DNA of 64,000 bases. Origin: Microbacteriaceae bacterium PS02343. Its GTDB lineage: Bacteria; Actinomycetota; Actinomycetes; Actinomycetales; Microbacteriaceae. Made by a program: the position numbers and the translations under genes. Shown here one piece after another: positions 1 through 64,000 of the stretch. The notes under the pieces are model-generated. The model saw nothing but the letters and a program-made list of their open reading frames with translations, searched no databases and was not told the DNA's origin. Within the stretch, counting starts at the first letter, position 1; every line of letters begins with the position of its first letter. The stretch is from the NCBI GenBank assembly GCA_029959365.1, contig JASCOA010000003.1, forward strand, positions 1 through 64,000, in the 5' to 3' direction.

Positions 1-79
1 GGGCGGCCCCGGCCCCGTCCCGGGGGCCCCCCCGGGCGGGCCCGCCGCGCGGGGGGGGGGGGCGCGGCCCCGCCCCGGG
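1..79. other. Low-complexity G/C contig end
   Basis: These bases are almost only G and C, with a run of 12 G around 51-62 and only one T and no A. Reading them in the frame of the first gene gives only Gly, Pro, Ala, Arg and Val with no family resemblance. Real coding DNA in this window always contains some A/T. This looks like a low-quality assembly end rather than genome sequence, so the N-terminus of the first gene should not be taken from it. Confidence 0.6.
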
Positions 80-340
80 GTGGTGCCCGCGGACGCGGGT
101 CGCGCGCTGGCCTCGCTGCTCGTCGTCACCGTCGGCGCGACCCTCGGGGTGCTCTGGGAGTTCGGGGAGTGGGTCGGTCACACGCTCATCGACCCCGAGA
201 TCTTCGTCGGCTACGACGACACGATCGGCGATCTGCTCGTGGGCGGCCTCGGCGCGCTCGCCGCCGCGCTCGCTCTGCCATGGCTCGGCGCGCGGCAGTG
301 GGGGCCGCTGGCTCCATCGCCGGCGCCGGTGCGGCGGTGA
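80..340 (+). CDS. DUF2238 / YjdF-like membrane protein, 3' part only
   Basis: This is the C-terminal end of a small multi-pass membrane protein. Visible are a hydrophobic segment (residues ~9-25 of the fragment), the conserved LWEFGEW motif, then YDDTIGDLL and a last Gly/Ala-rich membrane helix, which is the usual end of DUF2238 (YjdF-like) proteins of unknown function. The frame stays open to the left edge and the GTG at 80 is only the first possible start after the suspect G/C run, so the true N-terminus lies outside the window. The stop overlaps the next gene's start (GTGA), implying translational coupling with the glycosyltransferase. Family call is moderately sure; function is unknown. 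Confidence 0.6.
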   Translation: MVPADAGRALASLLVVTVGATLGVLWEFGEWVGHTLIDPEIFVGYDDTIGDLLVGGLGALAAALALPWLGARQWGPLAPSPAPVRR

Positions 341-1089
341 CGGCGCGACCGAGCGTCTCGGTCGTGATCCCGGTGAAGGACGACGCCGCCCAGCTCGAGC
401 GCTGCCTCCGCTCGCTCGGGCGGCAGACCCGGCCGGCCGACGAGATCGTGGTCGTCGACAACGGCAGCAGCGACGACAGCCGAGCGGTGGCCGAGCGCCA
501 CGGCGCGCGCGTCGTCACCGAGCTGCGGCCGGGCATCCCCGCCGCCGCGGCCGCCGGCTTCGACGCCGCCGCGGGGAGCATCATCGCCCGCTGCGACGCC
601 GACACCCGCGTGCCGGCCACCTGGATCGCCGACCTGGTCGATGCGCTGGAGCGAGCGGATGCGGTCACCGGCCCGGGTCGGCTGCGCGGCGTGCCGCGCT
701 GGGTCTCGATCGCCTACGACATCGCCTACCTCGCCGCGTGCGGCCCCGCGCTCGGCCATCCGCCGCTCTTCGGCTCGAACTACGCCATGACGGCCGCGGC
801 GTGGCGCTCGATCGCCCGCGAGGTGCACCGCGACGACCCGGAGCTGCACGACGACCTCGACGTGAGCTTCCACCTCGGTCTGCGGCACCGCATCGCGCGG
901 CACCGGCATCTCATGGTGTCGATCTCCGCGCGCCCGTTCGCCGACGAGGCGAGCTTCCGCCGCAGGCTCTGGCGCGGCTGGCACAGCGTGACCTCGCACT
1001 GGCCGAGCGAGTTCCCGCCGGTGCGCTGGGTGCAGCGGCCGCTCCGGCGGCTGCGGCACCGGATGCTCTCCGGCGCCCCGCGGAGCTGA
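337..1089 (+). CDS. Family 2 glycosyltransferase
   Basis: A 250-residue GT-A fold glycosyltransferase. The N-terminus has the family signature SVVIPVKDDAAQLERCL, then VVDNGSSDDS (nucleotide-sugar binding) and the metal-binding DAD in RCDADTRVP around residue 88. The start is the GTG at 337, which overlaps the TGA of the upstream membrane protein; an ATG far upstream in the same frame would add a nonsense leader. The C-terminus is short and Arg-rich with no clear membrane helix, so it is probably a cytosolic or peripheral enzyme acting on a lipid-linked or cell-wall glycan. Donor and acceptor cannot be told from sequence. Confidence 0.82.
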   Translation: MTARPSVSVVIPVKDDAAQLERCLRSLGRQTRPADEIVVVDNGSSDDSRAVAERHGARVVTELRPGIPAAAAAGFDAAAGSIIARCDADTRVPATWIADLVDALERADAVTGPGRLRGVPRWVSIAYDIAYLAACGPALGHPPLFGSNYAMTAAAWRSIAREVHRDDPELHDDLDVSFHLGLRHRIARHRHLMVSISARPFADEASFRRRLWRGWHSVTSHWPSEFPPVRWVQRPLRRLRHRMLSGAPRS

Positions 1090-1161
1090 TATCGCGCAAT
1101 AAACTCGCGCCCGCGCCGACCGACGGGCACGATGGCCCTCGAACAACGTCGAGGAGGACGC

Positions 1162-1872
1162 ATGCCCCGCAACGCCCTGGTGGTGCGCGGTGGTTGGGAC
1201 GGTCACGCACCGGTCGCCGCCACCGAGCTCTTCATCCCCTTCCTGGAACGCGAGGGCTTCACCGTCCGCGTCGAGGAGTCCAACGAGGTCTACGAGGACG
1301 AGGCGCTGCTCGCGAGCACCGACCTCATCGTGCAGACCGTGACGATGTCGACGATCGAGCGCAGCGCCTTCGAGAAGCTGCGCGCCGCGATCGAGGCCGG
1401 CACCGGCTTCGCGGGCTGGCACGGCGGCATCGCCGATTCCTACCGCAACAACAGCGACTACCTGCACATGGTGGGCGGGCAGTTCGCCACGCATCCGGGC
1501 AAGCCGCACGACGGCAGCCTCGGCGAGCGCCCCGGCGACGCCAGCGACAACTTCCTGCCGTACACGGTCGAGATCAACGAGGCCGGCCGCTCGCACCCCA
1601 TCACGCAGGGGCTCGACGACTTCGAGCTCGTCAACGAGCAGTACTGGGTGCTGCACGACGACTACATCGACGTGCTCGCCACCACCACGCATCCGGCCCG
1701 CGAGGACCAGCCGTGGCACCGCCCCGTCACCTCGCCCGCCGTCTGGACGCGGCAGTGGGGGAAGGGGCGCATCTTCGTGGCCACCCCCGGTCACGACATC
1801 GAGACGCTGCAGCACGCATCCGTCCGCACCATCATCGAGAGGGGTCTCCTGTGGGCCAGCCGCACCGCGTAG
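1162..1872 (+). CDS. ThuA-domain protein
   Basis: A 236-residue ThuA-like protein with a class I glutamine-amidotransferase-like fold. Recognisable features are ALVVRGGWDGH at the N-terminus, GFAGWHGGIADSY near residue 88 (typical ThuA) and PAVWTRQWGKGRIFVATPGHD near the C-terminus. ThuA proteins act in disaccharide and keto-sugar catabolism, but the exact reaction is not settled for most of them. The start is the ATG at 1162, six bases after GAGGAGG; a TAAACT at 1100-1105 may be the -10 box. The next gene, a Gfo/Idh/MocA dehydrogenase, overlaps it by 22 bp, the usual thuA-thuB style pairing. Confidence 0.85.
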   Translation: MPRNALVVRGGWDGHAPVAATELFIPFLEREGFTVRVEESNEVYEDEALLASTDLIVQTVTMSTIERSAFEKLRAAIEAGTGFAGWHGGIADSYRNNSDYLHMVGGQFATHPGKPHDGSLGERPGDASDNFLPYTVEINEAGRSHPITQGLDDFELVNEQYWVLHDDYIDVLATTTHPAREDQPWHRPVTSPAVWTRQWGKGRIFVATPGHDIETLQHASVRTIIERGLLWASRTA

Positions 1873-2939
1873 GCATCATCGGCGTCGGGGTCATCTCCGG
1901 CCAGTACCTGACCACCCTGGCGAGCCAGTCGTCCGTGCGCATCGTCGCCGTGGCCGACCTGAACGCCGAGCGCGCGGCCGAGGTCGCCGCGGGCATCGAC
2001 GGCGCCCGCGCCCTCACGGTCGCCGAGCTGCTCGCCGACCCCGAGGTCGAGACCGTGCTCAACCTCACCATCCCCGGCGCGCACGCCGAGATCGCGCTCG
2101 CCGCCCTCGACGCCGGCAAGAACGTCTACGGCGAGAAGCCGCTCGCGGTCACCCTCGACGACGGCCGGCGCATCATCGAACGAGCGGATGCAGCGGGCCG
2201 CTTCGTCGGCTCCGCCCCGGACACCGTGCTCGGCACCGGCATCCAGACCGCCCGCAAGGCGATCGACGACGGCCTGATCGGCCGCCCGCTCGCCGCGGTC
2301 GCCACCTGGGTGGCGCCGGGCCACGAGCGCTGGCACCCGAACCCCGACTTCTACTACCAGCCGGGCGGCGGCCCCGTGCTCGACATGGGCCCGTACTACG
2401 TGCACTCGCTGCTGCAGCTGCTCGGCCCGGTCACCGCGGTGGTCGGCCTCAGCAGCCGTTCGCGCGACGAGCGCGCCATCGGCTCCGGCCCGCGCGAGGG
2501 CGAGGTCTTCCCGGTGGCGGTGCAGACCCACCTCGCCGGTGCGCTGCAGCACGCCAGCGGCGCCATCTCGACGGTCACGGTGAGCTTCGACTCGGTGCGC
2601 ACGACGGCGGCGCCCATCGAGATCCACGGCGAGACCGGCAGCCTCAGCGTGCCCGACCCGAACAACTTCGACGGCGACACGGCGATCTTCCGCCTCGGCG
2701 CCGAGGCGTGGGAGACGCTGCCGACCTCGGCCGGCTACGTCGACTCGGGCCGCGGCGTCGGCCTGGTGGACTTCGCGGCCGGCCACGGGCGCGCATCGGG
2801 CGCGATCGGCCTGCACGCCCTCGAGATCATGACGGGGCTGCTCGCCGCGGCCGAGTCCGGCTCGCGCGTGGAGATCGTCTCGACGTTCGAGACCCCGGCG
2901 CTCGTGCCGCTGACGCCCGCGGAGGAGTGGCGGGCCTGA
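1851..2939 (+). CDS. Gfo/Idh/MocA family oxidoreductase
   Basis: A 362-residue NAD(P)-dependent sugar dehydrogenase. The N-terminal Rossmann motif is VGIIGVGVISGQYL, followed by VADLN and the family EKPLAVT motif near residue 97 with the catalytic-region lysine; the C-terminal domain begins near GGGPVLDMGPYYVHSL. The GTG at 1851 is chosen because it sits 12 bases after an AGAGG and keeps the Rossmann fold intact; it overlaps the ThuA gene by 22 bp, so the two are probably made from one transcript. The substrate is probably a sugar or inositol derivative. Confidence 0.88.
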   Translation: MGQPHRVGIIGVGVISGQYLTTLASQSSVRIVAVADLNAERAAEVAAGIDGARALTVAELLADPEVETVLNLTIPGAHAEIALAALDAGKNVYGEKPLAVTLDDGRRIIERADAAGRFVGSAPDTVLGTGIQTARKAIDDGLIGRPLAAVATWVAPGHERWHPNPDFYYQPGGGPVLDMGPYYVHSLLQLLGPVTAVVGLSSRSRDERAIGSGPREGEVFPVAVQTHLAGALQHASGAISTVTVSFDSVRTTAAPIEIHGETGSLSVPDPNNFDGDTAIFRLGAEAWETLPTSAGYVDSGRGVGLVDFAAGHGRASGAIGLHALEIMTGLLAAAESGSRVEIVSTFETPALVPLTPAEEWRA

Positions 2940-2979
2940 CCGCATCCGCTCGGCGGCGCCGCTTCCTAGACTCGTGGTC

Positions 2980-3495
2980 GTGACCACGAACCTGCGCGAC
3001 GCCGCCGAGCGCGATCTGCCGGCGATCACGGCGATCGTCAACCACGCCGTCGAGCACACGACGGCGATCTGGAACGACCGGATCGTCGACGTCGCGGACC
3101 GCGCCGCCTGGCTCGCCGAGCGCACCGGCGCGGGCTTCCCCGTGATCGTCGCGGTCGACGAAGCTGATGCGGCGATCGGCTACGCCACGTACGGCCCGTT
3201 CCGTCCGCACGACGGCTACCGGCACAGCGTGGAGCACTCGGTCTACGTGCACGAGTCGCAGCGCGGGCGCGGGCTCGGCCGCGCACTGCTGACCGCGATC
3301 ATCGACCGGGCCCGCGCCGAGGGGCGCCATGTCATGGTGGCGGGCATCGACGCCGAGAACGCCGGCTCGATCGCCCTGCACGAGAAGCTCGGCTTCGTGC
3401 GCACCGGCCTGCTGCCGCAGGTGGGCGTCAAGTTCGGCCGCTGGCTCGACCTCGCGTTCCTGCAGCTCGTGCTCGACGACGGGCCGGCGCGCTGA
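2980..3495 (+). CDS. GNAT acetyltransferase, phosphinothricin-acetyltransferase-like
   Basis: A 171-residue GNAT enzyme close to the Pat/YwnH group: RDAAERDLPAI at the N-terminus, then HSVYVHESQRGRGLGRAL (acetyl-CoA loop, R/Q-x-x-G-x-G) and GIDAENAGSIALHEKLGF. Such enzymes acetylate small amines, for example methionine sulfoximine-like compounds. Two in-frame GTG codons exist at 2974 and 2980. A TAGACT hexamer at 2967-2972 would start transcription close to 2980, so the second GTG is preferred as a leaderless start. The stop overlaps the ATG of the downstream esterase (TGATG), so they form a two-gene unit. Confidence 0.82.
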   Translation: MTTNLRDAAERDLPAITAIVNHAVEHTTAIWNDRIVDVADRAAWLAERTGAGFPVIVAVDEADAAIGYATYGPFRPHDGYRHSVEHSVYVHESQRGRGLGRALLTAIIDRARAEGRHVMVAGIDAENAGSIALHEKLGFVRTGLLPQVGVKFGRWLDLAFLQLVLDDGPAR

Positions 3496-4301
3496 TGCTC
3501 GTCGACGTCGGCGGCTTCGCGGTGCCGGTGCACGCGCCGTCGGCCGAAGGCCCGATGCCCCTGCTGCTCGATCTGCACGGCTCGAACAGCAACGGCGAGC
3601 AGCAGGCCGAGCTCAGCGGCTTCCGCGCGCTGGCCGACGCGCACGGCTTCGCGGTCGCGCATCCGTCCGCCGCGATCGGGGCTCCGCTGCTCGAGCAGAC
3701 CCTGCCCGGTGGCAACCTCGCCTGGAACGTACCCGGCGCACCGCTCGCGGTCGGCGCCGAGCCGCCGGCGGGCGCCCGCGACGACGTCGCCTTCCTGGCC
3801 GACGTGATCGCCGCGATCGGCGAGCGGATGCGCATCCGCCCCTCCGCCGTCGTCGTCACCGGATTCTCGGGCGGCGGCCGCATGGCCTGCGCGCTGGCGG
3901 ATGCACGCCCCGACCTGATCGCCGGCCTCGCGCCGGTCGCCGGGCTGCGGGCGCCGCGCGGGCCCGGATCGGCTGTGCCGGTGCTGGCCGTCCACGGCGG
4001 CGACGACGCCGTGAACCCCCTCGCCGGCGGCGACGACCCGCGCTGGCGCGAGAGCGTGCACGACGCCGCGGCGAGCTGGGCCGCGCGCAACGGCGCCGGC
4101 CCGGCGATCACGGCCGAGGAGGGCCGGGTGACCCGTACCTCCTGGCCCGGCGCCGCACCTGTGGAGCTGCACGTCGTGCACGGCGGCGGGCACACCTGGC
4201 CCGGCACCGCCGTCACGCTCGAGGGGCTGGGCGCCGTGGCGCACGACGTCGACGCCTCGGCGCGCATCTGGCGGTTCTTCGCGGGGCTGCTGCGCGACTA
4301 G
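3495..4301 (+). CDS. Alpha/beta-fold esterase, LpqC / PHB-depolymerase-like
   Basis: A 268-residue alpha/beta hydrolase of the esterase_PHB/LpqC type. It has LLLDLHGSNSNGEQ (oxyanion region), the nucleophile elbow TGFSGGGRM around residue 121, a VHGGDD acid region and a C-terminal HGGGHTWPG with the catalytic histidine. Unlike most LpqC proteins no signal peptide is visible, so it is probably cytosolic or the start lies elsewhere. The ATG overlaps the acetyltransferase stop. It contains a perfect 16-bp palindrome GCGGATGCGCATCCGC at 3824-3839, a motif seen again at 48163. Confidence 0.8.
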   Translation: MLVDVGGFAVPVHAPSAEGPMPLLLDLHGSNSNGEQQAELSGFRALADAHGFAVAHPSAAIGAPLLEQTLPGGNLAWNVPGAPLAVGAEPPAGARDDVAFLADVIAAIGERMRIRPSAVVVTGFSGGGRMACALADARPDLIAGLAPVAGLRAPRGPGSAVPVLAVHGGDDAVNPLAGGDDPRWRESVHDAAASWAARNGAGPAITAEEGRVTRTSWPGAAPVELHVVHGGGHTWPGTAVTLEGLGAVAHDVDASARIWRFFAGLLRD

Positions 4302-4302
4302 A

Positions 4303-4458
4303 TCACGACCGGGGCGGCCAGCAGCCCTCGCGAGGCCAGGCCGCGTCGATCAGCCGATGCACGCGCTCATCCTCGCTCGTGTCGAGCCCGTCCTCGGCGC
4401 CGCCAGCGAGCCGATCGAGGTCAGCGGGCGCTCCGGTGGCGACGGGTCTCGTCCACAC
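4303..4458 (-). CDS. Possible 51-residue protein, unrecognised
   Basis: Between the esterase and the sugar symporter an antisense frame ending at 4303 keeps about 90 percent G/C at third codon positions, which is what real genes here look like and unusual for a shadow frame in an intergenic gap. It reads as a charged, soluble peptide ending CWPPRS. The only reasonable start is a GTG at 4458 without a ribosome binding site; the frame continues open further upstream, but with atypical codons (AAA, GTA, GGA) over the symporter promoter. It could be a small gene, the remnant of a longer one, or chance. No family is recognised. Confidence 0.25.
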   Translation of the reverse strand: MWTRPVATGAPADLDRLAGGAEDGLDTSEDERVHRLIDAAWPREGCWPPRS

Positions 4459-4474
4459 GGCCGAGCGCTGCCAG

Positions 4475-4503
4475 TTGACATCCGCCGCACCGCTTCCTAC
4501 TTT
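4475..4503 (+). promoter_or_regulatory. Sigma-70-type promoter of the GPH symporter / GH2 unit
   Basis: TTGACA at 4475-4480 and TACTTT at 4498-4503 are separated by exactly 17 bp, close to consensus. The expected start of transcription is near 4510, inside the palindrome at 4505-4518, giving a leader of about 70 nt before the GTG at 4582. Confidence 0.75.
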
Positions 4504-4504
4504 A

Positions 4505-4518
4505 GTCACACGTGTTAC
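4505..4518. promoter_or_regulatory. Probable LacI-family operator
   Basis: GTCACACGTGTTAC is a 14-bp palindrome with one mismatched pair and a central CG, the usual form of LacI-family sites. It begins right after the -10 box and covers the predicted transcription start, so a bound repressor would block initiation. The LacI-type regulator encoded at 8555-9541 is the natural candidate. A site with the same pattern (TnACnCGnGTnA) lies upstream of the Gfo/Idh gene at 25999-26010. Confidence 0.6.
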
Positions 4519-4581
4519 CAACGCGACGGAGTTCCACCCCATCCGCTCGCGAGACCGCCCGAACGTGACGAAGGAGTCAAC

Positions 4582-6057
4582 GTGGCAACGCATGCAGAAC
4601 CCGAGATCCCGGCCGCCGGAGCGCGCGCCGCAGTCGGCTCACCCTCCCCCGCCGGCACCGCGCCGGCCGGTCCGGACGCCCCGCCGCCGGCCGAGACCCG
4701 CGTGCGCCTCGGCGAGCGGCTCGCCTACAGCGTCGGCGACATCGGCGGCAACCTGATCTTCGCCGCGGTCTCGTCGTTCGTGCTCTTCTACTTCACCGAC
4801 ACCGTGGGCATCGGCGCCGCGATCGCAGGCACGATCATCCTGCTCGGCCGCGTGCTCGACGGCACGATGGACCTCGTCGTGGGCACGCTGATCGACAAGA
4901 CGCGGACGCGGTGGGGCAAGGCCCGGCCGTGGATCCTGTTGAGCACCCCCATCGTGGTGCTGGCCTTCATCGGGCTCTTCAACGTGCCCGCCGGACTGGG
5001 CGACACGGGCAAGCAGATCTACGCCTTCGTCTTCTACTTCCTCTGCCTCGCGATCGGCTACACCGGCTCGAACCTGGCGTACCACACGCTGCTCTCGGTC
5101 ATCACGTCCGACGGCAAGACCCGCGTCTCCCTCACGGTCATGCGCACCTTCGCGGCGCTGCTGGCGACGCTCGTGGTCAACTTCTTCACCATCCCGCTGC
5201 TCGGCGCGTTCGGCGGCGGGCAGGGCGGATGGTCGACCATCGTGCTCATCTACGGCGTGATCGCGGCGATCACCTTCATCGTCGTCTTCCTCGGCACCAA
5301 GGAGCGCGTGTCGACGGTCGTCGAGACCGATCGCAGCTCGACCCGGCCGGTCGGCGAGCTCATCCGCATCCTCGTCAAGAACCCGTACTTCTACCTCGGC
5401 TTCGCGCTCTTCTTCACCCAGTTCCTCGCCTCGGGAGTCGGGGGCGCGGGCATCTACTTCGCCCGCGACGTGCTCGGCGACGCCAGCCTCTACAGCTTCT
5501 TCAGCCTCGCCAGCATCGGACCGCTGCTCGTCGGCATGTGGTTCATGCCCGCGATCACCGCGCGCTTCGGCAAGCGGCTGCCCTTCCTGGTCGGCTCGGC
5601 GATGGCGGTCGCCGGCCTGGTCGTCGCACTCGTCGACCCGACGGACTTCACCCTCGTGATCGCGGGCACCGTCGTGAAGGCGATCGGCACCATCCCCGTC
5701 TCGGCCGCGCTCTTCGCGCTGGTGGCCGACATCGTCGACTACGGCGAGTGGAAGTCGGGCGTGCGCGTGGATGCGATGACCTACTCCGCCGCGACCGCCG
5801 GCCAGAACCTCGGCGCCGGCGTCGGTGCCGCCCTCGTCGGCTGGCTGCTCGCCGCGGCCCAGTACGACGGCACCGCCGAGGTGCAGCCGCAGTCGGCCGT
5901 CGACATGGAGGTCTTCCTCTTCCTCGGCATCCCGCTGATCGTCTACGTGCTGCAGTTCGTCATCGTGATCTTCCTCAACCTCGACCGATTCCAGCCCCGC
6001 ATGACGGAGGAGCTGCAGGCGCGCCGCACCGGCTCCATCCGCGTGATCAAGGACTGA
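4582..6057 (+). CDS. GPH-family glycoside:cation symporter
   Basis: A 491-residue member of the GPH (melibiose/glucuronide/xyloside carrier) branch of the MFS. After a ~45-residue Pro/Ala-rich tail comes the signature RLAYSVGDIGGNLIF, then GRVLDGTMDLVVGTLIDKTRTRWGKARPW (family DP/DxxxG-RT-WGK motif) and twelve hydrophobic segments. The GTG at 4582 follows AAGGAG by five bases. The GH2 glycosidase gene lies 69 bp downstream, so the likely job is uptake of the glycoside that GH2 then splits. Expression is probably controlled by the promoter and palindrome at 4475-4518. Confidence 0.9.
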   Translation: MATHAEPEIPAAGARAAVGSPSPAGTAPAGPDAPPPAETRVRLGERLAYSVGDIGGNLIFAAVSSFVLFYFTDTVGIGAAIAGTIILLGRVLDGTMDLVVGTLIDKTRTRWGKARPWILLSTPIVVLAFIGLFNVPAGLGDTGKQIYAFVFYFLCLAIGYTGSNLAYHTLLSVITSDGKTRVSLTVMRTFAALLATLVVNFFTIPLLGAFGGGQGGWSTIVLIYGVIAAITFIVVFLGTKERVSTVVETDRSSTRPVGELIRILVKNPYFYLGFALFFTQFLASGVGGAGIYFARDVLGDASLYSFFSLASIGPLLVGMWFMPAITARFGKRLPFLVGSAMAVAGLVVALVDPTDFTLVIAGTVVKAIGTIPVSAALFALVADIVDYGEWKSGVRVDAMTYSAATAGQNLGAGVGAALVGWLLAAAQYDGTAEVQPQSAVDMEVFLFLGIPLIVYVLQFVIVIFLNLDRFQPRMTEELQARRTGSIRVIKD

Positions 6058-6063
6058 TCCGCT

Positions 6064-6091
6064 GCCGCCCCGGGCACCCGCCCGGGGCGGC
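6064..6091. terminator. Intercistronic hairpin between symporter and GH2
   Basis: An 11-bp perfect inverted repeat, GCCGCCCCGGG (6064-6074) and CCCGGGGCGGC (6081-6091) with a 6-nt loop, lies seven bases after the symporter stop. There is no T-tract, and the next gene is on the same strand, so it may only partly terminate transcription or protect the upstream message from decay. Confidence 0.55.
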
Positions 6092-6126
6092 CCACCGCCC
6101 TCGCGCCAGCACAGAGAGAGCCCCGC

Positions 6127-8544
6127 ATGACCCGTCAGCCCTTCAACCGTCACTGGACGGTGCGCCCCAAGACCAGCATCTTCGCCCAGCTCGGTGGACC
6201 CGCGATCGCCGCCGACGAGGTCACGCTGCCGCACGACGCGCTCCTCAGTGAGGAGCGCTCTGCCGGGAACCCGGGCAAGACCGCCTACTTCCCGAGCGGC
6301 GCGTACGAGTACACGAAGACCTTCGACGTGCCCGAGTCGTACCGCGCCAAGCGGGTCGCCATCGAGTTCCAGGGCGCGCACCGCGACGCCATGGTCTACG
6401 TCAACGACGCCTTCGCCGGTCAGCGCCCGTTCGGCTACTCGGCCTTCACCGTCGAGCTCGACGACTACCTGCGCTACGGCGCGGAGAACAGCATCCGGGT
6501 CGAGGTGCGCAGCCACGACGACTCCCGCTGGTACACCGGCGCCGGCCTCTACCGCGAGGCGACCCTCATCGTCACCGACCTCGTGCGCATCGGGCTCGAC
6601 GGCCCGCGCATCACCACGCCCGACATCGACGAGGGACGCGCGATCGTCGAGATCACCGTACCCGTCGACCACCGCGGGCTCGCCGCCGAGACGGTGACGG
6701 TGCGCAGCGAGCTGCGCGGTCCCGACGGCGAGGTCGTCGCGACCACCGCCTCGCCGATCACCGTGCGCGCCGGCACCGCCGGCATCGTGCGGCACCGGCT
6801 GCTGGTGCCGGCACCCCTGTTGTGGAACGTCGATTCCCCGCACCTCTACGACGCGAGCGTGCGCCTCGAGCGCGACGGCGCGACCATCGACGAGCGCGGC
6901 ACCGCGGTGGGCATCCGCTCGCTGCAGCTCGACCCGCTGCAGGGACTGCGCATCAACGGCGTGCCGACGAAGCTGCGCGGGGCGTGCATCCACCACGACA
7001 ACGGCCTGCTCGGCGCGGCCGCGTTCTCGCGCGCCGAGGAGCGCAAGATCGAGCTGCTCAAGGCCGCGGGCTTCAACGCGATCCGCAGCTCGCACAACCC
7101 CGCCAGCTCGGCGCTGCTCGATGCCTGCGACCGCCTCGGCATGCTCGTGATGGACGAGACCTTCGACATCTGGACGGAGAGCAAGTCGAACTTCGACTAC
7201 TCGCTGAGCTTCCCGGAGTGGTGGGAGCGCGACATCGAGGCCTTCGTCGCCAAGAACGTCAACCACCCGAGCGTGATCTTCTACTCGATCGGCAACGAGA
7301 TCCCCGAGACCGGCCATCCGCTCGGATCGGAGTGGGGCCGCCGCCTCGCCGAGAAGGTGCGCGAGCTCGACGGCACCCGCTTCGACACCAACGGCGTCAA
7401 CGGCTGCGTCTCGACCCTCAAGCCCCTGCTGCCGATGATGCAGCAGCGCGGAGCCGGCGGCGCCGCGGGCGGCGTCAACGACGCCATGGGCGGCGCCGGC
7501 GACATGCTCAACCGGGTGAACACCTCGACGATGGTCACCGAGCAGACCGAGGAGTCCTACGGCCTGCTGGATGCGGCCGGCATGAACTACGGCGACGCCC
7601 GCTACGAGATGGACCGCGAGCTGTTCCCGGATCGCATCGTCATCGGCACCGAGACCTTCCCGCCGCACATCGACGTGAACTGGGCGCTCGTCACCGCCAA
7701 CGCGAACGTGCTCGGCGACTTCACCTGGACCGGTTGGGACTACCTCGGCGAGGTCGGCATCGGCCGCAACCAGTTCGTCGATGAGGCCGCGGCCTTCGAG
7801 GCGCCCTTCCCGTGGCTCACCGCGTGGTGCGGCGACCTCGACCTCACCGGGCACCGACGGCCCGCGTCCTACTACCGCGAGATCGTCTTCGGCCTGCGCC
7901 GAGACCCCTACCTCGCGGTCATCGACCCCGCCGCGGTCGGGCGCGAGACCCGGCCGGGTCAGTGGGCCTGGAGCGAGAGCATCGGCAGCTGGGACTGGCA
8001 GATCGAGCCCGGCACCGCCATGCAGGTCGAGGTCTACAGCGACGCGGACGAGGTCGAGCTGCTGCTCGAGGGGCGCTCCGTCGGCGTGCAGCCGGCCGGC
8101 GCGCAGCACCGTTACCGCGCCGCGTTCGAGCTGCCCTACGAGCGCGGGCTGCTCGAGGCCTACGCCCTGCGCGACGGGTGGCGGGCCGAGCGCTTCGCGC
8201 TGCGCAGCGCCGAGGGCGAGGCAGAGCTCGCCGTCGTCGCCGACCGCACCGCGATCCGAGCGGATGACGGGGACCTCGCCTACGTCGACATCGAGCTGCG
8301 GGATGCGACCGGCACCCTCGTCACCTCGTCCGACCGCTCCGTGACGGTCGCGGTCGAGGGCGCCGCGCTCGCAGCCCTCGGCAGCGGACGGCCCGACAAC
8401 GCCGAGCGCTTCGACCGCGCCGAGCACCGCACCTTCCGCGGCCGGGTCCAGGCGATCATCCGCCCCACCGGCGTCGGCGCCGTGACGGTGTCCGTCGCCG
8501 CCGAGGGGCTGACACCGCGGGAGGTGCGGCTCACCGTCGGGTGA
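6127..8544 (+). CDS. Glycoside hydrolase family 2 (beta-glycosidase)
   Basis: An 805-residue GH2 enzyme. The order is sugar-binding jelly roll (~30-170, with YRAKRVAIEFQGAHRDAMVYVN), an immunoglobulin-like domain (~175-275), the TIM barrel (~280-590) and further beta domains. The acid/base is Glu391 in SIGNEIPE, and the nucleophile is Glu509 in GTETFPP; both are present, so it should be active. No signal peptide is seen, so it works in the cytoplasm on imported glycosides. Similar proteins are beta-galactosidases or beta-glucuronidases; which one cannot be said. It follows the GPH symporter with a 69-bp gap holding a strong hairpin. Confidence 0.9.
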   Translation: MTRQPFNRHWTVRPKTSIFAQLGGPAIAADEVTLPHDALLSEERSAGNPGKTAYFPSGAYEYTKTFDVPESYRAKRVAIEFQGAHRDAMVYVNDAFAGQRPFGYSAFTVELDDYLRYGAENSIRVEVRSHDDSRWYTGAGLYREATLIVTDLVRIGLDGPRITTPDIDEGRAIVEITVPVDHRGLAAETVTVRSELRGPDGEVVATTASPITVRAGTAGIVRHRLLVPAPLLWNVDSPHLYDASVRLERDGATIDERGTAVGIRSLQLDPLQGLRINGVPTKLRGACIHHDNGLLGAAAFSRAEERKIELLKAAGFNAIRSSHNPASSALLDACDRLGMLVMDETFDIWTESKSNFDYSLSFPEWWERDIEAFVAKNVNHPSVIFYSIGNEIPETGHPLGSEWGRRLAEKVRELDGTRFDTNGVNGCVSTLKPLLPMMQQRGAGGAAGGVNDAMGGAGDMLNRVNTSTMVTEQTEESYGLLDAAGMNYGDARYEMDRELFPDRIVIGTETFPPHIDVNWALVTANANVLGDFTWTGWDYLGEVGIGRNQFVDEAAAFEAPFPWLTAWCGDLDLTGHRRPASYYREIVFGLRRDPYLAVIDPAAVGRETRPGQWAWSESIGSWDWQIEPGTAMQVEVYSDADEVELLLEGRSVGVQPAGAQHRYRAAFELPYERGLLEAYALRDGWRAERFALRSAEGEAELAVVADRTAIRADDGDLAYVDIELRDATGTLVTSSDRSVTVAVEGAALAALGSGRPDNAERFDRAEHRTFRGRVQAIIRPTGVGAVTVSVAAEGLTPREVRLTVG

Positions 8545-8554
8545 ACCCCACCGC

Positions 8555-9541
8555 TCAGGAGCTGTCGCGCTCCACGAGCGTGAAGCGGTGCACCGGCTCG
8601 GTCGCGGCGTCGACGCCGCGGCCGAGCCGCCGCTCGAGCTCGATCGACACCAGGTCGACCATCGCGCCGAAGCCGGTGTCGACCGTCGTCAGAGCAGGGA
8701 AGCTCAGGGCGCTCATCGGCGTGTTGTCGACGCCCACCAGCGAGACCTCCTCCGGCACCCCGACGCCCTCGCGCCGGGCGCCGGCGAGCAGCGCCATCGC
8801 GACATCGTCGTTGTAGCAGGCGATGCCCGCCGGGCCGCCCGCCTCGAGCACCTGCCGCAGCGCCTCCGCGCCGCCCTCGACCGTGAGCGCCACCGAGACC
8901 GCGCCCGGTCGCTCCAGACCGCGGTCGGCGCAGTAGCGCTCGAGCGCGGCGAGTCGATGCGGCCCGTAGGCGTCGATGCGGCTGTCGGAGAGCGAGGCGA
9001 ACCAGAGGCGGCGCGGCCCTCGGCGCAGCAGGGCATCCGCCTGGATCGCGCCGATGCCGCCGTCCTGCGTGAAGCCGCCCTCGCGCAGCGTCGGCACGAT
9101 GATGGCGCCGGTCGCCTCGACCGCCGCCCGCTGCTCGAGCCCCAGCACGCCGAAGTCGACGATCGCCAGCGGCCGCAGCGACTGCACCGCGTCCAGCGTC
9201 GCGTCGATCGTGGCGCTCGCGAAGCGCACCACGACGTTGCCGCCGAAGGTGCTCGAGTGCTCGACGACCCGGTCGACGGCATCCTGCAGGTTGCTGCCGA
9301 AGGTCGTGTTCGGCAGCAGCACGATCACGGTGTCGCTGCGACCGGTGACCAGCGACCGCCCAGCCGAGGAGGGCCGGTAGCGCAGCTGCTCGGCGGCCTC
9401 GAGCACGCGCTGTCGGGTGTCGTCGGGGAAGCGGTCCTGCTTGCCGTTGAGGATGAAGCTGACCGTCGATCGCGACACGCCGGCGAGACGGGCGACATCG
9501 GCGCTCGTGACGGGCCTCCCCGGATCGGGCGCGATGGTCAT
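8555..9541 (-). CDS. LacI-family transcriptional regulator
   Basis: A 328-residue LacI/GalR regulator. The helix-turn-helix is at residues ~13-32 (SADVARLAGVSRSTVSFILN), followed by the hinge RYRPS and a periplasmic-binding-protein-like effector domain. It ends ten bases from the GH2 stop in convergent orientation. The start at 9541 is likely leaderless: GAGAAT at 9548-9553 lies six bases upstream and there is no Shine-Dalgarno sequence. It most likely represses the adjacent symporter/GH2 unit through the palindrome at 4505-4518; the effector would be the transported sugar. Confidence 0.88.
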   Translation of the reverse strand: MTIAPDPGRPVTSADVARLAGVSRSTVSFILNGKQDRFPDDTRQRVLEAAEQLRYRPSSAGRSLVTGRSDTVIVLLPNTTFGSNLQDAVDRVVEHSSTFGGNVVVRFASATIDATLDAVQSLRPLAIVDFGVLGLEQRAAVEATGAIIVPTLREGGFTQDGGIGAIQADALLRRGPRRLWFASLSDSRIDAYGPHRLAALERYCADRGLERPGAVSVALTVEGGAEALRQVLEAGGPAGIACYNDDVAMALLAGARREGVGVPEEVSLVGVDNTPMSALSFPALTTVDTGFGAMVDLVSIELERRLGRGVDAATEPVHRFTLVERDSS

Positions 9542-9653
9542 GCCTGCATTCTCGCGGACGGACCCCGTCCTGCGGAAACGCCCCCGACGCGATCGGCTGC
9601 TCGACGTGCTGCCGGCACCGCTGACACGCTGAGCCCGCCGGCTCGAGACCTCG

Positions 9654-10361
9654 TCATCCCTCCGTCAGCTGCGGGTAGAGCGCCTCGATCGGCCCGGCGA
9701 GGCCGGCCTTGACCTGCGCGCTCAGCGCATCGGCGACCACCTCGAACGCATCGCGCTCGACCGCGTCGTAGACCGCGTTGACGAGGTCGGCGGGCCGCAT
9801 CTTGGGGTCGTCGCTGTGCGCGGCCATCGCCGTGTCGACGTAGCCGACGTGCACCCCCGTCACGAGCACCCCGTGCGGTGCGAGCTCAAGGCGCAGGGAG
9901 TTGGTCGCCGACCAGAGGGCGGCCTTCGAGGCGCTGTAGGGGCCGCCCCACGCCGACCAGCTCGCGACGGAGTGCATGTCGACGAGCACCGCGTCCGTCG
10001 CGGCGATGAGCATCGGCGCGAAGGCGCGGGCGACGGCGACGGGGGCGAAGAAGTTGATCTCCATCGTGCGGCGCAGATCGTCCTCGTCGACCTCGAGCAT
10101 GCTGGCCGTCTGCGGGAGCCCGCCGGCGTTGTTGATCAGCACCGTGACGTCGGGTGCGGCCTCGACCGCGACGGCGATGGAGGCGGCGTCCGTCACATCG
10201 AGCACGAGGGGCACGATCCGCTCGTCGTCCCATGCGCGCGGGGTGCGCGCGGAGGCGTAGACCTTTGCGGCGCCGCGCTCGAGCGCGGCGAGGACGAAGG
10301 CGGTGCCGATGCCCCCGTTCGCTCCGGTGACGAGGACGACGGCGTTGCTGAGATCGGTCAT
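9654..10361 (-). CDS. SDR-family oxidoreductase (paralogue of the SDR at 15547)
   Basis: A 235-residue short-chain dehydrogenase: TGANGGIG cofactor motif at residue ~12, NNAG at ~78, and the catalytic Tyr-x-x-x-Lys in YSASKAALW near 143. It is clearly a paralogue of the gene at 15547-16263; by eye roughly two thirds of positions are identical, including long blocks around the cofactor motif and the YSASK helix. GAGAAAG lies before the ATG at 10361. The upstream SDR (10410-11276) is on the same strand 48 bp away, so both may be transcribed from the TetR-flanked promoter at ~11283. Confidence 0.88.
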   Translation of the reverse strand: MTDLSNAVVLVTGANGGIGTAFVLAALERGAAKVYASARTPRAWDDERIVPLVLDVTDAASIAVAVEAAPDVTVLINNAGGLPQTASMLEVDEDDLRRTMEINFFAPVAVARAFAPMLIAATDAVLVDMHSVASWSAWGGPYSASKAALWSATNSLRLELAPHGVLVTGVHVGYVDTAMAAHSDDPKMRPADLVNAVYDAVERDAFEVVADALSAQVKAGLAGPIEALYPQLTEG

Positions 10362-10409
10362 GTGCTGCGGCTTTCTCGAGGGGGATGGAGGGTCAGGGGG
10401 CGCGGAGCG

Positions 10410-11276
10410 TCAGCGGGTCTTGGGGAAGAGCGGGCGCAGCGCCGAGGCGAGGACCCGATCCAGCGCGCGGTCGGGCAGGATGCGGCTCAGTCGCGTGAGC
10501 AGCGCCGCGTCGCGGCCGATCGTGTAGCGGATCCTCGGGCGGCGGGTCGTGGTGGCGCCGGCGATGATCTCGGCGGCTCGGGCAGCGTCGACGCCGTCGC
10601 GGAGGAAGCCGTCGGACTGCGCGAGGATCGCGTGCATCAGGCCGCCGTGGCGCTGCTGCTGCTCCGGGGTCATCTCGTCGATGAGGCGGCGAGCGGTCAC
10701 TCCGCCGCGGCCGACCATCTCGGTGCGCACGGCGCCCGGCTCGATGATGACGACCTCGACGCCGTGGGGCGCCATCTCGCGCCGCAGCGCGTCGAAGACC
10801 GCCTCGATCGCGAACTTGGAACCGGAGTACGCGCCGTAGGTCGGCTGCGCCACCCGTCCGACCAGCGAGCTGATCGTGACGACGCGCCCTCGGCTGCGCA
10901 GCAGCGCGGGCAGCAGCGCCTGCGTGACCTCGATGTGACCGAAGACGTTCACGTCGAACTGCCGGCGCCATTCGGCCATCGGCAGCACCTCGACGGGTGC
11001 GTTCACCACGATGCCGGCGTTGTTGACCAGGGCGCGGAGGGGGCGTCCGTCCGCCTCGATGAGCGCCGCGAGCTCCGCGATCTGCTCGGGTCGGGTGATG
11101 TCGAGGATGACGGGGGTGATGCCGTCGGCGGCGATGGCGTCGCCGTCGACCGCACGGCGGACCCCGGCGAGCACCTGGAAGCCGCGGGCGGCGAGGGCGC
11201 GGGCGGTCGCGGCCCCCATGCCGGTCGAGGCGCCGGTCACGACGATGAGCGAATTCCTTCGAGTTGACGTTGTCAT
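10410..11276 (-). CDS. SDR-family oxidoreductase
   Basis: A 288-residue classical SDR with TGASTGMG near residue 15, NNAG near 89 and YSGSKFAIE near 149, thus an active NAD(P)-dependent dehydrogenase by motif. The C-terminus is longer than in its neighbour. Its ATG at 11276 lies within one arm of the operator-like inverted repeat 11262-11312, and TACGTT (minus strand, 11288-11283) sits six bases before the ATG with a TTGACA 16 bp further up, so the transcript is probably leaderless and repressed by the divergently encoded TetR protein. The substrate is unknown. Confidence 0.87.
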   Translation of the reverse strand: MTTSTRRNSLIVVTGASTGMGAATARALAARGFQVLAGVRRAVDGDAIAADGITPVILDITRPEQIAELAALIEADGRPLRALVNNAGIVVNAPVEVLPMAEWRRQFDVNVFGHIEVTQALLPALLRSRGRVVTISSLVGRVAQPTYGAYSGSKFAIEAVFDALRREMAPHGVEVVIIEPGAVRTEMVGRGGVTARRLIDEMTPEQQQRHGGLMHAILAQSDGFLRDGVDAARAAEIIAGATTTRRPRIRYTIGRDAALLTRLSRILPDRALDRVLASALRPLFPKTR

Positions 11277-11312
11277 CTCAGAAACGTAGCACTCCAGATG
11301 ACAATGTCAACT
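11262..11312. promoter_or_regulatory. Divergent SDR/TetR control region with paired operator
   Basis: Two 16-bp arms, AGTTGACGTTGTCATC (11262-11277) and GATGACAATGTCAACT (11297-11312), form an inverted repeat with one mismatch. Each arm holds its own small palindrome of the form TGACAnTGTCA, a common TetR-site layout. The left arm covers the start codon of the SDR gene; the right arm lies just before the TAGGAT (11314-11319) that precedes the TetR start by six bases. Binding of the adjacent TetR protein would shut both promoters. Confidence 0.7.
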
Positions 11313-11325
11313 GTAGGATCGGAGA

Positions 11326-11904
11326 ATGGTCAGCCGACGAGATTCCGCCGCAGCCACCCGCCGCGCCCTGCTCGACGCCGCACGGCAGCTGCTCGACGAG
11401 GGCGGCCCGCAGCGGGTCACGCTGCGCGAGGTCGGAGCCCGGGCGGAGCTCTCGCGCGGCGCGCCCTACCGGCACTTCGCCGACAAGGAGAGCCTGCTCG
11501 CCGCAGTCGGCGCCGAGAGCTGGGAGCGGATCGCGGATGCCCTCGCCCTGCTCCAGCCGACGAGCTCCAGGAAGCCGGCGGCGCTGCTGCTCGAGGCGCT
11601 CGACGCCCTCATGACCGTCGCGCGGGTCGAGCCGGAGGTCTACCGCATGATGTTCACGATGCCGACCCGGGAACCCGAGCCGTCCATCCGCGCAGCCGCC
11701 CGCGCGCAGGGCGAGTTCCTGCGGATCGTCGGGAGCCTCGTCGGCCCGGAGCGCGCGCACCTCTACGGGGCGATGCTGCTGACGAGCGCGCACGGCGTGG
11801 CCAGCATGGACGCGAGCGGCCACCTCTCCCCGCAGATGTGGCAGACGACCCCGCAGGCCGTCGTCTCGGCGCTGGTCGACCTGCTCGCCGAGCGGGCCGA
11901 CTGA
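11326..11904 (+). CDS. TetR-family transcriptional regulator
   Basis: A 192-residue TetR regulator. The DNA-binding domain is at residues ~7-53, with RRALLDAARQLLDEGG, the turn LREVGARAELSRGAPYRHFADKE and a C-terminal ligand domain containing the TetR_C pattern typical of the WHG-domain group. The ATG at 11326 is probably leaderless. It is transcribed away from the two SDR genes and most likely controls them and itself through the paired operator at 11262-11312. Its last 142 bp overlap the opposite-strand TetR gene. Confidence 0.87.
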   Translation: MVSRRDSAAATRRALLDAARQLLDEGGPQRVTLREVGARAELSRGAPYRHFADKESLLAAVGAESWERIADALALLQPTSSRKPAALLLEALDALMTVARVEPEVYRMMFTMPTREPEPSIRAAARAQGEFLRIVGSLVGPERAHLYGAMLLTSAHGVASMDASGHLSPQMWQTTPQAVVSALVDLLAERAD

Positions 11905-12554
11905 GCCGACCCGATCGCCGGATGGGGCGCTCGCGCTGCGGAGAGGCGGAGCGCCAGGGCGACGGCGATCTGCCGCCGGACGTCCTCCAGCACCTCGTCG
12001 CCGCTCCGATGCAGGAAGAGCGTCGCCGTCGCGCCGACATGGACGACCGACGTCACCACCCGGGCGAGCACCGATGCCTCCGCGCCGTCGGCGGTCCCTG
12101 CGAGCGCGGCGGCCAGGCCGTCCTCCAGCCGCGCGGAGAGGGCGAGGCCCTCCCGGCGATTCGGCTCGTCCGGATCGCCGAAGACCAGCTCGTGCAGGTA
12201 GGTGCGCCCGTTCTCGGGCTGCTCTCGGATGCACCGCACCACCGGCGAGATCACCGCCATCAGCCGATCCACCCCATCGGCGTCGGCGCGCTCGGCGACC
12301 TCCAGCCGAGCGAGACCCTCATCGATCGCCGTGGCGAACTTGTCGTTCTGCACCATGATCAGCAGCTCCGCCTTGGTCGCGGCGTAGCGGAAGAGCGTGC
12401 CGATCGCGACGTCGGCTCGATCGGCGATCTGCTGCGTGGTGACGCCGTTCACGCCGCGCTCGGCGAACAGGGCTCGCGCAGCGCCGGTGATGCGCTGGCG
12501 CTTGTCCTCCTTCGCCCGGGCACGTCGCCCGCCCTGGCCCGCTGCGGAATCCAT
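11763..12554 (-). CDS. TetR-family regulator with read-through C-terminus
   Basis: A 263-residue TetR protein: RQRITGAARALFAERGVNG and the HTH VTTQQIADRADVAIGTLFRY in the first ~60 residues. The start at 12554 is preferred over 12572 because GGGAGG precedes it by five bases. It is paralogous to the TetR gene at 17567, which ends right after the homologous RRQIxxxLxL segment, whereas this one continues for ~50 Ser/Ala/Cys-rich residues with no likeness to the family, reading antisense through the end of the neighbouring TetR gene. The natural stop may have been lost. It probably controls the hydrolase at 12672 from the palindrome at 12576-12593. Confidence 0.8.
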   Translation of the reverse strand: MDSAAGQGGRRARAKEDKRQRITGAARALFAERGVNGVTTQQIADRADVAIGTLFRYAATKAELLIMVQNDKFATAIDEGLARLEVAERADADGVDRLMAVISPVVRCIREQPENGRTYLHELVFGDPDEPNRREGLALSARLEDGLAAALAGTADGAEASVLARVVTSVVHVGATATLFLHRSGDEVLEDVRRQIAVALALRLSAARAPHPAIGSAQSARSASRSTSAETTACGVVCHICGERWPLASMLATPCALVSSIAP

Positions 12555-12565
12555 CGCGGCCTCCC

Positions 12566-12594
12566 TTGACATTTTTACTGAGTCGGCTCAGTAT
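12566..12594 (+). promoter_or_regulatory. Promoter of the hydrolase with TetR-type operator in its spacer
   Basis: TTGACA at 12566-12571 and CAGTAT at 12589-12594 are 17 bp apart. The palindrome TACTGAGTCGGCTCAGTA (12576-12593, arms of seven with a 4-bp centre) fills nearly the whole spacer and the -10 box. It also lies directly upstream of the divergent TetR gene, so that regulator is the likely ligand. Confidence 0.72.
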
Positions 12595-12671
12595 TGAGCT
12601 TACTCGGCCAAGCGTGAATGCGAAAGGCCGTCCACCCGCGACCGACGTGCCGCGGAATCGAGGAGCCGACG

Positions 12672-13526
12672 ATGCGAGAACCCGACGCGAAGCCGTTCGC
12701 GGATGCAGTGACGCGCACCGTCACCGTCGGCGAGGCCGCCCTCGTCTACCGCGAGCTCGGCCTGGCACGCGACTCGGCGCCGCCACTGGTGGCGCTCACG
12801 CACCTCGGTGCGAACCTCGACAGCTGGGACCCGGAGGTCGTCGACCCGCTCGCCGAGGATCGACGCGTGATCCTGCTCGGCTACCGCGGCGTGGGCGGCT
12901 CCTCCGGCGCGGTGCGGCGCACGTTCGACGAGATGGCGGACGACGCGATCGAGGCCATCCGCACGCTCGGCCACGACCGGGTCGACCTGCTCGGGCTCTC
13001 GATGGGCGGCATGGTCGCCCAGGCGATCATCGCCCGGGCCCCCGAGCTCGTCGACCGGGCGATCCTCGCGAGCTCCGGCCCGCAGGGCGGCTCCGGCCTG
13101 ACCGAGATGACCGGCATCATGATCCGCTCGATCCTGCGCGGTCTCGCCACCGCCACGCCCCCGACGACGCTGCTCTTCTTCACCCGCAGCCCCAGCGGCA
13201 GGGCTGCCGCGAGCGCCTACCAGGCCCGACTGCGCCGCCGCGGCACCGAGCGCGACCGACCCGTCGCCCTCGCCGTGCTCCGCGCCCAGCTGAGCGCGGT
13301 GCGCCGGTGGGGGCGTGAGCAGCCGCAGGGCCCGTCGGGCTTCTCCGGCCCCGTGCGGATCGTCCACGGCGACAGCGACCGGATGGTCCCGGTCGCCAAC
13401 GCCGACTCCCTCCTGGCGCGGTTCCCGCAGGCCACCGCGCGGATCTTCCCGGATGCCGGCCACGGCGTCGTCTCCCAGCACCGCCGCGAGGTCGTGGACC
13501 TCGCCCGCGACTTCCTCCGCCGCTGA
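12672..13526 (+). CDS. Alpha/beta hydrolase
   Basis: A 284-residue alpha/beta hydrolase. It shows ALTHLGANLDSWDP (oxyanion region), the nucleophile elbow GLSMGGM near residue 117, the acid in VHGDSDRMVPV and the catalytic His in DAGHGVV. The ATG at 12672 follows GAGGAG. It is a paralogue of the hydrolase at 14604; both have the same HLxAxLDxWDP opening and GVGxSSG loop. Context (quinone-oxidoreductase-like enzyme, SDRs, old yellow enzyme, TetR proteins) suggests breakdown or detoxification of an ester or lactone, but the substrate is not known. Confidence 0.85.
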   Translation: MREPDAKPFADAVTRTVTVGEAALVYRELGLARDSAPPLVALTHLGANLDSWDPEVVDPLAEDRRVILLGYRGVGGSSGAVRRTFDEMADDAIEAIRTLGHDRVDLLGLSMGGMVAQAIIARAPELVDRAILASSGPQGGSGLTEMTGIMIRSILRGLATATPPTTLLFFTRSPSGRAAASAYQARLRRRGTERDRPVALAVLRAQLSAVRRWGREQPQGPSGFSGPVRIVHGDSDRMVPVANADSLLARFPQATARIFPDAGHGVVSQHRREVVDLARDFLRR

Positions 13527-13576
13527 CCACGGCCCACGCATCGATCATCCGCACAGCAGCCACAAGGAGAACCACC

Positions 13577-14572
13577 ATGCGCGCATTCGTCCTCGACCAG
13601 TACGGCAAGCCCCTGCGCTCCGCTGACGTCCCCGAGCCCTCCGTCGGCGACCGCGACATCCTCGTGAGCGTCGAGGCCGCGGGCCTCAATCAGCTCGACG
13701 AGAAGATCCGCCTCGGCGAGTTCAACGCGATCCTGCCGTACAAGACGCCCATCACCCTCGGCCACGACGTCGCCGGCACCGTCATCCGCGTCGGTGCCGC
13801 GGTGCGCGGCTTCAAGCCCGGCGATGCCGTCTACGCGAGGCCGCGCGACCACCGCATCGGCACCTTCGCCGAGCGCATCGCCGTCGACGAGGCCGATGCC
13901 GCCCACGCGCCCACGACGATCAGCACCGTCGAGGCCGCGTCCCTTCCGCTGGTCGCGCTGACCGCGTGGCAGGCCCTGGTCGAGATCGGCGGCGTGCAGG
14001 CCGGCCAGAAGGTGCTCATCCACGCGGGATCGGGCGGCGTCGGCACCATCGCCATCCAGCTCGCGAAGCACCTGGGCGCGCACGTGGCGACCACCGCCTC
14101 CGCCGCCAACGCCGACTTCGTGCGCGAGCTCGGCGCCGACGAGGTCATCGACTACCGCGCTCAGGACTTCGAGGCGCAGCTCTCGGGCTTCGACCTCGTG
14201 CTCGACAGCCTCGGCGGCGAGAACCTCGCCAAGTCGCTGCGAGTGCTGCGCCGCGGCGGCATGGCGATCGGCATCTCCGGCCCGCCCACTCCCGCGTTCG
14301 CCCGCCGGATCGGGCTCAACCCCGTACTGCGTCTCGCGATCACCGCGCTGAGCAGCAAGGTCCGGCGCCAGGCGAAGCGGCTCGGCGTCGACTACCGGTT
14401 CCTCTTCATGCAGGCCAGCGGCGATCAGCTCGCCCGGATCGCCGAGCTCGTCGACACCGGCGCCATCCGACCGATCGTGGGCGCGACCTTCCCGTTCGAG
14501 GAGACCCCCGAGGCGCTCTCCGCGCTCGGCTCGAGCCGCTTCCGCGGCAAGGCCGTCATCACCCACGCCTGA
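13577..14572 (+). CDS. NADP-dependent quinone-oxidoreductase-like enzyme (MDR, zinc-independent)
   Basis: A 331-residue medium-chain reductase. The GroES-like part shows AAGLNQLDEKIRLG and GHDVAGTVIRVG; the Rossmann part has HAGSGGVGTIAIQLAKHLGA near residue 150 and lacks the Zn ligands, as in QOR/zeta-crystallin types. It would use NADPH to reduce quinones or activated double bonds. AAGGAG lies eight bases before the ATG at 13577. It sits between two paralogous alpha/beta hydrolases on the same strand with short gaps (50 and 31 bp), so the three form a likely operon. Confidence 0.88.
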   Translation: MRAFVLDQYGKPLRSADVPEPSVGDRDILVSVEAAGLNQLDEKIRLGEFNAILPYKTPITLGHDVAGTVIRVGAAVRGFKPGDAVYARPRDHRIGTFAERIAVDEADAAHAPTTISTVEAASLPLVALTAWQALVEIGGVQAGQKVLIHAGSGGVGTIAIQLAKHLGAHVATTASAANADFVRELGADEVIDYRAQDFEAQLSGFDLVLDSLGGENLAKSLRVLRRGGMAIGISGPPTPAFARRIGLNPVLRLAITALSSKVRRQAKRLGVDYRFLFMQASGDQLARIAELVDTGAIRPIVGATFPFEETPEALSALGSSRFRGKAVITHA

Positions 14573-14603
14573 CCCTCACCCCGAATCGTAGAGAGCGGAC
14601 ATC

Positions 14604-15455
14604 ATGAGCAGCGAACCCGTCATCACCTCGCACGCGGAAGCACCCGCGAAGACGATCCGCGCCGGAGGGATCACCTTCGCCTACCGCGAGCTCGGCCCAC
14701 AGGGCGGCATCCCCGTCGTGTTCTTCGTGCACCTCGCCGCCACCCTCGACAACTGGGATCCCCGCATCGTCGACGCCATCGCGGCGACCCGGCACGTGAT
14801 CACCTTCGACCAGCAGGGCGTCGGCGCGTCCTCCGGCACCGTCCCCCGCACGATCGAGGAGGCCGCCGACGACGCCTACGCCTTCATCCGAGCCCTCGGC
14901 CACGACACCATCGACGTCTTCTCGTTCTCGATGGGCGGCATGATCGCCCAGGACCTGGTCGTCGAGCACCCCGAGCTGGTGCGCAAGCTCGTGCTCACCG
15001 GCACCGGCCCGCGCGGCGGCAAGGACATGGACAAGGTCGTCGGCACCACTTACTGGGACATCCTCCGCTCGGTCATCGCCCGCACCGACCCGAAGGAGTT
15101 CCTCTTCTTCAACCGCGACGCCGCCGGCAAGAAGGCCGCCAAGGCGTTCCTGGCGCGCCTGCAGGAGCGCACCGTCGACCGCGATGCGGCCATCGGCACC
15201 AAGGCGTTCAGCACCCAGCTGCAGGCCATCCGCCGCTTCGGGCGCTCCGCGCCCTCAGACCTGTCGAAGCTCACGCAGCCGACCCTGATCGCCAACGGCG
15301 ACAACGACCGCATGGTGCCCTCCGTGCTCTCCGAGGACCTGCACCGGCGCATCGAGGGCTCCGAGCTGATCATCTACCCGAACTCCGGCCACGGCGGCAT
15401 CTTCCAGTACTGGCAGGAGTTCGCCCCCGTCGCGGCGAAGTTCCTCAGCGCCTGA
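14604..15455 (+). CDS. Alpha/beta hydrolase (paralogue of 12672)
   Basis: A 283-residue alpha/beta hydrolase with VFFVHLAATLDNWDP, the elbow FSFSMGGMIAQ near residue 115, ANGDNDRMVP for the acid and NSGHGGIF for the histidine. The loops and lengths match the hydrolase at 12672, so the pair arose by duplication. GAGAGCGG precedes the ATG at 14604. It closes the plus-strand operon and is followed by two strong hairpins. Confidence 0.85.
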   Translation: MSSEPVITSHAEAPAKTIRAGGITFAYRELGPQGGIPVVFFVHLAATLDNWDPRIVDAIAATRHVITFDQQGVGASSGTVPRTIEEAADDAYAFIRALGHDTIDVFSFSMGGMIAQDLVVEHPELVRKLVLTGTGPRGGKDMDKVVGTTYWDILRSVIARTDPKEFLFFNRDAAGKKAAKAFLARLQERTVDRDAAIGTKAFSTQLQAIRRFGRSAPSDLSKLTQPTLIANGDNDRMVPSVLSEDLHRRIEGSELIIYPNSGHGGIFQYWQEFAPVAAKFLSA

Positions 15456-15470
15456 CCCTTCTCGGACCGA

Positions 15471-15533
15471 TGCCCGCGCCCCGAGCGGGCAGGGGCCGAT
15501 GCCGCGGTCGGTGGGATCGTGCCGACCGCGGCA
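15471..15533. terminator. Tandem hairpins between convergent hydrolase and SDR
   Basis: A first hairpin pairs TGCCCGC (15471-15477) with GCGGGCA (15485-15491). A second one pairs TGCCGCGGTCGG (15500-15511) with CCGACCGCGGCA (15522-15533), a perfect 12-bp stem with a 10-nt loop. They lie in the 91-bp gap between two convergent genes and can serve both directions; no T-run follows, as is usual in such GC-rich genomes. Confidence 0.7.
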
Positions 15534-15546
15534 CCGGCGGTCCGGT

Positions 15547-16263
15547 TCAGCCGGCGGTGCGCTGCAGCTGCGGGTAGACGGCCTCGAGCGGCGCGCTGAG
15601 GGCGGCCTTCAGCTGCACCGACGTCTCGTCGGCCAGCACCTCGTACTCGCCGGCCTCGGTGGCGTCGAGCACCTTCGCGACCAGCACGGCGGGGTCGAGC
15701 TTCGGCTCGGTCGCGTGCGCGGCCATGGCGGTGTCGACGTAGCCCACGTGCACGCCGACGACGTGCACGCCCGCCGGAGCGAGCTCGAGGCGGAGCGAGT
15801 TCGTCGCCGACCACAGCGCCGCCTTGCTCGCGCTGTAGACGCCCGCGAGGGCGAACCAGCTCAGGGCGGAGTGGATGTCGATGATCGTCGAGCCGGGGGT
15901 GTTGGCGGAGAGCACCGGGGCGAAGGCCCGGGCGAGCAGCACGGGGCCGAAGAAGTTGATCTCCATGTTGGCGCGCAGGTCGGCCTCGCTCACCTCGAGC
16001 AGGCTGGCCGTGGGCGGGTTGGCGCCGGCGTTGTTGATCAGCACGGTGACGTCGGACGCGGCCTCGACGGCCGCCGCGATCGAGGCTGCGTCGGTCACGT
16101 CGAGCGTGAGCGGCACGATGCGCTCGTCGTCCCAGGCACGGGGGTTGCGAGCGCTCGCGTACACCTTGGCGGCGCCGCGGGCGAGGGCTTCGCGCACGAA
16201 GTGCGTGCCGATGCCGCCGTTCGCGCCGGTGACGAGCACGACGGCTCCGGTCAGTGAGGGCAT
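15547..16263 (-). CDS. SDR-family oxidoreductase (paralogue of 9654)
   Basis: A 238-residue SDR with TGANGGIG, NNAG and YSASKAALW motifs at the same positions as in the gene at 9654, and the same unusual block PRAWDDERIVPL. The active-site Ser is in DIHSALSW. It is on the same strand as and just after the old-yellow-enzyme gene (gap 78 bp), so they are probably co-transcribed. An NAD(P)-dependent carbonyl reductase is likely; substrate unknown. Confidence 0.88.
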   Translation of the reverse strand: MPSLTGAVVLVTGANGGIGTHFVREALARGAAKVYASARNPRAWDDERIVPLTLDVTDAASIAAAVEAASDVTVLINNAGANPPTASLLEVSEADLRANMEINFFGPVLLARAFAPVLSANTPGSTIIDIHSALSWFALAGVYSASKAALWSATNSLRLELAPAGVHVVGVHVGYVDTAMAAHATEPKLDPAVLVAKVLDATEAGEYEVLADETSVQLKAALSAPLEAVYPQLQRTAG

Positions 16264-16341
16264 GGGGTTCCTGCTTTCGTGGGTCGTTCGAAATGGGAGC
16301 GGCGGGCCGGCCGCAGGCAGCGGGCGGCCCGCCGGCGCGCG

Positions 16342-17421
16342 TCAGTCGCGCGCCAGGGCCGGGTAGTCGGTGTACCCGGCCGCGCCGCCGCCGTAGAGCG
16401 TGGTCGGGTCCACGTCGTTCAGCGGGGCGTTCTCGCGCAACCGCTCGACGATGTCGGGGTTGGCCAGCGCGAAGCGTCCGAGCGGGGCGATGTCGGCGAG
16501 CCCCGCCTCGATGTCGTCGGCGATCTGATCGCGCTCCCGGCCGTAGCGCACGACCAGCAGCGCGGTCGGCCACGCCTCGCGCATCGCCCGCAGCAGCGCA
16601 TCGTCGCCGAGGTGGTGCACGTGCAGGTAGGCGAGCCCGAACGGCGCGAGCGCGCCCACCAGCTGGCGGTACTGGGCGTGCACGGCATCGGCATCGCCCT
16701 CGTCGAGCCCGCCGAGCGGGAAGGCCGGCGAGATGCGGATGCCGGTGCGGTCCGCGCCGATCTCCTCGGCGACGGCGGCCGCGACCTCGACGACGAGGCG
16801 CGAGCGGTTCTCGATCGACCCGCCGTAGGCGTCCTCGCGGTGGTTCGCGTTCGGCGCCAGGAACTGGTGCAGCAGGTAGCCGTTGGCGGCGTGGATCTCG
16901 ACGCCGTCCGCGCCGGCCGCGATCGCGGAGGCCGCGGCATGCCGGAAGTCGGCGACGACGCCGGCGATCTCGTCGGTACCGAGGGCGCGCGGCACCGGGG
17001 TCTGCTGCTTGCCGGCGGGGGTGATCATCTCCTGCTCGGCGGAGATCGCCGAGGGCGCGACGGGCTGGCGGTGGTGGGGCGTGTTGTCGGGATGCGCGAT
17101 GCGCCCGACGTGCATGAGCTGGATGAACAGGCTGCCGCCGCCCGCGTGCACCGCGTCGGCGACGCCCCGCCAGCCCTCGATGTGCTCCGGGGTGTGGATG
17201 CCGGGCGTGTTCAGGTAGCCCTGCCCGTCCTCTGAGGGCTGGGTGCCCTCGGTGATGAGCAGGCCGAGCCCGGCGCGCTGCCCGTAGTACTCGGCGACGA
17301 GCGGACCGGGCGTGCCGTCGGCCTCGGCCCGGTTGCGGGTCATCGGCGCGAGGGCGAGGCGATGGGGCAGGTCGAGGCGGCCGACGGCGATCGGCGTCCA
17401 GAGCGACGAGGGCAGGGTCAT
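16342..17421 (-). CDS. Old yellow enzyme-type NADH:flavin oxidoreductase
   Basis: A 359-residue FMN-dependent ene-reductase of the NemA/OYE group. Visible are LALAPMTRNRAEADGTP (FMN binding), the TEGTQPSEDGQGY loop, FIQLMHVGR, GVEIHAANGYLLHQFLAP and NHREDAYGGSIENRSR. It would reduce activated alkenes, nitro compounds or nitrate esters with NAD(P)H. The ATG at 17421 follows GGAGG by ten bases; an earlier in-frame ATG at 17508 would add a Pro/Ser-rich tail. The divergent TetR gene and its palindrome at 17516-17543 suggest induction by an electrophile, as for NemR/NemA-type pairs. Confidence 0.9.
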   Translation of the reverse strand: MTLPSSLWTPIAVGRLDLPHRLALAPMTRNRAEADGTPGPLVAEYYGQRAGLGLLITEGTQPSEDGQGYLNTPGIHTPEHIEGWRGVADAVHAGGGSLFIQLMHVGRIAHPDNTPHHRQPVAPSAISAEQEMITPAGKQQTPVPRALGTDEIAGVVADFRHAAASAIAAGADGVEIHAANGYLLHQFLAPNANHREDAYGGSIENRSRLVVEVAAAVAEEIGADRTGIRISPAFPLGGLDEGDADAVHAQYRQLVGALAPFGLAYLHVHHLGDDALLRAMREAWPTALLVVRYGRERDQIADDIEAGLADIAPLGRFALANPDIVERLRENAPLNDVDPTTLYGGGAAGYTDYPALARD

Positions 17422-17515
17422 GATGTGGGTTCCTCCACTGATCGGTGATGCCGCGGGACGCGCCCGGGCCGCCAGATCGTGGGAGGATCGGGGGTCGGGT
17501 GAATCCATTCGACAG

Positions 17516-17543
17516 TGACTAGACTCACAATTGAGTTCAGTCA
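17516..17543. promoter_or_regulatory. Nested palindrome between OYE and TetR genes
   Basis: Two nested inverted repeats share a centre near 17529: outer arms TGACT (17516-17520) and AGTCA (17539-17543), inner arms ACTCA (17523-17527) and TGAGT (17532-17536). TAGACT at 17520-17525 could be the -10 box of the TetR gene. The arrangement is typical of an autoregulated TetR operator that also controls the divergent oxidoreductase. Confidence 0.6.
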
Positions 17544-17566
17544 GAGACTATTCCCGGAGCAGCGAG

Positions 17567-18169
17567 ATGGCCACCGATTCCCAGCCGTTGGGGCGACGCG
17601 AGCGCAACAAGCAGCAGAAGCTCGAGCGCATCGTCGCGGCGGCGAGCGAGCTCTTCGCCGAGCGCGGGGTCGACGAGGTCACGACGCAGGAGATCGCCGA
17701 GCGCGCGGACATCGGCGCGGGCACCCTCTTCCTCTACGCCAAGTCCAAGGGCGAGCTGCTGCTGCTCGTGCAGAACGCGCACTACGCGGAGGCGCTCGAG
17801 CGCGGGCGGGCGGCGGCCTCCGCCACGACCACTGCGCTCGACGCGGCGATGGCCATCGTGCAACCGGTCGTGGAGTGCAACCGACGACAGGTCGAGAACG
17901 GGCGCACCTATCTGCGCGAGATGGCGTTCGGTGACCCCGAGGAGCCCCGTCGCGCCGAGGCGCTCTCCATCGCCGCCGAGACCGAGGCTGCGATCGCCGC
18001 CGAGCTCGCCGGCGAGGGACGAGCGGATGCGGCGACCGCCGCCTCGCAGGCGCGGGTCATCACGGCCATCATGTTCGTCACGATGGCGATGGGCGCGAAC
18101 GCGGCCGCTTCGACTGCGGACATCGCGGCGGAGATCCGCGGCCAGATCAGCCTGCTCCTGCGAGCCTGA
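17567..18169 (+). CDS. TetR-family transcriptional regulator (paralogue of 11763)
   Basis: A 200-residue TetR protein: ERIVAAASELFAERGVDEV and TTQEIAERADIGAGTLFLYAKSKGELLLLVQN in the first ~60 residues, then a ligand domain with ENGRTYLREMAFGDP that is nearly shared with the TetR gene at 11763. The ATG at 17567 is preferred to a TTG at 17531 because GGAG lies seven bases before it. Divergent from the OYE/SDR pair, which it probably controls. Confidence 0.87.
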   Translation: MATDSQPLGRRERNKQQKLERIVAAASELFAERGVDEVTTQEIAERADIGAGTLFLYAKSKGELLLLVQNAHYAEALERGRAAASATTTALDAAMAIVQPVVECNRRQVENGRTYLREMAFGDPEEPRRAEALSIAAETEAAIAAELAGEGRADAATAASQARVITAIMFVTMAMGANAAASTADIAAEIRGQISLLLRA

Positions 18170-18193
18170 CCCGCTCGATCGGGCCGGGCGCGG

Positions 18194-18640
18194 TCAGTCC
18201 TTGCGCGGCCAGGTCGCGGCCCCGCGCTGCTCGATCGCCTCGTTGAAGCGGCGCAGCAGGTCGGCGAACTGCGAGACCTCCCCCGCGGACCAGTCGCCCA
18301 TGATCTCGCCGATCGCCGAGACGTAGCGCGTGCGAGCGCGCTGCAGGCGCTCGAGGCCGTCGGCCGAGATCACGAGCTTGCGGGCCATGCCGCCGTCGGG
18401 ATCGGGGATGCGCTCGATCAGCCCCGCCTTCATCGCGGCGGTGGTCTGCCGCTGCAGCGTCGAGGCGTCGAGGCGGAAGGCCTCGCTGAGCTCGGCGATC
18501 GACATGGGGCCCTGCACGTGCAGCCGGCTCAGCAGCAGGTAGGCGCTGCGCTCGAGGCCGCCCTCGGTGCGGTGCTGCGCGATCGCGTAGCGGCTCAGCA
18601 GCATCTGCTCGTACTCGACGTCGGCGTCGCGCCGTTCCAT
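18194..18640 (-). CDS. MarR-family transcriptional regulator
   Basis: A 148-residue MarR regulator with the winged-helix core SIAELSEAFRLDASTLQRQTTAAMKAGLIERIPDP at ~47-80 and dimerisation helices at both ends. GAGAGGAG precedes the ATG at 18640. It is divergent from the DHA2 efflux gene, and a perfect palindrome lies between them, so it most likely represses the pump until a drug-like ligand binds. Confidence 0.88.
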   Translation of the reverse strand: MERRDADVEYEQMLLSRYAIAQHRTEGGLERSAYLLLSRLHVQGPMSIAELSEAFRLDASTLQRQTTAAMKAGLIERIPDPDGGMARKLVISADGLERLQRARTRYVSAIGEIMGDWSAGEVSQFADLLRRFNEAIEQRGAATWPRKD

Positions 18641-18676
18641 GCGGGCTCCTCTCGGCGGACCCCATCCTATCCGCTA

Positions 18677-18691
18677 TATGCATCATGCATA
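18677..18691. promoter_or_regulatory. MarR operator between regulator and efflux pump
   Basis: TATGCATCATGCATA is a perfect 15-bp palindrome with a single central base, and a third related half-site, TGCATAT, follows at 18704-18710. It lies in an AT-rich stretch where promoters for both divergent genes are expected: TAGGAT on the minus strand at 18671-18666 (read as ATCCTA on the plus strand) and TAGAGT on the plus strand at 18699-18704. Confidence 0.7.
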
Positions 18692-18733
18692 ATTTGTGTA
18701 GAGTGCATATCTGCCGTCGACCCGAGGAGCACC

Positions 18734-20173
18734 GTGACCGCCACCCGCACCGCCCGACCCGGACTGCTCATCGGCGTGCTCGCCTTCGCCGGCATCGCCG
18801 CCTCGATCACGCAGACGATGATCACCCCCCTCATCGCGCTGCTGCCGGGCATCTTCGACACCTCCTCGGCGAACACCGCCTGGATCGTCACGGCCACGCT
18901 GCTGGCGGCCGCCGTCGCGGTGCCGATCGCCGGCCGCCTGGGCGACCTCTTCGGCAAGAAGCGCATGATCCTCGTCAGCACGCTGCCGCTCATCCTCGGC
19001 GCCGTCGTCTGCGCGCTCGCCCCCACGGTCGAGATCATGATCGCCGGCCGTGCGATGCAGGGCCTCGGCATGGGCATGGTGCCCCTCGCGATCGCGCTGC
19101 TACGCGACGGCGTACCGCGCGAGCGGCTCTCCTCCGCCATCGCCACCGTCAGCGCCACGCTCGGCATCGGCGGCGCTGTGGGCCTGCCGGTCGCGGCCGC
19201 GGTCATCGAGTTCGCCGACTGGCGCGCGCTCTTCTGGGGCAGCGCGGTCGTGACAGCCCTCACCGCGGTCGCGATCCTGCGCGTGGCCCCGAACTCCCCC
19301 GCGGGCGCCCGCGGTCAGCGCTTCGACGGCCTCGGCGCCGCCGGGCTCGCGGTCGGCCTGGTCAGCCTGCTGCTCGCGGTCTCCAAGGGCTCGGAGTGGG
19401 GATGGGCGTCGCCGCTCACCCTCGGCCTGCTCGCGCTCGCCGTCGTCGCACTGCTGCTCTGGGGCGTCTGGGAGCTGCGCACGAAGGATCCGCTGGTCGA
19501 CCTGCGCACCACCGCCCGTCCGCGCGTGCTGCTCACCAACGTCGCCTCGATCTTCGTCGGCTTCGGCATGTACGCGAGCATGCTGGTGCTGCCGCAGGTG
19601 CTGCAGCTGCCCTCGTCCACCGGGTACGGGCTGGGCCAGAGCATCCTGCAGGCCGGCCTCTGGATGGCCCCCGCCGGCATCATGATGCTGCTGCTCTCCC
19701 CCGTCGGCGGACGCCTCACCGACGCCCGCGGCCCCAAGTTCACCCTCGTGCTCGGCGCGACGATCATCGCCGCCGGCTACGGCGTCGCCCTGCTCGGCAT
19801 GGGCAGCACCTGGGGCATCCTCGCCACCGGCCTCGTCATCAACAGCGGCGTCGCCTTCGCTTACGGCGCCATGCCGGCGCTGATCATGGGCGCGGTGCCG
19901 CAGAGCGAGACCGCCGCCGCCAACGGCTTCAACGCGCTCATGCGCTCGCTCGGTACCACGATCGGCGCAGCGGTGATCGGCGTCGTGCTCTCGCAGATGA
20001 CGACGCCGCTCGGCGCCGTGGCGGTGCCGTCGGAGTCGGGCTTCCGCATCGCGCTGATCCTCGGCGCGGGCATCGCCGTGATCGCCGCCGTGCTGGCAGC
20101 GGTCATCCCGGCCTCGAAGCCCGTCGAACGCGCCGTGGCGATCGAGGCGGAGCCGGAGCGGGTCTCCGCCTAG
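18734..20173 (+). CDS. DHA2-family MFS drug efflux transporter
   Basis: A 479-residue major-facilitator protein of the 14-helix EmrB/QacA type. It shows PIAGRLGDLFGKKRMILVST (motif A in the loop between helices 2 and 3), GRAMQGLGMGMVPLAIALLRD and GIGGAVGLPVAAAVI (motif C, antiporter signature). The GTG at 18734 follows GAGGAG by four bases; upstream in-frame codons belong to the antisense MarR gene. It probably exports lipophilic or cationic toxic compounds with proton antiport. Its stop overlaps the end of the convergent lipid kinase by 4 bp. Confidence 0.9.
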   Translation: MTATRTARPGLLIGVLAFAGIAASITQTMITPLIALLPGIFDTSSANTAWIVTATLLAAAVAVPIAGRLGDLFGKKRMILVSTLPLILGAVVCALAPTVEIMIAGRAMQGLGMGMVPLAIALLRDGVPRERLSSAIATVSATLGIGGAVGLPVAAAVIEFADWRALFWGSAVVTALTAVAILRVAPNSPAGARGQRFDGLGAAGLAVGLVSLLLAVSKGSEWGWASPLTLGLLALAVVALLLWGVWELRTKDPLVDLRTTARPRVLLTNVASIFVGFGMYASMLVLPQVLQLPSSTGYGLGQSILQAGLWMAPAGIMMLLLSPVGGRLTDARGPKFTLVLGATIIAAGYGVALLGMGSTWGILATGLVINSGVAFAYGAMPALIMGAVPQSETAAANGFNALMRSLGTTIGAAVIGVVLSQMTTPLGAVAVPSESGFRIALILGAGIAVIAAVLAAVIPASKPVERAVAIEAEPERVSA

Positions 20174-21123
20174 CCCTCCTGCGGCACCCGCACGCGCAGC
20201 GCGCCCTCGTCGACGGTGGTGCGGAACGCGACCGCGCGGCCGAAGCCGTCACCGTCGAGCTCGATCTCCTGCGGGGTCTCGAAGCGGGCCGAGAAGCGGC
20301 GGGCCTGCACGTAGTTGAGCGCGTCGATCGGCCGCTCGCCGAACAGCTTGCGCAGCGGGGTGCGGCGGATGATGCCGTTCTCCAGCACCACCTTCGCGAT
20401 CACCTGCAGCCAGCTGCCCACGCCTTCGGGGCTGAGCAGCAGTACGTCGAACAGGCCGTCGTCGATCGACGCATCCGGCAGCAGCAGGATGTTGCCGGTG
20501 AGGGTGCCGCAGTTGCCGACGATCACGGTGTTGGCCTTCAGCCGCTTGCGCGAGCCGTCGTCGAGCCGGTAGCGCAGGTGCAGCACGTTCTCGTCGCGCA
20601 GCGCCACGACGATCGCCTTGACGTAGGCGAGCCAGCCGATCTTGGCCTTGAGCTCCTCGTCGGTGGCGGCGAGCATCTTGGCGTCGATGCCCACGCCGGC
20701 CATGACGAGGAAGGCGTGCCTGGCGACCGAGCCGTCCTCCTTGCGGATCTCGATGCGGCCCAGGTCGATCGCGCGCTCGTCGCCGGTGAACGCGGAGTGG
20801 ATCGAGTGCTCGACGTCGTCGAGGGTCAGGTTCATGTTGCGGGCGAGCAGGTTGCCCGTGCCCGAGGGCAGCAGCGCGAAGGCCACGTCGTGCCCGGCCA
20901 CCGTCTCGGCCACGATGCGTACGGTGCCGTCGCCGCCGGCCGCGATCACCAGGTCGACGCCCGCGTCGAGCGCCTCCTGCGCGGCCCCGCGGCCCGGGTC
21001 CTCCTTCGAGGTCTCGAACCAGAGCGTCTCGTCCCAGCCGGCCTCGGCCTGCTCGCGGTCGACGACGGCCTTCACGGCGTCGAGATCGATTTTGACGGGG
21101 TTGTAGACGACGGCTGCGCGCAC
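20170..21123 (-). CDS. Diacylglycerol/sphingosine kinase-like lipid kinase (YegS/DgkB type)
   Basis: A 317-residue protein with a diacylglycerol-kinase catalytic domain: VVYNPVK at the N-terminus, AAGGDGTVR at residues ~61-69 (nucleotide-binding GGDGT), LLPSGTGNLLARN and DLGRIE, then a C-terminal beta-sandwich with GNCGTLTGNILLLPDASIDDGLFD. Such enzymes phosphorylate diacylglycerol or a related lipid at the membrane face. The GTG at 21123 with GAGAGG upstream is chosen; the open frame continues into unrelated sequence. It overlaps the convergent efflux gene by 4 bp. Confidence 0.88.
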   Translation of the reverse strand: MRAAVVYNPVKIDLDAVKAVVDREQAEAGWDETLWFETSKEDPGRGAAQEALDAGVDLVIAAGGDGTVRIVAETVAGHDVAFALLPSGTGNLLARNMNLTLDDVEHSIHSAFTGDERAIDLGRIEIRKEDGSVARHAFLVMAGVGIDAKMLAATDEELKAKIGWLAYVKAIVVALRDENVLHLRYRLDDGSRKRLKANTVIVGNCGTLTGNILLLPDASIDDGLFDVLLLSPEGVGSWLQVIAKVVLENGIIRRTPLRKLFGERPIDALNYVQARRFSARFETPQEIELDGDGFGRAVAFRTTVDEGALRVRVPQEG

Positions 21124-21236
21124 GGACGGTACCTCTCGATGGGACGGATGTGGGCCATCCTCATCCCATCGCAGCGGAGCGGATGCGCGCTCGAGTCCAC
21201 CCCGCGCTCGCAGGTTCCGTGCCGCCGGGCGCGGTC

Positions 21237-22487
21237 TCAGACCGCGGCGCCGGTGAGGATGGCGTTGCACTCGCGCTGCAGCGCGACATCCGCCCACATC
21301 GGATGGTGCGGCGCCGCGTTCGAGCACACGATCGACCCCCAGGCCCCGTAGCGCGCCGACAGGCGCATCGCGGTGCGGCACCATCCGGCGCCGATCGCGT
21401 CCTCCTCGAATCGGCCGTGCAGCGGCGTGTAGCCGACCCAGCCCTCGCCGAAGACGAGCGGCAGACCGCGCAGCCTCGCGAAGTCCGAGGCCGCGGCGAT
21501 CCAGTTCGCGAGCCGCTCGCGCATGAGCGGCGCCCACGCGTGGTACCGCTCGACGAGCCAGCGGTCGAAGGCGGCCGGGTCGCACCAGTCGTGCAGGTAG
21601 AGCTCGCGGCCGACGACGGTGGCCTCCAGCTTCCAGGCGTTCTCGGCGCCGGGATGCCAGTCGTCCAGGTCGGGTGCGCCCGGTCGCAGCAGCTCGTCGC
21701 GCACCCGCTGCTGCGGGAACGGCAGCGCGGGCGAGCGCAGCGCGAACTCGGTCTGCATCTGCTCGAGCACGCCGTTGATGTACGGGTGGAAGACCGCCAC
21801 CTCCATGTTGCGGGGCAGGTCGGCGAGCGATCCGGTGGGCACCCCCGCGTAGTTGGCCGTGCAGAGCACGTCGCGGTGCCGCTGCTTGAACGCGTCGATG
21901 CCGCGCTCGAGCCAGGGCGTGAGCTCGCGCACGGGGTCGCCCTCGACCCCGTCCGTGAGGCGGCTGAACTGCACCTCGTTGTGCAGCTCGACGAAGGCGA
22001 TCGTGCCGTCGAGCCCCTCGGCGGCGAGCGCGTCGACCAGGTCGGCGAGCGCGTTCGCGAGGTGCACCGGTCGCTCGGCGGGCGGCACCGCGACGATGGC
22101 GTCGTACCAGCGACGGTCGGCCGAGAAGCTCGTCGACTGCTGGTACTCCCAGCTGGAGACGATCACCCGGAAGCCGTGCCGCTGCGCGGCGCGGAACAGC
22201 CGCAGGGTGTGCTCGAGCGGATCGAGCTCGGTGGGGCCGGCGATGTCGTACCAGCGGGTGCGCTGCCCGAAGCCGCCGCCGAGCGGCTCGATCCGCAGCG
22301 GCTCGGTGCTCGCCGCCGCCCCGAAGAGCCGCAACGGCATCGCGCAGATGCGGATGGTGTTGTAGCCGCGGTCCGCGGCCTGCTCGAAGGCCGCGTCGAG
22401 GTCGGCGAAGGGCTCCCCCGGCCCCGTGCGGGTGTACCAGCTGAAGTCCCACAGCGTGATCGTCAGCTGCTCGTCCGTACCCTGCAC
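21237..22487 (-). CDS. Cellulase-like glycoside hydrolase (clan A fold)
   Basis: A 416-residue cytosolic-looking TIM-barrel protein. It begins LTITLWDFSWYTRTGP, typical of the sugar-binding cellulase-like family; likely catalytic glutamates are in VELHNEVQF (acid/base, near residue 160) and VFGEGWVGY (nucleophile, near 356). No signal peptide is visible, so it may act on imported oligosaccharides. The GTG at 22487 is nine bases after GAGGAG; the frame is open further upstream but reads as Arg-rich shadow. A Gfo/Idh dehydrogenase and LacI regulator nearby fit a sugar-use role. Confidence 0.75.
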   Translation of the reverse strand: MQGTDEQLTITLWDFSWYTRTGPGEPFADLDAAFEQAADRGYNTIRICAMPLRLFGAAASTEPLRIEPLGGGFGQRTRWYDIAGPTELDPLEHTLRLFRAAQRHGFRVIVSSWEYQQSTSFSADRRWYDAIVAVPPAERPVHLANALADLVDALAAEGLDGTIAFVELHNEVQFSRLTDGVEGDPVRELTPWLERGIDAFKQRHRDVLCTANYAGVPTGSLADLPRNMEVAVFHPYINGVLEQMQTEFALRSPALPFPQQRVRDELLRPGAPDLDDWHPGAENAWKLEATVVGRELYLHDWCDPAAFDRWLVERYHAWAPLMRERLANWIAAASDFARLRGLPLVFGEGWVGYTPLHGRFEEDAIGAGWCRTAMRLSARYGAWGSIVCSNAAPHHPMWADVALQRECNAILTGAAV

Positions 22488-22683
22488 CGTTCGCGCTCCT
22501 CGCTCGCCGCCTCGGTCGGCGACCCTCCACGGTAGGCCGCGGGCGCGCATCCGCTCCATGGAGGCATCGACGGCCGCGCGTGGACGAAGCGACGACGCGT
22601 GTTCCTGAGATGCGGCGGTGAGCCCGCCCCATGGCCGGGAGGACGGACGGATGCTGGCCCCATCCCCTGAGAGGCGGTCCACC

Positions 22684-23691
22684 ATGTCCCAGCGCAGCGG
22701 CAAGGCAGTGCAGTACGAGCGCTTCGGCGCGTTCGACGTCGTGCAGATCGTGCCGATCGAGCGGCCCTCCCCCGGCCCCGGCGAGATCGTCGTGGAGGTC
22801 GCGGCGGCGGGGCTCAACCACATCGAGCGCTTCCTGCGCGAGGGCCGGCTGCAGGATCGCCTGACGGTGGAGCTGCCCGCCCGGCAGGGCGTCGACTTCT
22901 CGGGTGTCGTCGTGACGGTCGGCGAGGGCGCGAAGCGCTTCAAGGTCGGCGACGAGGTGCTCGGCCACGCTCCCGAGGGCGGCACGCACGCCACCTGGGT
23001 GACGGTGCCCGAGACCGCCGCGATCCGCAAGCCCGTGCGCCTGCCCCTCGAGGTGGCGGGCGGCCTCTACCTGGCCGGCTGCACGGCCGTCGAGATCGTC
23101 GACGGTCTGCGGCTGGGTCGCGACGACACCGTGGTCATCAGCGCGGCGGCGGGCGGCGTCGGTCACATCCAGGCTCAGCTGGCGCGCCAGGCTGGGGCGC
23201 ACGTGATCAGCCTCGGCAGCGACGGCAACCACGACTTCCTGCGGCAGATCGGCACGCATCCGGTGCTCTACGGCGACGGCGAGGAGCAGCGCATCCGCTC
23301 GGCTGCCGAGGGCCGGGCGATCACCGCGTTCATCGACAACCACGGCTCGGGCGCCGAGCTGGCTCGGCGGCTCGGCGTGGCCGACGGCCGCTTCGTCGCG
23401 AGCGAGCAGCGCCGCGACGTCGAGGTGCGCCTGCTGCGCGCACCCGCCGGCGACACCGAGAGCGAGCAGCGCCTGACCCGGCTCGCCAAGCTCGTGGCCG
23501 ATCGGCAGCTCACCGTGCTGGTCTCGGGCTACTACCCCTTCGACCTCATCACCGAGGCCTACCGCGACCTGGCCGAGCTGCACTCGCGCGGCAAGGTCGT
23601 GGTGGGCATGCAGGCCGTCGAGCGCGGCGAGCGGCAGGGCTGGTACCTCACCGAGAAGGCCCGCACGCTGCACCAGCGCGCGGAGGCCTAG
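22684..23691 (+). CDS. Zinc-binding-type alcohol dehydrogenase / quinone reductase (MDR)
   Basis: A 335-residue medium-chain reductase: the GroES-like N-terminal domain with AAAGLNHIERFLREG and RQGVDFSGVVVTVG, and a Rossmann domain with ISAAAGGVGHIQAQLARQAGAHVI near residue 155. No zinc ligands are seen, so it belongs with the zinc-free quinone-reductase-like proteins. GAGAGGCGG precedes the ATG at 22684. Its stop overlaps the end of the convergent LacI gene by 4 bp. Substrate unknown. Confidence 0.85.
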   Translation: MSQRSGKAVQYERFGAFDVVQIVPIERPSPGPGEIVVEVAAAGLNHIERFLREGRLQDRLTVELPARQGVDFSGVVVTVGEGAKRFKVGDEVLGHAPEGGTHATWVTVPETAAIRKPVRLPLEVAGGLYLAGCTAVEIVDGLRLGRDDTVVISAAAGGVGHIQAQLARQAGAHVISLGSDGNHDFLRQIGTHPVLYGDGEEQRIRSAAEGRAITAFIDNHGSGAELARRLGVADGRFVASEQRRDVEVRLLRAPAGDTESEQRLTRLAKLVADRQLTVLVSGYYPFDLITEAYRDLAELHSRGKVVVGMQAVERGERQGWYLTEKARTLHQRAEA

Positions 23692-24695
23692 CGGGCGGCC
23701 CCGCTCGACTCGCGCACGACGAGCTCGCCCGCGATGAGCGACGGCCCCGTCGCGCCGCCCGCCAGGCGGTCGAGCGCGGCCTCGGCCATCGCCTCGATCG
23801 GCTGGCGCAGCGAGGTCAGCGGCGGGGCGCTGTACTCGCCCTCCCAGGTGCCGTCGAAGCCGACGACGGCCACGTCCTCGGGCACGCGGAGGCCGGCATC
23901 GCGCAGGGCGCGCAGCAGGCCGATCGCGATGAGGTCCGAGGCGGCGACCACCGCATCCGGCAGCTCGGCGAGCTGCGTCAGCAGGCGACCGGATGCGAGC
24001 CCGCCCTCCCGCGAGTAGACGGCCTCGATCGCCGGGCCGGGCTCCAGGCCCGCCGCGCGGCAGGCCTCCTCCCAGCCGCGGCGTCGCGGCTCCGGCCGGC
24101 CCCGCGCATCCGCGCCGGTCTCGCCGAGGAAGGCGATGCGGCGCCGACCGAGGGCGGCGAGGTGCGCCGCTGCCGCGGCGGCGCCGGCGGCGAGGTCCAC
24201 GCCGATGCCGGTGCCCTCATCCGCTCGGTCCATGCTGTTGAGGAGCAGCCAGGGCACGCCCAGCGCGTCGATCGGCGCACGGTCGAAGGGGGCGCCGGCG
24301 AGCAGCAGCACGCCGTCGACCTGGCGGGCGGCGAGGTCGCGCATGCGCTCCCGCAGGGCCCGCTCATCGGGGGTGGAGGTGGTCAGCAGCAGGTCGAGAC
24401 CGCGGGCGCGCGCCGCGTCCTCGACCGCGCTCGCCAGCTCGGCGAAGAAGGGGTTCGCGAAGATGCGGATGCCGCCGACCGGCGCGAGCAGCGCGACGGT
24501 GCGCGACGAGCCGGAGCGCAGCGCTCTCGCGGCCGCGTTGGGCTGGTAGCCGAGCTCGGCGATCGCGGCGCGCACCCGCTTGGCCGTGGCCGCGGCCACC
24601 GGCGCCCCGCCGTTGAGCGTGTACGACACCACGGCGTCGCTCACGCCGGCGAGGCGCGCGACGTCGCGGCGGGTCACGCGGCGGGGCTCGATCAT
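23688..24695 (-). CDS. LacI-family transcriptional regulator
   Basis: A 335-residue LacI/GalR regulator. The HTH is at ~8-30 (RRDVARLAGVSDAVVSYTLNGG), followed by LGYQPNAAARAL and the effector-binding fold with DLIAIGLLRAL and VVGFDGTWEGEY. The ATG at 24695 is preceded by TAGGTT (minus strand, 24707-24702) six bases upstream, so it can be made from its own leaderless transcript, although it follows the Gfo/Idh gene by only nine bases. It probably controls that gene through the site at 25999-26010. Confidence 0.88.
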   Translation of the reverse strand: MIEPRRVTRRDVARLAGVSDAVVSYTLNGGAPVAAATAKRVRAAIAELGYQPNAAARALRSGSSRTVALLAPVGGIRIFANPFFAELASAVEDAARARGLDLLLTTSTPDERALRERMRDLAARQVDGVLLLAGAPFDRAPIDALGVPWLLLNSMDRADEGTGIGVDLAAGAAAAAAHLAALGRRRIAFLGETGADARGRPEPRRRGWEEACRAAGLEPGPAIEAVYSREGGLASGRLLTQLAELPDAVVAASDLIAIGLLRALRDAGLRVPEDVAVVGFDGTWEGEYSAPPLTSLRQPIEAMAEAALDRLAGGATGPSLIAGELVVRESSGAAR

Positions 24696-24704
24696 GCCGA
24701 CAAC

Positions 24705-25934
24705 CTACTGGGGCAGCCGCTCTCCCACCGCGACCGGGGCGTCGCCGTGGTCGGGCACGGGCAGGCGCTCGCCGCCGCGGCGTGCCGACTCCATGGCCAC
24801 GAGGCCGGGCAGCGTGTAGCGGGCCGCGACCCAGGCGTTCACCGCGGGCAGCGTGCCGGCGTTCGTCGCGCGCACGAAGTCGTCGACGAGCAGGTGGTGC
24901 GAGCCCTCGTGGCCGTTCGCCGCACCCTCGAGCTCGGCGGGCAGGCGCGCGGCCTCCTGCTCGTGGATCGGCGCGTGGCCGCTCACGAAGGCGGCGCGCA
25001 GCGCGGGCGAGACGTTCTCGAGGCGCGGGTCGTCGTGCTCCATGGTGGCCGTGGTGGCCAGCTGCTCGGTGACGTCCTCGACGCCCTCGCCGGTCTGCCA
25101 GACGCTCGTCTGCACGAGCTGCTCGAACACGCCCTCGGTGCCGAAGAAGCGGAAGCGGCTCTCGCGGATGGACGAGGGGTAGCCGACCCGGCGGAACTCG
25201 TTGATGCGCATGGAGCCGCCGCCGTCGAGCTCGAAGAGCGCGGTCATGTTCGAGAAGTCGTTGCCGAACATGCTGACCTCGGTGTCGAAGACCCCGTCGT
25301 CGGTGTGGTCGCGCATGCCGGTGCAGCTGACGCTCGTGGCGTGGGTGGGGATCGCGCCGAGCACGCCGCCGATCGAGTGGGTCGGGTACCACATGGGCGG
25401 GTAGCTGGCCGTGGCCTTCCATCCCTCCCCGCCGCTGTAGCGGTAGGCGTCGTAGAAGCCGTGGTCCATGTCGTGCAGGTAGTCGCCCTCGAGGTAGAAC
25501 ACCCGGCCGAAGGCCCCCTCGGCGTGCTTGCGGCGGGCGAAGACCGTCGCGGGGTTGTACTGGCTCGTCTCGCCCATCATGTAGGTGAGCCCGGTCTCGC
25601 GGACGAGGCGGATGATCTCCGCGATCTCCTCCGCGTCGCTCGCCATCGGCACGGCCGAGTACACGTGCTTGCCGGCCCGCAGCGCCCGCGCGACGAGCGG
25701 ACCGTGCGTCCAGCGCTGCGTGAAGATCGCGACCGCGTCGACGGCCGGGTCCTCGAGCATCGCCTCGTAGCTCGCATGGGTGCCGGCCAGGCCCAGCTCG
25801 GCGACCAGCGCCTCCGCCCGACCGTCGATCATGTCGGTGACGGTGATCGCGCCGACCCCCGGGTGCCGGTGGAACAGCTCGGCGAAATGACCGCTGAACT
25901 GGCCGGCGCCGACGATGCCGAGGGTGAAGGTCAT
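24705..25934 (-). CDS. Gfo/Idh/MocA family oxidoreductase
   Basis: A 409-residue NAD(P)-dependent sugar dehydrogenase: GIVGAGQFSGHFAELF Rossmann motif at the N-terminus, then GKHVYSAVPMASDAEEI in place of the common EKP loop, and a C-terminal alpha/beta domain. The usual EKP lysine is not obvious; the loop reads SAVP, which suggests a divergent subgroup and possibly a different catalytic residue. GGGAGG precedes the ATG at 25934. Promoter and LacI-type site lie at 25983-26011, and the LacI gene follows directly. Confidence 0.85.
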   Translation of the reverse strand: MTFTLGIVGAGQFSGHFAELFHRHPGVGAITVTDMIDGRAEALVAELGLAGTHASYEAMLEDPAVDAVAIFTQRWTHGPLVARALRAGKHVYSAVPMASDAEEIAEIIRLVRETGLTYMMGETSQYNPATVFARRKHAEGAFGRVFYLEGDYLHDMDHGFYDAYRYSGGEGWKATASYPPMWYPTHSIGGVLGAIPTHATSVSCTGMRDHTDDGVFDTEVSMFGNDFSNMTALFELDGGGSMRINEFRRVGYPSSIRESRFRFFGTEGVFEQLVQTSVWQTGEGVEDVTEQLATTATMEHDDPRLENVSPALRAAFVSGHAPIHEQEAARLPAELEGAANGHEGSHHLLVDDFVRATNAGTLPAVNAWVAARYTLPGLVAMESARRGGERLPVPDHGDAPVAVGERLPQ

Positions 25935-25982
25935 GGGTGCCTCCCGGGGTGCAGGGCGCGGCCCTGCGCCGTCGCCGGCTCC

Positions 25983-26011
25983 AGTATCGGCGCCGATTTT
26001 ACTCGTGTCAA
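25983..26011 (-). promoter_or_regulatory. Promoter and LacI-type operator of the Gfo/Idh gene
   Basis: On the minus strand TTGACA (26011-26006) and GATACT (25988-25983) are 17 bp apart. The stretch 25999-26010 (TTACTCGTGTCA) fits the pattern TnACnCGnGTnA also found at 4506-4517 and overlaps the -35 end of the spacer. The expected transcript has a ~40-nt leader with a good Shine-Dalgarno sequence. Confidence 0.65.
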
Positions 26012-26066
26012 TACGGGAGCGAGCGGATGCGCCGACGGCCCCGAGGGCGCGCCGGCGCAGGCGCGA

Positions 26067-26561
26067 TCAGGCCGATTCGCCCCGGATCGCGGCGTCGAGG
26101 TAGGCCTCGGCCTCCTCGAGGCCGGTGATGCCGGGCACGAGCGCGAGCTCGTCGATGAGCTGCTTGCGCACCTTCTCGAGCAGGCGCTTCTCGCCCGGCG
26201 AGACGCCCTTCTCCCAGTTGCGGCGGCTGAGGTCGCGCACGACCTCGGCGAAGAGCAGGATGCTGCCGGTGGCGACCTTCTGCTCGTAGCTCTTGAAGCG
26301 GCGCGACCAGTTGGAGGGCTCCTCCACGAAGTCCTCGGCGAGCACGGCGCGCAGCTTGGCGAGCTCCTCGCCGGCGACGACCTCGCGCAGGCCGACCTCC
26401 TCGAGCTGGGCGACCGGCACCTGCAGGCTCAGCTGGTGCAGCTCAGAGTGCAGCGCGATCATGGGGGTCTCGACCCCTCCGACGGTCCTGTTCAGGTGCG
26501 CGGTGACGGTCAGCGCACCGTGTCGGGGGTGGACGAGGGTGCTGCCGAGTGCAGTAAGAAT
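26067..26561 (-). CDS. CarD/CdnL-family RNA polymerase-binding regulator
   Basis: A CarD-like protein of about 164 residues. The N-terminal RNA-polymerase-interacting domain starts with STLVHPRHGALTV, and the helical DNA-binding domain has EDFVEEPSNWSRRFKSYEQKV, LFAEVVRDLSRRNWEKG and SPGEKRLLEKVRKQL, with the conserved Trp. CarD proteins stabilise open promoter complexes, mainly at rRNA and housekeeping promoters. The start is uncertain: alignment of the fold places it eight residues before LVHP, where the only candidate is an ATT at 26561 with GGAG seven bases upstream. A GTG at 26591, nine bases after another GGAG, would add ten residues. Confidence 0.82.
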   Translation of the reverse strand: MLTALGSTLVHPRHGALTVTAHLNRTVGGVETPMIALHSELHQLSLQVPVAQLEEVGLREVVAGEELAKLRAVLAEDFVEEPSNWSRRFKSYEQKVATGSILLFAEVVRDLSRRNWEKGVSPGEKRLLEKVRKQLIDELALVPGITGLEEAEAYLDAAIRGESA

Positions 26562-26730
26562 GTCGTGGCTCCGGTCGATCTCCCACCACACTGGCGTCTG
26601 CTCCGGGCCCGGGGTGGCGGTGGGGACGCCCACGGCGGGGCTGGAGCAGACTACGGAGGTTTCGTCGATTCGGCAACCCCTCCCCCGCATCCGCTCGCCC
26701 CGGCGGGCCTCGGGATGGCACGCTGGACCC

Positions 26731-27330
26731 GTGGCCTCCGTCTACCAGCGCGTGCTCGGCGAGCGCTTCGGCGAGCTCGATCCACGGCTGCAGCGCTACT
26801 TCGGCGAGATCCCGGCCGGCTCGGTCGGACGCGGCGAGGGCGTGTACGCCGAGGCGGGTTCGCGCCACCGATGGCTGCGCCCCGTGCTCGCCTGGCTGGC
26901 CTGGCGCCGCATCCTCTTCCCCGAGCACGGCCGCGACGTGCCCTTCACCGTCGTCAACACCCCCGGCGCCGACGGCTCGCTGAGCGCCGAGCGGCGCTTC
27001 GCCTTCCCGCATCGCGAGCGGATGATGGTCGACACCATGCAGGTGCGCGCCGGGCGGCTGATCGACCGCCTCGGGCGGCGCCGCGGCCTCGAGGTCGACC
27101 TCGACCTCTCCGTGCAGGACGGCGGGCTGCGGATGCGCTCCGGCGCCTTCCGCCTGCGCCTCGGCCCCCTGCTGCTGCCGCTGCCCCGCATCGCCGTCAT
27201 GACGCTCGACGAGCGCACCTCCCCCGCCGACCCCGAGCGCCAGCGCGTGCAGGTACGGATCACCGCCCCGCTGCTCGGCGAGGTCTTCGTCTACCGCGGC
27301 GACTTCGCCTACGCGGTCGGCCCGGCCTAA
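26731..27330 (+). CDS. DUF4166 protein
   Basis: A 199-residue protein that matches DUF4166: YQRVLGERFGELDPRLQRYFG at the start, a central PFTVVNTPGADGSLSAERRF and a C-terminal VQVRITAPLLGEVFVYRGDF. The function is unknown; in other bacteria the domain is sometimes fused to saccharopine-dehydrogenase- or NAD-epimerase-like proteins. The GTG at 26731 has no ribosome binding site but CACGCT at 26719-26724 lies six bases before it, consistent with leaderless expression. It is divergent from the CarD gene. Confidence 0.8.
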   Translation: MASVYQRVLGERFGELDPRLQRYFGEIPAGSVGRGEGVYAEAGSRHRWLRPVLAWLAWRRILFPEHGRDVPFTVVNTPGADGSLSAERRFAFPHRERMMVDTMQVRAGRLIDRLGRRRGLEVDLDLSVQDGGLRMRSGAFRLRLGPLLLPLPRIAVMTLDERTSPADPERQRVQVRITAPLLGEVFVYRGDFAYAVGPA

Positions 27331-27364
27331 GGCGCTCCGCAGGCCGCGGCGCTACGGTCGGCGC

Positions 27365-28213
27365 ATGTCCCATCCCCAGGTCTGGTTCATCACGGGGGCC
27401 GCGCGCGGCATCGGGCGCGCGCTGACCCTCGCCGCTCTCGACGCCGGGCACGCGGTCTTCGCGACGGTGCGCGGCGAGCACGCGCTGCCCGAGCACGAGC
27501 GCCTCGCGGTGCACGTGCTCGACGTGCGGCACCACGACGACGCTCGCGCCGCCGTGCGCGCCGCCGTCGAGCGCTTCGGCCGCCTCGACGTGCTCGTCAA
27601 CAACGCCGGCTACGGGCTGATCGGCGCCGCGGAGGAGGTGACCGAGGCCGAGGCCCGGGCCATCATCGACACCGACCTGCTCGGCGCGCTCTGGCTCTCG
27701 CAGGCGGCGATCGGCCCGATGCGCGAGCAGGGCTCGGGCCGCATCGTGCAGGTCTCCACCACCGGCGCGGTCGGCTCGATGCCGACGCTGGGCCTCTACA
27801 ACGCCGCCAAATGGGGCCTCGAGGGCTTCAGCGAGGCGCTCGCGGCCGAGGTGCGCGCGTTCGGCATCGGCGTGACGATCGCCGAGCCGGGCGGCGTCGA
27901 CACGGAGTGGGGCACCGGCAGCATGCGCTTCGCGACGCCGCTGCCCGCCTACGACGAGCTGCGCACCGGCGTCTTCGGCACCGCGGAGGTGCCGTGGCCG
28001 AGCGACGGCGGCACGGGCGGCGGCACCGCGCCCGAGGCGGTCGCCGCGGCGCTGCTCGCGCACGTCGCCGACGCCGACGCCGAGTCGCCGCTGCGGCTGC
28101 TCGTCGGCGACGACGCACCCGGCCAGGTCGCGGCGGCCCTGCGGATGCGCCTGGCCGACTATGGCCGGGACGCCCGCTTCGCCGAGGCCTGGGCCGCGCA
28201 CGACGAGGACTGA
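27365..28213 (+). CDS. SDR-family oxidoreductase
   Basis: A 282-residue classical SDR: ITGAARGIGRAL near residue 10, DVRHHDDARAAV, NNAGYGLIG near 80 and the catalytic YNAAKWGLEGFSEAL near 143. The long C-terminal tail is like that of many actinobacterial SDRs annotated only by family. TACGGT at 27353-27358 lies six bases before the ATG, so the message is probably leaderless. The 61-bp gap to the convergent WYL regulator contains a 7-bp inverted repeat but nothing stronger. Confidence 0.87.
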   Translation: MSHPQVWFITGAARGIGRALTLAALDAGHAVFATVRGEHALPEHERLAVHVLDVRHHDDARAAVRAAVERFGRLDVLVNNAGYGLIGAAEEVTEAEARAIIDTDLLGALWLSQAAIGPMREQGSGRIVQVSTTGAVGSMPTLGLYNAAKWGLEGFSEALAAEVRAFGIGVTIAEPGGVDTEWGTGSMRFATPLPAYDELRTGVFGTAEVPWPSDGGTGGGTAPEAVAAALLAHVADADAESPLRLLVGDDAPGQVAAALRMRLADYGRDARFAEAWAAHDED

Positions 28214-28274
28214 GCCGGCCGGGTCGGGCGCCGGATCGACCCCGACCGCTCAGGCGCGAGCCGGTCCCGACCGC

Positions 28275-29243
28275 TCACAGGCCGGAGCCGACGGCGGCCG
28301 CGAAGCGGCCGGCCTGCTCGGCGAAGGCCGCGGTCAGCTCCACGGGCTCCACCTGCGACATGGGCGCCTCGAAGCGGCCGAAGAACGCGGCGAGCGCACC
28401 CCATGACCAGGCGCCCGCGGTGAGCCGGGTGCGCTGCTCGTCGAGCGGCTCCACCGCGCCGTCCCCGGCGAACGGCAGCACCCTCCGCGCTGGCAGCCCG
28501 AGCACGACCGAGCCCGTGCACGGCCACGCGCCGCTCGTGTCGGGGCCCGTTCCTCGGAATCGCGCCGAGACGTAGCCGTGCACGTCGCCGCCGGGCACCT
28601 CGCGCGGCGCGAAGCGCGCCCCGGCATGGGAGCGCGGGCGGATGCGGTCCGCCCGGAAGATGCGCCAGTCCGCGCGATCGAGATCCCAGGCCACGAGGTA
28701 CCAGCGCCCGCTCGCCGCGACGACGTGGTGGGGCTCGGCCCGCCGCAGCGCCTCGGGGGCGTCCTCCCCGTACTCGAAGCGCAGCACCGTCCTCGCCCGC
28801 ACCGCCTCGGCCAGTACGAGCAGCACCCCGGGCTCGGCCTGCGTCGCACCGGCGGCGGGAGGCATCGGCTCGACCTCGAGCGCGTCGACGCGGTGCCGAA
28901 GCCGCGCGGGCAGCACCTGGCGCACGGTGGCGAGCGCACGCAGCGCGTCCTCGCCGATGCCCGCGCCCGCGGCGGTCGCGGTGCGCAGCGCGATGGCCAG
29001 GGCGACCGCCTGCTCGTCGTCGAAGAGCAGCGGCGGCAGCTCGCTGCCGGCCTGCAGCCGGTAGCCGCCGTCCGGCCCCTTGACCGCCTGGATGCGGTAC
29101 CCGAGCTCGCGCAACCGGTCGACGTCGCGCCGCACGGTGCGGTCGCTCACCGCGAGCCGCTCGGCGAGCACCGCACCCGGCCAGTCCCTGCGGGCCTGCA
29201 GCAGGGAGAGCAGCGCGAGCAGGCGTTCGGTGGGCGAGGACAT
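28275..29243 (-). CDS. WYL-domain transcriptional regulator (YafY type)
   Basis: A 322-residue regulator with an N-terminal winged helix (RLLALLSLLQARRDWPGAVLAERLAVSDRTVRRDVDRLRELGY) and a WYL domain around residues 140-230, including RWYLVAWDLDRADWRIFRADRI. WYL proteins bind small or nucleic-acid ligands and regulate nearby genes. CAGGAT (minus strand, 29255-29250) is six bases before the ATG at 29243, a leaderless arrangement. It is divergent from a PhnB-like VOC gene 101 bp away, its most likely target. Confidence 0.87.
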   Translation of the reverse strand: MSSPTERLLALLSLLQARRDWPGAVLAERLAVSDRTVRRDVDRLRELGYRIQAVKGPDGGYRLQAGSELPPLLFDDEQAVALAIALRTATAAGAGIGEDALRALATVRQVLPARLRHRVDALEVEPMPPAAGATQAEPGVLLVLAEAVRARTVLRFEYGEDAPEALRRAEPHHVVAASGRWYLVAWDLDRADWRIFRADRIRPRSHAGARFAPREVPGGDVHGYVSARFRGTGPDTSGAWPCTGSVVLGLPARRVLPFAGDGAVEPLDEQRTRLTAGAWSWGALAAFFGRFEAPMSQVEPVELTAAFAEQAGRFAAAVGSGL

Positions 29244-29344
29244 GGATTCATCCTGCCGCGATGAGCGGACAGGATCTGACCGCTTCTGCGCGGATCGTGG
29301 CGGTCAGCACCGAGGGACACGCCCTCGGCGGAGCAGGAGCCATC

Positions 29345-29776
29345 ATGAGCATCACCGTCACCCCGCACCTCAACTTCCGTGGCACCGCCCGCGCCGCCCT
29401 CGGCTTCTACGCCGGGGTCTTCGGCGGCGAGCAGCTCGTCGCCACCCACGCTCAGGCGTACGGCACGACCGATCCGACCGAATCCGATCTCGTCGCCTGG
29501 GGCCAGGTCGAGGCCCCGAACGGCTTCCGCGTCATGGCCTTCGACGTGCCCGCGCGCATGGACTACGACCCCGGCGTGATCCCGCTCTTCGTCGCGGTGC
29601 GGGGCGCCGACGCCGACGAGATCACCGACCTCTGGTCGCGCCTCGTCGAGGGCTCGACCGTCATCGCGCCGCTCGCCCCCGCCCAGTGGGCGCCGCTCTA
29701 CGGCCAGCTCGTCGACCCCTTCGGCGTCACCTGGGTGCTCGATGTCGCCGCGGCGTGGGACGGCCAGCAGGCCTGA
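29345..29776 (+). CDS. VOC-family (PhnB-like glyoxalase fold) protein
   Basis: A 143-residue protein of the PhnB / 3-demethylubiquinone-9 methyltransferase-like branch of the vicinal-oxygen-chelate superfamily: ITVTPHLNFRGTARAALGFYAGVFGGEQL at the start and a C-terminal APLYGQLVDPFGVTWVLDV. Metal-dependent activity is possible but most such proteins have no known reaction. GGAGCAGGAG precedes the ATG at 29345. It is read divergently from the WYL regulator. A perfect hairpin follows it. Confidence 0.85.
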   Translation: MSITVTPHLNFRGTARAALGFYAGVFGGEQLVATHAQAYGTTDPTESDLVAWGQVEAPNGFRVMAFDVPARMDYDPGVIPLFVAVRGADADEITDLWSRLVEGSTVIAPLAPAQWAPLYGQLVDPFGVTWVLDVAAAWDGQQA

Positions 29777-29785
29777 GGCGCGACA

Positions 29786-29817
29786 GCGAGCGGATGCGCG
29801 AACGCGCATCCGCTCGC
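29786..29817. terminator. Hairpin downstream of the VOC gene
   Basis: A perfect 15-bp inverted repeat, GCGAGCGGATGCGCG (29786-29800) and CGCGCATCCGCTCGC (29803-29817), starts ten bases after the stop. It is built from the recurring GAGCGGATGCG motif of this genome and has no T-tract. Confidence 0.7.
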
Positions 29818-29969
29818 CCGCCGGGCAAGCTGACCGCCGGCCTCGCGGCGGCGGCGGCTCACGTCGACAGGCGTAGCATTGGGTCCGCCGGTTGTCCGGT
29901 AGACGCAGTCGGCCATCCGACTCACTCGCTCCGCAGGGGTCGCCTGAGCGCCGGCCGGTCTGGATCTCC

Positions 29970-30491
29970 ATGAACCACCGAGCCGAAGCCAACCCGGCGG
30001 ATGCCCTCATCCGAGCCATCACCCGCCTCGAGGCGACCGAGGCCGCACTACGCAGCAGGCTGCGCAGCCGGTTCTCGGTGAGCAACACCGACGTGACGGC
30101 GCTGCAGCTGCTCGACCGCGCCGAGCGGCAGGGGCGCGAGCTCACGGTCACGGAGCTCTCGCCGCTGCTGGGCATCTCGAATCCGGCCTGCACCGCGCTC
30201 GTCAACCGCCTGGAGGCCGGCGGGCACGTGGCCAAGCGCGCCGTGCCGGGCAACCGGCGCTCTCGCCGCGTCGCACTCACCGACCGAGCCCGCGACGAGC
30301 TGCTCGCGGCCATGACGAGCACTCGCGAGCGGCTCGACGAGCTCGTGGTCGACCTCAGCGAGCTCGAGCTGCTCCGCGCGGTCGAGCTGATCGACCGCGT
30401 CACGGACGCGCTGGCGGGCGGCGCTCCGCTCGTCGTGCCGAGCCGCTTCGATACCTCGACACCAGCTCGGAAGAAAAGTTCAAATCTTTAA
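29970..30491 (+). CDS. MarR-family transcriptional regulator
   Basis: A 173-residue MarR protein. The winged helix is LTVTELSPLLGISNPACTALVNRLEAGGHVAKRAVPGNRRSRRVALT at ~54-100, and the flanking helices form the dimer. The ATG at 29970 is the first in frame with no clear ribosome binding site. The last ~20 residues (from RFDTSTP to SSNL) are encoded by unusually AT-rich DNA. It stands alone; the target is not evident, though the small gene 160 bp downstream is a candidate. Confidence 0.84.
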   Translation: MNHRAEANPADALIRAITRLEATEAALRSRLRSRFSVSNTDVTALQLLDRAERQGRELTVTELSPLLGISNPACTALVNRLEAGGHVAKRAVPGNRRSRRVALTDRARDELLAAMTSTRERLDELVVDLSELELLRAVELIDRVTDALAGGAPLVVPSRFDTSTPARKKSSNL

Positions 30492-30651
30492 GCGAATCCC
30501 TCGCTTTATTTCGCTGACTGAATTACCTTGGAGACGTTGGACCGCATGCCAGCCCTCTCGACCGGAAGACCCCCGCATCCTCGCGGGGCACCGGCACCCG
30601 GGGCGATCCAGCTGAGAATGAGCGTTACGCCGCTCCAGTGAGCAGGTCGTC
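30470..30651 (+). promoter_or_regulatory. AT-rich patch and structured leader before a small gene
   Basis: From 30470 to about 30535 the A+T content is far above the surroundings. AAGCGA (30490-30495) and TCGCTT (30501-30506) form a 6-bp stem with TTTATTT-like sequence after it, possibly the terminator of the MarR gene. Further down CCCCGC (30571-30576) pairs with GCGGGG (30583-30588). The rest probably holds the promoter of the 47-residue gene, but no convincing -35/-10 pair stands out. Confidence 0.35.
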
Positions 30652-30795
30652 ATGACCCTGAACCCCGCACTCCAGCACCCCGTCACCCCGCTGACGCGGC
30701 CGAAGTCCTCCGCCATGTGGATCGCCACCTTCAGCGGCGGCATCGCCGCCATCACCGCGGTGGCCGCCATGCTCATGCTCGCCCTCGGGCGCTGA
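30652..30795 (+). CDS. Small single-span membrane protein, 47 residues
   Basis: A short reading frame too small for most gene callers. It encodes a polar N-terminus ending in RPKSS and one membrane helix (about residues 22-46, WIATFSGGIAAITAVAAML) finishing LALGR. Third codon positions are nearly all G/C. The ATG at 30652 has only a weak GAGCAGG upstream. No family is recognised; its position between a MarR regulator and a 116-residue orphan gene gives no function. Confidence 0.5.
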   Translation: MTLNPALQHPVTPLTRPKSSAMWIATFSGGIAAITAVAAMLMLALGR

Positions 30796-30887
30796 GCCCC
30801 GCCCGCGCCATCGCGCGTCCCATCCCGCGCTCATCCCCGCGCCTTCCCGCGCCGCGCGGATCACCGTCGACCCCTTCGGAGGACCCC

Positions 30888-31238
30888 ATGATCGGTCTCG
30901 CCACCGTGCACGACCTGCCCCGCGACCTCGCACTCGACGCCTTCAGCGTCTCGTCCTATCAGCTCGACGACGGCCCGCAGGAGGGCATGACGGTCGTCGA
31001 GGTCAACGACCGGCACCAGCAGGTGATCGCTCGCACCGTCACGGATGCGCAGGGCGGTCGCGAGGAGGTCGCCGACATCGTGCTCGCCCGCAGCCCGATC
31101 GAGCGCTGCGCCGACTTCGCGGTGGAGCCGTTCGGGCGCCGCAAGCGCGTCATCGCGCTCGTCGCGCTGCGCGTCTCGACGCGCACCGCCTCGCTCGACC
31201 AGCTGCGCGCGCAGAACGCCTTCGGCGCCACCGCCTGA
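30888..31238 (+). CDS. Hypothetical protein, 116 residues
   Basis: A soluble 116-residue protein not recognised. It begins MIGLATVHDLPRDLALDAF and is rich in charged residues and valine, with alternating hydrophobic residues that suggest a small beta-sheet protein (VVEVNDRHQQVIARTV, KRVIALVALRVSTRT). GGAGGA at 30878-30883 is four bases before the ATG. It is separated from the small membrane-protein gene by 92 bp on the same strand and followed by a hairpin at 31316. Confidence 0.7.
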   Translation: MIGLATVHDLPRDLALDAFSVSSYQLDDGPQEGMTVVEVNDRHQQVIARTVTDAQGGREEVADIVLARSPIERCADFAVEPFGRRKRVIALVALRVSTRTASLDQLRAQNAFGATA

Positions 31239-31315
31239 CCCCGACGACCCGTGCGGTCGCGGTCGCCACGCCCCCCGCACGGCGGGGTGCGCCGCTCGGC
31301 GGCGCATCCGCTCCT

Positions 31316-31341
31316 CCCTCCCGGTAGGGGTGCCGGGAGGG
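31316..31341. terminator. Hairpin between convergent genes
   Basis: CCCTCCCGG (31316-31324) pairs with CCGGGAGGG (31333-31341) over an 8-nt loop. It lies between the plus-strand hypothetical gene and the minus-strand acyl-CoA oxidase-like gene and can end transcription from both. Confidence 0.65.
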
Positions 31342-31351
31342 GGCCCCGGCC

Positions 31352-33430
31352 TCAGACCGAGATGGGCTGATCCGCTGCGACGGGCGCCGCCTCATCCAGC
31401 GAGGCGCCCCTGCGCCGGCCGCCCGCGGCCTTCTCCGGCACCGGTGCCGCGCCGCTCTCGCGCTGCTCGCGCAGGTGCTCGCGCGCCTCCGTCTGCCGCT
31501 CCTGCTCGGCGCCGCTCAGCACCGCGGCGCGGATGTGCTCGTTCGTGTAGCCGAACGCGTCGACGAGGTCCTGCGCGTGCGGCCGGATGCGCTCCACGAG
31601 CCGGTCGATGTACGCGGTGACCGCCTCGGCCCGCTGCTCGCTGAGCCGGCCGTGGATGAGGTACCAGGCCAGGTGCCGCTCCATGAGCCGGAAGCCGAAC
31701 AGGTCGCGCAGCCAGGTGAGCACCCGCCGGGTGCCCTCGTGCTCGACGGCCTCGAGGCCGCGGGTGAACGCCTCCCACTGCTCGAGCTCGGCGTGCGCCC
31801 GCGCGGCCTCGATGAGCTCGTGCTGGTGGCGGTTGAAGATGCGCGCGGCCTCCGCGCGATCCGCTCTCGACGCGGGCCGCAGCTTGGCGGCGAGCTCGGC
31901 CACCATGGTCTCCGCGCGATCGGCCAGCAGCTCGTGCTGGCTCTCGAGATCGCGCACCTGCACGACCGAGCGCGCCGTGGATCCGAGATCCGCGATCCGC
32001 TGCCCGGCCCGGCGCAGGCCGCTGCGCGAGAGCAGCCGCTCGCTCGCCTGGTCGACGACGAAGGAGGCCATCGCGCCGAAGTCCGCCTTGGCGAAGCGCC
32101 GGCTGTAATCGGTGAGCAGCCGCTTGCCGACGAGCTGCAGCAGCACGGTGTTGTCGCCCTCGAAGGTGGCGTAGACGTCGAGGTCGGCGCGCAGGCCCAC
32201 GATGCGGTTCTCGGCGAGGAAGCCGGCACCGCCGCAGGCCTCGCGGCACTCCTGCAGGGTCTCGAGCGCGTGCCAGGTGGAGAGCGACTTGAGGCCGGCG
32301 GCGAGGGTCTCGAGATCCTGCCGGTCGTCGTCGCCGTCCTCGGCGCCCGAGAAGACCGCGTCGAACTTCTCGAGCAGGCCGTCGTGGGCGAAGGACGCCG
32401 CGTAGGTCGTGGCGAGCAGCGGCAGCAGGCGGCGCTGGTGCTGCTGGTAGTCGAGCAGCACGACCTCGTCGTGCTCGTCGGCCGCGGTGAACTGGCGACG
32501 CTGGTTGCCGTAGCCGATCGCGATCGCGAGCGCCGCCTTCGAGGCCGAGACGGAGGCGCCGTCGAGCGAGACGCGCCCCTGCACGAGCGTGCCGAGCATG
32601 GTGAAGAACCGTCGGCCCGGGCTCGCGATCGGCGAGGAGTAGGCGCCGTCCTCGGCGACCGCCCCGTAGCGGTCGAGCAGGTTCTCGCGCGGCACCCGCA
32701 CGTGGGTGAAGTGCAGCCGTCCGTTGTCGATGCCGTTGAGGCCGCCCTTGAGGCCGTCGTCCTCGCCGCCGACACCGGGTAGGAAGGCCCCGGCCTCGTC
32801 GCGGATCGGCACGTAGAAGGCGTGCACGCCGTGGCCGACGCCGTCGGTCACGAGCTGCGCGAAGACCACGGCCGCGCGGCCGTGCAGCGCCGCGTTGCCG
32901 AGGTAGTCCTTCCACGCGCCGCGGAACGGGGTGTGCAGGTCGAAGCTCTGCGAGGAGGCGTCGTAGGTGGCGGTGGTGCCGATGCTCGAGACGTCCGATC
33001 CGTGGCCGGTCTCCGTCATGGCGAAGGCGCCGGGCATGCGCAGGTCGACGATCTCGGGCAGGAAGCGCTCGTGGTGCGTCTCGGTGCCGAGGTGCAGCAC
33101 AGCGGCGCCGAAGAGGCCCCACTGCACGCCCGACTTGATCTGCAGGCTCGGGTCGGCCAGCACCAGCTCCTCGAAGCTCGCGATGTTGCCGCCGTGGTTG
33201 GACTCGCCGCCGAAGCGCTCCGGGAACGCCCGCTGGATGGCCCCCTCCCGCACCAGGCCGTGCAGCTGCTCGAGGGTGCGCGCGCGGTGCTCGGCGAGCG
33301 TCTGGCCCTCGATGCGCTGGAACTCCGGGCGGCTCACGAGCCCGCGGGTGGCGAGCCGCTCCTCGGCCCAGCGGCCGAGCAGCTGGCGGCCGAGACCGGC
33401 GATGTCGATGCGTGCGGCGGGGTCGGACAT
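31352..33430 (-). CDS. Acyl-CoA dehydrogenase/oxidase family protein
   Basis: A 692-residue flavoprotein of the acyl-CoA oxidase type. After an N-terminal helical part comes GAFAMTETGHGSDV (flavin and substrate binding), then WHALETLQECREACGGAGFLAENR and the C-terminal ATFEGDNTVLLQLVGKRLL that carries the catalytic-region glutamate. The extra C-terminal ~200 residues (ACOX domain) distinguish it from ordinary dehydrogenases. It would introduce the double bond in fatty acyl-CoA, passing electrons to oxygen or a flavoprotein. The ATG at 33430 follows GAGGAG; TACCGT on the minus strand near 33483-33478 may be the -10 box. Confidence 0.88.
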   Translation of the reverse strand: MSDPAARIDIAGLGRQLLGRWAEERLATRGLVSRPEFQRIEGQTLAEHRARTLEQLHGLVREGAIQRAFPERFGGESNHGGNIASFEELVLADPSLQIKSGVQWGLFGAAVLHLGTETHHERFLPEIVDLRMPGAFAMTETGHGSDVSSIGTTATYDASSQSFDLHTPFRGAWKDYLGNAALHGRAAVVFAQLVTDGVGHGVHAFYVPIRDEAGAFLPGVGGEDDGLKGGLNGIDNGRLHFTHVRVPRENLLDRYGAVAEDGAYSSPIASPGRRFFTMLGTLVQGRVSLDGASVSASKAALAIAIGYGNQRRQFTAADEHDEVVLLDYQQHQRRLLPLLATTYAASFAHDGLLEKFDAVFSGAEDGDDDRQDLETLAAGLKSLSTWHALETLQECREACGGAGFLAENRIVGLRADLDVYATFEGDNTVLLQLVGKRLLTDYSRRFAKADFGAMASFVVDQASERLLSRSGLRRAGQRIADLGSTARSVVQVRDLESQHELLADRAETMVAELAAKLRPASRADRAEAARIFNRHQHELIEAARAHAELEQWEAFTRGLEAVEHEGTRRVLTWLRDLFGFRLMERHLAWYLIHGRLSEQRAEAVTAYIDRLVERIRPHAQDLVDAFGYTNEHIRAAVLSGAEQERQTEAREHLREQRESGAAPVPEKAAGGRRRGASLDEAAPVAADQPISV

Positions 33431-33696
33431 GTGCGCTCCTCGATGAACTCGGGGGCTGTGCTGCGCCCCTGCCGCCACGGTAGGCGACCTCCAATGCGGT
33501 GGCGCGATCGTGGTGGGAACCGCACAACGCTGCAGCGGATGCGGTCGCCTCCCGCTGTGGGCGTCCGCCAGGCGGGGCGGATGCGCGCGATCCGTAGGCG
33601 GGCGGGCCGCCAGCGGCTACGCTTCGAGCACTCCCCGCCGCATCCCGCACCATCCGATCCAGCCCGTCCCCTGACCGGGCGTCCACGAGGTGCCCC

Positions 33697-34902
33697 GTGC
33701 GCAGACCCAGCTCCCCTCACCGCCGTCGCCTCTTCGCGGTCGCGGGCGTCATCGCCGCGGCGGGCCTCGTCGCCGGGATCGGCGCCTTCTGGGCCGGCCA
33801 GCGCGCGGTCGTGACGCCGCCCGAGGCGGCGGCGCCCCTGATCGAGCCGGACGTGCTCGAGGGCGAGACCTTCGACCCGCTGCAGCGGGCACGGCTCGCC
33901 GAGCTGCGCGCCTTCACCGACTGGCTCGACGCCGCCGGAGCGGAGGGCTTCATCGGCGAGATCGGCTGGCCGGCCGCGAGCGACCCCGGCTGGGATCCGC
34001 TCGGCCGCTACTGGTACGACCTGGCCGGGCAGGAGGGGCTCTGGACCGCGGCCTGGGCGGCCGGCAGCCATTGGTCCGACGACTACCGCCTGGTGACCTA
34101 CGGCGGCACCGGTGTGCTGAGCACCGCCGGCGGGCAGGGCCTCGTGCTCGAGCAGCTGGAGGCGGACCGCGCGGAGGACGGTTCGGGCGCGCGGCACGGC
34201 GTGAACCTGGCCGGCCTCGAGTTCGGCACGGGCGAGGGCTTCTCGGCGGCGCGGCCGGGCGAGCTCGGCACGGACTACTTCGCCGAGGCGCCCGAGTCCT
34301 ACGCCTGGCTCGCGGACCGCGGCGTCGACCTCGTGCGGCTGCCCGTGCGGTGGGAGCGGCTGCAGCCCGACCCCGGCGGCGCCCTCGACGATCAGCACGC
34401 GGCGCTCGTGGAGCAGCAGCTCGACGCGGCCGAGGCCGCGGGCGTCGACGTGATCCTCGACCTGCACAACTACGGCGCCCACGGCGCGGACCTGCTCGGC
34501 TCGGCCGCACTGCCGGACGACCGGCTCGCGCGGTTCTGGCTGGCGGTCTCGGAGCGGTGGGGCGCGCATTCGGCTCTGCTCGGCTACGGCCTCATGAACG
34601 AGCCGCACGGTCTCGGCGGCGGCGACGAGCGGGGCGCCGCGGCGGCCTGGGAGGCGACCACGCAGGGGGTCGTCGACGCCCTGCGCGATGCCGGCGACGA
34701 GCATCTGCTGCTCGTCGCCGGCTACGACTGGTCGAGCCTGGCCCGCTGGAGCGACAACCATCCGAGCGGATGGATCGACGACCCCGCGGAGTCCTTCCGC
34801 TACGAGGCGCACCACTACTGGGACGCCTTCGGCGCGGGCGCCTACGACCGCCCCTACGCCGAGGAGCTCTCGACGGTCGAGGCGGGCAGCGGCACCGGCT
34901 GA
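33697..34902 (+). CDS. Membrane-anchored GH5 glycosidase with circularly permuted motif order
   Basis: A 401-residue protein with an N-terminal signal anchor (residues ~12-32) and one GH5 barrel outside the membrane. In normal GH5 enzymes the order is GVN, Arg, NEP acid/base, HxY, then the nucleophile Glu and a Trp-containing WAAG end. Here the end comes first: GFIGEIGWPA with Glu88 and LWTAAWAAGSHW, a linker at ~135-165, then HGVNLAGLEF (Asn170), LVRLPVRWERLQP (Arg214), LMNEPHG (Glu302) and YEAHHYWD (His372/Tyr374), and the protein stops soon after. Both catalytic residues are present. The GTG at 33697 has a weak GAGG. Its 3' end overlaps the convergent polysaccharide operon by 49 bp. Confidence 0.85.
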   Translation: MRRPSSPHRRRLFAVAGVIAAAGLVAGIGAFWAGQRAVVTPPEAAAPLIEPDVLEGETFDPLQRARLAELRAFTDWLDAAGAEGFIGEIGWPAASDPGWDPLGRYWYDLAGQEGLWTAAWAAGSHWSDDYRLVTYGGTGVLSTAGGQGLVLEQLEADRAEDGSGARHGVNLAGLEFGTGEGFSAARPGELGTDYFAEAPESYAWLADRGVDLVRLPVRWERLQPDPGGALDDQHAALVEQQLDAAEAAGVDVILDLHNYGAHGADLLGSAALPDDRLARFWLAVSERWGAHSALLGYGLMNEPHGLGGGDERGAAAAWEATTQGVVDALRDAGDEHLLLVAGYDWSSLARWSDNHPSGWIDDPAESFRYEAHHYWDAFGAGAYDRPYAEELSTVEAGSGTG

Positions 34903-36272
34903 GTCGCGGGCGGCTCGGCGACGACCCGGCTCGGGTCCGCGGCGAGCGCCGCCGCGATCAGCCCGGCCACCTGCAGCCCGTCGCGCACCGCGTAGTTGGT
35001 GCCGCGGTCCTCGGGGAAGACCTGCGAGAAGTTCGCGAGGAAGTAGCCCGGCAGCGGGGTGCGCATGGCGGGGATGCGCGACTCGTAGGTGACGTCGACG
35101 ATGTGCTGCGCGTTGCGGAAGCGGAACACGTGCGACTCCACGACGAGGTCGGGCGAGAACTCGGGGATCAACTCCGCGAGACCTGCGAACCAGCGCTCGC
35201 GCAGCGCATCCTCGTCCATCGTCATCAGCTCGTGGTCGTTGGGCACGTAGTCGCCGATGTAGTAGATGTAGCGGCCGCCCGTGTTCTCGGCGCCGATGAG
35301 CGAGTCGAGGCTGAGGAACACCAGGAACGGGGCGTCGAGGTCGTGGATCTGGTGCCAGTAGGTGTCGGTGATCGGATGGCTCGTCGTGACGATCATGAGC
35401 GCGGCGCCGAGGTAGTCGATGTCGTTCAGCTGCTTCGCGTACTCCGGGGTCATCGCCGGGTGCTGCGAGGCGGCGCGAGCCAGCGCGTTGCTCGGGATTG
35501 CCCCCAGCACGGCGTCGAAGCGGCGCACCTCGCCGTCGACGACGAGCGCGGGCTTGCCCTCCAGCTGGTGGAACGCCGTGATCGGCGTGGAGGTGCGCAG
35601 CACCGCGCCGCGCCGCTCGAGCTCCTCCACCCAGCGGTCGACCATCACGCGGAAGCCGCCCGTGAAGTAGCCCAGCCGCTCGGTCTGCTCGCCATCGATC
35701 TTCGACGTCTGCCGCACGTGGATCCGGGTCCAGAGCCACGCCATCGTGATCCGGTCCCAGTAGATGTCGAACTTGCCGACCAGCAGCGGCTTCCACACGA
35801 TGTCGGTCGCCCGCTTGCCGTTGACGCGGCAGAGCCACTCGTAGGCGGTGACCTTCGTGAGCGGATGCCAGTTGCGCAGCGAGAGCGTGCGCAACCCCGT
35901 CAGACCCGTGCGGATCCGGTCGACGAGGCTCAGCGGCGTGAAGCGCAGCAGCTCGAGCGGCGTCGTGAACCCGTAGCGCCTGCCCTGGTGGAAGGCCTTG
36001 ATCGAGCTCGGGTGGAAGCTCAGCTTGTCGCGGATGCCGAGCTCCTCGGCCATGTCGGTCATCCAGTGGTCGGTCGTGTAGAGGAAGTGGTAGGCCCGCT
36101 CGAGCGGGAAGCCGTCGTCGAGCTCGAAGCCGGCGACGAGCCCGCCGAGGGTCGGCGCCGCCTCGAAGACCTCGATGCGGTGGCCCGCCTTGGCGAGCTC
36201 GTAGGCGGCGGTGAGGCCGGTGAACCCCCCTCCGACGACGGCGATGCGGGCGGGGGCTGCTGCGTGGTTCAT
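34854..36272 (-). CDS. FAD-dependent amine-oxidase-like oxidoreductase
   Basis: A 472-residue flavoprotein of the protoporphyrinogen-oxidase/UDP-galactopyranose-mutase-like class. The FAD motif is IAVVGGGFTGLTAAYELAKAGH at ~9-30, followed by ERAYHFLYTTD; the C-terminal FAD-closing motif is GLQVAGLIAAAL near 440. Last gene of a five-gene operon, overlapping the GtrA gene by 4 bp (ATGA), with GGAAGGAAC as ribosome binding site. In such clusters these enzymes are thought to modify a lipid-linked sugar or the lipid carrier, but the reaction is not established. Confidence 0.85.
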   Translation of the reverse strand: MNHAAAPARIAVVGGGFTGLTAAYELAKAGHRIEVFEAAPTLGGLVAGFELDDGFPLERAYHFLYTTDHWMTDMAEELGIRDKLSFHPSSIKAFHQGRRYGFTTPLELLRFTPLSLVDRIRTGLTGLRTLSLRNWHPLTKVTAYEWLCRVNGKRATDIVWKPLLVGKFDIYWDRITMAWLWTRIHVRQTSKIDGEQTERLGYFTGGFRVMVDRWVEELERRGAVLRTSTPITAFHQLEGKPALVVDGEVRRFDAVLGAIPSNALARAASQHPAMTPEYAKQLNDIDYLGAALMIVTTSHPITDTYWHQIHDLDAPFLVFLSLDSLIGAENTGGRYIYYIGDYVPNDHELMTMDEDALRERWFAGLAELIPEFSPDLVVESHVFRFRNAQHIVDVTYESRIPAMRTPLPGYFLANFSQVFPEDRGTNYAVRDGLQVAGLIAAALAADPSRVVAEPPATQPVPLPASTVESSSA

Positions 36273-36745
36273 GCGACGTTCCTTCCGGTGGATGCGGCGA
36301 AGGTGATGCGGGAGTTGAGCCGGTACTGCAGCAGCAGCACGACGGGCAGCGTGAGGCCCTTGGCCAGCAGCGGCTCGGACTGCAGCACGTCGACGAGCAG
36401 CGCGAGCATGAGGCTGCTCACCACCCAGCCGGCACCGGTGACGAGCGCGAAGCTGATGAAGCGCGCCACGATGCGGTCGCGCACCTTGAAGTTGACGACG
36501 CTGTTGGCGCCGAAGCTCGCCACCATCGCGGCGAAGGTCGAGACCGTGTTCGCGAAGACCGGATGCAGGCCGGTCGCCTCGACCAGCAGGGCGTAGATGC
36601 CGAGGTCGACGACGAGGGCGCCGCCGCCGATCACGGCGTACAGCAGCAGGTTGCGGTAACGGCGGGCGAGGGCGCGCAGGCGCGACCGCCTCGGGGCGGG
36701 TGGGGCGATGGTGACGTTCACGGGGATCCCCTCGTCGTTCTTCAC
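36269..36745 (-). CDS. GtrA-family membrane protein
   Basis: A 158-residue protein with four hydrophobic segments and the GtrA signature LLLYAVIGGGALVVDLGIYALL, FGANSVVNFKVRDR and YRLNSRITF. GtrA proteins are believed to help flip lipid-linked sugars across the membrane or to support the partner glycosyltransferase. The GTG at 36745 overlaps the upstream stop (GTGA); another GTG at 36721 with GAGGGG is also possible. It sits between the GT-C/GH8 gene and the flavoprotein gene. Confidence 0.85.
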   Translation of the reverse strand: MKNDEGIPVNVTIAPPAPRRSRLRALARRYRNLLLYAVIGGGALVVDLGIYALLVEATGLHPVFANTVSTFAAMVASFGANSVVNFKVRDRIVARFISFALVTGAGWVVSSLMLALLVDVLQSEPLLAKGLTLPVVLLLQYRLNSRITFAASTGRNVA

Positions 36746-39327
36746 AGCAGCGCCACGCGGGATCGCGTGGGCAGGTCGTCCTGCAGGCGGTGCCAGGCGT
36801 GCAGCCAGGCGAACTCGACGAGCCCGCCGGTGAAGGCGCCGGTGGTCGGATCGATCCGAGTCGCGATGCGCTCGCGGTAGAGCGCCTCGGCGTCGAGCCC
36901 CAGGTCCCGGGCGGCGGCGAGCATGGTCGAGGCCGTGCCCGAGGCGAGCCCCGGTACGGCGTCGGCGTACGCCAGCACGAGCGGGGCGAGCGCGTCGACG
37001 AGCGCTGCCGCTCGGGCGTCGCCCTGCGCGTCGTCGACCAGCAGCGCCGGCAGCAGGCGCAGGGTGTCCTCGCCCAGCGCATCCGCTCCCGGCCCGATCA
37101 CGGGCTCCGCACTGGCCAGCTCGTCGTCCTCGTCGAGCACGATCCAGTCCGGGACGGTGCCGCGCTCGTCGAGCACACGCGCCAGGAAGGCGTAGCCGTC
37201 GTCGACGAGCCGCAGCCAGTCGTGCTCGGGCAGCGCGACGGCGAGGGAGCGGTAGAGGGCGGGGTCGAAGGTCGACGGGTTCATGAGCTGGTCGTCCACG
37301 GATCCGTCTGCCGAGGAGTCGAGCAGGCGCAGGCCGCCGCGCTCGAAGGTGCACTCGACCCACCAGTCCGCGGCGAGCGCCGCCGCCTCCCCGTGGAGCG
37401 CCGGGTCATCCCAGGTGCCGGCAGCCTCGACGAGCAGCCCGATGAAGCGCTGATCGGCCGCGCAGTCGGTGTCGGCGCTGACGAGGGCGCCGGTGCCGTC
37501 CGGCTGCGTGCGCCACAACCGCGAGGCGAGCACGTCGTCGGCACGGTGGCGGAAGTGGTCGCCCGTCCACTGCCAGACGCCGCGGAAGGTCGCCTCGTCG
37601 CCCTCGGCGAGCGCCTGCTCCATGGCGAGCGCCTGGTCGTCGGAGGTCGTGTCGCCGGCGGGCGTGGTCAGCACCTGCCCGTAATCGACGATCCAGTCGT
37701 CGCGGAAGCGCGTCCACGCGTCCTGCAGCACGATGCCGTTGCGGCTCTTGGTGGCGTAGACCTGCGCCCAGTCGCCGTTGGTCGAGATGCCCGCCGGCAG
37801 GTCGATGTAGCTCGAGCTGCCCTCGGTGAACGAGGCCCGCAGCTCGGAGTGCGCGAGCAGCTCGGCCACCCGCGGCACGGTGCCCTGCGAGATCTGCTCC
37901 ACCACCTCGTGGGTGAGCACGAGGTAGTCGATGTCGCGCCAGTCGTCGTCGTAGCGCTCGCGCGATTCCGGATCGTACTCGGCGCTGAAGAAGTAGATCG
38001 TGTCGTCGTAGTCACCCTCCTGCGCGAGCTCCGGGTAGACGTAGTTGTCGGCCACGATCACCGCGTCGACGGGCACCTCGCGCTCGATCCAGGCCAACGC
38101 CGCCTCCTGATTGCCCGTCTCGTCGACGTCGAGGTGGCGGTGGTCGACGACCACGGCGTAGCCGGCCACGAGCGTGCCGGCCAGGGCGGTGGCCGCCAGT
38201 CCGCGCATCCGGCCCGGCGCGAGGCCGCTCAGCCAGGCGCTGAGCAGGCCCAGCGCCATCGCGAGGAAGGGCAGCGCCGGCACCACGTAGAGGTCGATGA
38301 CGATGCCGCCGCGGGCCAGGAACAGCAGGTAGGAGAGCAGGAAGACGACCACGGCCAGCGTGCCCGGCGAGCGGAAGCGGTGCAGGAGCAGCAGGAGCAG
38401 CAGGCCGACGCCGGCGACCGCTCCGATCGCGAGCGTGTACCAGTCCTTCGCCACCCACGAGCCGACGCTCTGCAGGAAGCTGCTCGCCGGGTCCCACGGC
38501 CAGGCGAAGTCGCCGCGGCCGAGCTGCAGCCCGAAGGTGTCGACGAGGCTCACCCGCAGCGGCTCGCCGTCGGCGCCGATCGGCGCGGGCAGCAGCTCCT
38601 GGTTGAGCAGCGCGTAGAGGAAGAAGAGCAGCACCGTGCCGCCCGCCGCGCCCAGCCAGCACAGCAGTGCGTGCTTGCGCTGCAGCCCGCGGGCGCCGAA
38701 CCAGAGCAGCACCAGGAAGCCGAGCCCGAAGAACACGGCGTTGAGCTTGGTGAGCACCGCGATGCCGAAGACGAGGCCGCTCAGCGCGGTGGAGCCCAGG
38801 GTGAGCGGGCGCCGCAGCAGCAGCACGATCGCCAGCAGCACCCAGAGCACCATGAGGTTGTCGAGCAGCACCCGGCGGTGGAAGTAGACGCCGATCGGCG
38901 AGAGCGAGAAGGCGAGCACGGCGATGACGCCGGCCGTCAGCCGCCCGCCCGCGAGCCGGGTGGCGACCACGTAGAGCAGCCCGGTGCTCGCCAGGTGCAC
39001 GAGCAGCATGAGCACGCGCCCCGCCTCGAGCATGCCGCCGAAGACGGCCCCGCCGCCCGTGAGCGCCAGCCACCCGCCGACGGCGATCCAGCCGAGCGGG
39101 GCGTGGTCGTAGCGGTAGGTGTGCACGTCGAGCCGGCCCTCGGTCACGAACGCCCAGCCCCGCGAGAGGTAGGTGGCCTCGTCGTTCTCGAAGTACGGGT
39201 AGCCGAACATGTTCCAGCCGTGCACGACGCCGCTCAGCACGAGCAGGGCGAGCAGGATCAGCAGCTCGGCGTGCGAGCGGATGAGCGGATGCGCGCGCGG
39301 GCGCACCGCGGCGGCGTGGGCGGTCAC
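36742..39327 (-). CDS. GT-C membrane glycosyltransferase (GT39-like) fused to a GH8-like domain
   Basis: An 861-residue two-part protein. Residues ~20-460 form a GT-C multi-span membrane glycosyltransferase: NMFGYPYFENDEATYLSRGW carries the catalytic-type Asp-Glu in the first outer loop, and about ten membrane helices follow. Residues ~500-850 resemble GH8 (BcsZ-like): DAWTRFRDDWIVDYGQVL, TTSDDQALAMEQAL, TFRGVWQWT, SADTDCAADQRFIGLL, DDQLMNPSTFDPALYRSL and VPDWIV. In GH8 the motif SEG bears the acid glutamate; here it is SDD (~residues 562-564), so hydrolysis may be altered or lost. The GTG at 39327 overlaps the upstream stop (GTGA). The GH8 part should face the cell exterior. Confidence 0.8.
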   Translation of the reverse strand: MTAHAAAVRPRAHPLIRSHAELLILLALLVLSGVVHGWNMFGYPYFENDEATYLSRGWAFVTEGRLDVHTYRYDHAPLGWIAVGGWLALTGGGAVFGGMLEAGRVLMLLVHLASTGLLYVVATRLAGGRLTAGVIAVLAFSLSPIGVYFHRRVLLDNLMVLWVLLAIVLLLRRPLTLGSTALSGLVFGIAVLTKLNAVFFGLGFLVLLWFGARGLQRKHALLCWLGAAGGTVLLFFLYALLNQELLPAPIGADGEPLRVSLVDTFGLQLGRGDFAWPWDPASSFLQSVGSWVAKDWYTLAIGAVAGVGLLLLLLLHRFRSPGTLAVVVFLLSYLLFLARGGIVIDLYVVPALPFLAMALGLLSAWLSGLAPGRMRGLAATALAGTLVAGYAVVVDHRHLDVDETGNQEAALAWIEREVPVDAVIVADNYVYPELAQEGDYDDTIYFFSAEYDPESRERYDDDWRDIDYLVLTHEVVEQISQGTVPRVAELLAHSELRASFTEGSSSYIDLPAGISTNGDWAQVYATKSRNGIVLQDAWTRFRDDWIVDYGQVLTTPAGDTTSDDQALAMEQALAEGDEATFRGVWQWTGDHFRHRADDVLASRLWRTQPDGTGALVSADTDCAADQRFIGLLVEAAGTWDDPALHGEAAALAADWWVECTFERGGLRLLDSSADGSVDDQLMNPSTFDPALYRSLAVALPEHDWLRLVDDGYAFLARVLDERGTVPDWIVLDEDDELASAEPVIGPGADALGEDTLRLLPALLVDDAQGDARAAALVDALAPLVLAYADAVPGLASGTASTMLAAARDLGLDAEALYRERIATRIDPTTGAFTGGLVEFAWLHAWHRLQDDLPTRSRVALL

Positions 39328-40661
39328 GACGCCTCGGCGATCATGACCGGCACCGGCGACGTGACCGGTGCGAGCACCGGCGCCGGCACCGGCTGGGCGC
39401 CCTGAGCACCCAGCCGGTGCTGGCCGGTGTGCACGGTCTTCTCCCAGCCTCGACTCCCCGCGAGCTCGCGGGTCATCGCGCGGACCGCGCTCACCATCAA
39501 CAGCCCCTGGTACGGGATGAAGCTCAGCACCAGGAGCAGGTATCGGAAGGGGGAGATCCGGATCCCCTGGTCCCTTCCGAACTCGTAGAGGCCGACGATG
39601 CTCGTGAGGAGCATGACGACGGCCAGCAGCAGCGGGGCGAACGAGAGCAGGCTCACGAGCACCGGCAGCTTCGTCGTGGCCCCGATGATGATGAAGAGCG
39701 GCGCCGAGGCGATGACGACCGCCATGAAGCTGGGCGCGATGAGCACGGAGCCGATCAGCACGACCTTGCGGGCGCTCGGCAGTTTCAGCCACTCCCCCTT
39801 GCGCAGGATCTGCAGGAAGCCCTGATTCCATCGGGTGCGCTGCTTCACGAAGGCGCCCGTGGAGTGCGGCACCTCCTCGCGCGTGACGTGCTGCGCGTCG
39901 TACATGACCTCGAAGCGGCGGCCGGCGAGGCTCAGCCGGATGCCCAGGTCGGCGTCCTCGGTGAGGCCGTGCTCGTCCCATCCGCCCACCTCGCGCAGGT
40001 CTTCCGCGCGGAAGAACACCGTGTTGCCGCCGAGCGGCACGGCGCCCTCCTTCGCGAAGTAGTGCATGCGCGATTTGAACCAGAAGAAGTACTCGAGCAC
40101 GTTGTGCCCGCTGAACCAGTGGCTGTCGTGGTCCATGAGCTGCACGCCGCACTGCAGCACGTCGACGGTGCGCTGCTGGTAGATCGTGTCGACGATCGAG
40201 AAGATCTCGGGGCTCACGTCGTCCTCCGAGTCGAAGATCGTCACGAGCTCGAAGCGGGCCTCGGCCAGGCCGAGGTTCATGGCACGGGACTTGCCCGGCT
40301 CGCCCTGCAGCACGACCACGCGCACCTGCTCGAGCCCGTGCCGGCCCTTCGCGTCCTCGGCCGCCGCGATGGTCGCGTAGTCGTCTGCGGTGCAGATGAC
40401 GAGCAGCTCCACGAGCTCGCGGGGGTACTGCGCCTCGCCGAGCCGTCGCAGCGTCTCGCCGATCACCTCGGCCTCGTGGCGGGCCGGCAGCAGCACCGTG
40501 AAGCCGTGCTTCGGCGGCAGGTACCGCTTCGGCCGGCCTGCCGCGCGAATCCGCTCCGGGGTGTCCCAGATGTAGAGCGTCTGCATGAGGCTCGTCACGC
40601 TCTGCGCCAGCAGGATGATCGCGGTGACGAGCACGAACGCCGTGAGGGCGCTATGCAGCAC
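39324..40661 (-). CDS. Processive family 2 glycosyltransferase, cellulose-synthase-like
   Basis: A 445-residue integral membrane GT2 protein: one N-terminal helix, the GT-A domain with FTVLLPARHEAEVIGETLRR, FDSEDDVSPEIF (DxD equivalent), GLTEDADLGIRL (TED) and KQRTRWNQGFLQI (QxxRW), then about four membrane helices. These motifs are those of BcsA/hyaluronan-synthase-type polymerases that make and extrude a beta-linked polysaccharide. The PilZ domain of classical BcsA is missing, so it is not directly c-di-GMP regulated. It overlaps its upstream neighbour by 11 bp and the GT-C gene by 4 bp. Confidence 0.88.
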   Translation of the reverse strand: MLHSALTAFVLVTAIILLAQSVTSLMQTLYIWDTPERIRAAGRPKRYLPPKHGFTVLLPARHEAEVIGETLRRLGEAQYPRELVELLVICTADDYATIAAAEDAKGRHGLEQVRVVVLQGEPGKSRAMNLGLAEARFELVTIFDSEDDVSPEIFSIVDTIYQQRTVDVLQCGVQLMDHDSHWFSGHNVLEYFFWFKSRMHYFAKEGAVPLGGNTVFFRAEDLREVGGWDEHGLTEDADLGIRLSLAGRRFEVMYDAQHVTREEVPHSTGAFVKQRTRWNQGFLQILRKGEWLKLPSARKVVLIGSVLIAPSFMAVVIASAPLFIIIGATTKLPVLVSLLSFAPLLLAVVMLLTSIVGLYEFGRDQGIRISPFRYLLLVLSFIPYQGLLMVSAVRAMTRELAGSRGWEKTVHTGQHRLGAQGAQPVPAPVLAPVTSPVPVMIAEAS

Positions 40662-41880
40662 GGCGGTAGGCGGGGGTCGCGGCGAGCAGGGCCGGGGCGG
40701 CCGGGGCCGCCGTGCGCGCCGGGTTCCAGATGCGCGTGCTCGAGAACCGGTAGACGATGAGCACCCCGGCGGCGATCGCCAGCACCTGCAGGACGACGGC
40801 GAGGACGCCGAGCGGGGCCGTGGCGACGATCGCGCCGGCCACCGCCGAGCAGATCAGCAGGCCGAGCAGCTCGAAGCGCAGGAGGTCGACCAGCGGATGC
40901 GCACGGCCACCGAGCCGCACCGCGGTGCGGTAGCGGCGGAAGCTGAACCGCGGGTGCCAGAGCGCGCCCCACAGGATCGCCGCCTGCATCGCGCCCGCGG
41001 CGAGCAGCCAGGGGGTGGCGGGCGCGTCCGCGGGCGCCAGCAGCCCGCCCAGCCCCGCCAGGAGCAGCGCCAGCAGGGCGCCGCTGAGCGCCACGAGCAG
41101 GAAGCGGCCGAACTGCTTGGCGGGCGAGTCGTCATTGAGCTGCGCCGCGATGCGCACGAACTCGAGCACGTCGCGAGGGCCGGCCTTCGAGGCACCGGCG
41201 GCGCGCGAGTGGAAGCTGATCGGCACCTCCTTGACGGTCCAGTCGGAGGAGCTGAAGGCGTTGGCGAGGAAGAGCTGGAAGCCGTAGCCGCGTGCGCGCA
41301 CCCGGCCGAAGTCGATGCCCGCGAGCACCTCGCTGCGCATGGCGCGGAAGTTGGTGGTGAGCTCGCGCAGCCGCGGATCGACGCCGCCGAGACCGCGGGC
41401 CACGGCACCGGCCACCCGGGTGCGCACGATCTGGTCGAGCGGCCAGTCGCCGGGGATCAGTCCCCCGGGCGTCGTGCGCGAGCCGACCGCCACATCCGCT
41501 CCGGCGTTGATCGCCCGCAGCAGCTCCACGATGTCGCGGGGGTCGTGCGAGAAGTCGGCGTCCATGGTCATGACGACCTCGTAGCCCAGCTCCAGCGCCT
41601 CGGCGAAGGCCAGTTCGAGGGCTCGACCGAGGCCCTGCTTGACGCCCTGCGAGTGCGCGAGCCGCCCCTCGTGGCGCCCGGTGGCGAGGGCCTGAACGAT
41701 GTCGCCGGTGCCGTCGGGCGAGCTGTCGTCGCGCACGAGCACGTGCAGCTGCCAGCCGGTGCGGGCGCCCAGCGGCAGGGTGAGCAGGGCGTCGAGGAGG
41801 GCCTCGATGTTGCCCGCCTCGTTGTAGGTCGGCACGATCATGAGCGCTGTGCGGGCAGGGGCGATCGGAGGAAGAGCCAT
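40651..41880 (-). CDS. DPM1-like glycosyltransferase with C-terminal GtrA domain
   Basis: A 409-residue two-domain protein. Residues ~10-245 are a polyprenyl-phosphate sugar synthase of the DPM1 type: MIVPTYNEAGNIEALLDALL, VRDDSSPDGTGDIV, MTMDADFSHDP, VGSRTTPGG and YGFQLFLANAF. Residues ~260-390 form a GtrA-like four-helix membrane domain. It probably loads a sugar on polyprenyl phosphate and helps bring it to the outer face for the GT-C enzyme. The ATG at 41880 follows AGGAG by eight bases. First gene of the operon, with a ~250-nt leader. Confidence 0.87.
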   Translation of the reverse strand: MALPPIAPARTALMIVPTYNEAGNIEALLDALLTLPLGARTGWQLHVLVRDDSSPDGTGDIVQALATGRHEGRLAHSQGVKQGLGRALELAFAEALELGYEVVMTMDADFSHDPRDIVELLRAINAGADVAVGSRTTPGGLIPGDWPLDQIVRTRVAGAVARGLGGVDPRLRELTTNFRAMRSEVLAGIDFGRVRARGYGFQLFLANAFSSSDWTVKEVPISFHSRAAGASKAGPRDVLEFVRIAAQLNDDSPAKQFGRFLLVALSGALLALLLAGLGGLLAPADAPATPWLLAAGAMQAAILWGALWHPRFSFRRYRTAVRLGGRAHPLVDLLRFELLGLLICSAVAGAIVATAPLGVLAVVLQVLAIAAGVLIVYRFSSTRIWNPARTAAPAAPALLAATPAYRRAA

Positions 41881-42138
41881 CAGGGGTGCTCCTGGTTCGG
41901 CGGCGCACGCCACCGCCGGGCGCACGCACCGCCGGAGGGGCGGAGCACGGGAGAGCGCTCGAAGGAGACGGGCGGAGGATGCGGATGCGTCGGAGGGACG
42001 CAAGCGGACATCGACTCGGCCAGGAGCGCGGGGTCCCCCGAACCGGATGCTGCGGCGAAGTTCGCCGCCGCGGTTCAGGATGGGTGCGGGTGAGCTCCTC
42101 GGCGTTCCGGGGTGGCCGGCCCGCTGAGGATGAGGCTC
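41881..42138 (-). promoter_or_regulatory. Long structured leader of the polysaccharide operon
   Basis: No gene fits this stretch. Transcripts from the promoter at 42139-42167 would carry ~250 nt before the first ATG. Within it GCGGCG (42052-42057) pairs with CGCCGC (42063-42068), and outside this GAACCG (42040-42045) pairs with CGGTTC (42071-42076), a two-tier hairpin. Several Shine-Dalgarno-like AGGAG runs occur on both strands. A control RNA is possible but no known riboswitch class is recognised. Confidence 0.4.
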
Positions 42139-42167
42139 AAGTTATGTCACCGCGGAGTCGCGGTCAA
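42139..42167 (-). promoter_or_regulatory. Sigma-70-type promoter of the polysaccharide operon
   Basis: On the minus strand TTGACC (42167-42162) and TAACTT (42144-42139) are 17 bp apart. Just upstream, GTTTC and GAAAC separated by 8 bp (about 42178-42195) could be a regulator site. Expected transcription start near 42132. Confidence 0.7.
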
Positions 42168-42229
42168 GGCGCCCCGTGTTTCGAACTGATGAAACCTCGT
42201 TCGGAGGCGGCGCGTGCGATGGGGCGATC

Positions 42230-42715
42230 TCAGCGCAGGATCTCCTCGACGGACGGCTCGCGACGCATCGGGCGGTGCGGGATGCCGTCCTCGAGGTACT
42301 CCTCGCCCGACACCGCGAAGCCGAAGCGCGCGTACCAGTCGACCAGGTACGACTGCGCGTCGAGCACGATCGGCGCATCCGGGTCGATCTCGTGGCAGCG
42401 CGCCACACCGCGGCGCATGAGCTGCGACGCGACGCCTCGGCTGCGGGCGCTCTGCGCCGTGGCGACGCGGCCGATGCGCAGCGCCACAGTGGAGCCGTCA
42501 GCGGCACGGTCGACGAGCAGGCGCACGGTGGCGAGCACCTCGCCCTCCTCCTCGACCCAGAGCAACTCGGCGTCGGCCTCGAGGTCGCGGCCGTCGAGCT
42601 CCTCGTAGGCGCACTCCTGCTCCACCACGAAGACCTGCACGCGGAGGCGCAGGATGCGGTAGAGCGTGGCCGGGTCGAGATCGGCGAGGGCGCTGCTGCG
42701 GGAGTCGATGGTCAC
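42230..42715 (-). CDS. GNAT acetyltransferase, ElaA type
   Basis: A 161-residue GNAT protein of the ElaA group: LYRILRLRVQVFVVEQECAYEELDGRD at the N-terminus, RIGRVATAQSARSRGVASQLM (acetyl-CoA loop) and QSYLVDWYARFGF at the end. The substrate is unknown. The GTG at 42715 has TAGGCT (minus strand, 42727-42722) six bases upstream and no ribosome binding site, so leaderless translation is likely. Only ~60 bp separate its stop from the polysaccharide promoter; the two units are on the same strand. Confidence 0.88.
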   Translation of the reverse strand: MTIDSRSSALADLDPATLYRILRLRVQVFVVEQECAYEELDGRDLEADAELLWVEEEGEVLATVRLLVDRAADGSTVALRIGRVATAQSARSRGVASQLMRRGVARCHEIDPDAPIVLDAQSYLVDWYARFGFAVSGEEYLEDGIPHRPMRREPSVEEILR

Positions 42716-42845
42716 GGGACGAGCCTATGCGGCGCGCGCCGGTGCGCATCCACTCGCACACGATGCGGGCTCCCGCAGCCTGCGCCTGCGGGCACCGATG
42801 CCTGCGGGTGCGGTGGCGGCGAGCGTTGCGGTCCGCCCGCAGTGC

Positions 42846-44900
<2,055 letters not shown>

Positions 44901-44932
44901 GGGCTCCAGGCTACCGGCGACGTCCGACCGGG

Positions 44933-44969
44933 CGAGCGGATGCGGGTGCGCGGTGCGCGCATCCGCTCG
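44933..44969. repeat. GAGCGGATGCG inverted repeat in a divergent promoter region
   Basis: CGAGCGGATGCG (44933-44944) and CGCATCCGCTCG (44958-44969) form a 12-bp inverted repeat, with a further copy, GCGCATCCGCTC, at 44993-45004. The gap 44901-45185 lies between divergent genes, so this cannot be a simple terminator. The rest of the gap probably holds the PAP2 phosphatase promoter (AT-rich GGGATTTATCG near 45125) but no clear box pair. Confidence 0.55.
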
Positions 44970-45185
44970 GCCGTCGCTGTGGAGGGGCGGGTGCGCATCC
45001 GCTCACCATCGGATGCGGACAGGCGCTCGATCGGTGTCCAGGAGTTGCGCCACGGACCGCAGAACCTCGCGATCGTCCGCCGGAACGGGGGTCATCCCGC
45101 GTTCACGTCGAGGCCCCCTTCCCGTCATGTGTGGGATTTATCGTTCCCGGGCACACCTCCACCAGCAGAAACGGGATTCCCCACA

Positions 45186-46625
45186 GTGAAGATCCTCCGC
45201 CCCGCCGCGGTCGCCACGAGCGCCGGCCTGGGCCTCCTCCTCGCCGGCGCCGTCGCCGCGCCCGCGCACGCCGCAGCCCTGCCCTTCACCGACGCGCAGC
45301 AGTCCTACGCCTACCCGTCGAACGCCGCCTACGACTACGTCCCGATCATGGACTCGTTCAGCGACCTCGTCGCGAACCGCCCCGACGTCATCGCCTCGAA
45401 CGACGCGCAGACCATCGCGATCAACAACGCCGCGTCGGAGGAGCAGCGTCAGCGCGCCATCGTCGACCAGTACGCCGACATGTCCGTGAGCATGGCCGAC
45501 GGGCTCGGAGCGCGTCTCGGTGCGATCTACGAGGCGGCCCTCGCGGCGGACGAGCTGCCCAAGACCGAGTTCCTCACCTCGAAGAGCGGCGGCCTCATCG
45601 GCGCCTACTCGTCGACCAACCCGGCGAAGGACCACTTCGACTACGACCGGCCCTACCTGCGCATCGAGCCGTCGCTGCTCGTCTACCGCGACCGACCTGG
45701 CGGCGACGCCTGGGCGTCCACCAGCGGCGCGTTCCCGAGCGGCCACACCTCGCAGGCGTACTGGCAGGGCACCGCGCTCGCCACGATGCTGCCGGAGCTC
45801 GCCCCGCAGATCCTCGCGCGCACGTCCGAGGCCGGCGACAACCGCATCGTCATGGGCGCCCACTACGCGCTCGACGTGATGGGCGGTCGCATGATGGGTC
45901 AGCACATCGTCGAGCGCCGCTGGAGCGACCCCGAGTTCCGGGCGCTGCTCGAGGAAGCCGCCGTCGAGCTGCGCGCCGTGCTCGAGGCCGGCTGCGGCGA
46001 CGCGCTCGCGGACTGCATCGCCGCCGACACCCCGTACCTGCCGACCGAGGACGCGCTCGCGGTCTACCGCGACCGGCTCGACTACGGCTTCGCCCCGATC
46101 GGCGCGACCGACGAGGCGCTGACCCTGCCGGCGAACGCGGAGTCGCTGCTCATCTCGAGCCACCCGGACCTCACGCCCGAGCAGCGCCGTCAGGTGCTGA
46201 CCCTCACCGCGATCGGGTCGGGCGCGCCGCTCGACCAGGGCACCCGCGGCAGCTGGCAGCGCATCGACCTCGCCGCCGCCATGGCCGCCGACGTGGTCGT
46301 GAACCCCGACGGATCGGTGCGCCTCGCCGGCACGCCCGCGCCGGTCGATCCCGCCCCGGTCGACCCCGCGCCCGTCGACCCCGCGCCGGTCGACCCCGCC
46401 CCGATCGACCCGAGCGCGCCCGGCACGGGCGAGGGCTCCGATGCCGGCACCGCACCGGCCGCGAGCACCGGCGCCGACGAGCTCGACCGGACCTCGTCCA
46501 GCACCGCGCGGGAGCTCTCCGCGACCGGCGCCGATGCGGCGCAGCCTGCCACGGCGTGGGCCCTGGGCCTGCTGCTCGCCGGACTGCTCGCGGTCGTCGC
46601 CGGGCGGCGCCTGGCTCGCCGCTAG
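45186..46625 (+). CDS. Secreted, wall-anchored PAP2-family acid phosphatase
   Basis: A 479-residue exported phosphatase. Signal peptide 1-30 ending AAPAHAAA; PAP2 motifs are KDHFDYDRPYLRI (motif 1), FPSGHTSQAYW (motif 2) and SEAGDNRIVMGAHYALDVMGG (motif 3), so it is a class A type non-specific phosphatase. A five- to six-fold APVDP repeat forms a linker near residues 385-410, and the C-terminus has LSATG, a hydrophobic helix and RRLARR, the pattern of a class E (LAxTG-like) sortase substrate. The GTG at 45186 directly precedes the signal peptide; the open frame reaches far upstream but is antisense to recQ. It frees phosphate outside the cell. Confidence 0.88.
   Translation: MKILRPAAVATSAGLGLLLAGAVAAPAHAAALPFTDAQQSYAYPSNAAYDYVPIMDSFSDLVANRPDVIASNDAQTIAINNAASEEQRQRAIVDQYADMSVSMADGLGARLGAIYEAALAADELPKTEFLTSKSGGLIGAYSSTNPAKDHFDYDRPYLRIEPSLLVYRDRPGGDAWASTSGAFPSGHTSQAYWQGTALATMLPELAPQILARTSEAGDNRIVMGAHYALDVMGGRMMGQHIVERRWSDPEFRALLEEAAVELRAVLEAGCGDALADCIAADTPYLPTEDALAVYRDRLDYGFAPIGATDEALTLPANAESLLISSHPDLTPEQRRQVLTLTAIGSGAPLDQGTRGSWQRIDLAAAMAADVVVNPDGSVRLAGTPAPVDPAPVDPAPVDPAPVDPAPIDPSAPGTGEGSDAGTAPAASTGADELDRTSSSTARELSATGADAAQPATAWALGLLLAGLLAVVAGRRLARR
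46337..46414 (+). repeat. 15-bp coding minisatellite (APVDP repeats)
   Basis: Five to six copies of a 15-bp unit encode APVDP or APIDP in the linker of the PAP2 phosphatase. Units differ only at synonymous positions, so copy number could change by slippage and alter linker length in the cell wall. Confidence 0.75.
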
Positions 46626-46837
46626 GAGAGGCGCGGTGCCCCCGTCCGCCTCGGCGGGCCGGGGCGCCGCCTTCCGCGCGCACGGCGCACCCCGCCCTCC
46701 ACCCTCCGCCCCCCTCGCGGAGCTCGTACGCCCATCCCGCCGCCGGGGCGACGCAGGAGGAGCAGCAGGCGCGTGAGCCGGAGACGATCCTGCGGGAGGA
46801 GCCGTGCGGGCTCCAGCCCCGATCGCGGGTCGCGTCG

Positions 46838-46856
46838 AATGGTTAGGCACCCCTAA
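46838..46856 (+). promoter_or_regulatory. IdeR/DtxR iron box
   Basis: The 19-bp stretch reads aatGGTTAGGCACCCCTAA and agrees at 13 of 19 positions with the consensus TTAGGTTAGGCTAACCTAA. It lies 45 bp before the siderophore-interacting protein gene, so iron-bound IdeR would repress that gene. Confidence 0.65.
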
Positions 46857-46900
46857 GTTGGTCGTTGCGCCCGTCGGCGCCGATCGACCCGAGGAGCCCC

Positions 46901-47725
46901 GTGGCCAAGCACTACCGCCCCACCAAGCCGACCGACCCCCGCGTGCTGACCGCGCAGCTCGTGCGCCGCACCGGCGTGAGCCCCAACCTGGTGCGGGTGA
47001 CCCTCGGCGGCCCGGGCCTCGAGCACTTCACCCCGCTCGGCTACGACCAGTGGTTCCGCATGTTCCTGCCGCGCGAGGGCCAGGACCAGCTGCGCCTGCC
47101 CAGCCGCACGAGCGGCCTCTGGTACGCGCAGTACCTGACGACGCCGAAGTCCGCCCGGCCCCTCGTGCGCAATTACACGGTGCGCGCGTTCCGCGCCGCC
47201 GGCGAGAGCGGCGGCCCGGAGCTCGACATCGACTTCGTGCTGCACGACGAGCACGCCGGTCCCGCCGGTACCTGGGCGGCGGAGGCGCCGATCGGCAGCG
47301 AGGTCGGCATCCTCGACCAGGGCCTGAGCTTCGATCCGGCACACGGCGCCGAGCACGTCGTGATCGTCGCCGACGAGTCGGGCCTGCCGGCCGCGCTCGG
47401 CGTGCTCGCCTCGCTGCCGCGCGACGCCCGGGTCGAGGCCTTCATCGAGATCCCCGGCGTCGAGGACGAGCAGCCGATCGAGCTCGGCGAGCGCATGCGC
47501 GTGCACTGGCTGCCACGAGCGGATGCGCACGCGAAGCCCGGCGAGCTGGCCCTGGAGACCCTGCGCGCGGCCGCGCTCCCGAGCGGACGCGGCTACGCCT
47601 TCGTCGTCGGCGAGCAGTCCCTGCCCGTCGGCGCGCGACGCCACCTCGTCAACGAGGCCGGCTGGGACAAGTCCGACGTCACCTTCGTGGGCTACTGGCG
47701 CCAGGGCGCCGCGTACATGGGCTGA
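46901..47725 (+). CDS. Siderophore-interacting protein (NADPH-dependent ferric-siderophore reductase)
   Basis: A 274-residue SIP/ViuB-type flavoprotein. It has the FAD-binding domain with RTGVSPNLVRVTLGGPGLEHF and VRNYTVRAF (RxYTxR), then AGTWAAEAPIGSEVGILDQG, the NAD(P)H domain with HVVIVADESGLPAALGVLASLP, and the C-terminal GYWRQGAA typical of the family. It reduces ferric siderophores in the cytoplasm to release iron. The GTG at 46901 follows GAGGAG by four bases, and an iron box lies at 46838-46856. No siderophore transporter is adjacent, so it works with genes elsewhere. Confidence 0.9.
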   Translation: MAKHYRPTKPTDPRVLTAQLVRRTGVSPNLVRVTLGGPGLEHFTPLGYDQWFRMFLPREGQDQLRLPSRTSGLWYAQYLTTPKSARPLVRNYTVRAFRAAGESGGPELDIDFVLHDEHAGPAGTWAAEAPIGSEVGILDQGLSFDPAHGAEHVVIVADESGLPAALGVLASLPRDARVEAFIEIPGVEDEQPIELGERMRVHWLPRADAHAKPGELALETLRAAALPSGRGYAFVVGEQSLPVGARRHLVNEAGWDKSDVTFVGYWRQGAAYMG

Positions 47726-47754
47726 GCCCTGTCCTCGTCGCGAGCCCGTTGCGC

Positions 47755-48174
47755 TCAGTCGTCGGCGATCAGGCGCTTGCCCAGGCCCGCCGCGTGGTCG
47801 CCCGAGTAGCCCCAGCGCTCGTAGCGCTCGACGAGCGCATCGTTGCCCTCGCGCACCTGCACGTTGAGCTTCGGGCAGCCGAGGTCGGTGAGCAGCCGCT
47901 CGACCTCGGCCAGCAGCGCGGTACCGCGGCCGCCGCCCTGCAGAGCGGGGTCCACTGCGAAGTAGTAGAGCCAGCCGCGGTGGCCGTCGTAACCGGCCAT
48001 GGCGGTCGCGACGACGCATCCGCTCTCCTCGCCGACCAGGAACAGCTCCGGCTGCACGCGCAGCTTGCGCTCGATGTCCTTGCGCGGGTCGTTCCACGGG
48101 CGGGTCAGGCCGGCGGCGTGCCAGAGGGCGACCACCTGCTCGGCGTCGGCGAGATCGAAGGAGCGGATGCGCAT
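47755..48174 (-). CDS. GNAT acetyltransferase, YpeA type
   Basis: A 139-residue GNAT enzyme: MRIRSFDLADAEQVVALWHAAGLTRPWNDP at the start, YYFAVDPALQGGGRGTALLAEVE (acetyl-CoA loop) and NVQVREGNDALVERYERWGY, characteristic of YpeA-like proteins of unknown substrate. The ATG at 48174 has CAGGAT (minus strand, 48186-48181) six bases before it, so leaderless. The start codon lies within the perfect palindrome GCGGATGCGCATCCGC (48163-48178), identical to the one at 3824. Confidence 0.85.
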   Translation of the reverse strand: MRIRSFDLADAEQVVALWHAAGLTRPWNDPRKDIERKLRVQPELFLVGEESGCVVATAMAGYDGHRGWLYYFAVDPALQGGGRGTALLAEVERLLTDLGCPKLNVQVREGNDALVERYERWGYSGDHAAGLGKRLIADD

Positions 48175-48574
48175 CCGCCCATCCTGCCGCGCCCGGCGCC
48201 GCACCACTCGCACCCGGCCCCGATCACACGCATCGACCCGCGCCCATCCGTTCCGGTTTGAAGGAACTCCCGGCGTTCCAGTCCGTGCGGGGCTCGAGCG
48301 CCCCGGGCAGTGCGGGGAGACCTGCGGGCGAATCGCCTCGGACTCCTTCAGATCGGAAGGACGGCAGGTGGCAGGTGGCAGGCGGCAGGCGGCAGGCGGC
48401 AGACCGTGAGGCAGGCAGCGCAGCAAGGCGGAGGGACGGCACGCTCCCGATTCGGAGGCGGGCGGATGCGGACCGCCGCCCAGACCGGGACCCGCGGTCC
48501 CCGGGTCGGCCGGGCCTGCATCCGCTCGGCCGATCGGCGGATCGTGGAGCTCACCACGAACGAAGGAGCACCCC
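48175..48574. other. 400-bp gap with heptamer repeats, no gene seen
   Basis: No frame with family likeness or consistent codon bias is seen. It contains a degenerate inverted repeat (TTTGAAGGAACTCC near 48256 and GGACTCCTTCAGA near 48343, ~75 bp apart), the tandem heptamer at 48363-48402 and, at its right end, the AAGGAG that serves the next SDR gene. The promoter of that SDR should be here, but no clear box pair is visible. Confidence 0.5.
48363..48402. repeat. Tandem heptamer repeat, ~5.7 copies
   Basis: Two GGCAGGT units are followed by three GGCAGGC units and a partial GGCAG, exactly head to tail. The array is intergenic, so changes in copy number would not break a gene; it is a possible slippage-prone typing locus. 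Confidence 0.85.
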
Positions 48575-49327
48575 GTGCAGATCGACAGCAGCACCGTCTT
48601 CATCCCCGGCGCCACGAGCGGCATCGGCCTCGGCCTGGCCCTGCGCCTGCGGGCCGCCGGCAGCACCGTGATCGTCGGCGGCCGGCGCACCGAGCGCCTC
48701 GCGGCCATCGCGGCCGAGCACCCCGGCATCGGCACCGTCGAGATCGACACCGCCGACCCGGCGTCCATCCTGCGGGCCCGCGACGAGGTCGTCGCCCGCC
48801 ACCCGGAGCTCGACGCCGTCGTGCTCATGGCCGGCATCATGGAGGCCGAGGAGTTCAAGGACCCGTCCTCGCTCGAGATCGCCGAGCGCACGGTCGTCAC
48901 GAATCTGCTCGGCCCCATCCGCCTCGTGCACGCCTTCCTGCCGCAGCTGCGCTCGCGCGGGTCGGCGACGATCGTGACCGTCAGCTCGGGCCTGGCCTCA
49001 GTGCCGCTCGCGGTCACGCCGACCTACAACGCCACCAAGGCCGCCGTCCACTCGCTCAGCGAGACCCTGCGGGTGCAGCTCGAGACCACCGGCGTGCGGG
49101 TGGTCGAGCTCGTGCCGCCGGCGACGCAGACCGACCTGATGGGCCTCAACGACAACCCCACGGCGCTGCCGCTCGAGGACTTCCTCGACGAGGTCATGGG
49201 CATCCTCGAGACGCAGCCCGAGGTCGCCGAGGTGCTCGTCGAGCGGGTGAAGTGGCAGCGGCACGCCGAGCGCGAGGGCCGCTACGACGAGGTCTTCGCG
49301 ACGCTGAGCGCTCGCTACCGCGACTGA
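48575..49327 (+). CDS. SDR-family oxidoreductase, DltE-like
   Basis: A 250-residue SDR of the DltE/YdfG-like group: IPGATSGIGLGLALRLRAAGSTVIVGGRR at the N-terminus, a central VVLMAGIM in place of NNAG, VSSGLASVPLAVTPTYNATKAAVHSLSETL with the catalytic Ser-Tyr-Lys, and VELVPPATQTDL. The GTG at 48575 follows AAGGAG by six bases. Function is not known; despite the DltE likeness there are no teichoic-acid genes near it. Confidence 0.86.
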   Translation: MQIDSSTVFIPGATSGIGLGLALRLRAAGSTVIVGGRRTERLAAIAAEHPGIGTVEIDTADPASILRARDEVVARHPELDAVVLMAGIMEAEEFKDPSSLEIAERTVVTNLLGPIRLVHAFLPQLRSRGSATIVTVSSGLASVPLAVTPTYNATKAAVHSLSETLRVQLETTGVRVVELVPPATQTDLMGLNDNPTALPLEDFLDEVMGILETQPEVAEVLVERVKWQRHAEREGRYDEVFATLSARYRD

Positions 49328-49373
49328 CCGTCACCCTTCGGCCGAGCGGATGCGCGGGGCCGGGTACGCGGAC

Positions 49374-49401
49374 GGGCCCGCGCCCCGAGGGGAGCGGGCC
49401 C
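49374..49401. terminator. Hairpin between SDR and helicase genes
   Basis: GGGCCCGC (49374-49381) pairs perfectly with GCGGGCCC (49394-49401) over a 12-nt loop and is followed by CTTGCTG. It lies between convergent genes, 15 bp from the helicase stop, so it mainly serves the helicase on the minus strand and the SDR on the plus strand. Confidence 0.65.
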
Positions 49402-49415
49402 TTGCTGCTGCTGCG

Positions 49416-51626
49416 TTACTCGGCGTCCTTCGGCGCGACCTGCGCGGCGATCGACTCGATGAGCGCGTCGCCGGGGGTCGCGGGCACGAACTCGGCCTTG
49501 ATCTCGGCGCGCTCGAGCAGCTCCTGTGTGCGGCGCTGGCGGTTGTGCGGCACCAGGGTGACGACGGTGCCCTCGCGACCGGCACGACCGGTGCGGCCGG
49601 AGCGGTGCAGGTACGTCTTGTACTCGTCCGGCGCATCCGCCTGGATCACCAGGGTGATGTCGTCGACGTGGATGCCGCGGGCGGCGACGTCGGTGGCGAC
49701 GAGCACGTTGACGCGTCCGCTGGTCAGCAGGCCCAGGTTGCGCGTGCGGCGCGCCTGGTTGAGGTCGCCGTGCAGGCTGACCGAGCGGATGCCCATGTCC
49801 TCCAGCTCGTCGGCCAGCTGCTCCGCGTAGGCGCGGGTGCGGGTGAAGACGAGCGACTTGGCGCCGCCCGAGACGAGGTCGCGGATGATCTCCGGCTTCG
49901 TGCCGCGGTCGACCACGAGCACGCGGTGGTCGATCGTGGCGCTCGCCTGGTCCTCGCCGGCGACCTCGTGCACGGCCGGGTTCTCGAGGAACTCCTCGAC
50001 CAGCTCGGCCACGCCCTTGTCGAGGGTCGCCGAGAAGAGCAGCTTCTGGCTGCCGCGCTGGGTCTCGCGCAGGATCTCCTGCACGGGCTCGAGGAAGCCG
50101 AGGTCGCACATGAGGTCGGCCTCGTCGAGCACGGCGATCTTGACCTTCGAGAGGTCGAGCTGGCCGCGGCGGGCGAGGTCCTGCACGCGACCGGGGGTGC
50201 CGATCACGATGTCGACGCCGCGCTCGAGGGCGCCGAGCTGGCGACCGAAGGGCACGCCGCCGTAGATCTGGGTGGTGAAGAGGCCCACCGAGCGCGCGAT
50301 GGGCTGCACGGTGCGGTCGATCTGCAGCGCCAGCTCGCGGGTCGGGGCCAGGATGAGGGCGCGCGGGCTGCGGCCGAACTCGCGGTCGCGACCGCCGCCG
50401 TTCTCCATGAGGCGCTCGACGAGCGGGGCGCCGAAGGCGATGGTCTTGCCGGAGCCGGTGCGGCCGCGGCCGAGCACGTCGCGGCCGGCGAGCACCTGCG
50501 GGATCGTGGCGGCCTGGATCGGGAACGGAGCGGATGCGCCCAGCTCGGCGAGCTCGCGCACGATGTTGCCGCCGAGGCCGAGGTCGCCGAAGGTCACGCC
50601 CTCGACGTCGGCCGCCTGCACGGCCTGCGCCTCGAGGCGCTCGAGCACGACGTCGTCCTGGAAGGTGGGCTTGTGGGCGCCGAAGCCGCCCTCCGAGCCG
50701 TAGGTGCGCTCGGGGCGCTCCGTGCGCTCCGTGCGCGGGCGGTCGCCGTGCGTGCGGCGGGCGCCGCTGTCGCGCGGTGCCCACTCGGGGCGACTGCCGC
50801 GCTCGGCGCGGGGGCCGCGGTCGTCGGCGTCGAAGCGACGGGCGCGGTCCTCGCGGGCCGGGCGCTCGGCGCGGTCGAAGCTGCGGGGGGCGCGATCGTC
50901 GCGACCGCCGGCGGAGCCGCCACGGGCGGGACGCTCGTCGCGGCCGCCGAAGCCGCCGCGGGCCGGACGGTCGTCACGGGCCGGACGGTCCGAACGATCG
51001 AAGCTGCGCGGAGCACGGTCGTCGCGGCCTCCGTTGAAGCCACCGCGGGCCGGACGGTCGTCACGGGCCGGACGGTCCGAACGGTCAAAGCTGCGGGGCG
51101 CGCGATCGTCGCGACCACCGGCGAAACCGCCACGGGCGGGACGCTCATCGCGGCCGCCGAAGCCGCCACGGGCCGGACGGTCGTCACGAGCCGGACGGTC
51201 CGAACGATCGAAGCTGCGCGGAGCGCGATCGTCGCGACCGCCGGCGGAACCGCCACGGGCGGGGCGCTCGTCACGGCCGCCGAAGCCGCCGCGGTTCGGG
51301 CGCTCGTCGCGCGCGGGGCGCTCGAAACCGCGCTCCTCGGCGAAGCGGTCGTCACGGCGCTGCGAGCGGTCGTAGCGCGACTCGGCGGGCTTGGGCGCCC
51401 AATCGGGGCGGCCGTGGTCGCGCATCGGCTTGCGGTTGGACTCGCCGCGCACCGAGCGCGCGTCGCGGGCGGCGCGGTAGTCGCGGTCGTCGTTCGACCA
51501 GCGGTTCTTGCCGGGCGCCTCGTCCGTGCGGTGGCCGCGGTGCTTGGGGCTGCGGCTGCCGGCGGGGGTGCCGGTGCGGGGGTTGGGCTTGCGGGCGCTC
51601 GACGCGCCCTTCTTGTCGTAGGGCAT
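49416..51626 (-). CDS. DEAD-box RNA helicase with RGG-rich repeat domain
   Basis: A 736-residue DEAD-box protein. Residues ~1-280 are a disordered basic tail in which a ~41-residue unit (FDRSDRPARDDRPARGG and GRDERPARGG blocks) is repeated several times. The helicase core (~320-700) has the Q motif region APFPIQAATIP, Walker A GRGRTGSGKT, VLDEADLMCDLGF, SAT and HRSGRTGRAG. Such proteins unwind mRNA and rRNA structures and often act in the cold; the RGG tail likely binds RNA and may promote condensates. Having the repeats at the N-terminus is uncommon. The ATG at 51626 is preceded by AGAGAG and a 345-bp leader/gap. Confidence 0.9.
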   Translation of the reverse strand: MPYDKKGASSARKPNPRTGTPAGSRSPKHRGHRTDEAPGKNRWSNDDRDYRAARDARSVRGESNRKPMRDHGRPDWAPKPAESRYDRSQRRDDRFAEERGFERPARDERPNRGGFGGRDERPARGGSAGGRDDRAPRSFDRSDRPARDDRPARGGFGGRDERPARGGFAGGRDDRAPRSFDRSDRPARDDRPARGGFNGGRDDRAPRSFDRSDRPARDDRPARGGFGGRDERPARGGSAGGRDDRAPRSFDRAERPAREDRARRFDADDRGPRAERGSRPEWAPRDSGARRTHGDRPRTERTERPERTYGSEGGFGAHKPTFQDDVVLERLEAQAVQAADVEGVTFGDLGLGGNIVRELAELGASAPFPIQAATIPQVLAGRDVLGRGRTGSGKTIAFGAPLVERLMENGGGRDREFGRSPRALILAPTRELALQIDRTVQPIARSVGLFTTQIYGGVPFGRQLGALERGVDIVIGTPGRVQDLARRGQLDLSKVKIAVLDEADLMCDLGFLEPVQEILRETQRGSQKLLFSATLDKGVAELVEEFLENPAVHEVAGEDQASATIDHRVLVVDRGTKPEIIRDLVSGGAKSLVFTRTRAYAEQLADELEDMGIRSVSLHGDLNQARRTRNLGLLTSGRVNVLVATDVAARGIHVDDITLVIQADAPDEYKTYLHRSGRTGRAGREGTVVTLVPHNRQRRTQELLERAEIKAEFVPATPGDALIESIAAQVAPKDAE
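50870..51340 (-). repeat. Coding tandem repeats of the helicase tail
   Basis: Degenerate units of about 120 bp encode the Asp-Arg-Pro-Ala-Arg-Gly-Gly-rich blocks. Copies are very similar at DNA level in places, so recombination between them could shorten or lengthen the tail. Boundaries are approximate. Confidence 0.7.
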
Positions 51627-51873
51627 AGCTCTCTAACGGGGTGTGAATGCGCGTTGTACAGGCGGGAACGCGCTGCAACGACGCGGCACCCGGTCACCAG
51701 GGGAGTGACTCGTCAGCGACATGCTGACCGAAGGCCACTCGAACACACAGGATCCGCGGCGCATTCCGCGGCGTCGAGAGCCGACTTATCGACGATAGAC
51801 CATCCCCCACCGAGAAGCTAGGCCGGCGTTCAGCTTCCGCTCGCGACTGCAGGCCGGGCCGTGGTGCGGCGGC
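51627..51873 (-). promoter_or_regulatory. Long upstream region of the helicase gene
   Basis: No gene is seen. A-T-rich patches with GATAAG and TATCGT on the minus strand near 51786-51800 may form the helicase promoter; that would give a leader of more than 150 nt, common for cold-inducible RNA helicases. CGCGGCG and CGCCGCG form a short hairpin near 51756-51775. No cold-box or riboswitch is recognised. Confidence 0.35.
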
Positions 51874-51911
51874 GCGACAGATGCATGGTCGTACGGCCAT
51901 GCATCTGTCGC
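51874..51911. terminator. 38-bp near-perfect palindrome
   Basis: The arms GCGACAGATGCATGG (51874-51888) and CCATGCATCTGTCGC (51897-51911) are exact complements, and the 8-nt centre is itself palindromic (CGTACG) with one T-G mismatch, so the whole 38 bp is nearly symmetrical. It lies 62 bp after the RND transporter stop and ~250 bp upstream of the helicase. It could terminate the RND transcript, but the absence of a separate loop and T-run also fits a protein-binding site. Confidence 0.6.
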
Positions 51912-51972
51912 TCCGGCATGCCGAGACGGCTCGGGGGCCGCGCGCGACGAGCAGCGAAGGGGGACGCGCGCC

Positions 51973-54900
51973 TCAGACCGCCGAGGCCGCCTCGCGCTCG
52001 GCCCGCCGCGCAGCGCGGCGCTCGCGCGAGCCCTCGACGAGCGAGTAGAGCACCGGCAGCACCACGAGGGTCAGCGCCGTCGACGAGACGAGCCCGCCGA
52101 TCACGACCACCGCGAGCGGCTGCGAGATGAAGCCGCCGTGGCCGGTGATGCCGAGCGCCATGGGGGTGAGCGCGAAGATCGTCGCCAGCGCGGTCATCAG
52201 GATCGGCCGCAGTCGACGGGTCGCGCCCTCGATGAGCGCCTCGCCCACCGGCAGCCCGCGCGAGCGGTACTGGTTGACGAGGTCGATGAGCACGATCGCG
52301 TTGGTCACGACGATGCCGACGAGCATGAGCACGCCGACGAGCGAGGCGACGCCGAGCGGGATGCCCGTGGCGATCTGCAGCAGCACCGCGCCGGTGGCCG
52401 CGAAGGGCACCGAGACGAGCAGCAGCAGGGGCTGCAGCAGGCTGCGGAACGTCGCCACCATCACGATGTAGACGATCAGGATGGCGATGAGCACCGCCAG
52501 CCCGAGCTGCGAGAAGGCGTCGGCCTGGTCGGCCGCCACGCCACCCAGCGAAGCGGATGCGCCGGCCGGCAGGTCCAGCCCGTCCAGCGCCTCCTGCACC
52601 TGCGTCGTCGCGGTGCCGAGGTCGGCGCCGTCGGGCGTCGCGGTGACGGTCGCCGTGCGCGCACCGCCGACGGTGGTCACGGAGGTGGGGCCGGTGGTCT
52701 CCTCGACGCTCGCGACGTCGCTGAGCGGCACGCCGGGCAGCAGCTCGAGCCCGCGCAGCTCCTCGGCCGTGGCCGGGGGCGCGTCGTCGACGAGGGTGAT
52801 CGCCACGATCTGCTCGTCGATCTCGACCGAGCCGACCTCCCGCGGCAGCAGCGACTGCCCGATGAGCCCGCCGACGGCGACCTCGCTCAGGCCGAGCCGC
52901 GCGGCGGCCTGGCGGTCGACCTCGACGGCGAGGTACGGCTGCGCGGCGCCGAGGTTGCTGCTGGCCTGCAGCACGGCGTCGAGGCCGCTCACCGCGTCCA
53001 GCACCTGGTCGGAGGCCTCGCGCAGCTCCGCGTCCGTGGGCGCGGTGATCTCGACGGCCAGGTCGCTCGATCCGCCGAACCCGCTCGACGAGCCGATCGT
53101 GATCTCGCCGGGCAGGCCGTCGACGGCCTCGCGCACGTCGTCCTGCAGCGCGGTCTGATCCGCGTCCTCATCCGTCGTCACCGAGTACTGCACGGTGTCG
53201 GCGCCGCCGCCCGCGCCGAACGCGGCCGCGATGGAGCTGCCGCCGCCGATGGTCACCTGCACGGTGGCGACGCCGGCGACGCCGGCGAGCGCCTCCTCGA
53301 CGTCGGAGGCTGCGTCGGAGGCGGCGTCGAGCGAGGTGCCCGGCTCGAGCTGCTGGCTCACCGTGAGGGTGTTCTGGCCGCTGTCGCCGAGAAAGTTCGT
53401 GTTCATGAACGGCACCGCCGCGACCGTGCCGCCGAGCACGACGACGGCCGCGAGCAGGGTGACGACGGGGCGGCGCAGCGTGCCGCGCAGGATCGGCAGG
53501 TAGCCGCGCTGCAGGCGTCCGGGTGCCTCTTCGACGGTGGCCGCGTGGGCGTGCCCCTTCGGGGCGCGCAGGAACCAGTACGCGAGCACCGGCACGATCG
53601 TGAGCGCCACGAGCAGCGAGGCGAGCAGCGCCAGCGAGGTCGTCAGCGCGAAGGGCCGGAACAGCTCGCCGGTGATGTCGCTGACGAAGGCGAGCGGCAG
53701 GAAGACGACCACCGTGGTGACGGTCGAGGCGGTGATCGCGCCGGAGACCTCCTTGACCGCGGTGAGGATCGACGCCGCCCGGTCGGCGCCCGCGACGAGG
53801 TGCCGCTTGATGTTCTCGATCACCACGATGGAGTCGTCGACCACGCGCCCGATCGCGATCGTCAGCGCGCCGAGGGTCAGGATGTTGAGGCTGTAGCCGA
53901 GCCCCTGCATGCCGATGAAGGTGATCAGCACGCTGGTGGGGATCGAGATGGCCGTGACGATCGTGGAGCGCACCGACAGCAGGAACACCAGGATCACGAT
54001 GATCGCGAAGACGAGGCCGAGCAGGCCCTCCACCGCGAGCGTCTCGATCGACTGCTCGATGTAGGGCGCCTGGTCGAAGACGGTCGTGATCGTTGCGCCG
54101 TCGAGCGCGTCGGCGATGCCGGGCAGCGCCTCGCCGACCAGGTTCGACACCTCGACGGTGTTCGCATCCGGGCTCTTGGTGATCGCGATGGTCAGCGCGT
54201 CCTCGCCGTCGACGCGGCTGAGCGCGGTCGCCGGTGCGTCCTGCAGCGAGACGGATGCGACGTCGCCGACCGTGAGGTCCGCTCCGATCAGCGGCAGCGC
54301 GCCGATGTCGTCGACGGAGGCGAGGCGCGCGCCGGTCTGCACGGCCAGGCTGCGGCCGTCCTCGGTGATCGTGCCGCCGGGCAGCAGCACGCCGTTCTGG
54401 TCGAGGGCGTCGGTGACGGCCTGCTCGGTGAGGCCCGCCTCGGCGAGCGCCGCGGGGTCGGGCACCACCTCGATCCGCTGCTCCGGGGCGCCGGCGATGG
54501 AGACCTGGCGCACGCCGTCGAGATCCTCGAGGGTCGGCACGGCGGTCACCTGCAGCCGCTCGAGCAGGTCGGGGTCGGAGCCGGAGATCGCGAGCTGCAC
54601 GATCGGCAGGTCGTCGAGGCTGCCGGTGAGCACCTGGGGCTCCACGTCGGCGGGCAGCTGCGAGCCGATGCGGTTGATGGCCTGCTGCACGCGCTGCTCG
54701 GCCTGCGCGAGGTTGACCGAGTAGGCGAAGTCGGCGGTCACGATCGAGCTGCCGGTGCTCGAGGTCGACCCGGTGCCCTCGAGGTCGGCGACGCCGGCGA
54801 CCGCCTGCTCGATGAGCACGCTGACGTCCTGGCTCACGACCTCGGGCGTCGCGCCCGGGTACGCCGTGATGATGGCGACCTGGGGGAACTGGATCGACGG

Positions 54901-55014
54901 CGCCAGCTCCTGCTTGAGGCTGGTCAGCGAGATGCCGCCGAACACGGCGACGGTGATGGTGACCAGCGCGATGAGCGCGCGGTTGGCCAGGCTGAGCTTG
55001 GCGAGCAGATGCAC
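51973..55014 (-). CDS. RND-family efflux transporter (HAE1/AcrB-like)
   Basis: A 1013-residue RND permease with the two-fold repeat: membrane helix 1 with NRALIALVTITVAVFGGISL, the large outer loop, helices 2-6 with GRVVDDSIVVIENIKRHL (the charged pair in helix 4), the second outer loop and GVLMLVGIVVTNAIVLIDLVNQYRSRG. It resembles SwrC/YerP-type single-component RND pumps of Gram-positive bacteria; no periplasmic adaptor is encoded next to it. It probably uses the proton gradient to export amphiphiles or lipids. AGGAGCACCC precedes the ATG at 55014. Confidence 0.9.
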   Translation of the reverse strand: MHLLAKLSLANRALIALVTITVAVFGGISLTSLKQELAPSIQFPQVAIITAYPGATPEVVSQDVSVLIEQAVAGVADLEGTGSTSSTGSSIVTADFAYSVNLAQAEQRVQQAINRIGSQLPADVEPQVLTGSLDDLPIVQLAISGSDPDLLERLQVTAVPTLEDLDGVRQVSIAGAPEQRIEVVPDPAALAEAGLTEQAVTDALDQNGVLLPGGTITEDGRSLAVQTGARLASVDDIGALPLIGADLTVGDVASVSLQDAPATALSRVDGEDALTIAITKSPDANTVEVSNLVGEALPGIADALDGATITTVFDQAPYIEQSIETLAVEGLLGLVFAIIVILVFLLSVRSTIVTAISIPTSVLITFIGMQGLGYSLNILTLGALTIAIGRVVDDSIVVIENIKRHLVAGADRAASILTAVKEVSGAITASTVTTVVVFLPLAFVSDITGELFRPFALTTSLALLASLLVALTIVPVLAYWFLRAPKGHAHAATVEEAPGRLQRGYLPILRGTLRRPVVTLLAAVVVLGGTVAAVPFMNTNFLGDSGQNTLTVSQQLEPGTSLDAASDAASDVEEALAGVAGVATVQVTIGGGSSIAAAFGAGGGADTVQYSVTTDEDADQTALQDDVREAVDGLPGEITIGSSSGFGGSSDLAVEITAPTDAELREASDQVLDAVSGLDAVLQASSNLGAAQPYLAVEVDRQAAARLGLSEVAVGGLIGQSLLPREVGSVEIDEQIVAITLVDDAPPATAEELRGLELLPGVPLSDVASVEETTGPTSVTTVGGARTATVTATPDGADLGTATTQVQEALDGLDLPAGASASLGGVAADQADAFSQLGLAVLIAILIVYIVMVATFRSLLQPLLLLVSVPFAATGAVLLQIATGIPLGVASLVGVLMLVGIVVTNAIVLIDLVNQYRSRGLPVGEALIEGATRRLRPILMTALATIFALTPMALGITGHGGFISQPLAVVVIGGLVSSTALTLVVLPVLYSLVEGSRERRAARRAEREAASAV

Positions 55015-55134
55015 GGGTGCTCCTGGGAGTGGCGTCGGCGGGCGCCGCCCCTGCTGCGCCTCGTGCTCAGTATCGCGCGCCGTTGCTGCGCGCCGGCAGG
55101 GCGCATCCGCTCGTCCGCTGACGCGGTGCGCGGG

Positions 55135-56574
55135 TCACACCACGTCGGCGAGGTACCCGGAGTCGGGCAGCGGGTGCCGGCTGAGGCCGCGCCAGGTGCG
55201 CTCGAGCGCGGCGACGCCCTGCTCGAGCTGCTCCGGCCCGTAGCCGAAGGGGATGCGCAGGAAGCGCTCGAAGGCCCCGTCGAGCCCGAAGCGCGGGCCG
55301 GCGATCACGACCAGACCGGATGCGCGGGCCGCGATCGTGAACTGCGAGCTGACCGCCTCGCCCAGGTTCACCCAGGTGGTCAGGCCGCCGTGCACGTGCG
55401 GCACGGTCCACTCGGGCAGGCGGTCGGCGAGCAGCGTCTGCAGGGTCTCGCGGCCCGCGCGCAGCTGCTGCCGGCGCAGCTCGAGCACCGGGTCCCAGTC
55501 GCGCAGCAGGTGCGTGACCATGAGCTGCTCGACCAGCGGTGTGCCCAGGTCGTTGGCGGCGCGGGCGCGCACCAGGCGCTGCAGGATGCCGCGGTCGGCG
55601 CGGATCCAGCCGATCCGCATCCCTCCCCACACCGTCTTGCCGACCGAGCCGAGCGAGATCACGGGGCTCGCGAGCCCGGGCGGCGGTGCGACGGCCGCCA
55701 GCGGGGTGAGCGGATGCGGGCGGTCGATGTCCAGTTCGCCGATGGTCTCGTCGATCACCAGCAGCGTGCCCTGCTGCGCCGCGAGCGCGACGAGCCGCTC
55801 GCGCTGCGCCTCGGGCATGCTCGCGCCGGTGGGGTTGTGGAACTCGGGCATGAGGTAGCCGAGCACGGGGCTCGTGCCGCGGATCGCCTGCTCGAGGCCC
55901 TGGTCGTCCCAGCCCTCGTGGCTCGTGACGCTGACCGGCACCATGCGCGCCCCGGCCCCGCGCAGCGCCTCGTAGGCGTGGGGGTAGCTCGGCGACTCGA
56001 CGAGCACCCGGTCGCCGCGGCCGAGCAGCGTGCGGGCGACGAGCGAGATGGCGTGCTGGGCGCCGAGGGTCACCATGATCTGCTCCGGCTGCGTGGGCAC
56101 GCCGCGCTGCCGGTAGCGGGCCGCGATGGCCTCGCGCAGCTCGAGGTCGCCCACGCCGTCGAAGCCGGGGTCGGCGAGGTAGCGCGGCAGCTGCTCGGCG
56201 GCCCATCGCGCGGCGTCGGGCAGCCAGGGCAGCGCCGGCATCGACGCCTTGCTGAAGTCGATGAGCCCGCTGGTCTCGGTCTCGACGGGGGCGCCCTCGC
56301 GGCCGGGCAGGCGGGCCACGCTGCCCGAGCCGCGCACGCTGTCGAGGTAGCCCTGCTCGCGCAGCTCGGCGTAGGCGCTGGCGACGGTCGTGCGGCTCAG
56401 CCCGAGCTGCGCGGCGAGCTCGCGCTCGGCGGGCAGCCGGGTGCCGAGCAGGATGCGGCCGTCGAGCACGAGCAGGCGGATGCGGTCGGCGAGCGCCTGG
56501 TACGCCGGCGTCGATCCGGTGCCGCGCCAATCGGTCAGCAGCGCGACGGCGGCACGGGCGGAGAGGGTTGCCAT
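55135..56574 (-). CDS. MocR-family (GntR HTH plus aminotransferase) regulator, YczR-like
   Basis: A 479-residue MocR protein. The N-terminal GntR winged helix is TPAYQALADRIRLLVLDGR with TRLPAERELAAQLGLSRTTVASAYAELREQGY (~25-80); the rest is a PLP-dependent aminotransferase fold with FHNPTGASMP, IDETIGEL and SLGSVGKTVWGGMRIGW carrying the PLP lysine. Such proteins regulate genes in response to PLP or amino acids. TACTCT (minus strand, 56586-56581) lies six bases before the ATG at 56574, so leaderless; an earlier ATG at 56634 would cross the promoter. Divergent from the YczE-type gene, the usual partner of the YczR subgroup. Confidence 0.88.
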   Translation of the reverse strand: MATLSARAAVALLTDWRGTGSTPAYQALADRIRLLVLDGRILLGTRLPAERELAAQLGLSRTTVASAYAELREQGYLDSVRGSGSVARLPGREGAPVETETSGLIDFSKASMPALPWLPDAARWAAEQLPRYLADPGFDGVGDLELREAIAARYRQRGVPTQPEQIMVTLGAQHAISLVARTLLGRGDRVLVESPSYPHAYEALRGAGARMVPVSVTSHEGWDDQGLEQAIRGTSPVLGYLMPEFHNPTGASMPEAQRERLVALAAQQGTLLVIDETIGELDIDRPHPLTPLAAVAPPPGLASPVISLGSVGKTVWGGMRIGWIRADRGILQRLVRARAANDLGTPLVEQLMVTHLLRDWDPVLELRRQQLRAGRETLQTLLADRLPEWTVPHVHGGLTTWVNLGEAVSSQFTIAARASGLVVIAGPRFGLDGAFERFLRIPFGYGPEQLEQGVAALERTWRGLSRHPLPDSGYLADVV

Positions 56575-56591
56575 CGGTCCAGAGTACCCCG

Positions 56592-56627
56592 ATTGGACTC
56601 TTGCCGGAATGCCAATCGGGGCATTGG
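56592..56627. promoter_or_regulatory. Repeated ATTGG half-sites, MocR operator
   Basis: The 62-bp divergent gap holds ATTGG at 56592-56596, its complement CCAAT at 56612-56616 and ATTGG again at 56623-56627, each within a longer similar box (ATTGGACT, CCAATCGG, ATTGGATT). MocR regulators of the YczR group bind such direct and inverted ATTGG boxes. The boxes overlap the promoters of both genes. Confidence 0.65.
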
Positions 56628-56636
56628 ATTGCAACT

Positions 56637-57362
56637 ATGACCGCCAACCTCGCTCGCCGCATCGCGCAGCTGCTGATCGGACTGGTGCTCTACGGCATCG
56701 CCGTCGCGCTCATGCTGCGCGGCGCGATCGGCGTGGAGCCCTGGACCGTCTTCTCGCAGGGCGTCGCCCACCACCTGCCGCTCAGCATCGGCACCCTGAC
56801 CGTCGTGATCGGCGCCCTCGTGCTGCTCGCCTGGATCCCGCTCAGGCAGCGGCCCGGCATCGGCACCATCGCGAACGTGATCGTCCTGGGCCCCGCCATC
56901 GACCTCGGCCTGCTGATCGTGCCGCCCGTCGAGCCGCTGCTCCCCCGCATCGCGATCTTCGCCGGCGGACTGCTGCTGCTCGCGGTCGCGAGCGGCCTCT
57001 ACATCGGCGCGCGCTTCGGCCCCGGCCCGCGCGACGGCCTGATGACCGGGCTCGTCGCCCGCACCGGCAGGCCGATCTGGATGATCCGCACCGGCCTCGA
57101 GGTCACCGTGCTCGCCATCGGCTGGCTGCTCGGCGGCACCGTCGGCCTCGGCACGGTCGCGTTCGCGGTGCTCATCGGCCCGCTCTGCAACATCACCATC
57201 CCGCTGCTGCGGGTGCCGGAGCCGAGCTGCACCGCGGCCGCCGGAGCGACCGACGGTCTCATCGAGGCCGGCGCTCCCCATGACGAACGGGCCGCGGCAC
57301 CGCGACCCGTCACGACGACCGCCTCCGCGGTCCCGACCGACTCCGAAGGGAGCCCATCATGA
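56637..57362 (+). CDS. YczE/YyaS/YitT-family membrane protein
   Basis: A 241-residue protein with about five membrane helices; typical YczE features are IGLVLYGIAVALMLRGAIGVEPWTVF, GTIANVIVLGPAIDLGL, ASGLYIGARFGPGPRDGLMTGL and GTVAFAVLIGPL. The role is unknown, probably transport of a metabolite linked to the PLP-dependent regulator beside it. A ~45-residue soluble tail rich in Ala, Pro and Thr follows the last helix. The ATG at 56637 lies only ~20 bp after the operator and has no ribosome binding site. The stop overlaps the next small gene (ATGA). Confidence 0.88.
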   Translation: MTANLARRIAQLLIGLVLYGIAVALMLRGAIGVEPWTVFSQGVAHHLPLSIGTLTVVIGALVLLAWIPLRQRPGIGTIANVIVLGPAIDLGLLIVPPVEPLLPRIAIFAGGLLLLAVASGLYIGARFGPGPRDGLMTGLVARTGRPIWMIRTGLEVTVLAIGWLLGGTVGLGTVAFAVLIGPLCNITIPLLRVPEPSCTAAAGATDGLIEAGAPHDERAAAPRPVTTTASAVPTDSEGSPS

Positions 57363-57499
57363 TCACCCTGTTCATCCTCATCGCCGTCCTGGCCGCCATC
57401 GGTGCGATCGCCGCGGTGCCCCTCGTGCTGCGCGACGGCCACCACCGCGTGCCCACGCTGCGCGACTACGACACGCGCCGCCCCGCCCTGCGCGCCTGA
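57359..57499 (+). CDS. Small single-span membrane protein, 46 residues
   Basis: A short gene whose ATG overlaps the YczE stop by 4 bp and follows GAAGGGAG by seven bases, so it is surely translated with it. It encodes one hydrophobic helix (ITLFILIAVLAAIGAIAAVP) and a basic tail ending DYDTRRPALRA. No family is recognised. The tight coupling suggests a small partner subunit or stabiliser of the YczE protein. A strong hairpin follows 16 bp later. Confidence 0.65.
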   Translation: MITLFILIAVLAAIGAIAAVPLVLRDGHHRVPTLRDYDTRRPALRA

Positions 57500-57515
57500 G
57501 CGGCGCCCCGGCAGC

Positions 57516-57570
57516 GACGGAGACGAGCGGATGCGCGGACCCCAGGGCCGCGCATCCGCTCGTCTCCGTC
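57516..57570. terminator. Bidirectional terminator with 23-bp perfect stem
   Basis: The arms at 57516-57538 and 57548-57570 are exact reverse complements over 23 bp, with a 9-nt loop; the core is again GAGCGGATGCGCGG. It separates the yczE operon from the convergent gene whose stop is at 57578, so it serves both strands. Confidence 0.85.
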
Positions 57571-57577
57571 CCCGGGT

Positions 57578-57955
57578 CTACGCCCGCATGCCCGCCGAGC
57601 CCAGCACCTTCTCGACCTCGATCTCGAGCACGACGCGCTCGGGGTTCGGGCGCGGCTGCCGGTAGCGCGCCGCGTAGAGCTCGACGGCGAGGGCGACCGA
57701 GTCGGCGTCGTCGAGCACGCGCGCGGGGCCCTCGAAGCTGATCCAGCGACCGCCGTCGACGCTCGCCACGGTCGCACGGCCTCCGCGCTCGGCGTTGAGG
57801 AACTTCTGCGAGCCGCGGCTGCCGATGACGCGCACGACCCCGTCGCGGTAGGTGATGCCGACCGGCACCGCGTGGATGCGGCCGTCGCGGCCGAGGGTCG
57901 AGAGCGTGGCGAGGTGGTACTCGGCGAGGAACTCGCGCGCGGCGTCGGTGATCAC
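57578..57955 (-). CDS. PPOX-class (F420/FMN-binding) oxidoreductase
   Basis: A 125-residue split-barrel protein of the pyridoxamine-5'-phosphate-oxidase-like superfamily: AAREFLAEYHLATLSTLGRDGRIHAVPVGI at the start, IGSRGSQKFLNAERGG in the middle (cofactor phosphate binding) and ISFEGPARVL. The short form with this opening is usually F420-dependent in actinobacteria, but FMN cannot be excluded. The GTG at 57955 has CAGGGT (minus strand, 57967-57962) six bases upstream, consistent with leaderless expression. Confidence 0.82.
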   Translation of the reverse strand: MITDAAREFLAEYHLATLSTLGRDGRIHAVPVGITYRDGVVRVIGSRGSQKFLNAERGGRATVASVDGGRWISFEGPARVLDDADSVALAVELYAARYRQPRPNPERVVLEIEVEKVLGSAGMRA

Positions 57956-58005
57956 GGCACCACCCTGCCACGCCGCGGGGTTGCGGCGCGGCCGGCGATC
58001 TGAGG

Positions 58006-58096
58006 GATACTCAACGCACCCCCACTTCTCGGTGGAGACGCCGGAACCCCGTTCCGACAGGATGGGAACGTGATGCAGCTGAGCGAGGGCGCCTGA
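58006..58096 (+). promoter_or_regulatory. Promoter and mini-ORF leader of the histidine kinase
   Basis: GATACT at 58006-58011 is a good -10 box; a TTGCGG at 57981-57986 is 19 bp upstream, a long spacing. The ~75-nt leader contains a tiny frame, GTG-ATG-CAG through TGA (58070-58096), whose stop overlaps the kinase start codon (TGATG), so kinase translation may depend on it. Confidence 0.45.
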
Positions 58097-59697
58097 TGCC
58101 GCAGCGGATACGCCGCGCGGTCGCCACGCGCCCCAACACGATGGTGCCGCAGTCGCGCCTGCACTTCCTCGCCGCCGTCACCCTGCTCGCGGTGCTCTTC
58201 GCCCTCGTCGACCATGAGACGCTGCAGCGCCCGGAGTTCGTCACCGGCCTCGCGATCGCGGCCGCCGGCCTGCTCATCGGCGTGCCCATCTGGTGGGGCA
58301 AGCTGCCGCCGCGGGCCTTCGCGCCGCTCGGCGGCGTCGACATCGCCGCCGCGGCGTTCATCAACGTGGCCATCTACGAGGGCACCGGCACCTCGATCGG
58401 CCTCATCATCGCGCTGCTGCCGATCCTGTGGCTCTCCTTCTGGTTCGGATACCCCGGTGCGGCCGCGGCGAGCATCGGCGCCTTCGTCGTCACCTACGCG
58501 CCGGGCTGGCTGCACGGCGACTGGCCGCAGGACGGCGTCGGCTGGGCGACGCTCTCGGCCTTCCCCGTCGCGCTCTCCGTCGTCTCGGTCGGCATGGCCT
58601 TCGCCACGCTGCGCTACCGGGAGGCGCAGCGATCGCGCGCTGCGGCCGAGCGGGAGGCCGGGCGCATCGACTCGATCTTCCGCACCGTCATCGAGCAGAT
58701 CGACGCCTGGCTGGTCGTCTTCGACCTCGACGGCGAGGTGATCGTCGACAACAAGGCGCTCAGCCACCTCGGGCGCCTCGCCGACTTCGATCGCGAGAGC
58801 ATGACCGCAGGGCACGTCTTCGAGCAGGACCGCGTGACGCCGATCCCGCCCGAGCGGCAGGCGCTCGCCCGGCTCCGCGCCGGCGAGGAGGTCAGCAACG
58901 AGATCGTCTGGGCGGGCCCCCGCGGCCGTCAGCGCGCCGTGCTCATCAACGGGCGCACCGTGCGGGCCGCGAACGGCGGCACGCTCGGCCTCGTGCTGGT
59001 GCTGCAGGACATCACCGAGGTGCAGACGGAGGTGATTGAGCGGGAGGAGTCGCTGGCCTCGCTGAGCCACGAGCTGCGCAGCCCGCTCACCTCGATCGTC
59101 GGGTACAGCGACCTCATGGAGGAGTCCCTCGAGGGCGCGCCGCAGGCCCGCACGGCGGCGATCATCCGCCGCAGCGCCGAGCACATGCTCGCGCTCACCG
59201 AGTCGCTGCTCTCCGCGTTCCGCGACGGCGAGGCGCCCCAGCGCTCCTCGGTGGCGGTGCGCGAGGCCGTGGACCGGGCCGTCGACATGCAGCGGTCGGC
59301 GCAGTCCTGGGGCTCCCGCACGCTGCGGCTCGAGATCCCGCAGCAGCTGCACGCGGACGCCGACCCGCGGCAGCTGCTGCAGATCCTGAACAACCTCATC
59401 AGCAACGCGGTCAAGTACTCGCCGAACGGCGCACTCATCTCGGTGCAGGCCGATCGCGACGAGGCGGAGACGAGCATCCGCGTGCACAACACGGGCGATC
59501 CGATCCCGACCGAGCAGTTGGAGCGCATCTTCGACCGCTTCTACCGGCGACCGGGCGCCGAGACCGGTACGAGCCGCGGCCTCGGCATCGGGCTCGCGCT
59601 GAGCCGCAGGATGGCGCTCGCCCACGGGGGCGCGCTCACCGCATCCGCCACCGCCGACGGCACGGAGTTCGTGCTGCAGCTGCCGAACGGCGCCTGA
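58096..59697 (+). CDS. Membrane sensor histidine kinase, orphan
   Basis: A 533-residue sensor kinase. Five to six membrane helices fill residues ~20-170, followed by a PAS domain (~195-310, RIDSIFRTVIEQIDAWLVVFD and LGLVLVLQDITE), the HisKA domain with LASLSHELRSPLTSIVGYSDLM (phospho-His near 327) and the HATPase domain with LLQILNNLISNAVKYSPNG (N box), FDRFYRRPGAETGTSRGLGIGLALSRRM (F/G boxes). No response regulator lies next to it, so the partner is elsewhere. The ATG at 58096 has GAGCGAGGG upstream. Confidence 0.9.
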   Translation: MPQRIRRAVATRPNTMVPQSRLHFLAAVTLLAVLFALVDHETLQRPEFVTGLAIAAAGLLIGVPIWWGKLPPRAFAPLGGVDIAAAAFINVAIYEGTGTSIGLIIALLPILWLSFWFGYPGAAAASIGAFVVTYAPGWLHGDWPQDGVGWATLSAFPVALSVVSVGMAFATLRYREAQRSRAAAEREAGRIDSIFRTVIEQIDAWLVVFDLDGEVIVDNKALSHLGRLADFDRESMTAGHVFEQDRVTPIPPERQALARLRAGEEVSNEIVWAGPRGRQRAVLINGRTVRAANGGTLGLVLVLQDITEVQTEVIEREESLASLSHELRSPLTSIVGYSDLMEESLEGAPQARTAAIIRRSAEHMLALTESLLSAFRDGEAPQRSSVAVREAVDRAVDMQRSAQSWGSRTLRLEIPQQLHADADPRQLLQILNNLISNAVKYSPNGALISVQADRDEAETSIRVHNTGDPIPTEQLERIFDRFYRRPGAETGTSRGLGIGLALSRRMALAHGGALTASATADGTEFVLQLPNGA

Positions 59698-59711
59698 CCG
59701 AGCGGATGCGC

Positions 59712-60185
59712 TCAGCCGTCGACGGGGAACTGCCCGACGCCGTGCTCGCGCATGCCGTCGAGGATGCGCACGAAGGCATCGAGCTCGGCCGGCGTCACGC
59801 TCGCGGCGAGCTCGAAGAAACGGTCGTCGGCGGTGCGCACGATCTCCTCGATCGCGTGCCCCTCGATCGTCGGCACGATGCTGAGCGCCCGCCGGTCGCC
59901 GTGGAAGGGTTCGCGCCGGACGAGGCCGCGCTGCTCGAGCACGTCGATGATGGTCGAGGCACCGGCAGCGCTGAGCTGCAGCGCGGTGCGGATGTCGACC
60001 TGGCGCACCGTCTCGCCGAGCGAGTGCTGGCGCAGCACGTAGGCGAGCACCATGGATCCGTTGGTGGTCAGGTCGAGCAGCGCTCCGGCCCGCCGCCAGA
60101 TGTCCATGTCGGCGACGCGGAAGTCGATGAACGCGTCGAGCGCCGCGCGCAGGCGCGGATCATTGCGCTTATCGGATGACGTCAT
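59712..60185 (-). CDS. MarR-family transcriptional regulator
   Basis: A 157-residue MarR regulator with VLAYVLRQHSLGETVRQVDIRTALQLSAAGASTIIDVLEQRGLVRREPFHGDRRALSI as the winged-helix region (~55-110). The ATG at 60185 is taken rather than the GTG at 60197 because TACGGT (minus strand, 60200-60195) overlaps the latter. It lies downstream of, and on the same strand as, the SMR pair but has its own -10-like box, so it may be separate; drug-efflux genes next to MarR proteins are common targets. Confidence 0.85.
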   Translation of the reverse strand: MTSSDKRNDPRLRAALDAFIDFRVADMDIWRRAGALLDLTTNGSMVLAYVLRQHSLGETVRQVDIRTALQLSAAGASTIIDVLEQRGLVRREPFHGDRRALSIVPTIEGHAIEEIVRTADDRFFELAASVTPAELDAFVRILDGMREHGVGQFPVDG

Positions 60186-60240
60186 GGTGACCCCCACCGT
60201 ACTCCCAGGAGCGGGACGCTGCCCGGTTTGGGAGCGCGCG

Positions 60241-60600
60241 TCAGGACTTCTCGTCGCGGTCCGCGCGGCGGCCCGGCACGGTGCGCACGAACTTGAGCCC
60301 GACGACGCTGCCGACGAGGCCGGCCAGCAGCACGATCTTGAGCGGCGACGCCGCCTCGACGCCGGTGGCCATCGCCCAGATCACGGTGAGCGCCGCCCCG
60401 AGACCGATCCACACCGTGTAGGCCACGGTGATCGGCAGGGAGCGCATCGCGTACGACAGCCCGATCATGCTGAGCACGACGGTGACGCCGAAGACGATGG
60501 TCGGCAGCGGGCGGGTGAAGCCCTGCGACTGCCCGAGCGCGGTCGCCCAGACCGCCTCGAGCACGGACGATGCGATGAGCACGATCCAGTGCACGATCAC
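60241..60600 (-). CDS. SMR-family transporter subunit
   Basis: A 119-residue small multidrug resistance protein: HWIVLIASSVLEAVWATALGQSQGF contains the conserved membrane Glu of helix 1, then TIVFGVTVVLSMIGLSYAM, PITVAYTVWIGLGAALTVI and a fourth helix. The C-terminus is longer and Arg/Asp-rich (RRADRDEKS). The GTG at 60600 overlaps the stop of its partner (GTGA). Together they probably form a heterodimeric pump for guanidinium-like or quaternary cations. Confidence 0.88.
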   Translation of the reverse strand: MIVHWIVLIASSVLEAVWATALGQSQGFTRPLPTIVFGVTVVLSMIGLSYAMRSLPITVAYTVWIGLGAALTVIWAMATGVEAASPLKIVLLAGLVGSVVGLKFVRTVPGRRADRDEKS

Positions 60601-60911
60601 TCCACCGCCTTGAGGCCGGCGACGCAGCCGATGAGCACGACGAGCAGCGCGACCTTGGCGACCGTGGGACGCTCCCGTCCGCTCACGAACGCCCACACGA
60701 CGGTGAGCGCTGCGCCGATGCCGGTCCACACCGCGTAGGCCGTGCCGGTCGGGATCGAGCCCATCGCGAACGACAGGCCGATCATGCTCGCGACGAAGCC
60801 GACGACGAACACGATCGTCGGCACGCGCCGCTTGAAGCCCTTCGAGGCGTCGAGCGCGGTCGCCCAGACCGCCTCCAGCACTCCGGAGAGGACGAGGATC
60901 ACCCAGGCCAT
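60597..60911 (-). CDS. SMR-family transporter subunit, partner of 60241
   Basis: A 104-residue SMR protein with VILVLSGVLEAVWATALDASKGF (Glu of helix 1), VPTIVFVVGFVASMIGLSFAM and GTAYAVWTGIGAALTVVWAF. The pair resembles YkkCD/EbrAB-type two-gene SMR systems. The ATG at 60911 follows GGAAGG by nine bases. A TACCGT (minus strand, about 61006-61001) suggests transcription starts some 80 nt upstream. GCCA and TGGC flank the GGAAGG and could fold over it. Confidence 0.88.
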   Translation of the reverse strand: MAWVILVLSGVLEAVWATALDASKGFKRRVPTIVFVVGFVASMIGLSFAMGSIPTGTAYAVWTGIGAALTVVWAFVSGRERPTVAKVALLVVLIGCVAGLKAVE

Positions 60912-61047
60912 GACGAGCCACCTTCCGATGGCAGTCTTGTCGTGGTGCGGGTACTGCTCCCTCGTCCGCAGGCCCGGTTCCGGGGCCTCCGAGCAGGACG
61001 GTAGCACGCACGATCGGCCCCGCTGCACGGGTGCTGCACAGGTGGGA

Positions 61048-61668
61048 TCAGACGCCGAAGACGAGGTCGAGCAGGAGCGGGTACACCGCCAACGACACGG
61101 CGATGACGCCGAGGGATGCGGCGACCGCCCACCAGCGCGGCCGCGCTCGCACGACCGCCAGCGCCAGGAACGCGGCGCCGAGCGCCATCTGGATCACCCA
61201 GTAGTGCGGCCCGGTGCTCTCGCCGACCCGGATGAGCAGCCAGAGCCCGTCGGCGAGCAGCAGCGCGCTGAGCACCGCCGTACCGAGCACCCGGGCCTCC
61301 GGGCGCCCGAAGCGCACGACGCCCGCGATCGCGCCGAAGAGCAGGCCCGCGGGGATGCCGAGCAGCGTGTAGACGTTCGAGAAGGGCTCGGAGTAGAAGA
61401 AGCCGCGCGCCGCGGACATCAGGCCGTAGCCCTCGTTGAGCGCCTGGAACGCGAGCACGCCGAGCAGTGCGCCGAGCAGGGGGCGGGAGCGCACCAGCCA
61501 CACCACGAGGAAGGTGAGCATCGTCCAGCCGCCGTTGGAGTTGGCGAAGGGCTTGAGCTCGGTCGGCAGCAGGAACTGCAGCCAGCTCGTCGCCGCGCCG
61601 AGCACCAGGCCGGCCGCGATCACGAGCAGGATGCGCGCCAGGACGGGCAGGATGCGCCGGCGGATCAC
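61048..61668 (-). CDS. DUF6518-like membrane protein
   Basis: A 206-residue protein with about six hydrophobic segments and the motifs LVLGAATSWLQFLLP, LKPFANSNGGWTMLTFLVVW and GYGLMSAARGFFYSEPF that match a group of actinobacterial membrane proteins (DUF6518-like). The function is unknown. The GTG at 61668 overlaps the stop of the upstream secreted-protein gene (GTGA), so they form a two-gene unit. Confidence 0.65.
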   Translation of the reverse strand: MIRRRILPVLARILLVIAAGLVLGAATSWLQFLLPTELKPFANSNGGWTMLTFLVVWLVRSRPLLGALLGVLAFQALNEGYGLMSAARGFFYSEPFSNVYTLLGIPAGLLFGAIAGVVRFGRPEARVLGTAVLSALLLADGLWLLIRVGESTGPHYWVIQMALGAAFLALAVVRARPRWWAVAASLGVIAVSLAVYPLLLDLVFGV

Positions 61669-62315
61669 GCGCCCGCCTCGGCGAACCCGACCGGCAGCAT
61701 CACGTCCTGCACCCGGTCGTTCGAGGCGGTGTGGTCGTTGCGGGTGACGATCGCGCAGGCGGTGGCGGCGCAGTCGAGGCCGCTCTCCTCATCCGACGCC
61801 GCCGGCACCTCGAGGTACGCGGTGAAGGCGCCGTCGTCGTCGAAGCCGCGGGCACCGAAGAGACGCCAGGCCCAGTCGTCGTTGATCCAGTTCGAGGGCG
61901 CCCACTGCACGGCGCCCTCCTCGACCGGCTCGGCGCCATCGGTCTCGGGCACGCCGCCGAGGCAGGGCCCCGGCTTCGTCTCGGCGTCGGCGGGCACCGC
62001 GCACAGCGCCACGTAGATGCCGCGGCTCGGGTCGAAGCCCTCGCCGGTCACGACGATGCGCTGGCCCTCGGCGAGCGCCGCGGTGTCGATCGCCCCACCC
62101 GCCTCGTCCGCCACCGCGATCGTGCGGGTGCGGCCGTCCTCGCCCTCGGCGGTGGCGCTCGACGGCCACTCCTCGTCGGTCCGCACCTGCTCGGCGACGC
62201 CCTGATCGCGGTGGGTCAGGATCGGCACCGCCAGGACCGCCACGACGCCGAGCAGCACGACCACGACGGTTGCGGGCGCGAGCAGCCAGAGTCGGCGCGG
62301 GCGCGGGCGTGCCAT
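61665..62315 (-). CDS. Membrane-anchored protein with neocarzinostatin-like fold
   Basis: A 216-residue exported protein: basic start, signal anchor (residues ~9-31, LWLLAPATVVVVLLGVVAVL), then an acidic outer domain. LAEGQRIVVTGEGFDPSRGIYVALCAVP and PGPCLGG followed by CAATACAIVTRNDHT and QDVMLPVGF resemble the neocarzinostatin-type beta-sandwich found in actinobacterial surface proteins, some beside haem-uptake genes. It is translationally coupled to the DUF6518-like gene. No ligand can be inferred. Confidence 0.6.
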   Translation of the reverse strand: MARPRPRRLWLLAPATVVVVLLGVVAVLAVPILTHRDQGVAEQVRTDEEWPSSATAEGEDGRTRTIAVADEAGGAIDTAALAEGQRIVVTGEGFDPSRGIYVALCAVPADAETKPGPCLGGVPETDGAEPVEEGAVQWAPSNWINDDWAWRLFGARGFDDDGAFTAYLEVPAASDEESGLDCAATACAIVTRNDHTASNDRVQDVMLPVGFAEAGA

Positions 62316-62424
62316 GGGTGTCCTTCGACGGCGGGGCGGGGTCGGGCACGATTCTAGGCGCGGTGCGGATGCGGGCGTCCCGCCCCTGCGACCGGCCGCC
62401 GCGCGCCGGGTGCAGGATGGGCGG

Positions 62425-62835
62425 GTGACCCGTTCCCTGCTCGCCGTGCTCCTCGGCGGCGCGCTCGGCACCGCGGCGCGCCTCGGGGTCGACCTGCTGC
62501 TGCCGCACGATCCGGGCGGCTTCGCGCTCTCGACGCTGATCGTCAATGTCGTCGGCTGCTTCGCGCTCGGTGCGCTCACGACGTCGCTGCTCACCCGGCC
62601 GGCGCTTGCCGAGTGGGCGCGAGCGGGTCTCGGCCCCGGTCTGCTCGGCGGATTCACGACCATGTCGGCCGTGGCGCTGGTGCTCGGCCAGCAGCTGCAG
62701 CAAGGCCTGGCGCTGCCGGCGGCGCTGCAGGGCGCGGCGCAGGTCGTGCTGAGCCTCCTCGCGGTCTGGGCGGGCCTGCGGCTCGGCCGCCGCGTCAGCA
62801 CCGGCAGAGCGGATGCGCGGGGCCCCGCCTCGTGA
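62425..62835 (+). CDS. crcB: Fluoride channel subunit FluC/CrcB (first copy)
   Basis: A 136-residue CrcB/FluC protein with four helices: LLGGALGTAARLGVDLLLP, TLIVNVVGCFALGALTT (conserved Asn), GPGLLGGFTTMSAVALV (GFTTxS) and a last helix. FluC dimers let fluoride leave the cell. The GTG at 62425 has CAGGAT (62413-62418) six bases upstream and so is probably leaderless; this leaves no room for a fluoride riboswitch. Overlaps the second copy by 4 bp (GTGA). Confidence 0.92.
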   Translation: MTRSLLAVLLGGALGTAARLGVDLLLPHDPGGFALSTLIVNVVGCFALGALTTSLLTRPALAEWARAGLGPGLLGGFTTMSAVALVLGQQLQQGLALPAALQGAAQVVLSLLAVWAGLRLGRRVSTGRADARGPAS

Positions 62836-63215
62836 CCCCGCTCCTGTTCCTCGCCGTGGCGGGCGCCGGCGGCCTCGCCGCCGCCCTCCGCTGGCTGCTC
62901 AGCCGCCGGCCGCGCGAGCAGCCGGGGCTCGACCCGCGAATCCTCGCGATCAACGCCGTCGGATCGCTCGCCGCCGGCTACTGCGCCACAGCGCTCTGGA
63001 TGCCCGACGAGCTGCGGCTCGTGCTGATCACGGGCGTGTGCGGGGGCTTCACGACCTGGGGCACGGTGCTGCTCGCCGAGGCGACCACCGCTCGCGGCGT
63101 CGAGCCCGGGCGGCGCTCGAGCCTGGTGCCGAACCTCGTGGTCTGCATCGTGGCGGCGCTCGTGGGCCTGCTGCTCGGGGCCGCGCTGCCGCCGTACGCG
63201 GCGGCCCCGGCCTGA
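62832..63215 (+). CDS. crcB: Fluoride channel subunit FluC/CrcB (second copy)
   Basis: A 127-residue CrcB/FluC protein: [33 protein letters not shown] (Asn), [18 protein letters not shown] and a final helix. Two adjacent unequal copies usually form a heterodimer in Gram-positive bacteria. The GTG at 62832 overlaps the first gene's stop. No other fluoride gene is near. Confidence 0.92.
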
Positions 63216-63277
63216 GCCGCGCGGCGGGCGCGGCTGCGCATCGTCCCGAGGCTCTGGCGGGCCCCCTCCGGCGCGCG

Positions 63278-63319
63278 TAGATTCGGCGCAGCAGGCAGTG
63301 TCGCCGACTCCCACGGAGG
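63278..63319 (+). promoter_or_regulatory. -10 box and ribosome binding site of dhaK
   Basis: TAGATT at 63278-63283 is a probable -10 box; no clear -35 is seen 17 bp upstream. GGAGG at 63315-63319 lies five bases before the GTG at 63325 and fixes the start. Confidence 0.5.
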
Positions 63320-63324
63320 TTGCA

Positions 63325-64000
63325 GTGAAGAAGCTCATCAACGATCCGAGACGCGTGGTGGAGGAGTCGGTGGCCGGCTTCGCGGCGGCGCACGCCGACC
63401 TCGTGACGGCCTCCTCCGATCCGCTCTTCATCGCCCGCGCGGGCGGTCCGACGGCCGGCAAGGTGGGCATCGTGAGCGGCGGCGGCAGCGGCCACGAGCC
63501 TCTGCACGCGGGCTTCGTGGGCTTCGGCATGCTCGACGCCGCGGTGCCCGGGCCGGTGTTCACCTCCCCCACGCCCGACCCGATCGTCGCGGCCACGAAG
63601 GCCGTCGACGGCGGCGCCGGCGTGCTGCACATCGTGAAGAACTACACGGGCGACGTGCTCAACTTCGAGACCGCCGCCGACCTCGCCCTCGCTGAGGGCA
63701 TCGAGGTGCGCGCGGTCGTCACTGACGACGACGTGGCCGTGCAGGACTCGCTCTACACGGCCGGACGCCGCGGCGTCGCCGGCACCGTGCTGGTCGAGCG
63801 GATCGCGGGCGCGGCCGCCGAGCGCGGCGACGACCTGGATGCGGTGGCCGGCATCGCCGAGCGCGTCAACGCGAGCGTGCGCTCGATGGGCGTCGCGCTC
63901 ACCCCCTGCGTCGTGCCCCACGCCGGCGAGCCGAGCTTCGAGCTGGCCGACGACGAGATCGAGCTGGGCATCGGCATCCACGGCGAGCCGGGGCGCCGGC
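63325..64000 (+). CDS. dhaK: Dihydroxyacetone kinase, DhaK domain, 5' part
   Basis: The first ~225 residues of a DhaK protein; the frame is open to the window edge. It starts [22 protein letters not shown], has [22 protein letters not shown] near residue 45, [14 protein letters not shown] near 105 and ends with [12 protein letters not shown], where codon 219 is the histidine that binds dihydroxyacetone covalently in this family. DhaK binds the substrate and works with the ADP-binding DhaL (and a PTS-type DhaM or ATP). Whether DhaL is fused or follows as a separate gene lies beyond the window. Confidence 0.92.

Follow-up and report, generated by a model that had tools for sequence, protein, structure and literature searches.

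Evidence for a natural circular permutation of the GH5 barrel in a Microbacteriaceae glycosidase

The window analysed here is a stretch of 64,000 nucleotides from Microbacteriaceae bacterium PS02343 (contig JASCOA010000003.1, positions 1 to 64,000). It contains a gene for a GH5 enzyme, present as a single copy in this genome, which converges with a run of five genes on the opposite strand. The features of the gene and of its neighbours are collected in Table 1.

Table 1. The GH5 gene, its parts and the neighbouring genes, in window positions
Feature	Position	Strand	Basis
CDS, GH5 enzyme with probable circular permutation; 401 aa, GTG start	33697..34902	+	ORF, Pfam, phmmer
Putative N-terminal hydrophobic signal anchor, about residues 11-34	33727..33798	+	reading of the sequence
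Old C-terminal barrel quarter: alpha6, beta7, alpha7, beta8, alpha8 (residues 61-161)	33877..34179	+	phmmer, profiles, model
E88, nucleophile position, aligned with RBcel1 Glu245	33958..33960	+	alignment and column checks
Residues 162-166, linking alpha8 to beta1, where the old termini are joined	34180..34194	+	model, by-eye comparison
Old N-terminal barrel three quarters: beta1 to beta6 (residues 167-386)	34195..34854	+	Pfam, phmmer, profiles, model
E302, acid/base position, aligned with RBcel1 Glu135	34600..34602	+	alignment and column checks
Helix region at the new C-terminus (residues 387-401); cut between it and alpha6	34855..34899	+	model, by-eye comparison
FAD/amine-oxidase-type protein (PF01593; NCBIfam PRK07233), transcribed towards the GH5 gene	34854..36269	-	domain matches, synteny
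GtrA/DPMS transmembrane protein (PF04138)	36269..36742	-	domain match, synteny
PMT-type membrane glycosyltransferase with fused C-terminal GH8 (BcsZ-like) domain	36742..39330	-	domain matches, synteny
GT2 glycosyltransferase with weak similarity to PgaC/IcaA and CelA models, far under the cut-off in each case	39324..40661	-	domain matches, synteny
Second GT2 glycosyltransferase (PF00535), DPM1-like by eye	40651..41880	-	domain match, synteny

The Pfam entry PF00150 matches the protein with 111.4 bits (gathering cut-off 23.5), and it matches all 11 members of our alignment A1 at E≤0.001. A check of sequence and alignment columns places the motifs where the initial annotation had put them: GFIGEIGWPA at residues 84-93 (with E88), WAAG at 120-123, HGVNLAGLEF at 167-176, R214, NEP at 301-303 (with E302) and HHY at 372-374. 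By columns and model, E302 and E88 correspond to the GH5 acid/base Glu after beta4 and the nucleophile Glu at beta7. The RBcel1 residues with which they align, Glu135 and Glu245, are described as acid/base and nucleophile, respectively (PMC8900817).

The chain does not follow the usual course from beta1 to beta8 but runs beta7, beta8, beta1-beta6. GH5 endoglucanases rank first when the protein is compared with PDB sequences using phmmer, and the six best rows, as well as three endoglycoceramidase rows, align in two stretches; the next best, XacCel5A, aligns in one. In 4lx4, query residues 160-384 correspond to chain 7-218 and 68-132 to chain 232-294; in 4ee9 and 7p6g, 168-385 correspond to 6-212 and 56-132 to 215-287. 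Taken alone, the swapped stretch scores 11-14 bits in these three alignments (i-E 0.13-0.99). Because it is weak in single-sequence searches, we built two dedicated profiles, one from 24 canonical beta7-beta8 fragments and the other from 24 canonical beta1-beta6 fragments, with no fragment taken from a record under an actinobacterial title. With the beta7-beta8 profile, residues 1-160 score 43.7 bits (E 1e-12 at Z=1000) and the full-length protein scores 41.7 bits, in region 68-132; when residues 56-160 were shuffled 2000 times, the highest score was 9.4 bits. The beta1-beta6 profile gives 219.5 bits in region 167-391. The N-terminal segment can thus be taken as the beta7-beta8 part of a GH5 enzyme, as had been proposed. 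The expectation that a GH5 profile would yield two matches in swapped order held for the purpose-built fragment profiles. The Pfam model returns one stretch at E≤0.001 and two at E≤10; its best stretch aligns residues 191-383 with profile positions 18-204 of 272.

That single Pfam stretch, together with the low phmmer score of the swapped piece, is what would be seen if a canonical GH5 gene had been cut off at its C-terminus and had an unrelated N-terminal domain merely resembling the beta7-beta8 motif. The profile scores set against those of the shuffles speak strongly against this reading, as do the recurrence of the same order in 26 distinct genes and the prediction of a complete barrel at high confidence, both described below, and we regard it as highly improbable. 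Truncation or sequencing error was also considered and is rejected, since none of the others among the 694 window reading frames of at least 40 aa scores above 2.5 bits as a second beta7-beta8 piece and the order recurs in other genomes.

Structure prediction was carried out with AlphaFold2 on an input alignment (A2) that combined the window protein with 10 permuted homologues and 48 canonical fragments, for which 24 of 26 listed canonical genes were used; its catalytic columns were checked. For residues 51-401, the model has a pLDDT of 94.8 and a pTM of 0.93, and forms one complete (beta/alpha)8 barrel whose eight strands follow the order beta7, beta8, beta1-beta6 (the strand names are our own assignment, with window residue numbers). 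The old C-terminal part comprises alpha6 (61-80), beta7 (84-90), alpha7 (99-112), beta8 (116-122) and alpha8 (146-161); it is followed by beta1 (167-171), beta2 (212-217), beta3 (251-256), beta4 (294-298), beta5 (337-341), beta6 (367-374) and a C-terminal helix (387-400). The initial annotation had the old termini joined by a linker at about residues 135-165. A joint does exist, and its extent is smaller: most of that segment is helix alpha8 in the model, so that the joint consists of the few residues before beta1. As canonical beta7-beta8 fragments had been placed on the N-terminal part by sequence, we treat the model as support rather than independent proof. A single-sequence AlphaFold model was poor (pLDDT 41.3) and was set aside.

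Comparison of the model with solved structures points the same way. All 12 best VIA-align rows are GH5 endoglucanases, and this order-bound comparison gives them Z-scores of 22.1-23.0 over 216-224 residues. For 10 of the 12, the match runs from model residue 104-114 to 344-348, against the chain start to residue 222-228 (of 313-325), and leaves the remainder of both proteins unmatched, stopping at the old C-terminal quarter. In the two exceptions, 5hnn and 5hos, it extends to chain residue 262-266 with an rmsd of 3.7-3.9; weaker rows lower down start at model residue 62-64. Fifty rows among the Foldseek matches listed have query-normalised TM-scores of 0.51-0.57, and in 16 the rmsd is at most 2.0 A. 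This pattern is what should be expected of a permuted barrel. A permuted GH5 structure does not occur among the VIA-align matches listed, which is no argument for its absence.

Taken together, the swapped phmmer and profile matches, the full predicted barrel and the order kept in 26 distinct genes support the circular permutation that had been suggested for this gene. With a probability of about 0.85 for this architecture, we consider the protein to be a GH5 endoglucanase that has been circularly permuted in nature; its closest subfamily is probably GH5_5. All parts of the barrel are found once, in swapped order and in related genes. The canonical strand order is usual in GH5 and is not defining for it, because families are defined by sequence relation. 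The nearness to GH5_5 is read from the best PDB matches, which include RBcel1 and Ps_Cel5A, both described as GH5_5 enzymes (PMC8900817).

To see how widely the order occurs, we collected homologues from genome assemblies. A first scan of a genome collection gave at least 76 loci from the best 80 of 196 relatives, 10 of the 76 being permuted (L001-L009 and L039). Further searches matched 4 of 394 genomes at class level and 7 of 199 at family level (both E≤1e-10), 9 of 396 at order level (1e-20), 12 of 396 at phylum level (1e-25), 6 of 39 in the order of genome G1129 (1e-25), 1 of 3 in the order of genome G074 (1e-20) and 1 of 244 in the class of a Saccharimonadia genome (1e-20); these counts overlap and take in canonical matches. 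Absences in the large searches are soft, because few candidates per genome were scored. A search of 296 further genomes for canonical relatives (E≤1e-15) matched 20, some already known, and added none to the set.

Order calls over 119 loci gave 42 permuted rows, 95 canonical rows and 13 without a call; L113 was scored canonical on a 4.7-bit match only, and its order is doubtful. Removal of copies and weak rows (beta1-6 score at least 60, beta7-8 score at least 8) left 119 rows, 26 permuted and 93 canonical. With identical-sequence loci pooled, the 26 distinct permuted genes come from 21 genomes, 20 of them assigned to Actinomycetota by title or kinship and one a Saccharimonadia metagenome-assembled genome (MAG; L009), so that conservation of the permuted order in homologues, proposed as a check, is confirmed. 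E302, E88 and H372 are kept in all 26 permuted rows, R214, N301 and Y374 in 25, H257 in 23 and W120 in 21, and the canonical rows keep E302 in 90 of 93 and E88 in 92 of 93. L104 accounts for the sole R214 and N301 deviations and for one of the three at H257, and may be misaligned. At the cut-offs of the 119-row set, neither part is found twice in any permuted ORF, which, with the full predicted barrel, agrees with the earlier statement that nothing is duplicated or missing.

Some individual genomes deserve mention. In genome G533, the main copy and that of Marisediminicola (L006) have equal scores, and there is a second permuted GH5 (L088/L134), highly divergent and carrying a long extension at its C-terminus. 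In genome G074 (L120), two permuted GH5 genes are separated by about 13 kb, with a GT2 gene near each. The ORF at L113/L132 is of the permuted type by its ends, has no detectable beta7-beta8 part and reads AEP for NEP; it is possibly a decayed copy.

The cut and the joint were compared by eye only. Permuted chains mostly end after a segment of the type 'Y.EE.A...GY' that follows beta6, and they begin, past the export signal, at '.D.L....EL..F..WL', the helix before beta7. Canonical L095 is continuous across this cut point, reading 'GWDSLAAKVDAELGGFLAWC'. At the joint, L008 reads 'QASVFEQHPSSGSYLRGVN', which is similar to canonical ends, for instance 'QASVIEAHPSG' at the C-terminus of L087 and the N-terminal 'GASYLRGVN'; the start-like half of the joint is of the canonical 'SYLRGVN' type, and the other half is like some canonical C-termini. 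Cut and joint look alike among the permuted rows except, in part, for L088 with its long C-terminal extension and L009, which ends slightly earlier.

In such a permutation, the old ends, helix alpha8 and strand beta1, would have been joined through a few residues, and new ends would have been opened in the connection from beta6 to alpha6/beta7, downstream of the signal anchor. The permuted chain should still fold as the usual barrel, with E302 and E88 in place as acid/base and nucleophile. The most parsimonious path to this state would be a head-to-tail gene duplication, after which the first copy would have lost beta1-beta6 and kept its export signal, and the second would have lost beta7-beta8. 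Duplicated intermediates were not seen among the 119 rows. Eight multi-domain rows were examined as candidates and rejected, their extra matches being weak (8.4-14.5 bits) and lying within beta1-beta6 of canonical proteins.

We also asked whether the order arose once. In a tree of the 119 rows, a group made up of the 26 permuted rows and eight canonical actinobacterial ones separates from 85 canonical rows with an SH-aLRT support of 99; L079, a canonical row from the window's class, groups with the 85. A more careful tree of 53 rows contains 25 of the 26 permuted rows, the eight canonical actinobacterial rows and a hand-picked 20 of the 85. L079 was left out, as was L088, because of its long branch. 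This tree recovers the grouping of permuted and canonical actinobacterial rows with support 100/98. Within it, canonical L085 and L067 fall among the permuted rows (the L085 fork has support 92/87, and the grouping of L067 and permuted L112 has 95/93), so that order requires three changes on the tree, and a single change suffices in 0% of 200 bootstrap trees. Constraining every permuted row to a single clade carries a cost of 13.4 log units (AU p 0.052).

These results lend some weight to the possibility of several independent origins of the permuted order, or of a single origin with a later return to canonical order in the actinobacterial lineages of L085 and L067; we hold this to be somewhat less probable than its opposite. 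L085 and L067 are long branches, a single permuted clade survives the AU tests at 0.05 (p 0.057 with L067 added to the constraint and 0.218 with L085 added), and the similarity of cut and joint across the permuted rows, judged by eye, favours a single origin. The tree therefore leans to reversals or several origins, and the common cut to one origin. A scenario that we put forward as speculative is that the barrel was permuted in an actinobacterial ancestor, that L085 and L067 have since returned to canonical order, and that the permuted form moved with a synthesis cluster into a Saccharimonadia lineage. If true, strand order would have switched in both directions inside one GH5 family.

The neighbouring genes are shared by several relatives. 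The permuted gene has genes for the FAD protein, GtrA, PMT/GH8 and GT2 in its neighbourhood in five Demequina loci (L001-L005), in Marisediminicola (L006) and in Saccharimonadia (L009), so that in the window's subgroup the linkage spans two families and another phylum; in genome G525 (L133) the DPM1 gene is present as well. A single tblastn match covers both parts of PMT-GH8 in the Demequina, Marisediminicola and Saccharimonadia loci. In the Saccharimonadia MAG (L009/L169, 6627-15485), the cluster, including a gene that is DPM1-like by eye, and the permuted GH5 all run in the same direction. Misbinning of this contig was considered and is not supported, its GC content being 50.9% and that of four other contigs of the MAG 49.6-53.6%, a weak test; among the 244 genomes searched in its class, no other matched at E≤1e-20.

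Elsewhere the linkage is partial. In L039/L138 and L120, the permuted gene has GT2 and PMT genes close by. Canonical L136 (7865-8785) shows the order GT2-PMT-DPM1-GH5, as does permuted L138 (8137-9159, from a Frankiales MAG), where DPM1 matches only at E 1e-6. L007 has part of the FAD gene only, on a 6-kb contig, L124 a weak GT2 match only and L125 a short FAD match. By tblastn, cluster genes were found neither on the 8.7 kb of L008 nor, outside the window's subgroup, at L121-L123, L126-L132, L134 and L139, four of the latter being on pieces under 12 kb.

From this context and by analogy, we think it fairly probable that the permuted GH5 is anchored in the membrane and acts outside the cytoplasm, as a beta-1,4-glucan hydrolase or transglycosylase, on the polymer of the GT2/PMT-GH8/GtrA/FAD cluster, activity and substrate both being predictions. 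It would trim or remodel that polymer, much as Ps_Cel5A is proposed to take the part of BcsZ in cellulose synthesis (PMC8900817). The analogy is incomplete, because Pseudomonas stutzeri is described as having no GH8 endoglucanase (PMC8900817), whereas the window cluster includes a GH8 domain too. That the closest solved relatives are endoglucanases, and that several permuted genes are not close to a recognisable synthesis cluster, would also suit a secreted cellulase serving nutrition rather than polymer synthesis. This seems unlikely to us, given that the window's subgroup keeps the gene beside the GT2/PMT-GH8/GtrA/FAD genes across two families and another phylum, that the N-terminus is hydrophobic and that no carbohydrate-binding module is found among the Pfam matches of the protein.

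Permuted and canonical relatives occur in one phylum and, in one instance, canonical L136 and permuted L138, they occupy equivalent positions in gene clusters of similar order. With such coexisting pairs, and with canonical-like ends still legible by eye in the joint, it would be possible to test how a permutation comes about, what it costs and whether it can be reversed. Domain scans can show such genes as partial GH5 matches, as the best PF00150 stretch illustrates.

Among characterised enzymes, the window protein is most usefully compared with the GH5_5 enzymes RBcel1 (4ee9) and Ps_Cel5A (4lx4), with which it shares 34-36% identity over 218-222 aligned columns (beta1-beta6), the same catalytic residues and the same barrel, predicted in our case. 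Unlike these two, which run canonically from beta1 to beta8, it begins with beta7-beta8. With Ps_Cel5A it would also share the proposed link with bacterial cellulose synthesis (PMC8900817). Its role may be of the same kind as that of BcsZ in bcs cellulose operons; BcsZ belongs to GH8, a glycosidase family and fold other than GH5, and the BcsZ-like, PMT-fused GH8 domain lies three genes from the window GH5.

A literature search at title level, mainly of open-access literature, found no natural GH5 permutant. To our knowledge, natural circular permutations within a single TIM-barrel domain are rare, and GH70/GH13 is the textbook case; these two families belong to clan GH-H and GH5 to GH-A, and the GH70 cut differs from that seen here. 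In glycosidases more broadly, natural permutation has been described for the GH3 enzymes GlyA1 and BrGH3A and for MalS of GH13_19, as a permuted arrangement of domains (PMC5104943, PMC11233000, PMC10223318), whereas in the window GH5 the cut lies within a single barrel. The GH70 glucansucrases, alpha-glucan enzymes unlike the window GH5, are described as natural circular permutants of the (beta/alpha)8 barrel of GH13 (PMC4919382, PMC9732880), and GH70 is described as including non-permuted members as well (PMC9732880). What appears new here is a natural permutation inside the GH5 barrel, for which GH70, as described in these sources, is the known parallel.
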